49,665 nucleotides of DNA from an uncultured Eggerthellaceae bacterium (GTDB taxonomy: Bacteria; Actinomycetota; Coriobacteriia; Coriobacteriales; Eggerthellaceae), in the NCBI GenBank assembly GCA_903789415.1, contig CAIFEG010000015.1, positions 1-49,665 of the forward strand, written 5' to 3'. A program made the translations under genes and the position numbers. This document shows, piece after piece, positions 1 to 49,665 of the stretch. The number at the start of each line of letters is the position of its first letter. Position 1 is the stretch's first letter. The notes below the pieces were generated by a model. It had not been told where the DNA came from. It was given only the letters and a program-made list of their open reading frames with translations, and ran no database searches.

Positions 1-1
1 A

Positions 2-55
2 GGTGCAAGAATACGAAAATCCTCTTAGCTGTCTATTTGGCTTTGGGAATCAACC
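2..55 (+). repeat. Left copy of the 54-bp terminal inverted repeat
   Basis: Positions 2-55 match the reverse complement of 49612-49665 at 53 of 54 positions; the only difference is at position 13 (A here, G in the other copy). In one frame both copies encode a peptide containing NPLSCLFGFGNQP, but the reading frames diverge after the repeat, so a conserved protein is doubtful. Because the copies lie exactly at the two window ends, this is probably a dispersed genomic repeat at which an assembly stopped. Confidence 0.8.
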
Positions 56-119
56 TCGTTCATATTTGCAAACCTCAAGAAGGCGCAATGGGCATCTCTC
101 ACTTATGGCATATTCTTTC

Positions 120-1166
120 TTAATTCAAGGGCCGAATATCTTTAGCCAAACTAAATGGGATAATCGCGTTGGGTTCAGTGTTTAGATATGCCTTTTCTTC
201 ATGCATATAATCGACAATTTCTTCTGTCGAATAGGTACGGAATTTTTTAACCACGACATCCAAAATGTCTTTTTCTTCTTGAGACAAAATCGAATAGTCA
301 GCGTTCGGAATTGGGTGAAAATGGAACATACTACTAAAATTGTAACTTTGCTTTTCCGTGACATTAACATTTTCAAGATTCATAAGATCGTTATGCCCAA
401 TAGGAAGGGCGCCCATCGGCTCATGTTGATATACAAGCCCAGTTATTGCATGGTTTTGATCTTTAAATGCTTGCACATCGGCATACCAAAGCATTTTCAT
501 GAGTTTAACTTTGAAAAGGTTTTCTACCTTTTGGGCAAAGTAAGAAATAGCTACTTCAATTTTGTCAATGTCTAAAGATTTGAAGCCATTAAAGTCGGAA
601 GGATCTTCGAAGCGTGCATAATCCCCTTTAAGTGCTTGTCTCGAAAGAAATTCTTTCCCGTGGGAGTCTAATTGTTCCGTAATTTGCTCTTTTATTTCTA
701 GAAACTTTGTGTGGGAAAACTTTTCCCTATTTCTTTGCAGAAACTCAAGCGCTACCAAAGGGTTATCTCTTACAAGACGTAGCATCGCGTCATGAGCTTC
801 ATCTTGAATTGACTTAGTCTCATATCGCGAAATCGTTGCTTCGCCCCACCCCATTAATTGAGCCAGATCAACTTGAGACAATCTATAACTCTTGCGAGTT
901 TGAATAATCTCGTCAGATGTAAGAAGATCATGCATCTTTCGATACGAATTTCTTGCATTAAGAAGATTTTCGTCCGTCATTTTGGCGGTTTCAAAATCGC
1001 ATTCATCATCTTTAGTATTCTCACAATGAAAATAGGTTTCGGGATAAGAAACAGTGTCTCCTTTAATAATTGTCGTAGCTATACGTTTTCGCAGCTCTAC
1101 ATTGTGCGTTTTATCGCAAATTGGACAATCCATATAAACAGTTTTTATTAACTTGTTTTCACTCAT
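120..1166 (-). CDS. MqsA-type antitoxin with XRE helix-turn-helix and Panacea (DUF4065) domain
   Basis: Likely antitoxin and autorepressor of the toxin gene just upstream. Numbered from the ATG at 1166, residues 10-60 form an MqsA/YgiT-like zinc finger (C14-x2-C17 and C48-x7-C56). Residues about 85-125 are an XRE helix-turn-helix (LSQVDLAQLMGWGEATISRY). Residues about 190-340 match the Panacea/DUF4065 fold (KLMKMLWYAD, PMGALPIGH), known as an antitoxin and chaperone-like domain. The start is chosen because GGGAGG lies about 7 nt upstream; ATGs at 1169 and 1181 are alternatives. The toxin stop codon ends at 1181, so the two genes are translationally linked. Three stacked domains are more than classical MqsA carries. 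Domain calls are secure; the toxin-antitoxin role is inferred from family and neighbour. Confidence 0.85.
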   Translation of the reverse strand: MSENKLIKTVYMDCPICDKTHNVELRKRIATTIIKGDTVSYPETYFHCENTKDDECDFETAKMTDENLLNARNSYRKMHDLLTSDEIIQTRKSYRLSQVDLAQLMGWGEATISRYETKSIQDEAHDAMLRLVRDNPLVALEFLQRNREKFSHTKFLEIKEQITEQLDSHGKEFLSRQALKGDYARFEDPSDFNGFKSLDIDKIEVAISYFAQKVENLFKVKLMKMLWYADVQAFKDQNHAITGLVYQHEPMGALPIGHNDLMNLENVNVTEKQSYNFSSMFHFHPIPNADYSILSQEEKDILDVVVKKFRTYSTEEIVDYMHEEKAYLNTEPNAIIPFSLAKDIRPLN

Positions 1167-1180
1167 CATTCGACCTCCCA

Positions 1181-1600
1181 TTACCTATAGGGAAACTCCA
1201 TTTCATGTTCTGCGTAATGAAACGAGATGCATAGCACCCTTTTCTTGTTTGTAGCCTTCAGTTTTAATTTGATGTATACCTGTTGGTTATTGGTAGCTTT
1301 TCCGAAGACAAACAACAATGGCGGTCTATCGTCGTCTCTATCAAATAAAGTTTCTGAATATTCTTGAACAGTCAGTTCTTCCAGACATTTCGCCACATCA
1401 TATCGGCTATATTCCAAATCATTCAAAGTATATGGTGTCGAAAACTGCTTATGTTTTGGGTCTTTGCTACTGATAATCAGTATAAGATCATCGTCGATAT
1501 TGAAGGATGGATCACAGAAGGCGGACCTAAGTTCCTCAAGAAACTTATTAACATCGCCACGTTTCGAAATAATCGGAACTCGAATGATCTTCACCTCCAT
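1181..1600 (-). CDS. MqsR-like type II toxin (putative mRNA interferase)
   Basis: A 139-residue protein starting at the ATG at 1600, directly upstream of the antitoxin. The C-terminal 85 residues carry an MqsR-like pattern: TLNDLEYSRYDVAKCLEEL, EYSETLFDRDDD, LLFVFGK, VYIKLKL and CISFHYAEHEMEFPYR. MqsR toxins are RelE-like ribonucleases that cleave mRNA. The roughly 50-residue N-terminal extension exceeds E. coli MqsR (98 residues). The frame stays open upstream to 1783, but that stretch covers the promoter and lacks a ribosome site, so it is excluded. The toxin comes first and the antitoxin second, as in mqsRA. Function is inferred from family resemblance; catalytic residues were not mapped. 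Confidence 0.75.
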   Translation of the reverse strand: MEVKIIRVPIISKRGDVNKFLEELRSAFCDPSFNIDDDLILIISSKDPKHKQFSTPYTLNDLEYSRYDVAKCLEELTVQEYSETLFDRDDDRPPLLFVFGKATNNQQVYIKLKLKATNKKRVLCISFHYAEHEMEFPYR

Positions 1601-1614
1601 TTGCAATGTAATTA

Positions 1615-1654
1615 TATCAATTGATAGTATACATATCAATTGATAGTGAGTCAA
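1615..1654 (-). promoter_or_regulatory. Toxin-antitoxin promoter with two palindromic operators
   Basis: On the minus strand TTGACT (1654-1649) and TATACT (1631-1626) are separated by exactly 17 bp. The perfect palindrome TATCAATTGATA occurs twice, at 1634-1645 inside the spacer and at 1615-1626 at the downstream edge of the -10 box, 19 bp centre to centre. An antitoxin dimer on either site would block RNA polymerase, the usual autoregulation of such modules. Confidence 0.8.
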
Positions 1655-1668
1655 GGCTGAACAAATAG

Positions 1669-2454
1669 TTACAGTCTGCGTACGCCAGCCCAGCCTGCCA
1701 TGGTGATGCAATGCGGAATAAACTTTCCCAGAATGCGCAGCACAAATGCACCAATACCGCACGTGGCAATAGCAAAGTGGCACTTATTCGCGAGAAGGGA
1801 ACGCCTGACCACAGTCTGAGGTTTTTGCGCGCCAAGGTAATGGCGTACATCATGACCTGTCTTTTCGGCGGTCTGCATAAACTCAGTTTTTACCCAGCCC
1901 GGGCACACCGCAGTTACACAGACACCTCGCCCGCGAACTTCCCATCGCAGCGCGCGCACATAACTCTGCATAAACGCCTTCGATGCTGCATACACATTGA
2001 GATGCGGAAGCGGCGTGAATGCCGAGCACGACACGATCTCAAGCACGTGGCTTCCCCGCCTCATATACGGAAGCACGATGGTGGTAATGTGAACCATCGC
2101 TTTGCAGTTGAGGTCGATCATCGCATCGTTGTCCTGAACAGGAATCGTATCCCAGGTACCAAATTTTCCAAACCCCGCCGCACTCACGAGATACGTTACA
2201 TTGGGTTTCTGTTTGGAAAGCTCAGCAGCGATGTGGTCCATGTCAGATGCGCTCGTAAGGTCTTCGCACATGATTTTCGTTGCACAAGGAAGTTCACGTG
2301 CAAGTTCTTCCAGGCGTTCTCGACGCCGGGCGATAAGCCAAATTTCTTCGACCTCGTCGCTTTTTGCAAGCTGCCGCGCGAATTCGCGCCCCATCCCCGA
2401 AGACGCGCCCGTGACAATGGCAACCTTTGTTGCCTTTTGTGTATCTACTGCCAT
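1669..2454 (-). CDS. Short-chain dehydrogenase/reductase (SDR family)
   Basis: Cytosolic NAD(P)-dependent oxidoreductase of about 261 residues, normal for a classical SDR. The N terminus has the Rossmann glycine motif TGASSGMG, the middle has the SAAGFG segment, and the active site is a Ser in EIVSCSA followed by YAASK. The downstream CPGWVKTEF matches the SDR PG motif. The ATG at 2454 is preceded by AAGGA at a good distance; an in-frame TTG lies just upstream. It resembles YdfG/DltE-type enzymes, but the substrate cannot be told. The C-terminal 40 residues are hydrophobic and may be a membrane-associated tail. Confidence 0.9.
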   Translation of the reverse strand: MAVDTQKATKVAIVTGASSGMGREFARQLAKSDEVEEIWLIARRRERLEELARELPCATKIMCEDLTSASDMDHIAAELSKQKPNVTYLVSAAGFGKFGTWDTIPVQDNDAMIDLNCKAMVHITTIVLPYMRRGSHVLEIVSCSAFTPLPHLNVYAASKAFMQSYVRALRWEVRGRGVCVTAVCPGWVKTEFMQTAEKTGHDVRHYLGAQKPQTVVRRSLLANKCHFAIATCGIGAFVLRILGKFIPHCITMAGWAGVRRL

Positions 2455-2547
2455 CAAAATTTCCTTATCTTTTTGCAGAAATGTGTCGATGAAATTGACT
2501 GATCGGTTGAGCGGTTGATTGGCTGCGCCCTTACTTCCTAGAGCAGC

Positions 2548-3036
2548 TTACCTGCGCCGTGCAAGCGCACGTGGTGCGCTCAAGGCGTAGGCAATTATCA
2601 GGAGCACCAACCCGGCCGCATCGAAGCGAATAAATCGCAGGAGCGAGCCCATAAGAACCCCTGCATTCGAGCCAAGACCAGAGAGCACGAAGACCTCTCC
2701 AAATAGTCCGATGATCTGCTGAATAATGACCACGATGAACATCGCGCGGTACTTGGATGGCTTCAAGATGACCAACGGATAGGTGACATTCCACATCAAG
2801 AAAACGATACCCATCCCCTCGACTGCCGCTTGCGCACCTACACCCGTAAGCTGATACGAGGCTGCATAGGCATCTGGTGTGCTGATGAATTGCACGGCAC
2901 AGATAATGTTCCAAGCGAACACCACAAAAACTAGGATGCGCGCGATGATACCACGCATCCCTGATTCCACTCCGGCCTTCATTCTTTGTTTATACGTGGC
3001 AGGTTGCTCTTCAGTATTTCTCTTATTTTTTCTCAT
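2548..3036 (-). CDS. Small integral membrane protein, function unknown
   Basis: A 162-residue protein with a basic, charged N terminus (about residues 1-30) and four hydrophobic segments near 31-50, 70-90, 95-120 and 132-152, ending in an Arg-rich tail (APRALARRR). I do not recognise the family; the pattern resembles small conserved membrane proteins of the DoxX/YphA kind, but no diagnostic motif is visible. It lies 93 bp upstream of the dehydrogenase on the same strand and could be cotranscribed with it. Confidence 0.6.
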   Translation of the reverse strand: MRKNKRNTEEQPATYKQRMKAGVESGMRGIIARILVFVVFAWNIICAVQFISTPDAYAASYQLTGVGAQAAVEGMGIVFLMWNVTYPLVILKPSKYRAMFIVVIIQQIIGLFGEVFVLSGLGSNAGVLMGSLLRFIRFDAAGLVLLIIAYALSAPRALARRR

Positions 3037-3240
3037 ATTTAACTTTTCGCTACGATTTTAGTCTCATATAAGGATACGCATACAAAAAGAGAACGCCAAA
3101 GGAAGGCAAAAATCCTTTGACGCAACATAAAACAAAAATTTGGTTTTTAATTGGGCGGCAAATCAATGTGCGCAAACCAGAGCACATAAAACTGCACGCA
3201 TAGAAAATTAGGCACGAAAATTGGGCACGCGAAATAAGCT

Positions 3241-3266
3241 ATGGAGCCCGAAGCATACAGCTCCAT
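3241..3266 (-). terminator. Hairpin at the end of the capsule operon
   Basis: A 7-bp perfect stem (ATGGAGC/GCTCCAT) with a 12-nt loop lies 22 bp past the stop codon of the phosphatase gene. On the minus strand it is followed by a weakly T-rich stretch. The rest of 3037-3288 shows no convincing gene. Confidence 0.45.
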
Positions 3267-3288
3267 CGCAAAAAGCGATTACATGCTC

Positions 3289-3936
3289 TTATGGTCGCAA
3301 ATACTTTGAATAGTGCTCCACCGCTTTTGCAAACAGATCATAATGCTCTATACGATGCGCATCGCTTGCTATATAGCTATACAACCCCATCTTAAAAAGC
3401 TTCTTGGCAGTGTGCTTAGAATTTCCAAGTCGCCCACCATTGATGAAATCAGCAGAGCATTGAAGTTTGCAGCCCAGATCCACAAGATGCTGCGCCCAAG
3501 ATACATCCTTGCGAATTGCCTCATACCGCTCTGGATGCGCAATGATTACTGAATAGCCCATGCTCTGAAGCTGATAAATGGTGTGATCATAGTCTCGAAA
3601 CGAATCAGCGGTACATGAATCTTCAAGTTCTAGTAAGAACTCTCCGGTGCCTTCAAACCCTAAATAGGGAGCCCATTGATCTACTCCTAATTTCATGAGT
3701 TTGTAGTGATTCACTTCAAAGCCCATAGTGAAATTAAAATCGGGAGCTGCTGCTTGAAGACGCGTAAAGGCATCCTCCATCTTGTCATAATTAAAATACG
3801 GATCCCGACAATGCGGAGTACACACAATGCTCGTTATGCCCGCCGCTTTTGCCGCGTTGAGCATTGCGAGACTGTACCGCAAGTTCGAAGATCCGTCATC
3901 TACACCCGGTAGTATATGGCAATGCATATCTCTCAT
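3289..3936 (-). CDS. cpsB: CpsB/CapC/YwqE-family tyrosine-protein phosphatase (PHP fold)
   Basis: Manganese-dependent phosphatase that dephosphorylates the capsule tyrosine kinase. The 215-residue length fits the family. PHP metal-binding motifs appear in order: MHCHILPGVDDG at the N terminus, CTPH near residue 42, the glutamate of EVNHY, AHPERY mid-protein and SDAHR near the C terminus. The start has GGTGG 6-7 nt upstream. It is the last gene of the capsule cluster, 29 bp after the kinase, in the usual wzz-kinase-phosphatase order (read on the minus strand). Confidence 0.93.
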   Translation of the reverse strand: MRDMHCHILPGVDDGSSNLRYSLAMLNAAKAAGITSIVCTPHCRDPYFNYDKMEDAFTRLQAAAPDFNFTMGFEVNHYKLMKLGVDQWAPYLGFEGTGEFLLELEDSCTADSFRDYDHTIYQLQSMGYSVIIAHPERYEAIRKDVSWAQHLVDLGCKLQCSADFINGGRLGNSKHTAKKLFKMGLYSYIASDAHRIEHYDLFAKAVEHYSKYLRP

Positions 3937-3965
3937 AAACTACCACCTCATACAATTATGAAATT

Positions 3966-4874
3966 CTATCGATGCATCTGATGACGAACAGAATATTTTG
4001 CATCATCGCGCGAATAATTCCCATGTGCGGGATTGCCTGCTTGTACGTAGGCTTTTGAATTATTTGCCTGTTGCGGTTTATTTTGCATCGCCGGAGCAGT
4101 CACTCTTCTATTTGGAGTAGGTGTGCCATTCGATGCTCCAGGTGCAAATTGTGGATGACGACCAGAGTTACTAGGTTCGGCATCATCCGCATTAAACTCC
4201 TGATAAGAAGTATGCTTCTTTTCGTGATAATAGTTGTAGTACTTAGAAGCAACGGCAACATCAGAGTGGTTGAGAACCGTTCCAATCACATTTGCTCCCG
4301 CTTTTTTAAGCTGATCATACGCATTCTGTACTTCTTCGCGCTTCGTGAAGTTTTGACGCACTACCAAAATGGTTGCATCCGTTAAAGAAGAAATAATTGC
4401 CGCATCAACAAAAGTATTTATCGGAGGGGTATCAAGAATAATATAGTCAAACGAATGTTTAAGATTATCTAGTAATTTTTTAAAACGTTTTGACTGCAGA
4501 ATATCCACTGGATTAGGAATACCCTGCTCAGCATCAAGAAAGAACATATTCTGTGTTGAAGTAGGAAGAATAGCTTCCTGCAACGTATGTCTGCCAGAAA
4601 GCACTGAGAATAGTCCATAGCGTCCATGGCTGCCCAGTGCGTTAGCCAGCGATCGACGACGCATATCGCATTCAACCATCAATACTCTATCCCGGCTCGA
4701 TGCAAATGCTCTACCCAGACCTACCGAAACAGCAGTTTTACCTTCATCAGGGATTGATGACACGATAGAAATAGTCTTGAGCTGGGTATCGACTGAAGAA
4801 AAGCGAATGTTTGCCGCCAACGTTTTGAACGCATTTTGTAAGATGACTCTGTTTGAATTATTTCTTTTTGGCAT
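3966..4874 (-). CDS. cpsD: CpsD/CapB-family tyrosine-protein kinase (BY-kinase)
   Basis: Cytoplasmic autokinase that pairs with the membrane activator encoded just upstream and controls capsule polymer assembly. Walker A is at residues 39-50 (SSIPDEGKTAVS), Walker A' at 64-75 (VLMVECDMRRRS) and Walker B near 145-151 (IILDTPP). A tyrosine cluster at residues 213-225 (YYNYYHEKKHTSY), with more tyrosines near the C terminus, is the expected autophosphorylation tail. At 302 residues it is longer than streptococcal CpsD because of a Pro/Asn/Gln-rich tail after residue 230. Only 16 bp separate it from the Wzz gene. Confidence 0.93.
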   Translation of the reverse strand: MPKRNNSNRVILQNAFKTLAANIRFSSVDTQLKTISIVSSIPDEGKTAVSVGLGRAFASSRDRVLMVECDMRRRSLANALGSHGRYGLFSVLSGRHTLQEAILPTSTQNMFFLDAEQGIPNPVDILQSKRFKKLLDNLKHSFDYIILDTPPINTFVDAAIISSLTDATILVVRQNFTKREEVQNAYDQLKKAGANVIGTVLNHSDVAVASKYYNYYHEKKHTSYQEFNADDAEPSNSGRHPQFAPGASNGTPTPNRRVTAPAMQNKPQQANNSKAYVQAGNPAHGNYSRDDAKYSVRHQMHR

Positions 4875-4890
4875 ATATATGTATCCACCT

Positions 4891-5547
4891 TTAAATTTCC
4901 GGTATCCGGCCGATTACCGGAACTCCATCAAGCAGAGACTCGAGTTCATCTGCGCTGCGAACTTTTGTATTGACCATATCTGCAATTACTACAATTACGA
5001 CTGCCGCAAAAAGACCGACAGCAAATGCTATAAGCACATAAAGTAAACGATTTGGCCCACTTGGACTCGAGGGTGCTTGTGCCTGCTCAACAGGATTTAC
5101 AGGCTGAACATCCATCACACTTTGCGCAATGTCGGATACATCATTCATCATCGCATTATTGATATCTGCAGCTGTTTGTGCATTCGGGCCTGTGACGGAA
5201 AGTGTGATAATGCGCGAAGTAGTTTGGCTGGAAACGCTGATGCTATAACCTGCAAGCCCCGGAACTCCTACATCATTACCTGCTTGATTTTTTACTCTAT
5301 CGCTTCTAAGCAGATTTGCGACATCATTTGAAAGCATTTGAGAAGCCGAAAGATCGCTTGACAAACTGTTTGAACTATTATTACTGCTTTCCGTTTGAGC
5401 AAGAACAAACATACTTGAAGTTGCCGTATATTGATCTCTCATGAAAAGTATGGAGTAAAGACCAACTACTAAGGCGCATACAATTGGTACAATAATTACA
5501 AAGCGTAAATGTTTTCGTAATAAGTGGCCGAGATCTAAAAGTGTCAT
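4891..5547 (-). CDS. cpsC: Wzz/CpsC-type chain-length regulator and kinase activator
   Basis: Membrane protein of 218 residues with the polysaccharide co-polymerase layout: a short cytoplasmic N terminus (LGHLLRKHL), TM1 near 17-37, an extracytoplasmic region rich in Ser/Asn/Gln (about 38-165), TM2 near 167-192, and a short cytoplasmic tail ending DGVPVIGRIPEI, the segment that contacts the kinase. A Pro-rich stretch precedes TM2, as in Wzz proteins. It sits first in the wzz-kinase-phosphatase trio, just downstream of the damaged region with the IS element. No strong ribosome-binding site is visible. Confidence 0.9.
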   Translation of the reverse strand: MTLLDLGHLLRKHLRFVIIVPIVCALVVGLYSILFMRDQYTATSSMFVLAQTESSNNSSNSLSSDLSASQMLSNDVANLLRSDRVKNQAGNDVGVPGLAGYSISVSSQTTSRIITLSVTGPNAQTAADINNAMMNDVSDIAQSVMDVQPVNPVEQAQAPSSPSGPNRLLYVLIAFAVGLFAAVVIVVIADMVNTKVRSADELESLLDGVPVIGRIPEI

Positions 5548-5721
5548 TCTTTAACTTTCTATCTTGAAGTTCTCATATCTTTTCTAGAAAGCATAAACGT
5601 AACCATATATGAACATGGTAATTCTATAACAATCAGATACTTGTGTATAAGAAAACAGAAAAACTCAGAAGGAGCTCAGCTTTTTACCACGCATAATTGA
5701 CTCTTAGAAAAAATATTCTCA

Positions 5722-5985
5722 TTACAGTTTTTGAACGTATTCCTGCAGTTGATCCTGCCAATCAGGCATGTTGAAACCCGCTTCTTTAAGCTTTGCGAGC
5801 GAAAGTGTGGAGCAATGCGGACGAGAAGCGATGGACTCTTCAGCTGATGCGTAGTATTGATCAGTTGTGACAGATTGCACTTTATCGGCATTATCATTCT
5901 TCAGTTTAATACACTTTTAGCAATGTCTGCGTAGCTCTTCAAAGTACCCGATCCTGTACAGTCATAGGTACTATTCAGGTGTATC
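5722..5985 (-). pseudogene. rmlD: 3' remnant of dTDP-4-dehydrorhamnose reductase (rmlD)
   Basis: Reading the minus strand across 5985-5722 gives the C-terminal part of an RmlD protein: STYDCTGSGTLKSYADIAKS, a +1 frame slip near 5911, then KLKNDNADKVQSVTTDQYY, RPHCSTLSLAKLKEAGF and DWQDQLQEYVQKL before a TAA at 5722-5724. RmlD makes dTDP-L-rhamnose. The N-terminal two thirds, with the cofactor site, are absent, and the homology fades about 30 bp from the IS end. The remnant implies the polymer once contained locally supplied rhamnose. Confidence 0.75.
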
Positions 5986-6013
5986 AAGTAAATAAAATAT
6001 CGCCTGTGTGTCA

Positions 6014-7459
6014 GGTAGTGTTTCAAAAGTTGGTGTAAAGACCATTTTTAAGTAGCACATGCAAAACGGCCATCACCTAGAATCTTGAATGTACGAAGTT
6101 CGAGACGAAGGGATGACCGCAATGACTACTTTACACGATAATGCTCCGCAAACCTCTCAGATGCCAAGATTTGTAGATGGAATGGTAAACATTCAAGAAC
6201 TTATCCTCACTATTGCAGAGTCTGCCATAAACGAGATCATGGATGCGTAAGCAGAGGATGCGTGTGCTGATAGCAATGTCCGTAATGGGTATAGAGAGCG
6301 CAGCCTTGTAACCTCTGTGGGTAAGATTAATCTACGTATTCCAAAGCTTCGAAGAGGCTCCTATTTCCCAGATGATCTTCTTATCCGTTATTCAAGAACA
6401 GACAGAGTTGTTATTGCTGCGGTATCAGAGATGATAACCAATGGAGTATCTACGAGAAAAGTAGAAAAAGTAGCCCAGGCATTAGGCGTTGACCGGATGA
6501 GTGCCGCCCAAGTATCACGTATCTGTTCAGGTCTTGATCAAACGGTTAAAGATATGCAGACCAGAGACTTATCTGGTGTGACTTATCCTTATATCTGGCT
6601 CGATGCCACCTACATCAAGTGCAGAGACTTGGGTCATGTCTCCTCATGTGCTCTGGTAACCGTAATCGGTGTGGGAAGTGACGGATACAGACGATTATTA
6701 GGACTTAATGCCATAGATACTGAGACGTATGCAGGTTGGGCTACATTTCTCCGTTCGCTTAGAAGACGTGGAGTTTCTGGAGTGCTATGTGTGACCTCAG
6801 ATGCACACGAAGGCCTAAGACGTGCAATTGAGGAAGTATTCTCAGGAGCCTCATGGCAGAGATGTATCGTGCATCTCATGCGTAATGCTGCCAATTGCGC
6901 ATCTACGAGGCAAAAGAGATCTGCAATTTATGCCATCTTACATGCAGTATTCTCTGAGCGTGATCCTGATCTTGTACGTGAGCTTTATCATCTGGCATGC
7001 GATGAGATCGCGGGATTTTGTAAGGAAGCTGCAAAACTTTTAGAGGATGCTTAAGACAGACGCACTTGTCTATCTTGACTTCCCTTATGCCCACCACAGA
7101 CGCCTTCATACTAACAATGTACAAGAGAGATGCAACCGTGAACTTAAACGCAGAGCAAACGTAGTACAGGTCTTTCCTTCAAAAAAGTCTTTGATCAGGC
7201 TCCTTGGAGCAGTATTTGCTGAGATGGATGAAGATTGGTCATCAAGGCGTTGGTTTACCAAAGACTCCATTGATCTTGCTATAGATGATATAAAAGCTGA
7301 TGTCCCTCGCCCAACCTATACCGGAAGTGCTAAGGAGCATGCAAAACAGATCATGGAACTTGTAATTGCTGATAATCCATTGGGAAGAAAGGCTGCATGA
7401 TGTTAGGTTAGAATAGATCAAAAGTTCTAGGTAAAAACACCAACATTCGAAACACTACC
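6014..7459 (+). mobile_element. Decayed IS256-family insertion sequence
   Basis: A 1446-bp element bounded by imperfect 30-bp inverted repeats, 6014-6043 and 7430-7459, that agree at 24 of 30 positions and both end in GGTAGTGTTTC. Size and end structure fit IS256. I see no clear 8-9 bp target duplication, so the flanks have probably rearranged. The element lies between the flippase gene and the rmlD remnant, transcribed against the capsule operon. Its transposase gene is broken twice, so it should be immobile on its own. Confidence 0.88.
6122..7400 (+). pseudogene. IS256-family DDE transposase, inactivated by a stop and a frameshift
   Basis: The reading frame starts at the ATG at 6122 and encodes a mutator-type transposase. 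It is interrupted by an in-frame TAA at 6248-6250 (codon 43) and by a frameshift near 7047-7054, after which the sequence continues from DALVYLDFPYAHHRRL. The DDE triad is still readable: Asp in WLDATY (about residue 161), Asp in VTSDAHEG (about 227) and Glu in TNNVQERCNRELKRR. The conserved C-terminal segments FPSKKSLIRLLGAVF and DEDWSSRRWF are present. Intact copies elsewhere could still act on its ends. Confidence 0.9.
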
Positions 7460-7556
7460 ATGGTCACCATTGTTTAATTCGCTAAAGGCGTTTGGCGTAC
7501 AACCCCATGTACCATTCTGTTAATTGACTTTTGAATCATCAAACTAAAGAAAATTA

Positions 7557-9092
7557 TTATTTGCTTGGAATGAGCTTTTTTACAATTCCACGAACCATAC
7601 TTTTTTCATACTCGTTTGCTGAGAAGAAATAAGCAGTTAAAGAAAATGCAACTGCAAAAAGACAGATCCCCAAGATTAGAATTCCCCAGTTTGCAGCACC
7701 TGTAGCACTCCAGATCATTTTTCCTAAAACGCCAAGGATTATTAGAGGGATACTTTCACGGATGACACTTTTCCAATAAGCACCCATGTTTAAATGAATG
7801 CGTTTTTGGTAGTACCAATTTAAAATAAATCCACTACTTAAAAGTATGGCTATGCCTGAAGAAACAGCTGCACCGATGCATCCATACTGTGGAGCTAAGA
7901 TAATTGTTAGAACTATATTGAACAAGGCAGCCGCAAGATACATTTTTGCCCTGAACCCATAACGATTCATTACCTGTAAGATATTCAATCCAATATTCTG
8001 AGCTACATCTACCGTAAAAGGCGTAAGCTCAATTACTGCTACCCAATATGCATCGCTATAGCCAGGTCCTGCCCATAAGAATATAAATTCTTGACCAAAT
8101 ACGATGAAACCTATGAGTACTGCCAACAACGGATACAAAGCAATTCTGCTCACTTTTGTAAAAAGTGCAGACATTTCTTCCAGAGAATGATCGTTATTCC
8201 ATAAATCTGAAGCTCTAGAAAAGAAAACTGAAGAAATGGAAGTGCCTAATGGCATATATGCATTAACAATCTGTGATCCTACTGCATAAACTGCAACCAA
8301 AGAGGGACCGAAAAAATATCCAAGAATCAATTGGTCAGTTTTCCAGAAGATCTGATCAGCAATAAAACCTAAGACAATTCCTCCGGAAAAAGTCAGTATT
8401 CCCTTTTCAAGCTTTTTATCCAGCCAACGTAACTTAGAATCCATGCCAAGATGCTTTTTCGCATACCAGTGCTGAATGCTGCGGCATAAACTGTTCGCAA
8501 ATAGTTGGACAATACTAACCGTTAATGCATATGGAAAAAGACGAATAAAAAAGATTACAAGCAGCGGTTGTAGTATCACTGTTGCAAGCATAGATCCTTT
8601 TAAAAATACAAAATCCTCGTGAGCAGTAATCACTGCGATAGAAATTGTATTATTCATTGTCACAACTAAATTCAGAGCAAGAATTGCGAGCATCAAACAA
8701 CTCTCGGTGATTTCTTGTTGTGTAAAAGATTGCGCATATACAAACGAAAGAACAATGGCAGCGATAAAGGCAAAACCAGCAATTCCTAAAGTTGCCCATC
8801 GGTAAATACGCTTTAGAATACCAAGCGTATTCGCCATGCCATCTTCATCGCCCAATACATAGTATTTGCAATAATACCTTGTCGCACCTGCAGATAGAGT
8901 GCCACTGATTACATTCATATAAGCAACGATAGAGCCTATCATCTGATATAAGCCATATTCAGATTGCCCAATACCTGACAAGAGTATGGGGACATAAAGC
9001 AGATTGACAATAATCTGCGCTGCCGAATAGATATATGACATTACTGCGCCTTTGCGGCGCTTGGCTGCATTCTGCGATGACGTCGAAGGCAC
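7557..9092 (-). CDS. wzx: Wzx-type polysaccharide flippase (MOP superfamily)
   Basis: Integral membrane protein of about 511 residues with roughly 12-14 hydrophobic helices. It would flip undecaprenyl-linked repeat units across the membrane. The N-terminal signature KRRKGAVMSYIYSAAQIIVN, with LLYVPILLSGIGQSEYGLYQ after it, is typical of Gram-positive Wzx proteins. I chose the GTG at 9092 because it overlaps the polymerase stop codon (TAGTG), allowing coupled translation. A TTG at 9143 and an ATG at 9041 are alternatives. The 3' end lies 97 bp from the IS element. Confidence 0.88.
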   Translation of the reverse strand: MPSTSSQNAAKRRKGAVMSYIYSAAQIIVNLLYVPILLSGIGQSEYGLYQMIGSIVAYMNVISGTLSAGATRYYCKYYVLGDEDGMANTLGILKRIYRWATLGIAGFAFIAAIVLSFVYAQSFTQQEITESCLMLAILALNLVVTMNNTISIAVITAHEDFVFLKGSMLATVILQPLLVIFFIRLFPYALTVSIVQLFANSLCRSIQHWYAKKHLGMDSKLRWLDKKLEKGILTFSGGIVLGFIADQIFWKTDQLILGYFFGPSLVAVYAVGSQIVNAYMPLGTSISSVFFSRASDLWNNDHSLEEMSALFTKVSRIALYPLLAVLIGFIVFGQEFIFLWAGPGYSDAYWVAVIELTPFTVDVAQNIGLNILQVMNRYGFRAKMYLAAALFNIVLTIILAPQYGCIGAAVSSGIAILLSSGFILNWYYQKRIHLNMGAYWKSVIRESIPLIILGVLGKMIWSATGAANWGILILGICLFAVAFSLTAYFFSANEYEKSMVRGIVKKLIPSK

Positions 9093-10426
9093 TATGCTAC
9101 GCGCCCGCTTTCTATACCGCAAAGTTTGCGATAAAACTTCCAATTGTCAAATATGCTTGGATTTTGTAGATCATCCTCATCACCATAAATAGCAATTCGA
9201 CAGCAGGAAATGAATAAATTCACTCGTATCAGAATGAAAAAGGATTCGGTAACGCCTAACAAAAGAAGAATGGCGATTCCATAAAAAGGAAGAGAATATT
9301 CTTTTTTTCTTAGTTTAAATACTGTAATTCCAATTCCTAAGAGGGAAATAACAGCAGGTATAAAGCCAAAAGCAAGGAGTATTTGGGCAAATAAGTTATC
9401 GACTAAAAACGTTGTTGCTTCACCATGCGCCCCATAGTTATAGAGAGGATTATTAGCAAAATCATTACCGAATAATGTAATCCCATTATTCTGCCAATAA
9501 TAATGAGCAAGCCTCAGACGATTTGAGCTAATTTTGTCAAGGTTAGTCCAAATAGAACTGGAAGGATCATAGAGAACCATTGCAAATAGACTAACCAAAA
9601 TAGCTGCAACGATAAGAACGATAACTGTAAGAGAAAGAAACTCATGCCACCTTGAAAAGCTTGCTTTTCGTTTTAATTGAAAGGTTCGGATAATTGCCCA
9701 AAAGAGCAAAAGGACAAACGCAAGAAGAACAGTCCTTGATCCGGAAATTTGGAAGGATAGAATTGCACATGCAGCAATAATAACAATATCGAACCATTTT
9801 ACAGCTTCATATCGCAAAGAAAGCCAAGCGAGAGCAAGAGTAAAAACGAAACCAGCAAAACTATTGGGATGTGAAAAACCTAGTGAATGGCGAGCCCCTC
9901 GAGCAACATTATCAGTTAATGCAAATTCGGGTATTATACCTAAGAAAAAAGATGTAATGACAATAGCTCCTGCAAGAATAGTTGCCCAGAAAATTGAATA
10001 AACAATTGCACGAAGTGATATTCCGCGTGAAGCAACAATAAAAATATAAATCCACAACAGAGTATTATTGCCTGAAATATAAGCTGAAATTAAAAATAAA
10101 ATACCAATTGAAAAAACTATTGCGTGCTCTTTGAGGGAATTATTCTGACTGAAATACTTTATAACTAAACATAAAGCAGCAACCCCAAATACAACAGTTC
10201 TAAATACCTTGTAATCAATTCCAAAAAAATTTTGAAAGCACGACGTTGTTAACCAAGATATAAATATATATAGCCACACTGCAATTAAATAAAGAATTTC
10301 GTCAAGGTGCCGAACGTGCATATACGTAATTTTGCTTATATACCAATTATGTATTGGGTTTATTGACACAGAGACAGTAGAGGTTGAACATTTAGCGTGT
10401 TTGGCATGTTTGTAATTTAAACTCAT
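9092..10426 (-). CDS. wzy: Wzy-type O-antigen/capsule polymerase
   Basis: A 444-residue membrane protein with about 10-12 hydrophobic segments and a large extracytoplasmic loop (about residues 290-350). The stretch GARHSLGFSHPNSFAGFVF matches the conserved region of many Gram-positive Wzy polymerases, which join flipped repeat units. Family sequence conservation is otherwise low, so the call rests on topology, this motif and position beside the flippase. The first 30 residues are not hydrophobic, and an internal start is possible. The gene begins 10 bp after the GT2 stop. Confidence 0.85.
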   Translation of the reverse strand: MSLNYKHAKHAKCSTSTVSVSINPIHNWYISKITYMHVRHLDEILYLIAVWLYIFISWLTTSCFQNFFGIDYKVFRTVVFGVAALCLVIKYFSQNNSLKEHAIVFSIGILFLISAYISGNNTLLWIYIFIVASRGISLRAIVYSIFWATILAGAIVITSFFLGIIPEFALTDNVARGARHSLGFSHPNSFAGFVFTLALAWLSLRYEAVKWFDIVIIAACAILSFQISGSRTVLLAFVLLLFWAIIRTFQLKRKASFSRWHEFLSLTVIVLIVAAILVSLFAMVLYDPSSSIWTNLDKISSNRLRLAHYYWQNNGITLFGNDFANNPLYNYGAHGEATTFLVDNLFAQILLAFGFIPAVISLLGIGITVFKLRKKEYSLPFYGIAILLLLGVTESFFILIRVNLFISCCRIAIYGDEDDLQNPSIFDNWKFYRKLCGIESGRVA

Positions 10427-10436
10427 AAAAAGCCTT

Positions 10437-11474
10437 TTAATCGCGAACAGCTTTATATGCTGATCTTAGATATGTCAAAATACCCAAACCGAACGAACTT
10501 CCATGTAAAAAAGATGGTAGTAAAAACTTATCTGCTTTTTCCAAAATATAGTTATCAGGATTAAGAGCTCTTTTATCAACCCATCGATCTATGCACTTCA
10601 ATGCATATCTAAATAAGCTGACAGTTTCTTTAAAACTATATCCCGAGACATTGCCATAAATCATATTAGTGACAGCTGTATACAAACGCATCACAATATC
10701 TGAAGTTCTCCAATTAAATGTTTTGCCTTGATCTACATATGCTTTTAAGGCTTTTACATTACTAATTACTTCTTCTTTAGTTAAAGAATGAGAGATGGAT
10801 GAAGACACCTTGTTGTATTGATACCAAATGCTATTAACAGCAACAATTCTCTGAGCATGCATACAAACAGATGCGTTAAAAAGTCCGTCTTCCCAAGCCG
10901 TCAAATGAGGGTCGAATTTTACATTTGATATAACATCTTTTTTATATACCTTTGCTGCAATTTTACTTGGCTGGATGTTCGGAATGTCTTTCAATTCATA
11001 CGGTTTGCGACTTGAACATACATACCTACGGAAGAGATCTAATTGTTCCCCTTCAAATACAGAAATATCATTTGGATGATTTTGTTGATAAATTTCTTTG
11101 GTTATTTTTCCGTTTGAAATACCACCAAAATAAATATCAGCTGGTACTTTCTTTATACAGTTGACAACTTCATTAAGAAAAGAAGGGGTTACTTGATCAT
11201 CAGAATCCACGAACGTGAAATAATCTCCTGAAATGGCACTAATTCCAGCATTTCGAGCATGCGACACACCCAAATGAGAATATTGCTTCAAGATAAAGCG
11301 CTCATCATTGTCTTGAAAGGTTTTGGCAATAGATTCGCAGCCATTACTGCTGCCATCATCTATCATTAAGCACTCGAAATTCGTATATGAAGAATGTTGA
11401 ATACTCGACAAGCATTTCTGGAACAACTCAAGAGGGGGATTATATACAGGCATAATGATGCTTATTTTAGGCAT
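10437..11474 (-). CDS. Family 2 glycosyltransferase (GT-A fold)
   Basis: Cytoplasmic glycosyltransferase of 345 residues. The N terminus is the classic GT2 opening (KISIIMPVYNPPLELFQKCL), followed by CLMIDDGSSNG, ISHARN-like VSHARNAGI and the metal-binding FTFVDSDDQ near residue 90. The C-terminal half is helical with no clear membrane segment. It probably adds one sugar of the capsule repeat unit. Acceptor and donor cannot be inferred. A 232-bp AT-rich stretch with no gene separates it from tagD upstream. Confidence 0.93.
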   Translation of the reverse strand: MPKISIIMPVYNPPLELFQKCLSSIQHSSYTNFECLMIDDGSSNGCESIAKTFQDNDERFILKQYSHLGVSHARNAGISAISGDYFTFVDSDDQVTPSFLNEVVNCIKKVPADIYFGGISNGKITKEIYQQNHPNDISVFEGEQLDLFRRYVCSSRKPYELKDIPNIQPSKIAAKVYKKDVISNVKFDPHLTAWEDGLFNASVCMHAQRIVAVNSIWYQYNKVSSSISHSLTKEEVISNVKALKAYVDQGKTFNWRTSDIVMRLYTAVTNMIYGNVSGYSFKETVSLFRYALKCIDRWVDKRALNPDNYILEKADKFLLPSFLHGSSFGLGILTYLRSAYKAVRD

Positions 11475-11706
11475 TGGCGATTCTCCACTGGCTTTTTTTG
11501 ATTACTCGAGATCGTTTGCTTTATGTTATTGATTTTAGATTTCCCCATACTAAAAATCCTTAATGAATTTTCTCCTCTTGAATTAATACCCAGCTGGAAT
11601 TTTATAGATTTCATAAATCAGCAATAAAAACTTTAATGAAAATATGGCAAATATTTTTGCATCATGTTTAATGCAATATCTTATTCGTAGAATTATTTGG
11701 AAATAG

Positions 11707-12099
11707 CTACTCACCAAGATCACGTTTAATTTGTGTAGTCGAAATTTCTGGTGTTCTCGGTAAATAGACAACTTCTACGCCCTCATCCCGAAGAAAATCA
11801 AACTTGCCTTTCCAGTCATCTCCCATTACGAATGTATCTACATGGTATTCATGGACATCACTACGTTTTTGCTCCCAATTCTCTTCTGGAATAACGAGGT
11901 CAACATAACGAATAGCCTCCAGAAGCTGCTTTCTTTTTTCATAATCGAAATAGCATTTCTTGTGCTTCTGCTGCCAGTTAAATTCGTCCGTAGATAAGCC
12001 GACAATTAAATAGTCACCGAGCGCTCGAGCACGCTTTAACAAATTAATATGTCCATAATGTAAAAGATCAAAAGTGCCGTACGTAATGACACGTTTCAT
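11707..12099 (-). CDS. tagD: Glycerol-3-phosphate cytidylyltransferase
   Basis: Makes CDP-glycerol from CTP and glycerol-3-phosphate. The 130-residue length matches TagD. The nucleotidyltransferase HxGH motif is at residues 14-17 (GTFDLLHYGHINLLKRA), VGLSTDEFN follows, and the C-terminal RTPEISTTQIKRDL corresponds to the ISTTxI signature. It lies 45 bp after the CDP-alcohol phosphotransferase gene, and the pair points to a glycerol-phosphate group in the capsule or a teichoic-acid-like polymer. No CDP-glycerol glycerophosphotransferase (TagF/TagB type) is seen in the window. Confidence 0.93.
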   Translation of the reverse strand: MKRVITYGTFDLLHYGHINLLKRARALGDYLIVGLSTDEFNWQQKHKKCYFDYEKRKQLLEAIRYVDLVIPEENWEQKRSDVHEYHVDTFVMGDDWKGKFDFLRDEGVEVVYLPRTPEISTTQIKRDLGE

Positions 12100-12144
12100 T
12101 TGTTATTTCCTCTCGTCTGGAAATTTTTAAGTGTGCTGAAAAAA

Positions 12145-12882
12145 TTATTCAGCTGACTTATTTGCGTCAAATGTTTTCTTTGATAGATAAAGAGCTGAAG
12201 CAATAAATGAAAGACCGTAGTAAAGACACCATATAATAACTATAAGATCAAGGAATTGGAAGATAGCTCCAAGCAGCACTGCAAGGGGCAAAAATCCCCC
12301 GAGAGATAAATACGCATCTACTCTCATTCGAATACGGTTGATACCGCTATGCTGATTTGGATCTTCGCTTCGGTTTACTTCAACACCTTGTGAATAGGCC
12401 GAATTTAGATATTTTTGATAAATCAGACGCATAAGGGAGTCCGAGCTTCCGGCTAATGCGCCAAGCAGAATAACCCAAGGAGATTCCGCATAAAAAATAA
12501 CTCCCCCTGTTTGATAAACATTAAAACCGATGCACACAAACATAAGCCCAACGCAGATATAGCTACTCATTGCATCAGCAAAATCACCATAATGTTCCTT
12601 TTTTACCGAGCGCGCTATATTGCCATCTGAGCAATCAAGGATAAGCCAAACATTAATCAGAATTGCGCCAGCAATTGGGGCTCCAAATACAAAGCACGCG
12701 CAAGCAATAATTGCAATGAATGCTGAAAAATATGAAACCATATTGGCAGTCCAACCAATATGGCAAAAGAGAGACGAAAAGAAAAAGCTTACTGGTCTGT
12801 AAAATATTCGACTCAGTATAGGGTCTTTCTTTCGTTTCCATTCAGGAAGGTTCTCTTTAAAATATTTTGGGGTGTAGTTCAC
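12145..12882 (-). CDS. CDP-alcohol phosphatidyltransferase family membrane enzyme
   Basis: A 245-residue membrane enzyme with about six hydrophobic helices. It carries D83-x2-D86-G-x2-A-R-x7-G99-x3-D103, the metal and CDP-binding signature of the family. The usual last aspartate (position 107) is Ser. The enzyme would transfer a phospho-alcohol from a CDP-linked donor; next to tagD the donor may be CDP-glycerol. Such variants occur in surface-polysaccharide clusters and differ from phospholipid synthases. It starts with GTG, overlapping the upstream glycosyltransferase stop by 4 nt (GTGA), so translation is coupled. Confidence 0.85.
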   Translation of the reverse strand: MNYTPKYFKENLPEWKRKKDPILSRIFYRPVSFFFSSLFCHIGWTANMVSYFSAFIAIIACACFVFGAPIAGAILINVWLILDCSDGNIARSVKKEHYGDFADAMSSYICVGLMFVCIGFNVYQTGGVIFYAESPWVILLGALAGSSDSLMRLIYQKYLNSAYSQGVEVNRSEDPNQHSGINRIRMRVDAYLSLGGFLPLAVLLGAIFQFLDLIVIIWCLYYGLSFIASALYLSKKTFDANKSAE

Positions 12883-13985
12883 GAATTAACCTCTTTGTAC
12901 AGTTTTTCATACTTATTTGTAAGCCAATTCCCTTGTCGCACAATGTCATAGTTTACAAAATCGTTTTTATTAATCTGTGCACGTTCTTTATCGGAGCGCA
13001 CCTTAGTATTGCAAAATTCATTTACCCATACTTGGGGGTCATCTATTGGTAAAAACTTGCATGTATTTGTAACATCGACTTCTGTAGTAACAGTTCTGCT
13101 CAACAAACAAGGCAAACCTGCAGCTTGGGCCTCAACAGCAACAATTCCCAAACCCTCGTATAAACTTGGCAAAACAAACACATCAAAGGCCTGATATAAT
13201 TCATTTACATCATTTCTTTGCCCGAGGAATTTTACTTTATTTTTTATTCCGAGCTCAGATGCCATTTCTTTTATCTTTGGCTCATCGTCACCGCTTCCCA
13301 CGCACAGAAGCACTATGTCGTTCCGCACTTTGCATGTCTGGGCAAATGATTCAATAAGAAATGATTGATTTTTTTGGGGCATAAAACGACCTACATGACC
13401 GATAACTACTTGGTCATTGTCAATGCCTAAATTAGATCTCACTTTAGTACGAATGGGTGCGGAAAAATAATATTCTAGTAAATCGATCGCGTTGTACACT
13501 ATTTCAAAATGTGCATCTTTCCTAAATAACCATTGACCTGCATATTTACTACAAGCAAATCGTTCGGTAGGGTATTTATTTGCAAATGGCTTCAAGAACG
13601 TTTTTGCAATATTTTTTATAGGTTCCCCTTTGCCAGCAGTGCTGTGGCTATGCGAAATACGTACTGGGATACCTGCGCGCTCAGCCTCTTTTAATGGAAA
13701 GACATTCAGCGAATTCATATGAGCATGGACTATTTGCCATTCTTTATGTTCACAAAATAAGTCGTAACATGCTTTTTTGAATTGAGAAAGCTTTGTATAT
13801 GCAGGCACTATAAAAACACGACCACCGAGATCTTCCATTTCTTGGCGAGGAATAATAGAAGAGTTTTCAGTGACAATAAAATCGAATTGAACTTTGCTTC
13901 TATCAATATGGCGGTAATAGTTCATGACGACAGATTCCACTCCGCCACCATTCATATTACCTACAATTTGGCACACTCTTATCAT
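12879..13985 (-). CDS. Family 4 (GT-B) glycosyltransferase
   Basis: A 368-residue retaining glycosyltransferase. The N-terminal acceptor domain opens RVCQIVGNMNGGGVESVVMNYYR. The donor domain shows VIGHVGRFMPQKN near residue 215 and the nucleotide-sugar E-x7-E motif in LYEGLGIVAVEAQAAGLP near 300. No membrane segment is evident. It follows the initiating transferase by 27 bp and likely adds the second sugar to the lipid carrier. The sugar is unknown. Confidence 0.93.
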   Translation of the reverse strand: MIRVCQIVGNMNGGGVESVVMNYYRHIDRSKVQFDFIVTENSSIIPRQEMEDLGGRVFIVPAYTKLSQFKKACYDLFCEHKEWQIVHAHMNSLNVFPLKEAERAGIPVRISHSHSTAGKGEPIKNIAKTFLKPFANKYPTERFACSKYAGQWLFRKDAHFEIVYNAIDLLEYYFSAPIRTKVRSNLGIDNDQVVIGHVGRFMPQKNQSFLIESFAQTCKVRNDIVLLCVGSGDDEPKIKEMASELGIKNKVKFLGQRNDVNELYQAFDVFVLPSLYEGLGIVAVEAQAAGLPCLLSRTVTTEVDVTNTCKFLPIDDPQVWVNEFCNTKVRSDKERAQINKNDFVNYDIVRQGNWLTNKYEKLYKEVNS

Positions 13986-14012
13986 TAGACTGTTGCTCCA
14001 CGAATTGCCCTG

Positions 14013-14771
14013 CTAGTTTCCCTGCGCCGTGAGTACGACGCCTATAGTCTGAACAATAAGCTTAACATCAGCCCAAATCCCGCAGTTCTTAATATATAGA
14101 AGGTCTAAATTAACCCACTCATCAAAGGTTATAGAATCACGATCCATGCGTGTTTGCCAATAGCAGGTCATGCCTGGTTTTACCATGAGACGCTGTTTTT
14201 GATAGGGGGTATAACTGCAAATTTCTCTCGGAAGCGCAGGACGCGGTCCTACAATTGTCATATCACCTTTGAGAACATTAAGAAATTGAGGTAGTTCATC
14301 AAGGCTCATCTTGCGCAAGAAATGCCCGACCTTTGTTACACGAGGATCGTTGCGCATTTTAAAGACGGGCCCTATTTTTTCATTGTGCTCTTCTAATTCT
14401 TCACGCATGCTTTCTGCATCATCACACATGGAGCGGAACTTATACATGGTAAAAGTTTTTCCGTCTTTGCCCACACGCTCTTGTTTGAAGATAACAGGAC
14501 CCTTTGAATCAACTTTGATAGCAATAGCGATGATGGCATAAAGCCAACAAAGTAAGACAAGCACCAAGGCACTAAAAACAATATCAAACGTTCTCTTAAT
14601 AAAGCGATATACCACACGCTTCTGTACGCACTGAACGTCTTGACTTATATCGCCGTATTTTGCTTTTTCTTTTGTTTTATTTCGGGTGAAGTCAATCACA
14701 TGAAATGTATCACGCGATACTTCTGCTCGAGAAGTAGAACTATGCCAATCTGTTTGAGTTTCCGTAGGCAT
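14013..14771 (-). CDS. Initiating sugar phosphotransferase (polyprenyl glycosylphosphotransferase)
   Basis: Starts capsule synthesis by moving a sugar-1-phosphate to undecaprenyl phosphate. The body carries the family landmarks: a hydrophobic helix (IVFSALVLVLLCWLYAIIAI), the KVDSKGPVIFKQERVG strand, MYKFRSM, then LDELPQFLNVLKGDMTIVGP and PRPALP near the C terminus. Only one membrane helix precedes the catalytic domain, as in short WecA-independent CpsE/WcaJ-core forms. The ATG at 14771 has AGAGGA 4-5 nt upstream; an ATG at 14801 is possible but lacks a ribosome site. It is the first gene of the capsule operon. Confidence 0.92.
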   Translation of the reverse strand: MPTETQTDWHSSTSRAEVSRDTFHVIDFTRNKTKEKAKYGDISQDVQCVQKRVVYRFIKRTFDIVFSALVLVLLCWLYAIIAIAIKVDSKGPVIFKQERVGKDGKTFTMYKFRSMCDDAESMREELEEHNEKIGPVFKMRNDPRVTKVGHFLRKMSLDELPQFLNVLKGDMTIVGPRPALPREICSYTPYQKQRLMVKPGMTCYWQTRMDRDSITFDEWVNLDLLYIKNCGIWADVKLIVQTIGVVLTAQGN

Positions 14772-14809
14772 ATATTCCTCTGCAATCGCGTTTTGACTCA
14801 TAGTATCTA

Positions 14810-14860
14810 CGGAGTTATTCTCCGAAAATCCTCTCAATATTTTCCCGGAGAATAACTCCG
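14810..14860 (-). promoter_or_regulatory. 15-bp perfect inverted repeat in the capsule-operon leader
   Basis: CGGAGTTATTCTCCG (14810-14824) is the exact reverse complement of 14846-14860, with a 21-nt loop. It lies 40-90 nt before the chosen start of the sugar transferase and about 115-165 nt after the predicted promoter. No T-run follows on the minus strand, so it is not a standard terminator. It could be an RNA hairpin controlling elongation or translation, or a protein-binding site. Confidence 0.7.
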
Positions 14861-14978
14861 GACCTCTATGCAAACTCTAAGATACTGTTCTAGCGGTATC
14901 TTTTTGTATCGAACGACAAAGCATACCTTATTGGTACGCTCGGTACTAGTCCTCCATGCATTTCTTGTAATGCAGTTC

Positions 14979-15007
14979 ATTATATAAGTTAAGAAACGTA
15001 AAGTTAA
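14979..15007 (-). promoter_or_regulatory. Predicted promoter of the capsule operon
   Basis: On the minus strand TTAACT (15007-15002) and TATAAT (14984-14979) are 17 bp apart. Transcription would start near 14972, giving a leader of about 200 nt that holds the 15-bp inverted repeat and several shorter stems. The 15008-15325 stretch upstream has no convincing gene. Confidence 0.6.
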
Positions 15008-15325
15008 CCGAATTTAAACATCCTGAGGCATTGTAAAGATTTTTCTCAAATTTGATTTTATTTTACCTGTTCACGATGTTTGTATTGCTACTGTATTTGT
15101 TTCATTTATAAACGTGTAATTTCACAGAAAACGTCTTCTGAAAACCCACCCGAATGTCTCATTTGAGTTGCATTTGCGACGGATAAATGAACCTTGTTCA
15201 GGTGTTTTGGAAATGACTGAATTTATAGCCCGACTACAACTCATAGAATATGGAGGGATTGTGTACCAGAAATGCGTGTTCGAGCATCGGTGAACTGCTT
15301 CCGAGGGATATTGGCTGTGCTAGGT

Positions 15326-15360
15326 AAGACGAATTCCCTGATAAATGCATGATTCGTCTT
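15326..15360. other. Intergenic hairpin, 9-bp perfect stem
   Basis: AAGACGAAT and ATTCGTCTT pair across a 17-nt loop in the gene-free stretch between the capsule promoter and tRNA-Met. There is no T-run. I see no recognised RNA family here. Confidence 0.4.
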
Positions 15361-15381
15361 GCAGGAGTTCCGACCGCACAC

Positions 15382-15415
15382 AAAAGAAAAGGCCAAGCGA
15401 GCAATCACTTGACCT
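15382..15415 (-). terminator. Terminator of the tRNA-Met transcript
   Basis: On the minus strand an AGGTCAAG/CTTGGCCT stem with one wobble pair is followed by TTTTCTTTT. It begins about 10 nt past the tRNA 3' end. Confidence 0.75.
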
Positions 15416-15425
15416 GGTGTTTCGG

Positions 15426-15500
15426 TGGTGGGACCAGCAGGATTCGAACCCGCAACCAAAGGATTATGAGTCCCCTGCTCCACCCTTGAGCTATGGTCCC
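15426..15500 (-). tRNA. tRNA with CAU anticodon (Met, or Ile2)
   Basis: A 75-nt cloverleaf with encoded CCA: acceptor GGGACCA paired with TGGTCCC, anticodon loop CTCATAA, and T arm GCGGGTTCGAATCCTGC. The anticodon stem has two G-U pairs at its top. The short D loop and the lack of three G-C pairs next to the anticodon argue against initiator tRNA. A CAU anticodon can be elongator Met or, after lysidine modification, Ile2; I cannot separate these by eye. Confidence 0.93.
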
Positions 15501-15563
15501 TAAGCAAGAAAAGTATAGCTTATGAAAATTAAATCAAGCGGGGAAATTCTTTTAAAACGCCGC

Positions 15564-15591
15564 TTGCTCATATCTTTTGTATGCGTATAAT
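15564..15591 (+). promoter_or_regulatory. Promoter of the tRNA-Asn/tRNA-Val unit
   Basis: TTGCTC (15564-15569), a 16-bp spacer and TATAAT (15586-15591) end 30 bp before tRNA-Asn. Confidence 0.6.
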
Positions 15592-15621
15592 ATCTACTTG
15601 CGCGTTCGAAACGCGGTTGAT

Positions 15622-15696
<75 letters not shown>

Positions 15697-15716
15697 TTTT
15701 TTCTCTCAACGGTTTT

Positions 15717-15791
15717 GGGCGTTTGGCGCAGTGGAAGCGCGCTTCCTTCACACGGAAGAGGTCGTAAGTTCAATCCTTACAACGCCCACCA
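15717..15791 (+). tRNA. tRNA-Val(CAC)
   Basis: A 75-nt cloverleaf with CCA encoded. The acceptor stem is GGGCGTT/AACGCCC, the anticodon stem-loop is CTTCC-TTCACAC-GGAAG (anticodon CAC), and the T arm is GTAAGTTCAATCCTTAC. The T loop has TTCAATC in place of TTCGAATC, a tolerated variant. Confidence 0.95.
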
Positions 15792-15812
15792 TACATAGTA
15801 ACTAGAATGTTA

Positions 15813-15839
15813 AGCCAGAGCGTTTGCCCTGGCTTTTTT
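15813..15839 (+). terminator. Rho-independent terminator after tRNA-Val
   Basis: AGCCAG..GC/GC..CTGGCT hairpin followed directly by TTTTTT, 22 bp past the tRNA 3' end. Confidence 0.9.
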
Positions 15840-15923
15840 AGTACACTAATACCTGAACACACTCTGTTGAGGCACACTTTTTAGAACGTTTTATCCGATA
15901 CACTTCGAATTCTGGAGGAACAC

Positions 15924-18002
15924 GTGGAAACCTTCGAACTCGTGCTTATGATTATGGTTGCGGTTTTACTTTCCGCAGTCTTAGAAAATGTTATTCCGAA
16001 AGTATCAACTCCATTGATTCAGATATTCCTTGGAGCCATAGCCGCCGTGCTGGCACTATCCCCTATTTCGGTCACGCTAAACCCAGAATTCTTCCTGCCT
16101 ATCTTTATCGCGCCCCTGTTGTTTAACGACGCAACACACGCCGACCGCGCTGCCCTTTGGAAAAACCGATGGACCATTATCTCCCTTGCAATTGGACTGG
16201 TTATCGCCCTTATGCTGTGCGTGGGATTCATGATGCATCTGATCGTGCCCACCCTTCCGCTTGCCGCTGCATTTGCGCTTGGTGCGGCCTTAGGTCCCAC
16301 CGATGCCGTCGCGGTTTCATCACTGAAGGCGTCGGCAAAGCTCAAACGCGATGATGCAGCCCTTCTTTCGGGCGAATCGCTGATCAACGACGCATCAGGC
16401 GTTGTGGCATTTCAGTTCACCGTCGCCGCAGCCGTCACCGGTGCGTTTTCGCTGCTCGATGCCACGGCAACCTTTGCCGTGCAGTTCTTCGGCGGAATTG
16501 TCTTCGGGCTTTTCGCCGGCTGGTTAGCGCATAAGATCTCCGATTTTCTGATTGACGAGGGCCTAGATTCCAACGCATTCCACGTCACCTTTAACGTGTT
16601 ACTACCGTTTATTATCTACATGACAAGCGAAATGATCCACGTCAGTGGCATCTTAGCGGTCGTTGCCGCGGGAATTCTTCTGTCCAGCTTCCATACCCGC
16701 AATTCGGGACCAACCACCGCAGAAATGAGCGTAGTTGCTTCAAATGTGTGGGACGTGCTGGAGTTCGTGCTCAACGGCATTGTGTTCGTGCTTCTAGGAA
16801 TGCAGCTGCCGGGAATATTCCAAGGAGATATGTTGTCTGGCCAAATGCGAGTTCACGATCTTATTACGATTTCGCTGGTGGTAACGGCAATTCTGATTGC
16901 GGTGCGATTTGTATGGATCGCCGTAACAGCGCATTTAGCGCGCGATTCAGAGACGGGACAGACGCGTTGGGAGCGCGGTGGAATGCGTTCCCTTTTGGTC
17001 ACCACCATTGGTGGCGCCAAGGGAGCGGTTACGCTTGCGGTCATCATGTCGCTGCCGATGACAGTTGAATCGGGCGCGGCGTTCCCCGAACGTGACACGT
17101 TGATTTCCATTGCCTCTATCGTGATTTTGGTCACCCTGCTTCTGGCGAATTTCCTGTTGCCGGTGTTAGCTCCGCGGCCAAAGCCGAATAAAGACCAGCA
17201 AGAACGCGACGCTCAGGCCAACCTGCTTGTGCTACGCAATGTGCTGCAACGCTTGCCCGAGCTTGCCAAAATGGGAAATGAGCGCGCGCTTACCACGGTG
17301 AGCCAGATGTATAACCAACGCATTGCGCGCGTGCGTGAAATCGCGAGTGAGGATGAAACTTCTTCGGTTGGGTTGCGCATCGATGTCGTAAATGAACAGA
17401 TCGACCAGATGCAAGGAAGCATTGATGGCGGCAAGATCGATATCGCAGATGGTATGGAGTTTATCCACCGGCTCGAGCGTTCGCGTGATCTACTGAAGCA
17501 GCGTAAACGCGAGCTTAAGGCAAGTGGCGACACTGTCGACGAATCCGAAGAGCGAAAAGCACGTCGTTTTTCACGGCGCCCACCACTTCGCGTATGGATT
17601 CGCAGTTTGCTCCATCGAATTGGTCTGCGCTTGACGGGCAACTATTCAGATGTCGACGAGCAAACGAAGCTTCTGGAGCTGGCGCAGGTATACGCGGTAA
17701 ATTACTTAACCGAACTCCAGACGAATGGCAGCAGCAAGTATCCGCCAGAAGTGGTCAACGACGTGTTGACGCAGTATACAACCGCATTGCGCCGCACCAG
17801 AAAGACCATCGAAGGCGGCGTGGAATCTGAATTTGCCAGCGTCTCTTCGCAGATTAATGACTTACACAACCAGGCTTTGGGAATCGAACTTGAAGAGATT
17901 CGCCAAGCCTTAGACGATGGTGACATCACGCGCCGCCAGGCTCGCCACATGCGCGAAAATGTCTACACCATGCGCACAGACCTAGAAGAGAATCTTTCGT
18001 AA
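15924..18002 (+). CDS. CPA1-family Na+/H+ antiporter (NhaP-like) with long cytoplasmic tail
   Basis: Membrane antiporter of 692 residues. Residues 1-420 hold about 12 helices with the ion-site motifs GAALGPTDAVAVSSLKASAK and GESLINDASGVVAFQF, and GGAKGAVTLAVIMSLP later. Residues about 420-692 form a charged, helical cytoplasmic domain as in YvgP/NhaP-type exchangers. It begins with GTG at 15924, 4 nt after GGAGGA. The gene is monocistronic between two terminators. Role: export of Na+ or K+ in exchange for protons, for pH and salt balance; ion preference is unknown. Confidence 0.94.
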   Translation: METFELVLMIMVAVLLSAVLENVIPKVSTPLIQIFLGAIAAVLALSPISVTLNPEFFLPIFIAPLLFNDATHADRAALWKNRWTIISLAIGLVIALMLCVGFMMHLIVPTLPLAAAFALGAALGPTDAVAVSSLKASAKLKRDDAALLSGESLINDASGVVAFQFTVAAAVTGAFSLLDATATFAVQFFGGIVFGLFAGWLAHKISDFLIDEGLDSNAFHVTFNVLLPFIIYMTSEMIHVSGILAVVAAGILLSSFHTRNSGPTTAEMSVVASNVWDVLEFVLNGIVFVLLGMQLPGIFQGDMLSGQMRVHDLITISLVVTAILIAVRFVWIAVTAHLARDSETGQTRWERGGMRSLLVTTIGGAKGAVTLAVIMSLPMTVESGAAFPERDTLISIASIVILVTLLLANFLLPVLAPRPKPNKDQQERDAQANLLVLRNVLQRLPELAKMGNERALTTVSQMYNQRIARVREIASEDETSSVGLRIDVVNEQIDQMQGSIDGGKIDIADGMEFIHRLERSRDLLKQRKRELKASGDTVDESEERKARRFSRRPPLRVWIRSLLHRIGLRLTGNYSDVDEQTKLLELAQVYAVNYLTELQTNGSSKYPPEVVNDVLTQYTTALRRTRKTIEGGVESEFASVSSQINDLHNQALGIELEEIRQALDDGDITRRQARHMRENVYTMRTDLEENLS

Positions 18003-18024
18003 AAAGCGCATGTATAAAGACAGA

Positions 18025-18060
18025 AAATGCACGAACCAACATCGGCTCGTGCATTTTTTT
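18025..18060. terminator. Bidirectional terminator between the antiporter and argS
   Basis: AAAATGCACGA pairs with TCGTGCATTTT around a 14-nt loop. T-runs flank it in both directions, so it can end both convergent genes. Confidence 0.88.
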
Positions 18061-18108
18061 GCATTAAGGTTTGTCTCTGCTTTTCCCTGTTGCCGCTCGG
18101 GCATAACG

Positions 18109-19962
18109 CTACATACGCTCGGGCGCTGAGATTCCCAGAAGCGAAAGGGAAAGTGCCAGCACGATGCGCACGGCATCACACAAGGCCAAACGTGCAGCTT
18201 GCAGCTTTGGATCATCCACCAGCACGCGACATTTGGTGTAGAACTCGCTGAACAGACGTGCGAGCTCCAGCGAATAGTGCGTCAGACGGAACGCAGCGCG
18301 GTCACGAGCCGCATCTGCAACGATCTGCGTGAAGTCATCCATCTTACGCATGAGGGCGATCTCAGATTCATGGGTAAGCAAGCTCAAATCCACATTGTCC
18401 CCGATTGCTTTTGCCGCGATGGCATCGATTTCGTGAGGCAGGTTTTCTTCGATACCATGCGCGCCTTTGGCCGGTTCTGGGTTTGCCGTCGAGTTTGCCC
18501 CCGGATTTGTCACTTGAGCGCTTGATTCTGCTGCCTTGGTGCCCTCAGTGGCAGATGCCCCGCCTTCGGTCTCACCCGCATCGTTCACACCGGCAGCACG
18601 GCGCAAAATGGAACAAATGCGTGCATGGTTGTACTGCACGTAATACACCGGGTTGCTTGCGTCCTTGCGCTTTGCCGCTTCAATATCAAAATCAATGGGT
18701 TGATCTGCACTTCTGGAAAGCATCATCCAGCGCGTGGAGTCTACCCCCACCTCGTCGATAAGCTCTTCGAAGGTAACCATCTCGCCGGTACGCTTGCTCA
18801 TGCGCACCGCTTCCCCATTGCGGAACAAATTTACCAGCTGGCCCAGCATGATTTCCAGCATGTCGGGATATCCCCACGCTGCCATCATTGCCTGACAACG
18901 CGCAATATACCCATGGTGATCGGCGCCCCAAATGTCGATCAGGTGGTCGAACCCGCGCTCAATCTTGTTGTAGTGATACGCGACATCGCTGATGAAGTAC
19001 GTGTATTCGTCATTTTCCTTAATCAGCACGCGGTCTTTGTCGTCGCCAAACGCGGTGCTCTTAAACCACACAGCTCCGTCTTTGGTGTACACGTAGCCCT
19101 TCTGGCGCATGGCCGCAAGCGCGCGGTCAACCGCCGAGGTGCCATTCTCATCCTTCTCGTAGAGCGTGCGCTCAGAGAACCACTTGTCGAAATGCACGCC
19201 GAATTCCGCGCACACGCGATGTTGTTCATCCAGCTCATAGCGATATGCGCGTTCTTTAAAGTTTGCACAACGCTCTTCGTCGGAAACGTTGAGCCACTTA
19301 TCGCCATCGGTATCGATAATCTTCTGCGCGATGTCAGCCACATAGGCACCGCCGTAGCATTTTTCCGGCATCTGAACATCCTTGCCCAACAGCTGCTGGT
19401 AGCGCACCGACACCGAATTCGCAAACACATCAAGCTGCGTGCCGTGATCGTTTACGTAGAACTCCTGATACATCTGGTAGCCCGCATGCGACATCACCCG
19501 CGCCGTTGCATCGCCGAGCGCCGCCCAGCGACCATGGCCCACGTGCATGGGCCCGGTGGGGTTTGCACTGATATATTCGATATTTACCTTGTGCGTGCCT
19601 TCGGGCTGCTCGCTTTTACCGAAGTCTTTGCCTTCGTCACGAACCTGGTTTACCACCTGCTGGAACATTGCTGGCGCCAAGCGGAAGTTGATGAATCCCG
19701 GACCTGCGATTTCAATACTTTCGATGTTTGTATCTTTGGGAAGACGATCTACAACCGCCTGAGCGATCGTGCGCGGATTTGTATGCGCAAGCTTCGCCGA
19801 ACGCATGGCAATCGATGTTGCCCAGTCGCCGTGAGAAAGGTCGCGCGGACGCTCAAGATCGGCATGAGGCGCCTGATCCTGCGGGATCGAAAGCGTGCCA
19901 TCTTTGATTGCTTCCGCCATTGCGTTGTCGACAATTTCGCCTAATTGCTTGCTAATTTGCAT
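18109..19962 (-). CDS. argS: Arginyl-tRNA synthetase
   Basis: Class I synthetase of 617 residues that charges tRNA-Arg. The HIGH box is HVGH in ANPTGPMHVGHGRWAALGD and the KMSKS counterpart is RMSKRTGEMV. The N-terminal tRNA-recognition module (MQISKQLGEIVD) and the C-terminal anticodon-binding domain (LTHYSLELARLFSEFYTKCR) are present. Between them, residues about 458-510 are a low-complexity insertion rich in Gly, Ala, Thr, Ser and Pro that the family normally lacks. It is transcribed alone, with a structured GC-rich leader upstream. Confidence 0.97.
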   Translation of the reverse strand: MQISKQLGEIVDNAMAEAIKDGTLSIPQDQAPHADLERPRDLSHGDWATSIAMRSAKLAHTNPRTIAQAVVDRLPKDTNIESIEIAGPGFINFRLAPAMFQQVVNQVRDEGKDFGKSEQPEGTHKVNIEYISANPTGPMHVGHGRWAALGDATARVMSHAGYQMYQEFYVNDHGTQLDVFANSVSVRYQQLLGKDVQMPEKCYGGAYVADIAQKIIDTDGDKWLNVSDEERCANFKERAYRYELDEQHRVCAEFGVHFDKWFSERTLYEKDENGTSAVDRALAAMRQKGYVYTKDGAVWFKSTAFGDDKDRVLIKENDEYTYFISDVAYHYNKIERGFDHLIDIWGADHHGYIARCQAMMAAWGYPDMLEIMLGQLVNLFRNGEAVRMSKRTGEMVTFEELIDEVGVDSTRWMMLSRSADQPIDFDIEAAKRKDASNPVYYVQYNHARICSILRRAAGVNDAGETEGGASATEGTKAAESSAQVTNPGANSTANPEPAKGAHGIEENLPHEIDAIAAKAIGDNVDLSLLTHESEIALMRKMDDFTQIVADAARDRAAFRLTHYSLELARLFSEFYTKCRVLVDDPKLQAARLALCDAVRIVLALSLSLLGISAPERM

Positions 19963-19989
19963 GTATCTTCCCCGTTATATCGAATGTGG

Positions 19990-20096
19990 CGCCACACTGC
20001 GCACGTTTGCGCAGTTGCAACGCTGTGCAGCGTACGCGGAACACCGTTGTGTGCGCTGCGAATACTTCTAACTTATGTATGCAGAAAAGGATTATA
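19990..20096 (-). promoter_or_regulatory. Structured leader upstream of argS
   Basis: A minus-strand TATAAT lies at 20096-20091 without a clear -35 box. Between it and the argS start are GC-rich inverted repeats, notably CTGCGC/GCGCAG and CAGCG/CGCTG pairs. No T-box signature is visible. Confidence 0.35.
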
Positions 20097-20148
20097 CGCC
20101 AGCCGTAAAAATAAGGCTGCTTGTATGAATTATCAACAGGAAGAACGC

Positions 20149-20211
20149 TTAATTGCCACTATAGTGCTCACTTGTTATGAAGATATTCGTATCAAGAAGA
20201 TAGCGCTCCAA
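20149..20211 (-). pseudogene. Truncated DUF4411/PIN-like toxin partner of the HTH-ImmA gene
   Basis: Immediately after the upstream stop (TAGTTG), a TTG codon opens ERYLLDTNIFITSEHYSGN and then TAA. YLLDTNIFI is the N-terminal strand of PIN-domain proteins; Asp in LDTN is the first metal ligand. HTH-ImmA proteins of this size often precede DUF4411 toxins, which open in this way. All later catalytic acids are missing, and other frames downstream show no continuation, so the gene was truncated after about 20 codons. Confidence 0.65.
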
Positions 20212-21366
20212 CTATGCCACCTCTCTGAAGTATTTCTTAAAAGTTGGAGCTTTCATATCCGTCAGATCATACGCATCTCGATACGTAAGCGAATCAGTCT
20301 GAACTGCAGTGAACACGGCTTCAGAAAAGACGGTACCGAGCTTATATTGCTTTGTAAGAAAGTAATCTCCGCCTGCCGTATTCTGTGTTTGAGCATGCTG
20401 AAGTTCATTCTCATAGAAGCGCCAAAGCTCAGAAAATTCAGCATTATTGATGAGATTCAAATCTTTTGCTCGCTTGGCGATAACAAAAGAGCTCACTTTA
20501 TACGTACGAATACCCTTTGTCACCTTATGAGAAAGCGTTCCTTCTGTTGTATTCCAAGATGGAACAAAGTCTTCTTTAGGTACAAGGAATTCTGCAGCAA
20601 CAGCATTACAGAAAGGTTCAAAATCTTTATCTGTGGATACTTCCCCATCCGAAATGTTGCTCACGCCGGTTTTTGCAAAAGCAAGATGGCATAGCTCATG
20701 GATGAGCGTGAAAATCTGCGCGCTTTTAGCATCTTGGCCATTGATGAAAATAATGGGCGCAAACCTATCAGAGAGAGCAAACCCTCTGAATTCTTCTACG
20801 TCCAGTTTTCGATGAGTATTATCACCAACTACACCGTTAATGGATACGGAAATTCTCATAGATTCAATGCGGTTTTTTAGAAGTCTAAGCGCTTCGTTAA
20901 CATTCATGCAGCTTTTTGCCCAGTCATTATCTAAGCCAAGCTGCTGGTGCATATCTTTGGCTAAGGAAACAGCAGTTTTCGATTCAATCGGCTTATTCTC
21001 GTATAGCCCAATGAAGGGCACCTCATCATAGCCTTCACGCACGAAATACTCGCGCATCCATTGCTGTCGAGAAAGCATTGTTTCAATGGTGTCAAAAAGT
21101 TCTGGGCTTGGTTCTTCTGTAGGACGATTCTTCACCGTACGGAAGTCAGCAATCTGGAGTTCGTAGTTTGGAATAGAACCCCTAAAAAGATCAATCACAC
21201 TTACGTGCATTTTCTCCGCAAACATTCGAAGCTGACGTACAGTTGGATTTTTTGTTCCATCAAGCCATTGAGAATATTTTGGGAAACTTTTTTCTATCTG
21301 TTCTCGACTAATGCCGCTGCGTTGACATGCCCATTCAAGCACCTCAGGGTTTAATTTCTCCATCAT
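20212..21366 (-). CDS. HTH and ImmA/IrrE-type zinc metallopeptidase protein
   Basis: A 384-residue protein with an N-terminal XRE-like domain (about residues 8-62, REQIEKSFPKYSQWL and PTVRQLRMFAEKMHVS) and a C-terminal ImmA/IrrE (COG2856) peptidase domain holding H223-E-L-C-H227 in TLIHELCHLAF. Relatives act as antitoxins or as proteases that cleave a repressor. GGGGGT lies about 5 nt before the ATG; the next ATG codon at 21363 is equally possible. Its natural partner downstream is only a stub, so the protein is probably an orphan antitoxin or regulator. Tandem 22-bp repeats upstream could be its operator. Confidence 0.85.
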   Translation of the reverse strand: MMEKLNPEVLEWACQRSGISREQIEKSFPKYSQWLDGTKNPTVRQLRMFAEKMHVSVIDLFRGSIPNYELQIADFRTVKNRPTEEPSPELFDTIETMLSRQQWMREYFVREGYDEVPFIGLYENKPIESKTAVSLAKDMHQQLGLDNDWAKSCMNVNEALRLLKNRIESMRISVSINGVVGDNTHRKLDVEEFRGFALSDRFAPIIFINGQDAKSAQIFTLIHELCHLAFAKTGVSNISDGEVSTDKDFEPFCNAVAAEFLVPKEDFVPSWNTTEGTLSHKVTKGIRTYKVSSFVIAKRAKDLNLINNAEFSELWRFYENELQHAQTQNTAGGDYFLTKQYKLGTVFSEAVFTAVQTDSLTYRDAYDLTDMKAPTFKKYFREVA

Positions 21367-21454
21367 GCTAACCCCCTTCCGAAAAACTTACCATTTTTTA
21401 TTAGAGCTTTAGTTAATTTTAGCATGCAGCTAGTAGCACCCTTAACCTACACCT

Positions 21455-21498
21455 AAGGGCTTACCAAAATCTAACTAAAGGCTTACCAAAACCTAACT
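21455..21498 (-). repeat. Two tandem 22-bp repeats upstream of the HTH-ImmA gene
   Basis: Units at 21455-21476 and 21477-21498 agree at 20 of 22 positions, head to tail (core GCTTACCAAAA-CTAACT). A weaker third relative may lie just before 21455. Placed 90-130 bp before the start of an HTH protein gene, they suggest an operator or upstream regulatory site. Confidence 0.6.
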
Positions 21499-21565
21499 TG
21501 TTTTTTTGGATAATAGAATTCGACTTTTAACTCAATAGCCGATGCGATAACCTAAACGGATTTGA

Positions 21566-21895
21566 CTATTTTTTATCCAGCGCGTGTTGAATGGTCAAAA
21601 CAGGATGCACAAACAACATGCGCGGGCCTGACCAGCGCATAACTTTCTTGATGCGTGCGCGCATTTCAGGTGAATAGCAGGGATGCGGACACGACGAGCA
21701 AAACGTCTTTTCCTCTTCGCGCGGGCAGTGTTGCACACGCGTGCGGCAATAGGAAATGAGCTCGGCACACTCTTGGCACGGCGGATTTTTGGTATGGTGT
21801 ACGCCTTTGCAATACATCTTGATCATCGTTTCGACGACCTGCTGTTCGCGTTCACGCTTCTGTGCAATTTCGGGAGTATCGGGAGTTCTGGGCAT
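21566..21895 (-). CDS. ygbA: Nitrous oxide-stimulated promoter family protein (YgbA-like)
   Basis: Small cysteine-rich cytosolic protein of about 109 residues. It shows the YgbA pattern: KREREQQVVETMIKMYCKG, CQECAELISYCRTRVQHCP, CSSCPHPCYSPEMRARIKKV and MRWSGPRMLFVHP. The conserved Cys pairs may bind metal. YgbA relatives are induced by nitric oxide and help recovery from nitrosative stress. The ATG at 21895 has AGGA about 9 nt upstream; TTG at 21940 and ATGs at 21922 and 21904 are alternatives. A minus-strand TATAAT at 21951-21946 would begin the transcript near 21939. It lies downstream of the nitrite reductase operon. Confidence 0.88.
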   Translation of the reverse strand: MPRTPDTPEIAQKREREQQVVETMIKMYCKGVHHTKNPPCQECAELISYCRTRVQHCPREEEKTFCSSCPHPCYSPEMRARIKKVMRWSGPRMLFVHPVLTIQHALDKK

Positions 21896-21966
21896 ATTCT
21901 GCATCCTCGGGATAAATGGCATAAATTTTGTATCTTTCAATGAGCATTATATCTGCTGATTCAAAA

Positions 21967-22001
21967 AAGGGCTAACCCCAACTCTTTTGGAATTAGCCCT
22001 T
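21967..22001 (-). terminator. Terminator of the nrfA-nrfH operon
   Basis: A 9-bp perfect stem AAGGGCTAA/TTAGCCCTT with a 17-nt loop. On the minus strand it runs into a T-tract (21968-21963), about 110 bp past the cytochrome stop codon. Confidence 0.85.
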
Positions 22002-22111
22002 CGAAATGGTACGCATTGAAATTATTCATTACATTGGATTTGTTCATTCAAAACAATGAACTTCGATATGAATCAACCTTTCTCCCATATACTCCATGCC
22101 AAAGTTAAAAC

Positions 22112-23011
22112 TTATCTCACCATGCTTTCAGAAATCTGCGTACCTTTCAGCTGTGTTCCACTGTTTGCCATGATCTCTTGATTTTCTTGATACGTAACCC
22201 ATCCATCGGGAACGTCGATATCGTCATGACAACCAGTGCACATATATACGCTTGCGCGATGACCCTTGTGACATTCGGTGCATGCCATCTGGATATCACC
22301 ATGATGCTGCGAATGCGGGTTGAAATCCATCCAAACGGTTGAAGCTTCCAGTCGATCGTAGTTGATACCACCATTGCCATCTCTCAAATATGCATGGCAA
22401 TTTTCGTTAACACAGAAGTTTCCACCTGGCTCGCCCCACCATTTCGTCAGGTCATCACCTACGCGTTCATCTAGGGGATCATAATAATTACCGCTGATCC
22501 ATTCGGTACCTTCACTTACCTGCTCACCCACGATTGCGTGATGGCAATCCATGCAACGGATTTCCGACTTGCCCGTCGTCTCGTTGTGGCGATGCAGCGT
22601 AGCCATCATTGCGTTGGTGTTGGAGACTTCATTGCCGTACTTGTCCACACCTTGGGTGTTTTGTGGTTCCTCGTAGGTTGCGAGATATTGATCCATGTTG
22701 TGGCAAAATGCCGCGCAGAACTGCGGGGTGTTATGCCACTGATAAAAGCCTACGCCTGCAACCACTAACACGACCACGACGATGGTTACCACCATTGCAC
22801 GTTTCTTATGTTTCTTCGGAGCAGGTTTATCTGAGGTTTCTTCTTTCGCGCTATGCGAATGGGCCTCCTTTTGAGCGTCCGTTGTTGCTTTTTCAGCATC
22901 TTTCGGGGTATCCGAATTCGCAGAATTCTCTTCTTTTGAAGCGTCCTTTTTTGAAGTATCCGATGCGCTCGTTACTTTCTTGGGATCCTTTTCATTGTTG
23001 TTATCAGCCAT
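22112..23011 (-). CDS. nrfH: NrfH/NapC-type membrane-anchored five-heme cytochrome c
   Basis: Predicted quinol-oxidising electron donor to NrfA. Residues 1-70 are a charged, low-complexity cytoplasmic tail (Lys, Ser, Glu, Asp), then one membrane helix (about 72-90), then an extracytoplasmic heme domain. Heme sites: C99-x3-C103-H104, C153-x2-C156-H157, C200-x4-C205-H206, C244-x2-C247-H248, C258-x2-C261-H262. Classical NrfH has four CxxCH sites and about 160-190 residues, so this protein is longer, with an extra heme site and two unusual spacings. GGGGGTG precedes the ATG, and the gene begins 14 bp after the nrfA stop. Partnership with NrfA is inferred from the operon; the symbol is provisional. 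Confidence 0.82.
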   Translation of the reverse strand: MADNNNEKDPKKVTSASDTSKKDASKEENSANSDTPKDAEKATTDAQKEAHSHSAKEETSDKPAPKKHKKRAMVVTIVVVVLVVAGVGFYQWHNTPQFCAAFCHNMDQYLATYEEPQNTQGVDKYGNEVSNTNAMMATLHRHNETTGKSEIRCMDCHHAIVGEQVSEGTEWISGNYYDPLDERVGDDLTKWWGEPGGNFCVNENCHAYLRDGNGGINYDRLEASTVWMDFNPHSQHHGDIQMACTECHKGHRASVYMCTGCHDDIDVPDGWVTYQENQEIMANSGTQLKGTQISESMVR

Positions 23012-23025
23012 GATGAAAGCACCCC

Positions 23026-24465
23026 CTATTCGCCGTATTTTTCGGCCTCGGGCGTACCGTAATCCTGCGTAGATTCAGATGCTGGTTGCTGGTTGTACCA
23101 ATGGTCGGAACCATACTCTTTGTTGTTGATATCAGGGTTGTACTCGCTCACAAAGCCTTCAGCAGTCGATGGCGTGCCTAAAATCTGGTCGCCTTCGTCA
23201 AGCAGGCTATCTGCTTTATCGAGAATCTGAGTGAAGAGTTCCTTGTTATGGGCACCCTTGCTGTTCTCGGCACTTGCAAGGTTCCAGTAATAGCATGATG
23301 CACGCTGGATCCACTGCAGACGAGACAGATCTTGATCCGAGATGGTTCCCGCCTGTCTTGCCTTTTCGAAGTTCTGCACGAAGCATGCGGCGCGCATACC
23401 TACCTGATGAGTGCGTCCGTCTATTTCCTCGCGCGTTTGCTGAACTTCAGCTTTTAAGTCCTGGTGGCAGGTGTTGCAGTCATTTTGAAGCAGTTCCTCG
23501 TTATCGAGTGGGTCGCTCCACATATGGCTGTGATATGTGTCGCCATTTGAATCGGTCTCAACGGCCATATGGCAATCTGCGCAGTCGTAGCCGAGCTTGG
23601 TCATATGGTTGCCCTCGCCACCATAGTTGAACTCATATTCCGCATGGCGAACGGCAATCATGTGGGCACCGGTGGACTCATAGGTCCAGTCGGATACATT
23701 GTGATCGTCATACCACTGAAGTGCCTGATCAGGAGTCATTGTTGAAATACCATCATACGGGCTGGTTGGCTCGCCGGTCTCGGCATTCATCGAGTAGTCG
23801 CAGTGGCACTGACCGCAAACCTCACCAGAAAGTGAGCGCGTGTCGGCGTCGTCACCCAGCGCGCGTTGCCAATCGGCACGAAGAACATGAAGCTGACTTG
23901 GGTCGTCATTTTCGTGGCAACTTGCACACGTAATGCCTTCCGCATCCGCCACATTGCCGGTGCCATCGGTATAGGCGGTCACCGTGTCATAAAGATTGGT
24001 TTGCCAGACTTCATTTCCGTCTTGGGCAACCTGATAATGAACATTCGGCGTTTTGCACGCTAAGCACTGCGTCTTGGAATTTTCGGTAATACGGCCATTG
24101 TGCGTAACCGTATACATTGCAGAGCTGTGCCCGCCCGCTTCGGTGAAGAAGCGCGCATAGCCATATCCCTTACCAAGCGTAACGTATTCAGGATATTTTT
24201 CTAACTTGTTTGTCTTGTCATCGGGCCAGGCATTTGCATTATTCTGAAGATACGTTGAATACTGATCGGGATATTGATCAGCCCAGGAACGACCTGGGAT
24301 GACGCCAAATGAATTGGCTTCCGGTACATACTCAGGAGAGGTCGCGCTCGGAGGTGATGTACCTGGATTTGTTTGTGGTGCACACGCAGGAAGTGCGACT
24401 GCAAGTCCGGCAACGACAAGAGCGCACGCCCATACGGCAGCACGTTTTCCCCTGTGCTTCCGCAA
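23026..24465 (-). CDS. nrfA: Cytochrome c nitrite reductase (ammonia-forming), NrfA
   Basis: Reduces nitrite to ammonia with six electrons, and can reduce NO. The 479-residue precursor starts at TTG behind GAGGAGGAG and has a lipoprotein-type signal with LPAC (Cys28), so it is likely lipid-anchored. The catalytic heme motif C134-LA-C137-K138 (CxxCK) is diagnostic. Four CxxCH sites follow at C180, C217, C295 and C330. The catalytic region retains GNHMTKLGYDCADCH and an active-site Tyr-His-rich stretch near 300-315. It is first in a two-gene operon with the membrane cytochrome. Confidence 0.96.
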   Translation of the reverse strand: MRKHRGKRAAVWACALVVAGLAVALPACAPQTNPGTSPPSATSPEYVPEANSFGVIPGRSWADQYPDQYSTYLQNNANAWPDDKTNKLEKYPEYVTLGKGYGYARFFTEAGGHSSAMYTVTHNGRITENSKTQCLACKTPNVHYQVAQDGNEVWQTNLYDTVTAYTDGTGNVADAEGITCASCHENDDPSQLHVLRADWQRALGDDADTRSLSGEVCGQCHCDYSMNAETGEPTSPYDGISTMTPDQALQWYDDHNVSDWTYESTGAHMIAVRHAEYEFNYGGEGNHMTKLGYDCADCHMAVETDSNGDTYHSHMWSDPLDNEELLQNDCNTCHQDLKAEVQQTREEIDGRTHQVGMRAACFVQNFEKARQAGTISDQDLSRLQWIQRASCYYWNLASAENSKGAHNKELFTQILDKADSLLDEGDQILGTPSTAEGFVSEYNPDINNKEYGSDHWYNQQPASESTQDYGTPEAEKYGE

Positions 24466-24503
24466 TTTGATCTCCTCCTCGGGTCAAATGTTTCGGACGC
24501 TCA

Positions 24504-24522
24504 TTTGATGTATTATATCAAA
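24504..24522 (-). promoter_or_regulatory. Palindrome upstream of nrfA
   Basis: TTTGAT-N7-ATCAAA is a perfect palindrome 39-57 bp before the nrfA start. It resembles FNR/CRP-family half-sites, but those use a 4-bp spacer, so the regulator is uncertain. It overlaps the likely promoter region. Confidence 0.5.
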
Positions 24523-24659
24523 TTCACAGAATCAACACAATACCAAGAGGAACTCTTAGAGGACAAATAGCGCGGTTTATCTGGTGCTTTACGGATTTAT
24601 TTTTTGGGAACGCCCGCGTTTGCAAGAATATACATAACAAATAATTAACGGAGGGGAAT

Positions 24660-24683
24660 ATGTTCAAAGGAAGCTGTTTGTAA
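24660..24683 (+). CDS. Possible seven-codon ORF with strong ribosome site
   Basis: ATG at 24660 opens MFKGSCL and then TAA. GGAGGGG ends 3 nt before the ATG, one of the best ribosome-binding sites in the window. A terminator starts 16 nt after the stop, and TTGCAA with a TAATTA box 16 bp further lies upstream. It could be a leader peptide, part of a small RNA, or chance. Nothing in the coding evidence is decisive. Confidence 0.25.
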   Translation: MFKGSCL

Positions 24684-24698
24684 TAAAATAAAGACCTG

Positions 24699-24746
24699 GT
24701 GAGCTTCGTATATTCCGATAGCGATGTACGAAGCTCACTGTTTTTT
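24699..24746. terminator. Strong terminator after the cupin gene and the tiny ORF
   Basis: A 12-bp perfect stem GTGAGCTTCGTA/TACGAAGCTCAC with a 16-nt loop, with TTTTTT on the plus-strand side and a weaker T-rich stretch on the minus-strand side. It can end the cupin gene (-) and any plus-strand transcript. Apart from this and the tiny ORF, 24523-24755 looks empty. Confidence 0.85.
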
Positions 24747-24755
24747 GCGCGCGTG

Positions 24756-25505
24756 CTACGCAGTCACCAAAAGCAGCGCCATCTTGAAGTTGCTGACCGC
24801 TTTTACGTAGTGCTTTCCGCCCTTATCGAACTTGAAGTTCTCACCGGCATGGATGGGATATTCTTTTCCTTCATAGCCAATGATACCATCGCCATCCAGC
24901 GCAAAAACAATCGCCTCGCCGGGAGCTGCATGCTCTTTGAGACTTGTTTCTGCAGAAAAGCTCATCAGTGCAAAGTGCAAATCATCCTGATCGACGATGT
25001 CCATGTTGACAATTTTGTCTTCTTGATACGGAAGCAGATCTGCCAGTTTAAAAACTTCGCCACTTTTTACTTGGTCATTCATTGCGTTACGCTCCTTAAA
25101 TTGGATGTCTAGATAAATGCATCCTACATCAGAACGTACGCCGGCTGCTGTTGCCATGGCAACAATAAGCGCATCTCCTGGGCCCATTGGGGTATCAGGC
25201 TTTTGAGAATCTGCATTTGCGGCATCTGCAGTCGAAGCATTCGCGCTGCCTTCGCGCGGTTTGTCTTTTTTCGCATCAAACCACACAGGTTTCATGCTTC
25301 CGTCCAGGACAAGCCACAATTTTTCGGTGGCATAGCTTTCGGGACTGATCTGGGTGTGCGGTGCAAGTGAAAATATTTCTGCATCAATTGCCTGGTTGTT
25401 GATGAGCTCTCCCGAAAGCGTGCATCCGGCAGCCCAAGGATTTTGCTTCGCCAAGCTGAAAACGTTTCCAGCTTCGATATGTTTGAATCCTGAATTTTCC
25501 TGCAT
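24756..25505 (-). CDS. Bicupin-domain protein
   Basis: Cytosolic protein of 249 residues with two cupin halves. The first (about residues 12-140) contains an Ala/Asp/Lys-rich loop near 82-105. The second (about 160-249) has the clear cupin run HAAPGEAIVFALDGDGIIGY, then YPIHAGENFKFDKGGKHYV. Metal ligands of motif 1 (His, Glu) and motif 2 (His) are present in the second half, weaker in the first. The ATG at 25505 has AAAGG 8 nt upstream; the frame extends to 25619 only through the tandem repeats. Function unknown; single-domain relatives are often sensory or storage-like cupins. Confidence 0.85.
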   Translation of the reverse strand: MQENSGFKHIEAGNVFSLAKQNPWAAGCTLSGELINNQAIDAEIFSLAPHTQISPESYATEKLWLVLDGSMKPVWFDAKKDKPREGSANASTADAANADSQKPDTPMGPGDALIVAMATAAGVRSDVGCIYLDIQFKERNAMNDQVKSGEVFKLADLLPYQEDKIVNMDIVDQDDLHFALMSFSAETSLKEHAAPGEAIVFALDGDGIIGYEGKEYPIHAGENFKFDKGGKHYVKAVSNFKMALLLVTA

Positions 25506-25537
25506 AACAACGCCTTTCTTATGGCAACGCCGGCACA

Positions 25538-25612
25538 GGTCACGATGCCAATGCCAGCACTGGTCACGATGGCCAATACAGACATTGGTCACGATGCCAA
25601 TGCCAGCACTGG
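25538..25612 (-). repeat. Three tandem 24-25-bp repeats between the MFS and cupin genes
   Basis: Units begin at 25538, 25562 and 25587, each opening GGTCACGATG. The first and third are identical over 26 bp and the middle one has diverged. They lie 33-107 bp upstream of the cupin start, inside its leader. With no spacers of varying sequence, this is not a CRISPR array. Confidence 0.8.
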
Positions 25613-25635
25613 ACGCCAACGCCTATGCGAATTGC

Positions 25636-27585
25636 TTATGCCGGCACGGTCGTCGACCCCGATGCGGTTAGCTTAGCATTTTCCGCATTAAACAGACCAG
25701 CCAAGCGCTGCATCAGGCTGTGACGACGAAGCACACCAACAAGCTTCCCGTCATCGATAACAGGCAAAACCTTCAAACGCTTTTCTGCAAGCTGTAAGCA
25801 CGCTTCTTCAAGATTCATTTTTGGGCTTACGCTTACCACTTGTTTCGTCGCAATATCCATTACATTGATTTGCGAAACGGATGCCGCGCGATCCTGCACA
25901 TTGCTATCGTCAGCCATATGAAGAACCGAAAAACCTGATCCCCCACCTGCGACAACTTCCATGCGATCACCGAACAACTTCAAAATGTCACTGTTGGAGA
26001 TAAAACCACATACCTTGTTCTGTTCATCTAAGATGACCGCACCACTGTAATTCGACTTCGCAAATGCCTGCGTTGCCTGACCAATCGTGGCAGTTGACGG
26101 GAGCGACAACGGATCGGTATCCATCACATCGCCAACCGTCTGAACTGCAGGTGCCGGCGCTTCTTCTGCTCCCTCGGAGATCTGGAGAACGGTGTCGGTG
26201 CTCTTATTACGCACAAACACTAGAACAGCGAAGAATACAACCACAATGATGATGAGCGCCACGATAAACGAAAGGTGATATCCCGTAAATGTGCGCTCAA
26301 TTGCTGATGCATCAGGTGCCGCAAACGATTCGCCAAACGCACTGAACGACATGATGAGCGCCGTGCCCAGGGACGCGCCTACCTGATTTGTAGTGTTGGT
26401 TACCGATGTTGCATGCTGCACCAAGCGGTTGTCGAGTGAGTTTACGCCCCAGGTGTTTAAAGGCGTGAACAGCAACTGCGAACCTGCACTCGTTAAGATA
26501 TTAATAAAGATAACGGCTCCAAGACCACTGTCGGCACGATACAGAACCATACCGATACCACCAACAACCAGAATAAGGCTGCTTACAAGCGCAATTCCGC
26601 GAATTCCTGATCGATCATAGATGCGTCCACCAAGAAGTCCCAAGAATGCACCAATTAAGGCACCGGGCAATATTGCAAGACCACTGACCAAAGCGGAATA
26701 GCCGAGTACATTCTGGATATAAAGCGGCATGAGTACCGTAAGACCTATAAGCACCGCCTGAAGAAGTGCCATCGTAATGACCGCATTGCGATACCGGCGG
26801 CTTTTGAGCACCTCAAGTCTTAACATTGGCTGCTCAAGTGACATTTGACGCCGCGCAAAGAGTGCAACAAATATGATTCCGATCACCATCAAAGCGACGC
26901 AAAGTGCAGGATTTGATGACGAAGAGAACGACGACAGACCATACAGCAGTGAAACCAAACCAATTGTTGAGAAAATAGCCGAAAGCGCATCTGCTGATGT
27001 GTTGGGAAATCCATCGTAGTTGACGAGACTGCGCGATGCCAGGATCATCACTAAGACTGCAAGTACCATGACGATCAGAAACAGTGCGCGCCAACCAACG
27101 GCTTCTACGAGGAAGCCACCAACGGTAGGGCCAATCACAGGAGCAAACGCAATGACTAAGCTGACTAATCCCATTGCCTGACCTCGGTTTTCACGCGAGA
27201 ACGACAAGAGAATGAGCGACATGACCATTACCATCATGACGCCGGTTGCGCATGCCTGAAGCACACGTCCTAAGATAAGTACGGGGAATACCGGCGCAAT
27301 AGTGAGCACCAAACTGCCGATAGCGAATATTCCCATGCCGCCGATGAATAAGGTGCGTGTTCTAAACCGTCCCATAAACCATGCGGCAAGTGGAATCACC
27401 ACTGCTTCGGTCATGGAATAAACCGATGTTAGCCATTGAACTGTGGTTGCGTCGACGTTCATGGCGTTCATGATGTATGGCAGTGCTGGTGAAAGAAGCG
27501 TTTGATTCAACACCACAAGCACCGATCCCAAAAGCAGAACCACTACCATGCGACGACGTTCTTTTGTTAATCCAAGCGAACTCAT
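25636..27585 (-). CDS. DHA2-type MFS drug transporter fused to a CBS-domain pair
   Basis: A 649-residue fusion. Residues 1-465 form an EmrB/QacA-type transporter of about 14 helices, with LNQTLLSPALPYIMNAMNVD in TM1, GRFRTRT at the loop 2-3 motif and VIAFAPVIGPTVGGFLVEA in TM5 (motif C, antiporters). Residues about 481-635 contain two CBS domains (VGDVMDTDPLSLPSTATIG and MDIATKQVVSVSPKMNLEEA), which usually bind adenine nucleotides. The ATG at 27585 follows AAGGAAGG; the frame extends upstream to 27660 over operators. Proton-driven efflux gated by nucleotide status is a plausible reading, but the substrate is unknown. Confidence 0.9.
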   Translation of the reverse strand: MSSLGLTKERRRMVVVLLLGSVLVVLNQTLLSPALPYIMNAMNVDATTVQWLTSVYSMTEAVVIPLAAWFMGRFRTRTLFIGGMGIFAIGSLVLTIAPVFPVLILGRVLQACATGVMMVMVMSLILLSFSRENRGQAMGLVSLVIAFAPVIGPTVGGFLVEAVGWRALFLIVMVLAVLVMILASRSLVNYDGFPNTSADALSAIFSTIGLVSLLYGLSSFSSSSNPALCVALMVIGIIFVALFARRQMSLEQPMLRLEVLKSRRYRNAVITMALLQAVLIGLTVLMPLYIQNVLGYSALVSGLAILPGALIGAFLGLLGGRIYDRSGIRGIALVSSLILVVGGIGMVLYRADSGLGAVIFINILTSAGSQLLFTPLNTWGVNSLDNRLVQHATSVTNTTNQVGASLGTALIMSFSAFGESFAAPDASAIERTFTGYHLSFIVALIIIVVVFFAVLVFVRNKSTDTVLQISEGAEEAPAPAVQTVGDVMDTDPLSLPSTATIGQATQAFAKSNYSGAVILDEQNKVCGFISNSDILKLFGDRMEVVAGGGSGFSVLHMADDSNVQDRAASVSQINVMDIATKQVVSVSPKMNLEEACLQLAEKRLKVLPVIDDGKLVGVLRRHSLMQRLAGLFNAENAKLTASGSTTVPA

Positions 27586-27646
27586 CAAAACCTTCCTTTT
27601 ACAAATACGTAGGCGGGAGTAGACATCTTTCCTTTCCCGTATATAC

Positions 27647-27709
27647 TTGACATAAATCAAATGTTTACTTGACGAAAATCAAATATAATCAAGAGTTGAC
27701 GATAGTCAA
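27647..27709. promoter_or_regulatory. Three TTGAC-N4-(A/G)TCAA operators between mfs and marR
   Basis: Sites at 27647-27660, 27669-27682 and 27696-27709 share TTGAC-N4-RTCAA; the last is a perfect palindrome. A plus-strand TATAAT (27684-27689) lies between sites two and three. The array fits binding by the MarR protein encoded to the right, controlling itself and the divergent transporter. Confidence 0.78.
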
Positions 27710-27727
27710 GTGTGCAAAGGAAAATTT

Positions 27728-28186
27728 ATGATTGATGCAAAAGATGCTCACGATATCATCAACACTTCACTGTATTTCGGTGAAATGCTGAAGAAGATTT
27801 CTTTTACAAACAAGGTTGATGGGATAAAGACAAAGACGCAGTTGAACCTCATGCTTGCGCTGCAATTTAATGGTTCCATGAATATGTCCGAACTGAGTGA
27901 GATCGTCAATATTGCGCCCGAACAAACAACGCGTTCAATACGTTCTCTGCGCGAAGCTGGTTTAGTGGAGTGCACGCGTAATCCCGAAAATCAGCGCAAG
28001 GTTATCGCCCGGCTTACCGATAAAGGTAGGAAAATCATGGACGATGATCAGAAAAAATTAAATGAGCGCCTGGACGGCTACTTGAGTAAATTGAACCCGA
28101 AAGATGTGAAGAATCTCGCGAACCTCTCTCGCAAAATTTCTAGTATCTTCGAACGAGCGGGATATAAATTCTGCGAAGATAATTAA
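27728..28186 (+). CDS. MarR-family transcriptional regulator
   Basis: A 152-residue winged-helix regulator, divergent from the transporter with a 142-bp shared intergenic region. The DNA-binding segment is MNMSELSEIVNIAPEQTTRSIRSLREAGLVE with the wing RNPENQRKVIARLTDKGR, typical of MarR. The ATG at 27728 has AAGGA 6 nt upstream; an in-frame codon at 27710 is less likely since it lies in the operator. It probably represses itself and the MFS-CBS gene until a small aromatic ligand binds, as for MarR relatives. Ligand unknown. Confidence 0.93.
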   Translation: MIDAKDAHDIINTSLYFGEMLKKISFTNKVDGIKTKTQLNLMLALQFNGSMNMSELSEIVNIAPEQTTRSIRSLREAGLVECTRNPENQRKVIARLTDKGRKIMDDDQKKLNERLDGYLSKLNPKDVKNLANLSRKISSIFERAGYKFCEDN

Positions 28187-28199
28187 GATTTCCCATAAT

Positions 28200-28484
28200 C
28201 CGGAAACGTATAATTCGGAGACGCGCAAAAACATAGACAAATGTTTTGAACAAGCTTAACTTACCTTTGATCTGTAGTCCGTTTCTCCACTGCAACAGAA
28301 GTTCAAATACGTTTGTTTCGCGAGGCGTGGGTCCGTAACGATACGAAATAGAAGATATTTTCCTTTTCCTTACCTCAGCAGCGTCATCGATATTGTCACA
28401 TCCGAAAACTGTTTGCGAACATATGTCATGTACTCTCTTGATCACTTTTTTCGAATGGCACGTCAACAAAAAAATCGACTCCAA
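28200..28484 (-). pseudogene. Degenerate LuxR-family regulator C terminus
   Basis: On the minus strand the run YRYGPTPRETNVFELLLQWR, then NGLQIKGKLSL, resembles the LuxR HTH opening of Coriobacteriia regulators (RYGLTPREREVFxLLAKGRN). The recognition-helix region is scrambled and no upstream membrane or sensor part is visible. The 28485-28755 stretch shows only broken frames on both strands. A decayed regulator is likely; the assignment rests on about 35 residues. Confidence 0.45.
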
Positions 28485-28755
28485 TTACTATTCCTGGAGA
28501 CCGTTTACTACTTTGCTAGAATAATCATGCGGCTGATGGCTCTGCATAGGGACTTCAGCCGTATTTTTCGTCTGATTTTTCCATCCGTTGAAAGTAACAA
28601 AACATCCCGGGTTTGTCGATATGAGCTGGACATTGCCAAGGCTAACAACTCTAAGAAATCTCTCAACTTAAATCCATTACCATTGGCGTGTCGTTTAATT
28701 CGACACTCGTATTCGCAGTTTAATATTTGCAAGTTATTCATGTATAGCAAAGCTG

Positions 28756-28805
28756 AAGCCAAGTTGACGTCCGGTTGATTCAGGGAATCACCAACTTGGC
28801 TTTTC
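28756..28805 (+). terminator. Plus-strand terminator with no obvious gene before it
   Basis: An 11-bp perfect stem AAGCCAAGTTG/CAACTTGGCTT followed by TTTCT. The nearest plus-strand gene (marR) ends 570 bp away, so it may end an unannotated transcript or be left over from a lost gene. Confidence 0.65.
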
Positions 28806-28869
28806 TATAAAAATCTTAAGAATGTAAGAAGCTCTCCCGCCGATCTCTATGGAGTGTGCGTCCCACTAG

Positions 28870-28890
28870 GTAGTTTTAAGAAAAAACTAC
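28870..28890 (-). terminator. Hairpin downstream of the DUF2513 gene
   Basis: GTAGTTTT/AAAACTAC pairs around a 5-nt loop, 65 bp past the DUF2513 stop codon. Its T-rich arm makes termination possible but weak. Confidence 0.4.
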
Positions 28891-28954
28891 AGCGTGCGCC
28901 AGAGCTAAATTCCAAAATATGTGCGTCTTTTTACGACTTACGCCAGGTCACGTA

Positions 28955-29347
28955 TTATTCGAATGTTTTTCGCTTTATGTCAGGGATAAAGCTTGCAACG
29001 TATCGTTTCACTATTTCCTGGCACACTTCTTTAAGCAATGGGTATGAGATATCTATTTGAGCTTCATCAAGAGTCTTTCTCATGATTTCCCAGACGTCGT
29101 AATTTTCAATGAGCCTGTAGAACTCCATGCCTTCCTTGGTAAGCCCTTCAATCTCTCCACCTTGACACGTACCATTACCATCTAAAAAGCGAATCTCACC
29201 TTTGTATAAGCCTTCGTCTTTTAATCGATGCAATTCTTCTTTAATTGCTGGTTCATCCTCAATATCACGAAAAGCCCCATACTTTATAGGGCTTTCGCTG
29301 TTTGCAATATCAATGATGATTTCTCGCATCACATCATAATTACGCAT
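28955..29347 (-). CDS. DUF2513 (YjcQ-like) protein
   Basis: A 130-residue soluble protein. It opens MRNYDVMREIIIDIANSESP and has the winged-helix-like HRLKDEGLYKGEIRFLDG, GLTKEGMEFYRLI and a C-terminal WEIMRKTLDEAQIDISYPLL, all features of DUF2513/YjcQ proteins found in phages and mobile elements. Function unknown; a winged-helix fold implies DNA binding. It follows the 77-residue gene by 8 bp, so they form a small operon. Confidence 0.82.
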   Translation of the reverse strand: MRNYDVMREIIIDIANSESPIKYGAFRDIEDEPAIKEELHRLKDEGLYKGEIRFLDGNGTCQGGEIEGLTKEGMEFYRLIENYDVWEIMRKTLDEAQIDISYPLLKEVCQEIVKRYVASFIPDIKRKTFE

Positions 29348-29355
29348 ACATGCCT

Positions 29356-29589
29356 CTAATCATCGAATTCAGCCCATGCGAATTCATTGGCATAGACACA
29401 TGAAAAGCCATGCTCACCATCTGATGGAGTCACAATATCCACACAGCCAATCCCTGAAGGATCATCTTCTTTGCTCTCAACATTAAGAATGTCACCTTTT
29501 ATAACAGTGCCATCTTTTTTGCAGAATGTGCCTTTATTTTTTGACCAAGCTACAGAAGAAGCATCTTCAAAATTTGTGATCCTTTTCAT
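29356..29589 (-). CDS. Small hypothetical protein, 77 residues
   Basis: An acidic protein with no recognised domain: MKRITNFEDASSVAWSKNKG at the start, a basic GTFCKKDGTVIKGD segment, then an acidic tail ending AWAEFDD. AGAAGGAGG lies 8 nt upstream of the ATG, and the stop codon of the preceding broken gene overlaps the start (TAATG), so it is likely translated. It precedes the DUF2513 gene. Confidence 0.65.
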   Translation of the reverse strand: MKRITNFEDASSVAWSKNKGTFCKKDGTVIKGDILNVESKEDDPSGIGCVDIVTPSDGEHGFSCVYANEFAWAEFDD

Positions 29590-29785
29590 TATTTGCCTCC
29601 TTCTAACGCTTTTGGTGGCATCGCTGGTACAACATGAATCCTTTTATCAGAACAATGAGCTGTAATACTATCAATTGCACGGATTTGATAATTCTTAATA
29701 TTGTTATCTATACTAACTTTTTATCATTTTGTGATCGTTTAATCTGGTCAATTATTAATGCTAATTCCCCTATATCTGTGTTCAT
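29589..29785 (-). pseudogene. Small gene with a frameshift, upstream of the 77-residue gene
   Basis: ATG at 29785, preceded by AAGGA, opens NTDIGELALIIDQIKRSQND and hits a stop after 25 codons. A second frame then runs without interruption (NNIKNYQIRAIDSITAHCSD, HVVPAMPPKALEGGK) to a TAA that overlaps the next start. A single-base slip near 29708 would give one protein of about 65 residues. Family unknown; it could also be a sequencing error. Confidence 0.5.
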
Positions 29786-29834
29786 GCTAGCAAATCCTTC
29801 TATTTTTCCATTACTGAAGGGTTTTATGTACTAT

Positions 29835-29867
29835 CTAGGGGAAAGGACACTGTGCCAAATCCCCTAG
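29835..29867. promoter_or_regulatory. 7-bp inverted repeat between divergent genes
   Basis: CTAGGGG and CCCCTAG flank a 19-nt centre, 20 bp before the XRE gene start and just before the divergent small-gene operon. It could be an operator for the XRE protein. Confidence 0.45.
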
Positions 29868-29887
29868 CAATGTTTGAAGGTTGGTGA

Positions 29888-30211
29888 ATGAAAATGGATT
29901 TTGTACAAGGATCTTCTCTTGATAACTTATCGAATCTTACACGCACGTACGAAGATAAACTGCGAGATTTCGAAATGGATTTCATTTTCGCCGTCGAAGA
30001 CAAACTTGACGAGCTTGGAATAAGCAGAGCTGATCTTGCGGACAAATTAGGATGCTCGGGAAACCAAATCTCTCGTATTTTAAGCGGCAGCGAAAATATC
30101 TCTCTGGAGACGGTGGCAAAATTTAGTGCCGTATTGGGTTTAGATATACATTTCACATCAGAACCGGCAGAAGAATCTCAATTTACAGATCTACAAGCCC
30201 GACCACAATAA
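29888..30211 (+). CDS. XRE-family helix-turn-helix protein
   Basis: A 107-residue DNA-binding protein. Residues about 35-85 form the HTH (VEDKLDELGISRADLADKLG, then SGNQISRILSGSENISLETV). The N-terminal 30 residues are acidic and helical, like HigA or MqsA-style antitoxins. No obvious toxin follows; it converges on the Ltp-type gene. It is divergent from the DUF2513 operon, and the shared region holds an inverted repeat. Role: antitoxin or mobile-element repressor. Confidence 0.82.
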   Translation: MKMDFVQGSSLDNLSNLTRTYEDKLRDFEMDFIFAVEDKLDELGISRADLADKLGCSGNQISRILSGSENISLETVAKFSAVLGLDIHFTSEPAEESQFTDLQARPQ

Positions 30212-30247
30212 AAGTTTTCACGTACTCGACAGCACTGTCTGGCACGG

Positions 30248-30937
30248 CTAATCATTCAGATGCGCGATTGCATAGTCAGCTTCATCTGAGGTAAAACCTT
30301 CAAAATCTGATGTGAGTCGATCATGGATTTGATCAGGCGACCAGTCAAACTGGCTTTGATATTCTTTCGCTTTTGCCAGGGCGTTCGCGTTGTAATCAGC
30401 GTTTAGATTGTCAATTGCATACTGTGTTTCGTCTTCGGTAAAACCCTCATATTTCGACGTCAGCTGCGTGATCAAACGCTGACGGGACAGGTGTTCATCT
30501 TCGCTGTATTCCTGGGCCTTCACAAGAGCATTTGCATTGTAATCAGCGTTAACGTTATCAACGGCATACTGTGCCGCCTCTGACCTAAAACGGTCAGGCT
30601 CAGAAGTCAGCTGATCATAGATTCTCTGCTTCGACAGGTAGTACACATTTGCGTACATATCAGCTTTATTAAGTGCATTTGTATAGTCAGCTGATACATC
30701 TGACTGCTGTGCTCCGTTTTGATTTTGTGAACTATTGGCTGACTGGCTCTGCGTTGCCGGTCTGAAATTATTTGGATTGCCGTATATAAGTCTGAATGCT
30801 TCGAAGAGGCTACCAATGATAAGAATGGCAACAACAATGATTACGAAATTGCGCGCCGTGTGCGATTTTTCTTCAGGAGGGAGATCGTTCTCGTAATATT
30901 TGAACGTATGTTGATTCTGATTCTTATCTTCTGGCAT
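30248..30937 (-). CDS. Ltp-family surface-exposed protein with three repeats
   Basis: A 229-residue membrane-anchored protein. Residues about 22-45 are a membrane helix, then an Asn/Gln/Ser-rich linker, then three roughly 48-residue repeats of the Ltp (PF07553-type) kind: ALxKAxxY...LSxQxIxxQLTS...F...YAVDNxNADYN. Relatives include the superinfection-exclusion lipoprotein of phage TP-J34, which blocks phage DNA injection. No lipobox is present, so anchoring is by the N-terminal helix. GGAG precedes the ATG at 30937. Context suggests a phage- or element-borne gene. Confidence 0.85.
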   Translation of the reverse strand: MPEDKNQNQHTFKYYENDLPPEEKSHTARNFVIIVVAILIIGSLFEAFRLIYGNPNNFRPATQSQSANSSQNQNGAQQSDVSADYTNALNKADMYANVYYLSKQRIYDQLTSEPDRFRSEAAQYAVDNVNADYNANALVKAQEYSEDEHLSRQRLITQLTSKYEGFTEDETQYAIDNLNADYNANALAKAKEYQSQFDWSPDQIHDRLTSDFEGFTSDEADYAIAHLND

Positions 30938-31014
30938 ACATTTCTCCACCTTGGCTGTTATGGAATAAATGTTCTAGCTGGTGATTCTTTGCTGCGCGGT
31001 GTAATCAGGTGCAA

Positions 31015-31200
31015 TTACGCGTTATTTTCGCGCTCCATTTCAGCCCGAAGTAACTCTTTTATGAGCTTGTTCTTACCTTGCTTGCCTTTGAACCATGCAT
31101 ATAGGTCTGTGTCATCTGGATAGAACGTTACCTGAAATTGTTTGACGCTTTTCTTTCGATAGTTCGCTATCGCTCGTTTCTGTGCATCGGATACGCTCAT
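31015..31200 (-). CDS. Small ribbon-helix-helix-like protein, 61 residues
   Basis: A basic protein: AQKRAIANYRKKSVKQFQVT, then FYPDDTDLYAWFKGKQGKNK and LIKELLRAEMEREN. The short strand-helix-helix layout resembles Arc/MetJ-type DNA-binding proteins of plasmids and integrative elements. Its start overlaps the stop of a 29-residue membrane peptide gene (ATGA), so translation is coupled. It precedes the Ltp-type gene by 77 bp. Confidence 0.65.
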   Translation of the reverse strand: MSVSDAQKRAIANYRKKSVKQFQVTFYPDDTDLYAWFKGKQGKNKLIKELLRAEMERENNA

Positions 31201-31286
31201 TTTTTTCCACCAAGCTTATAATCAACAAATGCGACGATGCTAAACGCAATCAGCGAAATAACAAACGTGCTAAGAATATTTTCCAT
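31197..31286 (-). CDS. 29-residue single-helix membrane peptide
   Basis: ATG at 31286 opens MENILSTFVISLIAFSIVAF and ends VDYKLGGKK. The whole central part is one hydrophobic helix with a basic end. AGAGAAG lies just upstream as a modest ribosome site, and the TGA overlaps the next gene's ATG by 4 nt. A holin-like or toxin-like peptide is possible, but nothing proves expression. Confidence 0.5.
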   Translation of the reverse strand: MENILSTFVISLIAFSIVAFVDYKLGGKK

Positions 31287-31317
31287 TTTCTTCTCTTTCG
31301 TTATAATCGGAATATAA

Positions 31318-31342
31318 GTGAGGCGGTCGGTTTCCGCCTCAC
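31318..31342. other. 9-bp hairpin before the small membrane peptide gene
   Basis: GTGAGGCGG/CCGCCTCAC with a 7-nt loop, 32 bp upstream of the peptide start. It could end transcription from upstream or shape the leader; the T-run is poor. Confidence 0.4.
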
Positions 31343-31348
31343 CCTTTA

Positions 31349-31468
31349 CTATTGCCGCGGTTGCTTTTTATGTTTGGCTTTCGCGGCTTTTTCTTTATCC
31401 TCCCTCTTTTGCTCGAATCCTCTTTTAACAAATTCGACAATCAAACCCGCTAAAAGAGTACCTTTCAT
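31349..31468 (-). CDS. Possible 39-residue basic ORF
   Basis: ATG at 31468 opens MKGTLLAGLIVEFVKRGFEQ and continues to a Lys/Arg-rich tail before TAG. It has a short hydrophobic head and basic tail, but no clear ribosome site, so it may be chance. Confidence 0.25.
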   Translation of the reverse strand: MKGTLLAGLIVEFVKRGFEQKREDKEKAAKAKHKKQPRQ

Positions 31469-31523
31469 AAAGGGATAAAACGTGTGTAATCATGTGTAAT
31501 GTTTTGCAAAACACCTGGTCATT

Positions 31524-31547
31524 TTTTGTAAAAATAGCTTTACAAAA
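31524..31547. promoter_or_regulatory. AT-rich 9-bp palindrome
   Basis: TTTTGTAAA-N6-TTTACAAAA is perfect. It lies between tRNA-Arg and the small-gene group, near a TTTTGCAAAA and a doubled TGTGTAAT. It is a plausible operator for the small element. Confidence 0.5.
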
Positions 31548-31561
31548 CAAGGTTTACAACA

Positions 31562-31591
31562 GAAAAGGTCAGACACTTGCACGCCTGACCT
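31562..31591 (-). terminator. Terminator of tRNA-Arg
   Basis: On the minus strand AGGTCAG/CTGACCT with a 12-nt loop is followed by TTTTCT, starting 10 nt after the tRNA 3' end. Confidence 0.85.
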
Positions 31592-31600
31592 GGTTTTTCA

Positions 31601-31677
31601 TGGTGCCCCAACTGGGACTCGAACCCAGAACCGTCTGATTAGAAGTCAGGTGCTCTATCCAATTGAGCTATCAGGGC
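31601..31677 (-). tRNA. tRNA-Arg(UCU)
   Basis: A 77-nt cloverleaf with CCA encoded. The acceptor GCCCTGA pairs with TTGGGGC (two wobble pairs), the anticodon loop is CTTCTAA (anticodon TCT), and the T arm is CTGGGTTCGAGTCCCAG. tRNA genes are common integration sites, and an accessory island lies on its 3' side. Confidence 0.95.
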
Positions 31678-31748
31678 AGTTACAAATTCACAATTGCAAT
31701 CACAAGCGCAAGTGCAATTGCAATGCGTCATTTATACTAGCACAACCA

Positions 31749-34700
31749 TTAATCGGTGAAGTATTTCACGCCACTCTCAAAAATCGGCAAGTGCGTATTT
31801 CCGGGCACATTCTCGAAAACACCTTCGCCGGAACGCTCCGGATGGCACATCTCCCCCAGCACGCGACCATCGGGGCTGGTGACTCCCTCAATCGCCCACA
31901 CACTTCCGTTGGGGTTGGCGTCCCAGTTCATCGACGGATGACCATTTTCATCCACATACTGTGAGACAATCTGACCATTTTGCTGCATATCCGCAAGCAC
32001 ATTGGCAGGTGCCACAAAGCGACCTTCACCATGACTTACCGCAAGCAGATGAACGTCTCCCGGTTTGCATGCACTCATCCACGGCGACATGGTCGAACAC
32101 ACGCGCGTGCGCACGAGCCGGCTTTGATGGCGCGCAATCGTATTAAAGGTAAGCGTTGGACTTTGCGCATCCGCGGTACGAATATCGCCGAACGGAACAA
32201 GGCCCAGTTTCACGAGAGCCTGGAAGCCATTGCAAATGCCAAGCATTAAGCCGTCGCGGTTTTGCAGAAGCTCGCGTACCGCTTCGGTAACCTGAGGTGC
32301 ACGGAAAAACGCGGTGATCAGTTTCGCCGAGCCATCAGGCTCATCGCCGCCAGAAAATCCACCGGGCAGCATCACGATTTGGCTGTTTGAAATGGCGGTG
32401 CACAAGCGCTCGCACGAATCGATGACGTCGTTTTGCGTGAGGTTGTTGATCACGAGCGTTTCGACTTTTGCCCCTGCGCGTGTAAATGCACGCTCAACAT
32501 CAAATTCGGTATTGGTACCGGGGAACACAGGAATGACCACACGAGGCTGCGGCTTTCCCAGCTCGCCATAGACCTTTGTTGTATCTTGTGCCTTGCGCGC
32601 GTGCTGTAACTGCGGCTTTCCGGTATAGGTAATCGCCGGTACCGCGTCGCCCGCATGTCTATAAGGCATAACCGAATCAAGGGTCGCTTCCCAATGACGC
32701 TGCAGGTTCGCTCCATCAAGCACCTGACCACGGTAGGAAATTTCATAAGTATCGGTAACATGGCCGAGCAGTGAAGCATCAAATTCTTGCAGATCAGCAT
32801 CGGCGTTGAGCTGATTGCGCGCGTAATCTTCGCTTTTCGCATCAACTTCGAGGACAAACGCACCACAGACATTCGCAAACAGATCTTCGGTAAAGTCGCT
32901 CTCGCACGTGATGCCCAGACGGTTGCCCACACAGTCTTCAAAAAGCGTTTGCGCAAGTCCACCAAATTCAGGAATAGACGCCGAACGCACGACACTGGCA
33001 TCCATAAGCGCTTCCACCGTATGCACCATGCTCAGATAGCTCTTTGCATCGGGCAGATGCGCACCATTGCGTTTTGCGCGCAGGTAAAACACTGGGTTGC
33101 CCGCTTCTTTAAACTCGGGAGACACCACGTGATTGGTCTTGCCAAGCGCCACGGCAAATGAAATCAGCGTTGGTGGCACGTCGAGGTCTTCAAAACTGCC
33201 TGACATGGAATCCTTGCCGCCGATCGCACCGACACCCAAGTCAACTTGAGCCATCAGCGCACCTAAAAGCGTGGCGAATGGCTTGCCCCACCGAGCAGGA
33301 TCGTCGCCAAGCTTTTCGAAATACTCCTGCATAGTCAGATATGTTTGTTCAATCGAAAATCCTGACGCTACCAGCTTAGAAACACTGTCGACGACCGCCG
33401 CATATCCACCTTCGAATTGGTTTGAAGAGGTCAGATAGGGATTTCCGCCCCACGCCATCGCCGAGCACGTCGTGGTTTCACCTTCAACGGGCAGTTTTGC
33501 CACCATTACCAAGTTCGGGGTGAGCTGATGCACACCACCAAACGGCATAAGCACCGTCGCCGCACCAATGGTTGAATCGAAGCGCTCGGACAAGCCTTTC
33601 TTCGAGCACACATTTAGGTCGGAAAGCATATTCTCGTAGCGATGTTTAAACGTATCGCCGAGCCATGCATGGGCGTATTCCCCACCAGCGCGCACCGTGG
33701 CCTTCGCCTTTTTCGGAGCACCGTCGGTATTTAAGAAATCCCTGCTTATATCCACGATTGTTTGATCGCGCCAAGTCATTTTCAGGCGCTTTTCGCTTGT
33801 CACACGCGCAATTGGTGTTGCCTCAAGATTTTCCTGATGTGCAATCTCGCAAAACGCATCCACGTCATCAGAGTCAAGGACGACCGCCATACGCTCTTGT
33901 GATTCGCTGATAGCAATTTCGGTACCATCTAAACCCTGGTACTTCAGAGGAACTTTATCCAGATTCACCTCGAGCCCATCGGCGAGTTCCCCGCAGGCAA
34001 CCGAAACACCGCCGGCACCAAAGTCGTTGCAGCGCTTGATCATCGACGCGGCATCCTTACGGCGGAACAGACGTTGAAGCTTGCGTTCTTCAGGCGCGTT
34101 GCCCATCTGCACTTCGGCACCATCTTCGGCCAAGCTTTCGGTATCGTGCGCCTTGCTTGATCCCGTGGCGCCGCCGATGCCGTCGCGACCGGTGCGGCCG
34201 CCCACCAGCACAATAATGTCACCGGCGATAGGTGTTTCGCGAACCACGTGATCCGCCGGCGTTGCCGCAACCACGGCACCCAGCTCCATATGCTTTGCCT
34301 TGTAGCCCGGATGATAGATCTCGCTCACCTGGCCGGTGGCAAGGCCAATCTGGTTACCATAGCTGGAATATCCATTTGCAGAATCAAGTTCGAGCTTGCG
34401 CTGCGGAAGTTTTCCGGGAAGCGTCTTTGCAACTGGCTCGAGCGGATTTGCCGTTCCCGAAATACGCATGCCTTGATACACATAGCTACGCCCCGAAAGC
34501 GGATCGCGAATCGCCCCGCCGATGCAGGTTGCAGCACCACCGAATGGCTCAATTTCAGTTGGATGGTTGTGCGTTTCGTTTTTGAACAGGAACAACCAAT
34601 CTTCGTCATGCCCGTCAACGTCAACCTTGCATTTGACGGTGCAGGCGTTGACCTCGTCACTTTTGTCCTGATTCTTCAGCTGACCCGTATGAGTAAGATA

Positions 34701-35525
34701 GCGTCCACCAATGGTGGCCAAGTCCATAAGAGTGACAGGCTTTTTGTCGCGTTTGAGTTCGTGACGAATTTGCATATAGCGGTCAAACGCGCTCTTGACC
34801 TGCGGATCATCAATATGCACATCGGTAATCGCGGTGTTAAAGGTGGTATGGCGGCAATGATCTGACCAGTACGTATCGATCATACGAATTTCGGTGATCG
34901 TGGGATCACGATGTTCGGTATTCTTGAAATAGTTCTGAATGAAGGCAAGGTCGTCCAAATCCATCGCAAGCGAAAGATGTAAGCGAAGATCTTGCAGACC
35001 ATCCATATCAAGTTCGGTAAAGCCTTCGAGATGTTCAACAGGCTTGGGAGTTGTATATTCACTGCGCAACGTCTTCTTGCGCGCAAGCGTGGCTTCACGC
35101 GATTCAACAGGGTTGATGATGTAGTGCTTGACGGTATCGATATCTGATGCCGACAAGTTGCCCTGCAGATAATACAGCGTTGCCGAACGCACAATCGGGC
35201 GATCTTGTTGACTAATAAGCTGAATACATTCGGCCGCAGAATTTGCACGTTGATCAAATTGGCCAGGCAAAAATTCGACCGCGAAAACGGTGTCATCCCC
35301 TACCTCAGGCATGTGCTCGAAGCAGGTATCGACTTGAGGCTCCGAAAAGACGGTATCTTTGCATTGATTGAATAGCTCACCATCAATGCCTTCAACATCA
35401 TACCTGTTCACCATGCGTAAACCGGTAAGAGATTCCACGCCTACGATATTGTGAAGTTCTCGCGCCAAACCACGCGCTTTCACATCGAACCCGGGACGCT
35501 TTTGCACATAAATGCGGTAAACCAT
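31749..35525 (-). CDS. purL: Phosphoribosylformylglycinamidine synthase, single-chain PurL
   Basis: Purine biosynthesis enzyme converting FGAR to FGAM with glutamine and ATP. At 1258 residues it is the fused type (clade II, synthase plus glutaminase). The N-terminal region opens MVYRIYVQKRPGFDVKARGL. The synthase has SDHCRHTTFN, LFLFKNETHNHPTEIEPFGG and GDIIVLVGGRTGRDGIGG. The C-terminal glutaminase has VFPGTNTE, MLPGGFSGGDEPDGSA, the nucleophile Cys1098 in LGICNG, and His1228/Glu1230 in CHPERSGEG. No other pur genes adjoin it. A hairpin at 35566-35592 lies in the leader. Confidence 0.97.
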   Translation of the reverse strand: MVYRIYVQKRPGFDVKARGLARELHNIVGVESLTGLRMVNRYDVEGIDGELFNQCKDTVFSEPQVDTCFEHMPEVGDDTVFAVEFLPGQFDQRANSAAECIQLISQQDRPIVRSATLYYLQGNLSASDIDTVKHYIINPVESREATLARKKTLRSEYTTPKPVEHLEGFTELDMDGLQDLRLHLSLAMDLDDLAFIQNYFKNTEHRDPTITEIRMIDTYWSDHCRHTTFNTAITDVHIDDPQVKSAFDRYMQIRHELKRDKKPVTLMDLATIGGRYLTHTGQLKNQDKSDEVNACTVKCKVDVDGHDEDWLFLFKNETHNHPTEIEPFGGAATCIGGAIRDPLSGRSYVYQGMRISGTANPLEPVAKTLPGKLPQRKLELDSANGYSSYGNQIGLATGQVSEIYHPGYKAKHMELGAVVAATPADHVVRETPIAGDIIVLVGGRTGRDGIGGATGSSKAHDTESLAEDGAEVQMGNAPEERKLQRLFRRKDAASMIKRCNDFGAGGVSVACGELADGLEVNLDKVPLKYQGLDGTEIAISESQERMAVVLDSDDVDAFCEIAHQENLEATPIARVTSEKRLKMTWRDQTIVDISRDFLNTDGAPKKAKATVRAGGEYAHAWLGDTFKHRYENMLSDLNVCSKKGLSERFDSTIGAATVLMPFGGVHQLTPNLVMVAKLPVEGETTTCSAMAWGGNPYLTSSNQFEGGYAAVVDSVSKLVASGFSIEQTYLTMQEYFEKLGDDPARWGKPFATLLGALMAQVDLGVGAIGGKDSMSGSFEDLDVPPTLISFAVALGKTNHVVSPEFKEAGNPVFYLRAKRNGAHLPDAKSYLSMVHTVEALMDASVVRSASIPEFGGLAQTLFEDCVGNRLGITCESDFTEDLFANVCGAFVLEVDAKSEDYARNQLNADADLQEFDASLLGHVTDTYEISYRGQVLDGANLQRHWEATLDSVMPYRHAGDAVPAITYTGKPQLQHARKAQDTTKVYGELGKPQPRVVIPVFPGTNTEFDVERAFTRAGAKVETLVINNLTQNDVIDSCERLCTAISNSQIVMLPGGFSGGDEPDGSAKLITAFFRAPQVTEAVRELLQNRDGLMLGICNGFQALVKLGLVPFGDIRTADAQSPTLTFNTIARHQSRLVRTRVCSTMSPWMSACKPGDVHLLAVSHGEGRFVAPANVLADMQQNGQIVSQYVDENGHPSMNWDANPNGSVWAIEGVTSPDGRVLGEMCHPERSGEGVFENVPGNTHLPIFESGVKYFTD

Positions 35526-35565
35526 GCCATGCCCTTACAACGTATGCTGTTATGACGCGAAAATA

Positions 35566-35592
35566 CCTCGCTGTACAAATCTTACAACGAGG
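35566..35592 (-). promoter_or_regulatory. Hairpin between queD and purL
   Basis: CCTCG/CGAGG with a 17-nt loop, then TATTTT on the minus strand, 41-67 bp before the purL start. It may end queD transcription or act as an attenuator for purL. The rest of 35526-35763 has only a doubled TTTTGTATCG motif. Confidence 0.45.
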
Positions 35593-35763
35593 CATTCATT
35601 TGTGCGATACAAAACGATACAAAAGCATTGCTGATCACGCAAAATCTTGAGTTTTTAGTGGCGGGGTTGGGAACTTTTTTTGTGGCAGGCACAACAGTCT
35701 GGTGCGTTCAAGTCGTTGCTAAAGCTCACGCATTCGAAATTGTGTCTGAAGCTGTGCCTGACG

Positions 35764-36198
35764 TTACCCTGAAATTGTGCCCGGTCGATACACCGCACGA
35801 TTATTGGGCGTTTCGTCAACCTCGACCGAAACCACCGGAATCGACTGACCTTTCAGCTGCTCAAAGAACCAATGCGCTAGGTTTTCGGCGGTCGTGCGGA
35901 ATGGCAACATGGTCAGCGAAAACCCTTCGCGCTTCAAACAGTCGATGGTGTCTTTAGCAAGTGATCCCTCTTCAACTAAAAAGGTGTGATCAAGACGCTG
36001 CGCCGTTTGCTTTACGACCGACTTTACTTTACCGAAATCCATGACCATCCCGCGCTCATCGCCAGACTCTTGCAGGTGATCTTGCGCCACGTGAACTTCC
36101 ACGCGCCACCGGTGTCCGTGCAGATTCTCGCATTTTCCGTGGTAATCGGTGAGAAAATGCGCGCTATCAAATGCTGCTTCGCAGCGAAGTTCATACAT
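35764..36198 (-). CDS. queD: 6-carboxy-5,6,7,8-tetrahydropterin synthase (QueD-like)
   Basis: Pterin-fold enzyme of 144 residues that makes 6-carboxytetrahydropterin from dihydroneopterin triphosphate, the first dedicated queuosine step. Zinc ligands are His14, His27 and His29 (FDSAHFL and KCENLHGHRW) and the nucleophile is Cys23 in GKCENLHGH. The C terminus keeps VEVDETPNNRAVY with the substrate-binding Glu. The ATG at 36198 has AAAGGA about 7 nt upstream; frame to 36264 is not needed. No other que genes are nearby, so the call rests on the motif. Confidence 0.93.
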   Translation of the reverse strand: MYELRCEAAFDSAHFLTDYHGKCENLHGHRWRVEVHVAQDHLQESGDERGMVMDFGKVKSVVKQTAQRLDHTFLVEEGSLAKDTIDCLKREGFSLTMLPFRTTAENLAHWFFEQLKGQSIPVVSVEVDETPNNRAVYRPGTISG

Positions 36199-36301
36199 GT
36201 GAAATCCTTTTCTTAAGGTGGTTTGTTTTTTATTAAGTCTCTTTGCTCTTTCGACTTCGAGCATACCGTCTTGAGCTTTGTCTCTTTTCCTGTAAAGGAG
36301 T

Positions 36302-36333
36302 GTAGGGGTTCCTACCGAAGTAAGAACCCCTAC
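36302..36333. other. 10-bp perfect hairpin between cadA and queD
   Basis: GTAGGGGTTC and GAACCCCTAC pair around a 12-nt loop. No T-run follows on either strand. The 36199-36536 interval holds this and the degenerate repeats but no gene. Confidence 0.5.
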
Positions 36334-36423
36334 GAGGCCAATATGTACGAATTATATATGAGGAGACCGTTTGGCGGCCATTTTGGAGACCAAAGTTTTT
36401 ACGGTGCGAGTAGGATGTGCGAG

Positions 36424-36486
36424 CGACATACGAGGCGAAATCCGAGACGACGCGAAAAACGACGTACGAAGCGATATCCGAAACGA
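36424..36486 (-). repeat. Degenerate 27-bp direct repeats just after cadA
   Basis: 36424-36450 and 36460-36486 agree at 23 of 27 positions (CGAC-TACGA-GCGA-ATCCGA-ACGA). Shorter CAGACGA-type repeats continue to 36510. They lie within 115 bp after the ATPase stop codon. Confidence 0.6.
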
Positions 36487-36536
36487 GGCCAGACGACATG
36501 CCAGACGATGCCCGAGATAATGCTCCCGAAGACGTT

Positions 36537-38909
36537 CTAGAACTTCTTCGCCAAAAGGCGGATGGAGTTAAGCACGCACAGGATCGCGACGCCGCTATCG
36601 GCAAATACCGCAGCCCACATGCTTGCAAGCCCTGCAAAACCGAGCACCATGACCAGCACTTTGATACCGATTGCAAACACCACATTTTGTGTCGCGTTTG
36701 TTTGGACCGCGCGTGCAAGCTTGACGGAACGCGGAACCGAATCCATGTTCGAATTCATGATGACCACGTCGGCCGCTTCGAGCGCCGCGTCGGATCCAGA
36801 TCCCATGGCGATGCCAACATCAGCACCTGCAAGTACCGGCGCATCGTTGATGCCGTCACCAACAAAGGCAACCGATCCCTGCTGGCTGCGGATTTCCTTC
36901 ATCGCGTCAAGCTTTTCGCTTGGAAGCAGATGAGAGCGAACTTCGTCAATACCAACTTCGCGTGCCACCTGCTGAGCGGGAGCATCAGCATCTCCGGTAA
37001 GCATTGCCGTATGAATTCCAAGCTTATGGAGGAGACCAATAGCATGTTTGGATTCCGGCTTTGGCACATCGGAAATATAGATGCTCCCAATGTAGGTGTC
37101 ATCAAGCGCAACGTGAACAACCGAGCCCGCTTGAGGTTGCCTGTCGGAAGGAAGCTTCGCGCCGACATACTCCATGAGCCCCGCGTTTCCGCAGGCGACA
37201 TGCATAGGCTGCTTTGTCTTCGAAGAGACGGTCGCAACGACGCCCTTCCCCGCGATTTCATCGACACGCGAAGGCGAGTAGATGTCGAGTTTTTCTTCCT
37301 TAGCTTTTGCAACAACGCTCTGCGCAATCGGATGCGTTGAGATCGATTCGGCAGCTGCCGCCAAGCTCAAGAGCGCAGACTTTTGATCATCGGAAATACC
37401 TTCTGCAGGGCGAATTTCATTTACCGCAAACACACCCCGAGTGATCGTACCGGTCTTATCCATGACCACGGCTTTGATTTTCGAGAGCGCTTCCAAAACG
37501 GTGCCGCCCTTAAACAGCACACCAAGCTTTCCTGCAGCTCCGATGCCGGCAAAGAACGACAGTGGAACCGAAAGAACAATTGCGCAGGGGCAACTGATGA
37601 CCAAGAAGGTGCATGCAAGATAAATCCAGTGATACCAGTCACCGGTAACAAGGGACGGGATGATCGCCGTGGCAAGTGCAATCCCAAACACAATTGGCGT
37701 GTACACATGTGCGAAACGCGTGATGAAGCGCTCCATGCGTGGCTTGCTTGCCGCAGCATTCTCAACGGTTTCCAAAATGCGCGTAACCATAGAATCGGAC
37801 AGCGGCTTGTCGATGCGAACAACCAGCATTCCCTGGCCATTCACACAACCGCTGGTCACGGTATCACCTGCACCGACGCCCACCGGCACCGGCTCACCGG
37901 TTACCGCAGATGTGTCCAGGCGGCTTGCGCCTTCCACAACGGTTCCATCCAAAGGAATACGCTCACCAGGGGCAACAAGTACATAGTCCCCTACCTGAGC
38001 TTCTTCTGCAGGAATCCTTGTGGTCTTGCGTGCCTTCGCGTCATCAACTTCCACGGTGCTGCCGATTTTTTGTTCAGATACAACTTGATAGCCTTCAAGA
38101 CGATTCACCGTTTCGGGACGCATATCGATGGCATCCATAACCTGGCTACGGCTTCGATCGGCGGCTTTATCTTCTGCCGCTTCGCCAATGCGATAGAACA
38201 GCATAACCGCAACTGCCTCGGGGAACTGCTGAATCGCAATTGCTCCAAAGGTGGCCACGGTCATTAAGAATTGCTCGTCGAAAATTCGTCCATGGCTGAG
38301 GTTCTTAAATGCGCTCACAATTACCTGAGCACCAGCGACAACGTAGGCTACCAAATACAGGGCGATAGAAACCCAAGAAGGAATCGCCGGGAATGCGTGC
38401 TCGACGATCAGACCTGCGACAAAGAGGACCGCCGAGCCGATAACTTGACCAACATGGACGCCCTCTTCCTCTTCTTCCTCTTCTTCATGAACTTCTTCTG
38501 CAACCACCTCTTGCTTGGCCGCAGCCGTCTGCGAGGTGTGAGGCAAAACCAAAACACCGTCGTCAACCTTGCGGCATTCTTCCTGAAAACGAAGGCGCAT
38601 CAGATCGGGATGTGGGCAGGTGACGCGAAGTTGCTTTGTGGCATAAACGATGGATGCTGATTGTACACGCGGAATTTTTGCGATGCGATCTTCCATCTGC
38701 ATGGCGCAATCGGCACAATCAATATTTTTTACATCAAAAACTTCCGTGGTTTCAGGGCAAGAGCACTCCTGAACAGGCTTTCCGCAATACGTGCATTTGC
38801 CATCTTCCGTTTCAAGCTGTTCGAGTTGATCCGGCGTGTTTGACGTTGTTTGATCTCCAGACGCATTTGTCGGCGCGTGGGATGGGTGTTCTTTGACAGT
38901 CGAAGGCAT
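36537..38909 (-). CDS. cadA: Heavy-metal P-type ATPase (Zn/Cd/Pb exporter)
   Basis: P1B-2-type ATPase of 790 residues that pumps Zn2+, Cd2+ or Pb2+ out of the cell. The N terminus has four cysteines in CTYCGKPVQECSC and an HMA-like domain with C65-AD-C68. A run of eight glutamates precedes the first helices. The transport site is CPC in ISCPCAIVLSVPLSF, phosphorylation is at the Asp of DKTGTITRG, and the hinge is GDGINDAPVLAGADVGIAMG. The ATG at 38909 is 2 nt after the regulator stop codon, so the pair is translationally coupled. The CPC motif with these cysteines fits zinc and cadmium. Confidence 0.95.
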   Translation of the reverse strand: MPSTVKEHPSHAPTNASGDQTTSNTPDQLEQLETEDGKCTYCGKPVQECSCPETTEVFDVKNIDCADCAMQMEDRIAKIPRVQSASIVYATKQLRVTCPHPDLMRLRFQEECRKVDDGVLVLPHTSQTAAAKQEVVAEEVHEEEEEEEEGVHVGQVIGSAVLFVAGLIVEHAFPAIPSWVSIALYLVAYVVAGAQVIVSAFKNLSHGRIFDEQFLMTVATFGAIAIQQFPEAVAVMLFYRIGEAAEDKAADRSRSQVMDAIDMRPETVNRLEGYQVVSEQKIGSTVEVDDAKARKTTRIPAEEAQVGDYVLVAPGERIPLDGTVVEGASRLDTSAVTGEPVPVGVGAGDTVTSGCVNGQGMLVVRIDKPLSDSMVTRILETVENAAASKPRMERFITRFAHVYTPIVFGIALATAIIPSLVTGDWYHWIYLACTFLVISCPCAIVLSVPLSFFAGIGAAGKLGVLFKGGTVLEALSKIKAVVMDKTGTITRGVFAVNEIRPAEGISDDQKSALLSLAAAAESISTHPIAQSVVAKAKEEKLDIYSPSRVDEIAGKGVVATVSSKTKQPMHVACGNAGLMEYVGAKLPSDRQPQAGSVVHVALDDTYIGSIYISDVPKPESKHAIGLLHKLGIHTAMLTGDADAPAQQVAREVGIDEVRSHLLPSEKLDAMKEIRSQQGSVAFVGDGINDAPVLAGADVGIAMGSGSDAALEAADVVIMNSNMDSVPRSVKLARAVQTNATQNVVFAIGIKVLVMVLGFAGLASMWAAVFADSGVAILCVLNSIRLLAKKF

Positions 38910-38911
38910 AG

Positions 38912-39319
38912 TTATTTCGACCCCTTCTCTATGACATGCTGCATGCCAATCGCCAAGATGGATTCGACATGCTGATCGTCCAATTTGTAATACGCAACTT
39001 TCCCGTCTTTTCGAGACGTGACCAAATGAGCCGAACGAAGAACTTTGAGTTGATGCGAAATGGCTGATTGTGACATTTGAAGTAATGCCGAAATGTCGTT
39101 CACGCATAGTTCGTTGTACGAAAGCGCCGACAAGATCTTCACACGCGTGGAATCGCCAAACACCTTGAACACTTCGCTCAAGTCGATAAGAACATCGTCG
39201 TCTGGCATGCACGTTGCCGCCTTCACCACCGCTTTGCTATCTTGCAGGTCATTTTCGGATACATGCAACGATTGCAAAACTTCTTTTTTGGTTGGGCATT
39301 GTGAGCTGGTCTTTGTCAT
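38912..39319 (-). CDS. ArsR/SmtB-family metal-responsive repressor
   Basis: Winged-helix repressor of 135 residues. The HTH is LCVNDISALLQMSQSAISHQ with LKVLRSAHLV, and the wing is SRKDGKVAYYKL. The CadC site CVC is replaced by CVN, but the alpha-5 zinc site is complete: Asp115-x-His117 and His128-x2-Glu131, with an 11-residue spacing as in SmtB. So it probably senses Zn, Cd or Co at the dimer interface. It controls the downstream ATPase through the operator upstream. Confidence 0.92.
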   Translation of the reverse strand: MTKTSSQCPTKKEVLQSLHVSENDLQDSKAVVKAATCMPDDDVLIDLSEVFKVFGDSTRVKILSALSYNELCVNDISALLQMSQSAISHQLKVLRSAHLVTSRKDGKVAYYKLDDQHVESILAIGMQHVIEKGSK

Positions 39320-39378
39320 CAGTGCTCTTCTCTTCGTTCTCTCTCACTCGCGTATTCAAAAAAACATATGAATATATG

Positions 39379-39404
39379 ATCATTTGAATAACTATTCATA
39401 TATT
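39379..39404 (-). promoter_or_regulatory. 12-2-12 SmtB-type operator
   Basis: Two 12-bp arms (39379-39390 and 39393-39404) flank AC; the inner TGAATA-AC-TATTCA is perfect and the outer bases are near-symmetric. This is the typical ArsR/SmtB binding form, 60 bp before the regulator start. A second TATGAATATATG match lies just to its left. Confidence 0.85.
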
Positions 39405-39481
39405 AAAGCCAGCAATAGAGATGTCAAGCCAAAAGCCTGTAAGTGGTATGAGTAATGCGCAATGAGATTGACGGCTGGAAG

Positions 39482-41374
39482 CTACTCCTGTCCATGCAGA
39501 AGTTTTTCGACATCTGCCGTGTTATACGTGATGCCCTTTTCGCCTGTCGCTTCAATTTGGTAAAGCGCATGGGCCGCAAGATGTTCAGCAATCTGCTCAA
39601 TGTCACGACAACCAGGTTCTTTGGCATATTTCGACGTAATCATTTCAATGGCATCCGAGCTTACGGAGCACTCCTCGGGCTGCATATTCATGCGAGAAAG
39701 CGCCCGCGGGAACGAATAGTCGCGGAAAATGATCGCCTTTTCTTCCGGCTTGTATCCCGGAATATGGATGTTCACGAAGCGCGTGAGAAGCGGCTCAGAA
39801 ATCTTGCTCTCATCATTTGCGGTCGCGATGGGATACACGCCATCGGTAGGAACTGCACACTCCATATAGGCATCGGTGAATCCAAGGTTATCCAGAAGCG
39901 TGAGCAGGGCATCTGCCGCACTTCCGTTGTTCCCCGCCTCTTCGGCCTTATCGAGCTCGTTGATGACATAAACAATATTCGAGGTGCCTGCGCGCATGAA
40001 CGCTTCCATGATGCGCCCTGGCTTGCCGTTGATGTAGATGCGCGAAGAACCAGTGAGCGCCTCAGGGTCGCGGATCGCGCTCATATCAAGTACCGCCCAC
40101 GGCATCTTTAAGATGCGCGCCACGGCGTATGCGATGCGCGACTTTCCCGTTCCTGCTGGTCCAATGAGCAGAAGGCCATACGACGGAAGGGTGCCCGTGC
40201 GGTTGATCTGGATAATGGTTTCGATAACGCGCTGCTTTACTTCATCCATGCCATACAGCTCGGAGTCCAAAACCTTGCGAGCCGCCACCGGGTCAATCGG
40301 CGCGAATTGATTGCCTTCCCAACGAATATTGAGCATGATCTCCAACGCACGTTGTGCATGCTTTTTCTCTTCGGGAGAAATGTTAGGGTTGTTGCAGATC
40401 TTAAGCGTCTGATGCGCCCACTTTTCGATTCCATACGGAAGCGTATCGCCTGCACAATCCAGGAACAGCTCGATCGGGTTGATGCCCGAGATATGCGGAC
40501 GATAATCTGTTTCTGCTTTCTTTTCACGAATCGGCGCACTGAGCAGGCGATCAATAATGAACTGTAGCTGGCCATCGGATACGGCCGTGCCGATGAGATC
40601 TTGTACATGCACACCATAAACCCAGAACTGACGATCGCCGTTTTCGCCTTCACGCTCGACGCCGGTAAGCTCCATCGGCACATGTTTGCGTCCGAGCTCA
40701 TCGAAGAGTCGGTCCATGCGCTCGATGCGTTCGATAAAGTCAAGCACGATAGGCTCACCGAGCGGCGTCATAATTTCAAAGCCGGGCACATGCTCAGGGT
40801 TGGTAAACTGCCCACGCAGGCGATTGTTTTTCACCGGCGGAATCGCAGGCTCTAGCCGAAGCTTCAAAAAGAGCGTGTCCCCCATCGCCTGTACGGTGCC
40901 GGTATCTTTTGGGGTGTCATCGATTTTTTGCGCAAGACCAATGGTTGTAAAAAGTTTGAGCACGTCATCGACGTCTTTGTCGGGGTTCGGCTTTTTGAGC
41001 TGATCCTTAAACTTCCACCAAAACGAAGGGAAATCCTTCTTCATTTCATCGAGGAATGCGCCGTGCACACCTTTTCTCATACGGTATCCGTTACGCGTGA
41101 GGAAGCTCTGAAATTCTTGTTCTGCCATCTGACGCGCCACATCTTCGGTTGCGCGTTCGGCTTCCTTATCGGTGCGACCGCGCTCGCCATAGGTGGGAAC
41201 GACCTTTTCTGCCTGTTCTTGCGCAGATGCGCTTTCTGGCTTTTTTGGCGCAGAAGCGTTTTCTTGAATTCCGTGCTTTCCTGCATTTTCCGTTGATTTG
41301 GCCTGGGAAATAGTCTGATTCAGTTCACCTGTTTCATTGGGGTTGAACTGCATACTCGTAGAAGATTGATTCAT
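39482..41374 (-). CDS. Lon-like AAA+ ATPase without protease domain
   Basis: A 630-residue cytosolic protein. Residues about 1-90 are polar and low-complexity, about 90-370 form an unfamiliar helical domain, and 380-630 is an AAA+ module. Walker A is GPAGTGKS (405-412). The segment PGRIMEAFMRAGTSNIVYVI and sensor 1 ATAND resemble bacterial Lon. Walker B reads VYVINEL, with Asn472 in place of the usual Asp before Glu473. No Ser-Lys protease domain follows; the protein ends GITYNTADVEKLLHGQE. It may be a remodeller or unfoldase. Not matched to a named family by me. Confidence 0.75.
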   Translation of the reverse strand: MNQSSTSMQFNPNETGELNQTISQAKSTENAGKHGIQENASAPKKPESASAQEQAEKVVPTYGERGRTDKEAERATEDVARQMAEQEFQSFLTRNGYRMRKGVHGAFLDEMKKDFPSFWWKFKDQLKKPNPDKDVDDVLKLFTTIGLAQKIDDTPKDTGTVQAMGDTLFLKLRLEPAIPPVKNNRLRGQFTNPEHVPGFEIMTPLGEPIVLDFIERIERMDRLFDELGRKHVPMELTGVEREGENGDRQFWVYGVHVQDLIGTAVSDGQLQFIIDRLLSAPIREKKAETDYRPHISGINPIELFLDCAGDTLPYGIEKWAHQTLKICNNPNISPEEKKHAQRALEIMLNIRWEGNQFAPIDPVAARKVLDSELYGMDEVKQRVIETIIQINRTGTLPSYGLLLIGPAGTGKSRIAYAVARILKMPWAVLDMSAIRDPEALTGSSRIYINGKPGRIMEAFMRAGTSNIVYVINELDKAEEAGNNGSAADALLTLLDNLGFTDAYMECAVPTDGVYPIATANDESKISEPLLTRFVNIHIPGYKPEEKAIIFRDYSFPRALSRMNMQPEECSVSSDAIEMITSKYAKEPGCRDIEQIAEHLAAHALYQIEATGEKGITYNTADVEKLLHGQE

Positions 41375-41576
41375 GTATGTTAATTCCTTACCAACAAGTG
41401 CATTGTTGAGTTTGGTTTTTGTGTCTTACATCAAAAATGATACCGCAGCGCTGCAAATCTCAATTCACATTTTTCTCAAAGCGCAAATTCGTAATAATTC
41501 GCGTGCGCTGCAAGCAAACACTGAAAGCAAGTACTACAAGCGAGCAATGCAAATGAGCATTGCACTCCGGCGCAGC

Positions 41577-42359
41577 TTAAATCCTGTTTCCGCGTTTCTT
41601 CGTGCAGGCAAAATACCAGATCGCGTGCATCATGAAGAACGATGCAAACAGCGCAAGCGCAATCGGAACAATATATCCAGGGTTTCCGAACGTCTCGGCA
41701 AGACCAACCATAGGAGATCCCGGCGAAGGCGTGTTGATGAACAAAAAATTTGTGTCGTGCGCCTTGTTAAACGAGTATGCCCACGGCGCATACGCCAGAA
41801 GGAGCACGATGGGCATCCACACATCACGCATACGCGGCGTGAAATCCCCGTGCACGATTTGCATGGTGATAAACGCAATGATGAGCGAATGTTCCGAAAA
41901 GCCACAGACCACCGGCCACGACCACGCGGGACAGTACGCCCAATTCGGAAAAAGAAGTGCACACGCTGCTCCCACCACGCCAAGCGTGGATAGCGTCTCT
42001 CCTGAAAACTTGTTGGGATACAAGGCATAGAAAAGCCCCAGGTATTCGCATAGATTGCACGAGTGAAGTGGCCACCACTGTGCCCCAAACACCCCTGCGC
42101 GTGCCATGATGATATCTTGGCTTGCCAAAAGACAGAGCGGAATAATCGCGACAATGATCATCATGTTCCGTCGCGGACTTCCCCACTTCATGCCTTCAGG
42201 CAGCCGCCCATATATCTTCGTCAGACAGACGATGACCGCTATGGCGTAGGCCATATACAGAAAATGGATGAGCCCAAATTCTGGAAATCCTAAGCCGCTA
42301 TCAACCATGTACGGTTGCGCGGTGAAAAAGGTTGTGTTTGATGGATCCATATGGGGCAT
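41577..42359 (-). CDS. YwaF-like (TIGR02206-type) integral membrane protein
   Basis: A 260-residue protein with about seven hydrophobic helices. It shows the TIGR02206 pattern: HSCNLCEYLG, PNWAYCPAWSWPVVCGFSEH, the HG in IVHGDFTPR, and SFNKAHDTNFLFINTPSPG. Function in Bacillus is unknown. It starts 3 nt after the acyl-CoA synthetase stop, so the two are likely coupled. The ATG at 42359 and another at codon 4 are both possible. Confidence 0.85.
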   Translation of the reverse strand: MPHMDPSNTTFFTAQPYMVDSGLGFPEFGLIHFLYMAYAIAVIVCLTKIYGRLPEGMKWGSPRRNMMIIVAIIPLCLLASQDIIMARAGVFGAQWWPLHSCNLCEYLGLFYALYPNKFSGETLSTLGVVGAACALLFPNWAYCPAWSWPVVCGFSEHSLIIAFITMQIVHGDFTPRMRDVWMPIVLLLAYAPWAYSFNKAHDTNFLFINTPSPGSPMVGLAETFGNPGYIVPIALALFASFFMMHAIWYFACTKKRGNRI

Positions 42360-42362
42360 TGG

Positions 42363-44003
42363 CTACTTTTCCGCTTCGCGCTCGACCAAGCGATCCCCGC
42401 CAAGCTGTTTGCGCAGCAGCGGCTTTTCGATCTTTCCCGTGGGATTACGCGGCACTTTTTCAAAAACGTACTTGCGCGGGCGCTTATAACGCGGAAGCCC
42501 CATGCAAAACGCGCGCATTTCTTCTTCGGTAAGCACACGATCGGGCTTTACTTCGATCACGGCACACGGAATTTCGCCCACACGGCTATCCGGTACGCCG
42601 ATTACCGCGACATCTTTTACCGCATCGTTGGTCCGAATGTAGTTTTCGATCTGTACCGGGTAGAGGTTTTCGCCACCCATAACGATGACATCTTTTTTGC
42701 GATCGACCAGCCAGATGAAACCGTCGGCATCCACCTCGGCCATGTCTCCGGTATACAGCCACCCATCACGCAGCACTTCTTTGGTTGCTTTGGGGTTGTT
42801 GTAGTAGCACACCATAAGCCCTTTACCCTGGACACACAGCTCGCCCACTTCTTTGGAACCCGGAGTTACAAGTGAACCGTCTTCCTTACGGACTTCAGCT
42901 TTCCAACCATATCCAGGAAGGCCAATGGCGCCCACTTTGTCGGTGTTTCCGATGCCCAGATGCACACACCCTGGTCCGATAGCCTCAGAAAGGCCGTAGC
43001 TTGTGTCGTACTCATGCTCGGGGAAAATATCGAGCCAGCGCTTGATGAGGCTTGGCGGTACGGGCTGTGCACCAATGTGCATCAGGCGCCATTGATCCAG
43101 ATTGTAGTCACGCAGATCTATCTCGCCCGATTCGATGGCATCCAAAATGTCCTGCGCCCATGGAACCAACAGCCACACGATGGTGCAGCGTTCCTCGGAC
43201 ACCGTGCGCAAAATCCAATCAGGGCGCACACCACGCAAGATGACCGCACGAGATCCCGTTGCCAAGCTGCCAAACCAATGCATTTTGGCGCCCGTATGGT
43301 AGAGCGGCGGAATCAGCAGGAAGCAGTCCTCATGTTTTTGATGATGGTGATGAACTTCGGTAATTGCCGCGGTCATCAGGCTTTGGTGACGATGCAGAAT
43401 TGCTTTCGGAAATCCCGTGGTGCCACTGGAAAAATAAATCGCCGCAAGATCATTGTCGGTGAGTTGGATTCCGGGATCCTCGGCAGCAAAATGCTTGACC
43501 GACTGGTTATAACTTTCCGCAAATGGTGGGCAATCTTCGCCGACAAACCACAGATGGTTGACTTGCGGAATAATTCCGGCAATCTGCTCCATACGGCCCA
43601 CGAACTCGGGACCAAACACCAGGGCGTTTACTTCCGCCAAATCCAGGCAGTACTTAATTTCTTCTGCGGTATAGCGATAGTTCAGCGGAACCACGATTGC
43701 GCCCGCCTTCAAAATACCGAAGTAGATGGGAAGCCACTCCAAGCAGTTCATGAGCAGGATGGCAACTTTATCGCCGCGCTTGATGCCCGCATTCAAAAGA
43801 AGATGGGCAAACCGATTGGCATGATCTTCAAACTGATCCCATGTAAGCTCGCGCCGATACTTCTTGGTAGGGTTTGTTTCTACCAGCTCGTAATCGCGCC
43901 ATGTAACACCGCGCCGCGCGCGCACTTCGGGATTAACTTCGACAAGTGCCGTTTCATGAGGGTATAGATCCGCATTTCTTTGCAGGTAATCAGTGATAGG
44001 CAT
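42363..44003 (-). CDS. Acyl-CoA synthetase (AMP-forming, ANL superfamily)
   Basis: A 546-residue enzyme that activates a carboxylic acid with ATP and joins it to CoA. The P-loop-like motif is YFSSGTTGFPKAILHRHQSL, the substrate core is DTSYGLSEAIGPG, the hinge is LYTGDMAEVDADGFIWLVDRKK, and the C-terminal subdomain has GGENLYPVQIENYI and a catalytic Lys in RYKRPRKYVFEKVPRNPTGK. Length and motifs fit long-chain or benzoate-type ligases; substrate unknown. It precedes the YwaF-like gene and follows the ABC transporter genes on the same strand. Confidence 0.93.
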   Translation of the reverse strand: MPITDYLQRNADLYPHETALVEVNPEVRARRGVTWRDYELVETNPTKKYRRELTWDQFEDHANRFAHLLLNAGIKRGDKVAILLMNCLEWLPIYFGILKAGAIVVPLNYRYTAEEIKYCLDLAEVNALVFGPEFVGRMEQIAGIIPQVNHLWFVGEDCPPFAESYNQSVKHFAAEDPGIQLTDNDLAAIYFSSGTTGFPKAILHRHQSLMTAAITEVHHHHQKHEDCFLLIPPLYHTGAKMHWFGSLATGSRAVILRGVRPDWILRTVSEERCTIVWLLVPWAQDILDAIESGEIDLRDYNLDQWRLMHIGAQPVPPSLIKRWLDIFPEHEYDTSYGLSEAIGPGCVHLGIGNTDKVGAIGLPGYGWKAEVRKEDGSLVTPGSKEVGELCVQGKGLMVCYYNNPKATKEVLRDGWLYTGDMAEVDADGFIWLVDRKKDVIVMGGENLYPVQIENYIRTNDAVKDVAVIGVPDSRVGEIPCAVIEVKPDRVLTEEEMRAFCMGLPRYKRPRKYVFEKVPRNPTGKIEKPLLRKQLGGDRLVEREAEK

Positions 44004-44091
44004 GTACGAGCTTCTTTCTTAGGTAAAAATATTGGCCACAGGCGTGACTCGTTGGTGTTTATTTTTGCACATAATGCGCGGACGCACACTT

Positions 44092-46800
44092 TTAATCGAC
44101 GGATTTCAGGCTTTCTACCATGTCGACCTTCTTCAGTTCGCCGCGCATGCTAAACATAACCAGAGCCGCAAACCCAATGGTCACCAGTATCGCCCACACG
44201 TAACTTAAGGCATGGATTTCCCTGCTGAACATCACGTAATCGACTTCGGCACTGGTCACCACGAACCCTTCGAGCCATATGCCAAGGAATAGACCGAGTA
44301 TGGTGCCGATCAAAACCAGGATGCCGATTTCGCGGAAAATATAGGCATCCACTTCGCGCGGTACAAATCCCAGCACTTTCAAACTGGCGATTTCCCGCCG
44401 ACGTTCTTCCACGTTGATCTTTGTGATGTCGTAGAGCACGATGAACGCGAGCAATGCCGCAGAAACCACGAGCACCACCACGATAGTGTTGACGCTTGAA
44501 AGCATCGTGCGATAGGTGTCCACCGTTTCGTCGATATACGACACCGTCGACACATCGGTGTTGGCGTGCAGGTCGTCGGTAAGGGTATCGCGCTGTTCCT
44601 GATCATTGGTTACTTTGGAGAAAAATGTATTCGTGTGCGCATAGTCTCCGGTCGCATCGCGCCAGGCATCTTCACCCACAAATACCGCGTTGTTTACGTA
44701 GTATTCAGCCACATCGGTCACGGTAAGCTGCATACCATCGCCCACGGGATCGCCGATGGCGTTCAGGTCATAAATCGTGATCGTATCACCTGGAGAAACA
44801 CCCAAGGAACGCGCCGCCTTTTCGGTAAGCACCACAGAATTGTCGTCAACTGAAATCTGCTGGCGCGTTTGATGGTTCCGCAGCGAAAATGCCTGACTCA
44901 TATCGGAATTTTCGGTAGGCACATAGGTCACCACACTCACGGCGTCATGATCCGGAGAGGATGCCTGCATATTGCGCTGATATGCCGCAACGATGTCGGT
45001 GCCGTCGCCTGTGTCCTGGATTTGATCACGCACCCCCAAAAGCGCCGCGTCGTCCAGATTGTCATGGGTTTGCACAACCACGTTGTAGGTAAGAATATCC
45101 CCGAATTGCCGGTCAATAATATCCCAAATGGCATCATGCAAGCCAAACCCGGTAAGCAGAAGCGCCGTACACCCTGCGATACCAACCACGGTCATCGCCA
45201 TGCGTCGCTTGTAACGAAAGACATTTCGCCAGGTGACCTTCCAAGAAAACGACATGCGCGCCCAAAGTTTGTGGAAGCGTTCCAGCCAAATCTGTTTACC
45301 CGGTGCCGGTGCTTTCGGGACGATAAGCGTCGCTGGAGATTCGCGCAAGGTACTCCGCACCGCCGCCCAGGTAGCCAAAAGCGTAATTCCGATGCCAAGC
45401 CCTGCGGACAACCACGCCAGCCCCGCGTCGACCGGCAGCGGAATTGGCGTCTGCGGAACGCTGTAAATAATCGCGTAGGCCCGACAGATGGTCCACGGGA
45501 AAAATTGCGTAAGCGTGAGAATGCCCACGGCCGCGCCAATACATGACGCAAGGGCCGCATAGAACACATACTTCATGGTAATCGCGCGCTTGGTATACCC
45601 CAAGGCCTTCAGCGTGCCAATAAGCGGACGCTCGGAATCCACCATACGGGTCATCGAAGTCAGGGAAACGAGAGCTGCCACCAGGAAAAATACCAGCGGG
45701 AAAATCGATGCGATGTGGTCGACGCGCTCGGAATCGGACTTGAAACTTGAAACTCCATAGTTATGCGAGCGATCGAGTACGTAGATATCGGGGTTAAAGC
45801 TATCCACCTGGGCATCAATCTGCGCCTGCACATCTGCTTGCTGCGTTTGCATCTGTGTCTGCAGTGCCGCCTGTGCCTGTTCAAGCGGAAGTCCTTGGGC
45901 GGTGAGCTGCTGAAGTGCTTGTTGTTGCTGCTCTTCCATCTGGGATTGTGCCTGCTCACGCACCTGATCTTCGAACTGTTGGCGCAGATCATCGGTCCAA
46001 GCGTCGGTCTTAGATTCAAGCGCATCCTGAACAGGCTGGATTGTTGCATCGTAAGCGTCTGAATCGCTATATGAGTTCTGCGCACCAGCAACCTTTACAT
46101 ATGCCTGAGTATTCGGATAGCTGTCGCTAAACACCGAGGGATTAACCAGGATGATTTGCTCGATGGTTCCATCGCCCAGCGACGTTGTTCCCATACCAAT
46201 TGAGCTCATGAATTCCGGGGAATGAATCGTACCGACGACGCGCAGTGTTTTGGTCTGAAACGTGTTGTCGAAATTATCGTCGCCATAGAGTAAGGTCACT
46301 TCATCGCCCAAATTTACCGGTGTAGACATGATTCGATCCGCCGAAATCACGCATTCATCATCAGAGGTGGGCCAGCGCCCCGATGCAAGCATCGGGCGAT
46401 TTAAGTAATCGTTGTTGTCCGATGAAACGCTGAAGACCCCATCTTGTTCAGAATTTTCCGCTTCAGAAAAATCCATGGACTCCACGCGCGCCGCAAGTTG
46501 ATTTTCACCAATCTGCGCCATGACATCGGAAGATTTGGTCGCCTGGACGCCTTCAACGCCCGATATATCGCGGATATCGTCGAGCATGCTGTCGCTGATG
46601 CCCGCCGTGCTTGCCACGTCGAGGTCGTAGAAGTGCGTGCCCGCAAGATATTGGTCACCGGCATAGCGCATGTCGGGCCCGGTCATACGCAGACCCGCAT
46701 AAAAGCCGCATCCAAGCGCAACAATGGCGGCAATCGCTAAAAATCGACCGAACGATCCCGTGACGGCTCGCAGAACTTCTTTTCGAAATGCGCTTTTCAT
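44092..46800 (-). CDS. FtsX/MacB-type ABC transporter permease
   Basis: A 902-residue permease with one N-terminal helix (FLAIAAIVALGCGFYAG), a large extracytoplasmic domain, a Gln/Ala-rich coiled coil (about residues 280-340, MEEQQQQALQQLTAQGLPLE), FtsX-type helices near 370-480, a second soluble region, and C-terminal helices ending with LKKVDMVESLKS. The FtsX fold places it with MacB, LolC and YknZ exporters that push lipids, peptides or toxins. The ATG at 46800 follows GGTGATC, 6 nt upstream; GTG at 46812 is possible. The ATPase gene stops 6 nt before it. Substrate unknown. Confidence 0.9.
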   Translation of the reverse strand: MKSAFRKEVLRAVTGSFGRFLAIAAIVALGCGFYAGLRMTGPDMRYAGDQYLAGTHFYDLDVASTAGISDSMLDDIRDISGVEGVQATKSSDVMAQIGENQLAARVESMDFSEAENSEQDGVFSVSSDNNDYLNRPMLASGRWPTSDDECVISADRIMSTPVNLGDEVTLLYGDDNFDNTFQTKTLRVVGTIHSPEFMSSIGMGTTSLGDGTIEQIILVNPSVFSDSYPNTQAYVKVAGAQNSYSDSDAYDATIQPVQDALESKTDAWTDDLRQQFEDQVREQAQSQMEEQQQQALQQLTAQGLPLEQAQAALQTQMQTQQADVQAQIDAQVDSFNPDIYVLDRSHNYGVSSFKSDSERVDHIASIFPLVFFLVAALVSLTSMTRMVDSERPLIGTLKALGYTKRAITMKYVFYAALASCIGAAVGILTLTQFFPWTICRAYAIIYSVPQTPIPLPVDAGLAWLSAGLGIGITLLATWAAVRSTLRESPATLIVPKAPAPGKQIWLERFHKLWARMSFSWKVTWRNVFRYKRRMAMTVVGIAGCTALLLTGFGLHDAIWDIIDRQFGDILTYNVVVQTHDNLDDAALLGVRDQIQDTGDGTDIVAAYQRNMQASSPDHDAVSVVTYVPTENSDMSQAFSLRNHQTRQQISVDDNSVVLTEKAARSLGVSPGDTITIYDLNAIGDPVGDGMQLTVTDVAEYYVNNAVFVGEDAWRDATGDYAHTNTFFSKVTNDQEQRDTLTDDLHANTDVSTVSYIDETVDTYRTMLSSVNTIVVVLVVSAALLAFIVLYDITKINVEERRREIASLKVLGFVPREVDAYIFREIGILVLIGTILGLFLGIWLEGFVVTSAEVDYVMFSREIHALSYVWAILVTIGFAALVMFSMRGELKKVDMVESLKSVD

Positions 46801-46805
46801 GCTGA

Positions 46806-47507
46806 TCACCACACAAGTGTCGAAGCACTTTTCGGATTTTCGTTGACATCTTCTTTAACCGCTTTCCCTCCATGAACGGAAATGACGCGGTTTGCCACCG
46901 GACAAAATGCCTGGTTATGCGTGATGATGACCACGGTACGCCCGCGCCTCATCGATTCGGCTTGCAGAAGTTCCATGACGGTTTTGCCCGTTTCGTAGTC
47001 AAGGGCACCGGTCGGTTCGTCGCAGAGCAAAAGATCGGGATTTTTCGCGATGGCACGGGCGATGGCGACGCGCTGCTGTTCACCACCAGAAAGCTGACCA
47101 GGGAAGTTATTTAAACGGTCAGAAAGGCCCACCAAATCCAGCGCTTCTGCTGCATCCATCGGGTTATCGCAAATCTGGCTCGCAAGTTCCACATTTTCGA
47201 GTGCCGTCAAATTCGGCATCAGATTGTAGAACTGGAAGACAAATCCCACGTTATGCCTGCGGTATTGAGTGAGTTGCCGCTCGTTCATCTGATCGATGCG
47301 CGTGTCGCCTACTTGAATTTTTCCTGACGTAGGCGTATCAATACCACCCAAGATGTTGAGTACCGTGGTTTTACCTGCGCCGGATGGGCCCACCACCACG
47401 GCAAGTTCACCTTTTTCGATGCCGAAATTCATGCCGTCAAGCGCACGCACTTCGATATCGCCCATGTGGTAGATTTTCGTGACATCTTCAAAACTTACGA
47501 ATGGCAT
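46806..47507 (-). CDS. ABC transporter ATP-binding subunit (LolD/MacB type)
   Basis: A 233-residue ATPase. Walker A is [16 protein letters not shown], the Q-loop region is [20 protein letters not shown], the signature is [14 protein letters not shown] and Walker B is [12 protein letters not shown], followed by the switch His in VVIITHN. The LolD/MacB subfamily pairs with FtsX-type permeases, which fits the next gene. GGAGG lies 7 nt upstream of the ATG at 47507. The gene is first in a transporter operon. Confidence 0.95.
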
Positions 47508-47658
47508 TTTGGAGCCTCCAAACCGCACAGGAACCTTAGGTACGCAATATGGATTTTCACTGTTATTACTTTGATTCTAACCCATAGGCGCATTCATACA
47601 CGCCGCTGGTCTGAATATTCCCCCGCAATTTATATGCAAATGTTAATTTTTGATTAGC

Positions 47659-47676
47659 AAACGGCTTTTGCCGTTT
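47659..47676 (+). other. Hairpin before the Fe-S scaffold gene
   Basis: AAACGGC/GCCGTTT around a TTTT loop, 20 bp before the scaffold start. It could shape the leader; a T-run does not follow. The rest of 47508-47696 has no gene. Confidence 0.4.
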
Positions 47677-47696
47677 ATCGATGCGAAAGGAATTTC

Positions 47697-48389
47697 ATGC
47701 AGTATTCAACCGAGGTTGAACATATGTGCCCCATTGCTCAGGGCGCATGCCACGGCCCTGCACCCATCCCCGAAGAAGGAAAGTGGGTCCAGGCAAAAGA
47801 AATCAAAGATATCAGTGGGCTTACTCACGGTGTAGGTTGGTGCGCTCCTCAGCAGGGATGTTGCAAACTTACCCTCAATATTAAAGACGGCATTATTCAA
47901 GAAGCGCTTATCGAAACGGTTGGTTGCTCAGGAATGACGCAATCTGCTGCGATGGCAAGCGAAATTTTGCCGGGAAAAACAATTCTCGAGGCGCTCAACA
48001 CCGACCTGGTGTGCGACGCCATCAACGTTGCCATGCGCGAATTGTTCCTACAGATTGTGTATGGACGCAGCCAAACCGCGTTTTCCGAAAACGGACTTCC
48101 TATTGGCGCAGGCCTTGACGACCTGGGCAAAGGTGCACGCTCCATGGTGGGAACGATGTATTCGACCAAGGCAAAGGGTGCGCGTTGGCTTGAGATGACC
48201 GAAGGGTATGTAAACAAGCTCGCCCTTGATGCAGACAATTGCATCATCGGATATTCCTACACCAACTTGGGCAAGATGATGGACGAAATCAAAGATGGCA
48301 CCGATGCAAATCAAGCATACAAAGATGCCTCAGGCACGTACGGGCGCTATGACGAAGGCGTCAAGTTCATCGATCCGCGTAAGGAGTAA
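47697..48389 (+). CDS. NifU-like iron-sulfur scaffold family protein
   Basis: A 230-residue protein resembling the NifU-N/IscU-like scaffold family that pairs with GGGtGRT proteins. Cysteine groups include WCAPQQGCCKL near residue 45 and IETVGCSGMTQSAAMA near 80, and LVCDAI near 103. GGAA lies 5 nt upstream of the ATG. The GGGtGRT gene starts 6 bp after its stop codon. A role in Fe-S assembly is by family name; the target is unknown. Confidence 0.85.
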   Translation: MQYSTEVEHMCPIAQGACHGPAPIPEEGKWVQAKEIKDISGLTHGVGWCAPQQGCCKLTLNIKDGIIQEALIETVGCSGMTQSAAMASEILPGKTILEALNTDLVCDAINVAMRELFLQIVYGRSQTAFSENGLPIGAGLDDLGKGARSMVGTMYSTKAKGARWLEMTEGYVNKLALDADNCIIGYSYTNLGKMMDEIKDGTDANQAYKDASGTYGRYDEGVKFIDPRKE

Positions 48390-48395
48390 TAATCC

Positions 48396-49403
48396 ATGGC
48401 TTTATTTGAAGGATATGAACGACGCATCGCCGGGGTTCAAAAAGCTCTCGACCAGTATGGATTTAAAGATCTTGAAGAGGCACGCAATTTCTGCAAACAG
48501 GCAGGGTTTGACCCCTACACCATCGCGCGCGACGTTCAGCCAATTTGTTTTGAAAATGCCTGCTGGGCATACACGCTTGGCTGCGCGATCGCGTTGAAGA
48601 GCGACGTTAAGACCGCAAGCGAAGCTGCCGAAAAGATCGGCGAAGGTTTGCAGGCCTTTTGTGTTCCCGGGTCAGTTGCCGACCAGCGCAAAGTTGGCTT
48701 AGGGCACGGCAACTTGGGCGCTCGTCTGTTACATGATGAAACCAAGTGCTTCTGCTTTTTAGCAGGTCATGAAAGCTTTGCCGCCGCAGAAGGTGCCCTT
48801 GGTATTGCGCGTAATGCTAACAAGGCACGCAAGGAGCCGCTGCGCGTTATCTTAAATGGTTTAGGCAAAGATGCTGCTCAGATCATCAGTCGTATTAAAG
48901 GCTTCACCTATGTGCAGACCGACTACCACTACGACACGGACGAACTCGAGATCATCAGAGAAGTTCCCTATTCAAAAGGCCCCAGTGGTAAAGTTCGCTG
49001 CTACGGCGCAAACGATGTGCGTGAAGGCGTAGCCATCATGTGGCATGAAAATGTGGATATCGCCATTACGGGGAATTCTACAAATCCTACGCGCTTCCAG
49101 CATCCGGTTGCGGGCACATACAAAAAAGAACGTCTGGAAGCAGGCAAAAAGTTCTTCAGCGTTGCCTCTGGTGGCGGCACGGGCCGCACGCTTCATCCCG
49201 ATAACATGGGCGCAGGTCCTGCAAGCTACGGCATGACCGACACCATGGGACGTATGCATTGCGACGCACAATTTGCGGGGTCAAGTTCGGTGCCTGCGCA
49301 TGTTGAAATGATGGGACTCATCGGCATGGGCAACAACCCTATGGTCGGCACCACCGTTGCATGTGCGGTTGCCGTTGAGGAGTCGCAAAAGGCAAAGGCG
49401 TAA
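48396..49403 (+). CDS. GGGtGRT family protein
   Basis: A 335-residue cytosolic protein named for the motif present here as SVASGGGTGRTLHPDNMG near residue 255. Other features are FENACWAYTLGCAIAL near 50, GHGNLGARLLHDETKCFCFL near 110, and a C-terminal GMGNNPMVGTTVACAVAVEE. The family always seems to sit beside the scaffold gene, but its reaction is unknown. It is the second gene of the operon; a terminator lies 155 bp after the stop. Confidence 0.93.
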   Translation: MALFEGYERRIAGVQKALDQYGFKDLEEARNFCKQAGFDPYTIARDVQPICFENACWAYTLGCAIALKSDVKTASEAAEKIGEGLQAFCVPGSVADQRKVGLGHGNLGARLLHDETKCFCFLAGHESFAAAEGALGIARNANKARKEPLRVILNGLGKDAAQIISRIKGFTYVQTDYHYDTDELEIIREVPYSKGPSGKVRCYGANDVREGVAIMWHENVDIAITGNSTNPTRFQHPVAGTYKKERLEAGKKFFSVASGGGTGRTLHPDNMGAGPASYGMTDTMGRMHCDAQFAGSSSVPAHVEMMGLIGMGNNPMVGTTVACAVAVEESQKAKA

Positions 49404-49445
49404 GGCAGCAACAGCGTCGGCGCAGCACTTCACGTTGCCCAGGGG

Positions 49446-49664
49446 CTACGAGCAACGCTGGACTTTGAGTTGGTTTCGGCCCAAATAACTCTGAGCTTCG
49501 AACTGCTTCTGCCGCACATGTTCGCAAATTGTTTGCTGAGCAAAAATAGAAACTGTACAGGAGGGGTCGCATGACGGCTCCTCCTTTTGTATACCAAACA
49601 CGTATAATTGTGGTTGATTCCCAAAGCCAAATAGACAGCTAAGAGGATTTTCGCATTCTTGCAC
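49446..49664 (-). other. Reading frame across the right dispersed repeat
   Basis: This 72-codon frame starts inside the terminal repeat and shares NPLSCLFGFGNQP with the left end. It runs back through a terminator, which is unusual for a real gene. Cysteine-rich words (SCDPSC) suggest a repeat-derived frame rather than a protein. I do not count it as a gene. Confidence 0.3.
49559..49588 (+). terminator. Terminator after the GGGtGRT operon
   Basis: AGGAGG/CCTCCT with an inner GTC/GAC pair and a T-run (49585-49588). It lies within the right-hand repeat region. Confidence 0.75.
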
Positions 49665-49665
49665 C
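49612..49665 (-). repeat. Right copy of the 54-bp terminal inverted repeat
   Basis: Reverse complement of 2-55 with one mismatch (G for A). With the left copy it flanks the whole window in inverted orientation. Confidence 0.8.

Follow-up and report, generated by a model that had tools for sequence, protein, structure and literature searches.

A toxin-first MqsR:PanA operon with a probable near-cognate toxin start codon in an uncultured Eggerthellaceae bacterium

Among the toxins that partner Panacea proteins, MqsR-like is the most frequent recognised domain (n = 90; Kurata et al., 2022; PMC8832971). Ernits et al. (2023) studied the MqsR:PanA pair of B. fungorum, whose single antitoxin carries a zinc-binding domain, a helix-turn-helix (HTH) and a Panacea domain. 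MqsR is neutralised by the zinc-binding domain, either by itself or together with the HTH, but by neither Panacea nor HTH-Panacea (PMC10440598). They lean towards a sensory role for Panacea and describe stand-alone Panacea domains that neutralise other toxins directly. In the MqsR:MqsA pair of E. coli, residues K56, Q68, Y81 and K96 are needed for MqsR toxicity, and the four zinc cysteines of MqsA are perfectly conserved (Brown et al., 2009; PMC2791442).

Here we describe an operon at the start of a 49,665-base contig of an uncultured Eggerthellaceae bacterium (the window, meaning this whole stretch of DNA). The operon consists of two minus-strand genes, which lie where a first-pass annotation had put them. 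The toxin gene comes first, and its stop codon overlaps the first ATG of the antitoxin frame (TAATG). For the antitoxin, the most likely start is the ATG at 1166, not that at 1181: a GGGAGGT lies 6 nt before it, and the protein would then have 348 residues. Because toxin and antitoxin are adjacent, in unchanged order, in dozens of genomes, their pairing is not due to chance. The features of the locus are as follows.

1626..1654, minus strand: sigma-70-like promoter TTGACT-17-TATACT, upstream of the toxin gene
1615..1645, no strand assigned: candidate operator, two perfect TATCAATTGATA palindromes 19 bp apart, 0 mismatches
1593..1598, minus strand: toxin Shine-Dalgarno (SD) sequence GGAGGT, from sequence, with 7 nt spacing to ATT
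1184..1600, minus strand: MqsR-like toxin in the first-pass frame, 139 codons from ATG, stop at 1181-1183
1184..1585, minus strand: probable true toxin coding sequence, 134 codons from ATT (1585-1583), from conservation of an ATH column (ATT, ATA or ATC) and the SD
120-1181, minus strand: antitoxin open reading frame, 353 codons
123..1166, minus strand: antitoxin PanA with zinc-binding domain, XRE HTH and Panacea, 348 residues from the ATG at 1166
930..1133, minus strand: antitoxin zinc-binding domain, about residues 17-84 (353 numbering), from alignment
732..926, minus strand: antitoxin XRE HTH, about residues 86-150, from the HigA2 HTH (Z 10.9) and HTH_3
130..570, minus strand: antitoxin Panacea (SocA/DUF4065) domain, about residues 204-350, with PF13274 (4e-18) at 227-332

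Past the operon and a short-chain dehydrogenase gene, at 3289-5547, lie genes whose translations read like exopolysaccharide regulation (tyrosine phosphatase, tyrosine kinase and Wzz-like proteins).

The pair is a known kind of system. Like MqsR_D2:PanA of B. fungorum, it combines an MqsR toxin with a single antitoxin in the order zinc-binding domain, HTH, Panacea, and this three-domain merger is already published (PMC10440598). What marks the window's branch, which is made up of gut bacteria, mostly Lachnospiraceae, is a probable ATH toxin start and a CxxCxxxH...C zinc motif. With E. coli MqsR:MqsA the pair shares the toxin fold, the toxin-first order and an antitoxin with a zinc-binding domain and an XRE HTH, but MqsA has no Panacea domain and binds zinc through four cysteines (PMC2791442), whereas the window antitoxin has Panacea and three cysteines plus, probably, a histidine. 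In the window's own family, the Panacea-linked MqsR operons (loci L089-L102) likewise have an invariant SFH motif in the toxin and a zinc-binding-HTH-Panacea antitoxin; they differ in their four-Cys zinc site, and their antitoxins are only 22-26% identical to the window's.

The three antitoxin domains predicted in the first-pass annotation, lying downstream of the toxin, were borne out by profiles and fold. Profile searches gave two matches above cut-off, TIGR03830 (MqsA family; E = 1.9e-22, 79.4 bits, cut-off 61.8) and PF13274 (SocA_Panacea; residues 227-332, E = 4e-18). PF15731 (MqsA) scored 27.9 bits, just below its cut-off of 30, and HTH_3 matched residues 94-122 below cut-off. An AlphaFold model (pLDDT 92, pTM 0.60) was confident within domains and uncertain in their arrangement. 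In structure comparisons the HTH, the most conserved antitoxin domain (95% identity to consensus), matched that of HigA2 with Z 10.9, and the antitoxin matched E. coli MqsA (3gn5_A) with Z 8.9 over 127 residues at an rmsd of 11 A, a value that presumably reflects domain orientation. The merger of domains had also been thought informative about how the antitoxin recognises its toxin: the architecture is real, but that question has largely been answered in B. fungorum (PMC10440598). Coevolution analysis of 56 toxin-antitoxin pairs gave no usable signal (Neff 27), with the top pairs spread across all domains.

Two further observations concern Panacea. The Panacea model (residues 200-347, 348 numbering) aligned with chain 7yk3_D of M. 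tuberculosis DarTG at Z 8.5 (4.2 A, 131 aligned residues), which may point to a fold link with DarG, a Z near 8 being also what a common arrangement can give. Elsewhere in the window's own genome (contig C12, locus L122), the translations read as a Panacea-like protein (846-1415, plus strand) adjoining a four-Cys zinc-binding-HTH protein (1495-2082, minus strand); the two genes are convergent, lie near a dprA-like gene, and carry between them the domains that the window antitoxin holds in one.

The first-pass annotation called the 139-residue protein MqsR-like, and structure prediction agreed. The toxin model (pLDDT 88, pTM 0.84; built on 43 sequences), poorly predicted in its first five residues, superimposed on E. 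coli MqsR (3hi2_D) with Z 10.7, 91 of its 91 residues aligning at an rmsd of 2.2 A, and the second-best chain reached Z 4.9. Foldseek also returned 3hi2 at the top with a probability of 0.99, at an E-value of only 0.08. An N-terminal extension, also proposed at first, did not survive the comparison: residues 2-95 of MqsR align with model residues 9-127, which places the toxin's extra length internally and in a C-terminal tail.

Sequence profiles tie the toxin to MqsR through intermediates. PF15723 (MqsR_toxin) matched it weakly (E = 8e-4, 20.2 bits), below the Pfam curated cut-off of 26.2. Searching PDB sequences with the toxin profile returned only SarA and eIF3 (E = 0.005 and worse) and did not retrieve MqsR; the tie to MqsR came via the fold and intermediate families. 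In profile comparisons, the toxin family matched the Panacea-linked MqsRs of the Eggerthellaceae at 8e-19, and these in turn matched classical MqsRs, including that of E. coli, at 8e-5; compared directly with four classical MqsRs, the toxin family gave a weak E of 0.011. We therefore take the toxin as related to MqsR by fold, and not as one of Pfam's catalogued members.

Of the residues that E. coli MqsR needs, only the tyrosine is kept in the window (Y81, here Y109). The K96 position is occupied by the invariant His128, within the SFH motif common to Panacea-linked MqsRs; the K56 position is Glu83, invariant in the window's branch; and Q68 has no conserved counterpart. The K56 and Q68 positions vary in classical MqsRs too. 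Glu83 and His128 may recall YoeB and RNase Sa, which likewise have a Glu-His pair, a likeness drawn by inference only.

Upstream of the toxin gene, the first TATCAATTGATA palindrome lies in the promoter spacer and the second overlaps the -10 element; an overlapping promoter match, TTGATA-17-TATAAT, is found at 1639-1611. None of 100 shuffled sequences matched the palindrome pair by chance. Nearly every relative whose upstream sequence reaches far enough carries one or more copies, most toxin-less loci included. A natural inference, by analogy, is that the antitoxin represses its own promoter via these palindromes.

Most close antitoxin relatives, at 55-64% identity, come from Lachnospiraceae; in a sample of 397 genomes from that family, 37 matched with E < 1e-30. 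The 138 genomes examined from the window's own family contained just one other copy of the window's branch (45% identity), and the remaining full-length relatives seen in them belong to a different, four-Cys branch. A tree places the window with the Lachnospiraceae set, and the operon has a G+C content of 36-39%, compared with 48-53% in the adjoining 1.5 kb; both are in keeping with horizontal gain of the operon. One toxin-bearing copy (L121) comes from human faeces, on a scaffold that is labelled as phage and has no annotation. When viral contigs were searched for the toxin by peptide patterns, nothing was found, and a search of viral contigs with the antitoxin alignment yielded four distant loci.

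We also compared zinc sites. The putative ligands of the window antitoxin are C19, C22, H26 and C53 (353 numbering), with an extra cysteine, C61, that is not conserved in relatives. The four-Cys arrangement of MqsA (CxxC...CxxC) is not found: the second CxxC knuckle is missing and the conserved His26 is present. Across relatives, the second knuckle is missing from all 72 sequences that have the CxxCxxxH histidine and present in all 17 that do not. As gain of the histidine and loss of the fourth cysteine are probably one evolutionary event, this pattern is suggestive, not proof, of a Cys3His zinc site in the window's branch.

The toxin is frequently lost among relatives. In 69 loci with upstream sequence, it is intact in 42, broken in 17 and absent from 10 (27/69 broken or absent). 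Four loci (L017, L018, L046 and L076, the last with a replaced N terminus) were counted as broken, by reading; many loci come from metagenome assemblies, in which single frameshifts may be errors and deletions or whole losses less easily so. The losses are scattered across the tree, and the antitoxin is usually kept where the toxin is broken or absent. Six loci (L051, L052, L055, L058, L078 and L079) keep the antitoxin and the operator with no toxin. For toxin-less antitoxins that share a neighbourhood (L051/L052/L059, L055/L058 and L078/L079), dN/dS is about 0.05-0.14, and these three groups are under purifying selection. The expected relaxation of the zinc-binding domain was not seen in toxin-lost loci (identity to consensus 0.85 versus 0.82, p = 0.55), and no other toxin was found in six of the ten toxin-less genomes (L007, L051, L052, L058, L078 and L079). 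Retention of the toxin-less antitoxin under purifying selection suggests a toxin-independent role or protection against incoming copies. In L064 and L065, the loss extends beyond the toxin and takes in the operator and some of the zinc-binding domain. L060 (3866-4945) encodes an in-frame fusion created by a deletion: a C-terminal piece of the toxin runs into an antitoxin that begins at about residue 39 and so lacks the first zinc knuckle.

We next turn to the start of the toxin gene. AUU, AUA and AUC are extremely rare start codons. The 139-codon frame opens with ATG GAG GTG, and the toxin SD, GGAGGT (1593..1598, minus strand), sits within these codons. Since it overlaps both candidate starts, ATG 1600 and GTG 1594, neither is able to use it. 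Seven nucleotides downstream of the SD is ATT (1585-1583). We compared this position in the window and about 40 mostly Lachnospiraceae loci (n = 42). At 7-8 nt beyond the SD, 25 loci have ATT, 9 ATA, 7 ATC and one (L061) TTC, that is, ATH in 41/42 and ATG, GTG or TTG in none. The mean pairing energy of the SD with the 16S tail is -10.4 kcal/mol ahead of the ATH codon and -1.8 kcal/mol for the best upstream canonical start of each locus. The antitoxin starts with ATG in 37 of 37 loci, with an SD energy of -11.5. Judging from this pattern, the toxin gene in the window's branch probably starts at a near-cognate AUU, AUA or AUC, and the true start in the window probably lies later than the ATG at 1600. 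Behind the same SD, outgroup toxins have ATG (L067, L117, L129, L130 and L141) or TTG (L138-L140), and the simplest reading is that the start switched to a near-cognate codon at the base of the branch.

Could the toxin instead start at a canonical codon, the ATG at 1600 here and GTG or TTG elsewhere, with the ATH column a conserved isoleucine and the purine-rich stretch a conserved Glu-Val? We think this unlikely. In-frame candidates are at hand, as the window has an ATG five codons and a GTG three codons ahead of the ATT, and a GTG three codons ahead recurs in 31/42 loci; initiation there is possible but would have to be SD-less, since a matching SD core at proper spacing precedes an upstream canonical start in 0/37 loci. 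In five loci (L012, L027, L031, L043 and L048), the frame upstream of the ATH contains no ATG, GTG or TTG. In L012 a stop codon lies six codons ahead of the ATC, and no canonical codon appears in the frame until about codon 86, deep within the domain. An invariant isoleucine codon could reflect a structural constraint on the protein. L012 and L027 carry the SD (GGA GGC and GGA GGT) in a different reading frame at unchanged spacing from the ATH, which argues that the nucleotides and not Glu-Val are conserved, and the outgroups carry ATG or TTG behind a matching SD.

Two other alternatives bear on the function of the proteins. One assigns neutralisation in the window's branch to Panacea instead of the zinc-binding domain, whose zinc site would have decayed to three cysteines. 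The branch-wide loss of the fourth cysteine and the direct neutralisation of other toxins by stand-alone Panacea domains would fit, but we regard this as very unlikely: the loss is matched by the invariant histidine of CxxCxxxH, suggesting a rebuilt site over decay; the zinc-binding domain is well conserved and modelled with high confidence in an MqsA-like topology; and in B. fungorum it suffices for neutralisation by itself (PMC10440598). The other takes the operon for a relic, decaying or domesticated, with an inactive toxin in the window and an antitoxin surviving as a transcriptional regulator. To this we give little credence. The window toxin frame is intact and keeps Y109, K111, H128 and E83, all invariant or nearly so in the family, and the operator is perfect, although the losses in 27/69 loci with the antitoxin usually kept, and the three toxin-less groups under purifying selection, are what a relic would lead one to expect.

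The reading we prefer, and hold with good confidence, is a chromosomal type II MqsR:PanA operon, toxin-first, in which a near-cognate toxin start and an AUG antitoxin start keep the antitoxin in excess. The toxin would be a predicted MqsR/RelE-fold ribonuclease. By analogy with the studied homologue, the N-terminal zinc-binding domain of the antitoxin would bind and neutralise it, and the HTH would form dimers that sit on the two TATCAATTGATA palindromes and repress the promoter, with Panacea an accessory, possibly sensory, module. The toxin would be translated from AUU, AUA or AUC behind a strong SD and the antitoxin from AUG, and the near-cognate start would keep the antitoxin in excess despite its gene coming second. 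Of these elements, the folds, the domain order, the conserved operon, the promoter with its palindromes and the start-codon pattern are observed; the near-cognate start, its effect and the Cys3His site are deductions from sequence.

This arrangement has a parallel outside toxin-antitoxin systems. The sigR gene of Streptomyces starts with GTC and is repressed by IF3, and the partner anti-sigma factor, RsrA, is made in excess; infC starts with ATT (ATC in Streptomyces), and IF3 represses its initiation (PMC5472188). As probably in the window toxin gene, a conserved non-canonical start limits the gene's own product, and such starts are often misannotated to an upstream canonical codon, that of sigR in all available streptomycete genomes (PMC5472188). 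The differences are that sigR-rsrA is a sigma/anti-sigma pair and infC encodes IF3 itself, whereas the window holds a toxin-antitoxin pair, and that repression by IF3 is demonstrated for sigR and infC and putative for the toxin. The toxin gene appears to share the pattern of IF3-controlled genes, a conserved start other than ATG, GTG or TTG behind a good SD. Tentatively, the branch-wide change from AUG to AUU, AUA or AUC might make toxin synthesis dependent on start-codon discrimination by IF3. On this view the module would act as a sensor of initiation fidelity, with a drop in IF3 function allowing the toxin to be translated and the RNase to act. We consider this possible but doubtful. Toxin genes with GUG, CUG or unspecified non-AUG starts have been reported (PMC9431474, PMC6562991, PMC8167048); we found no report of an AUU, AUA or AUC start on a toxin gene among the open-access papers searched, and the probable non-AUG start appears new for a toxin-antitoxin module.

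Toxin-first operons must still yield more antitoxin than toxin, and a conserved near-cognate toxin start would be a simple solution, comparable to that of sigR-rsrA. If the non-AUG start is true, toxins of this branch are annotated with the wrong N terminus, and swapping the native start for ATG in expression tests would alter toxicity. The toxin-less antitoxins under selection bear on what Panacea does, and the antitoxin may act apart from the toxin.
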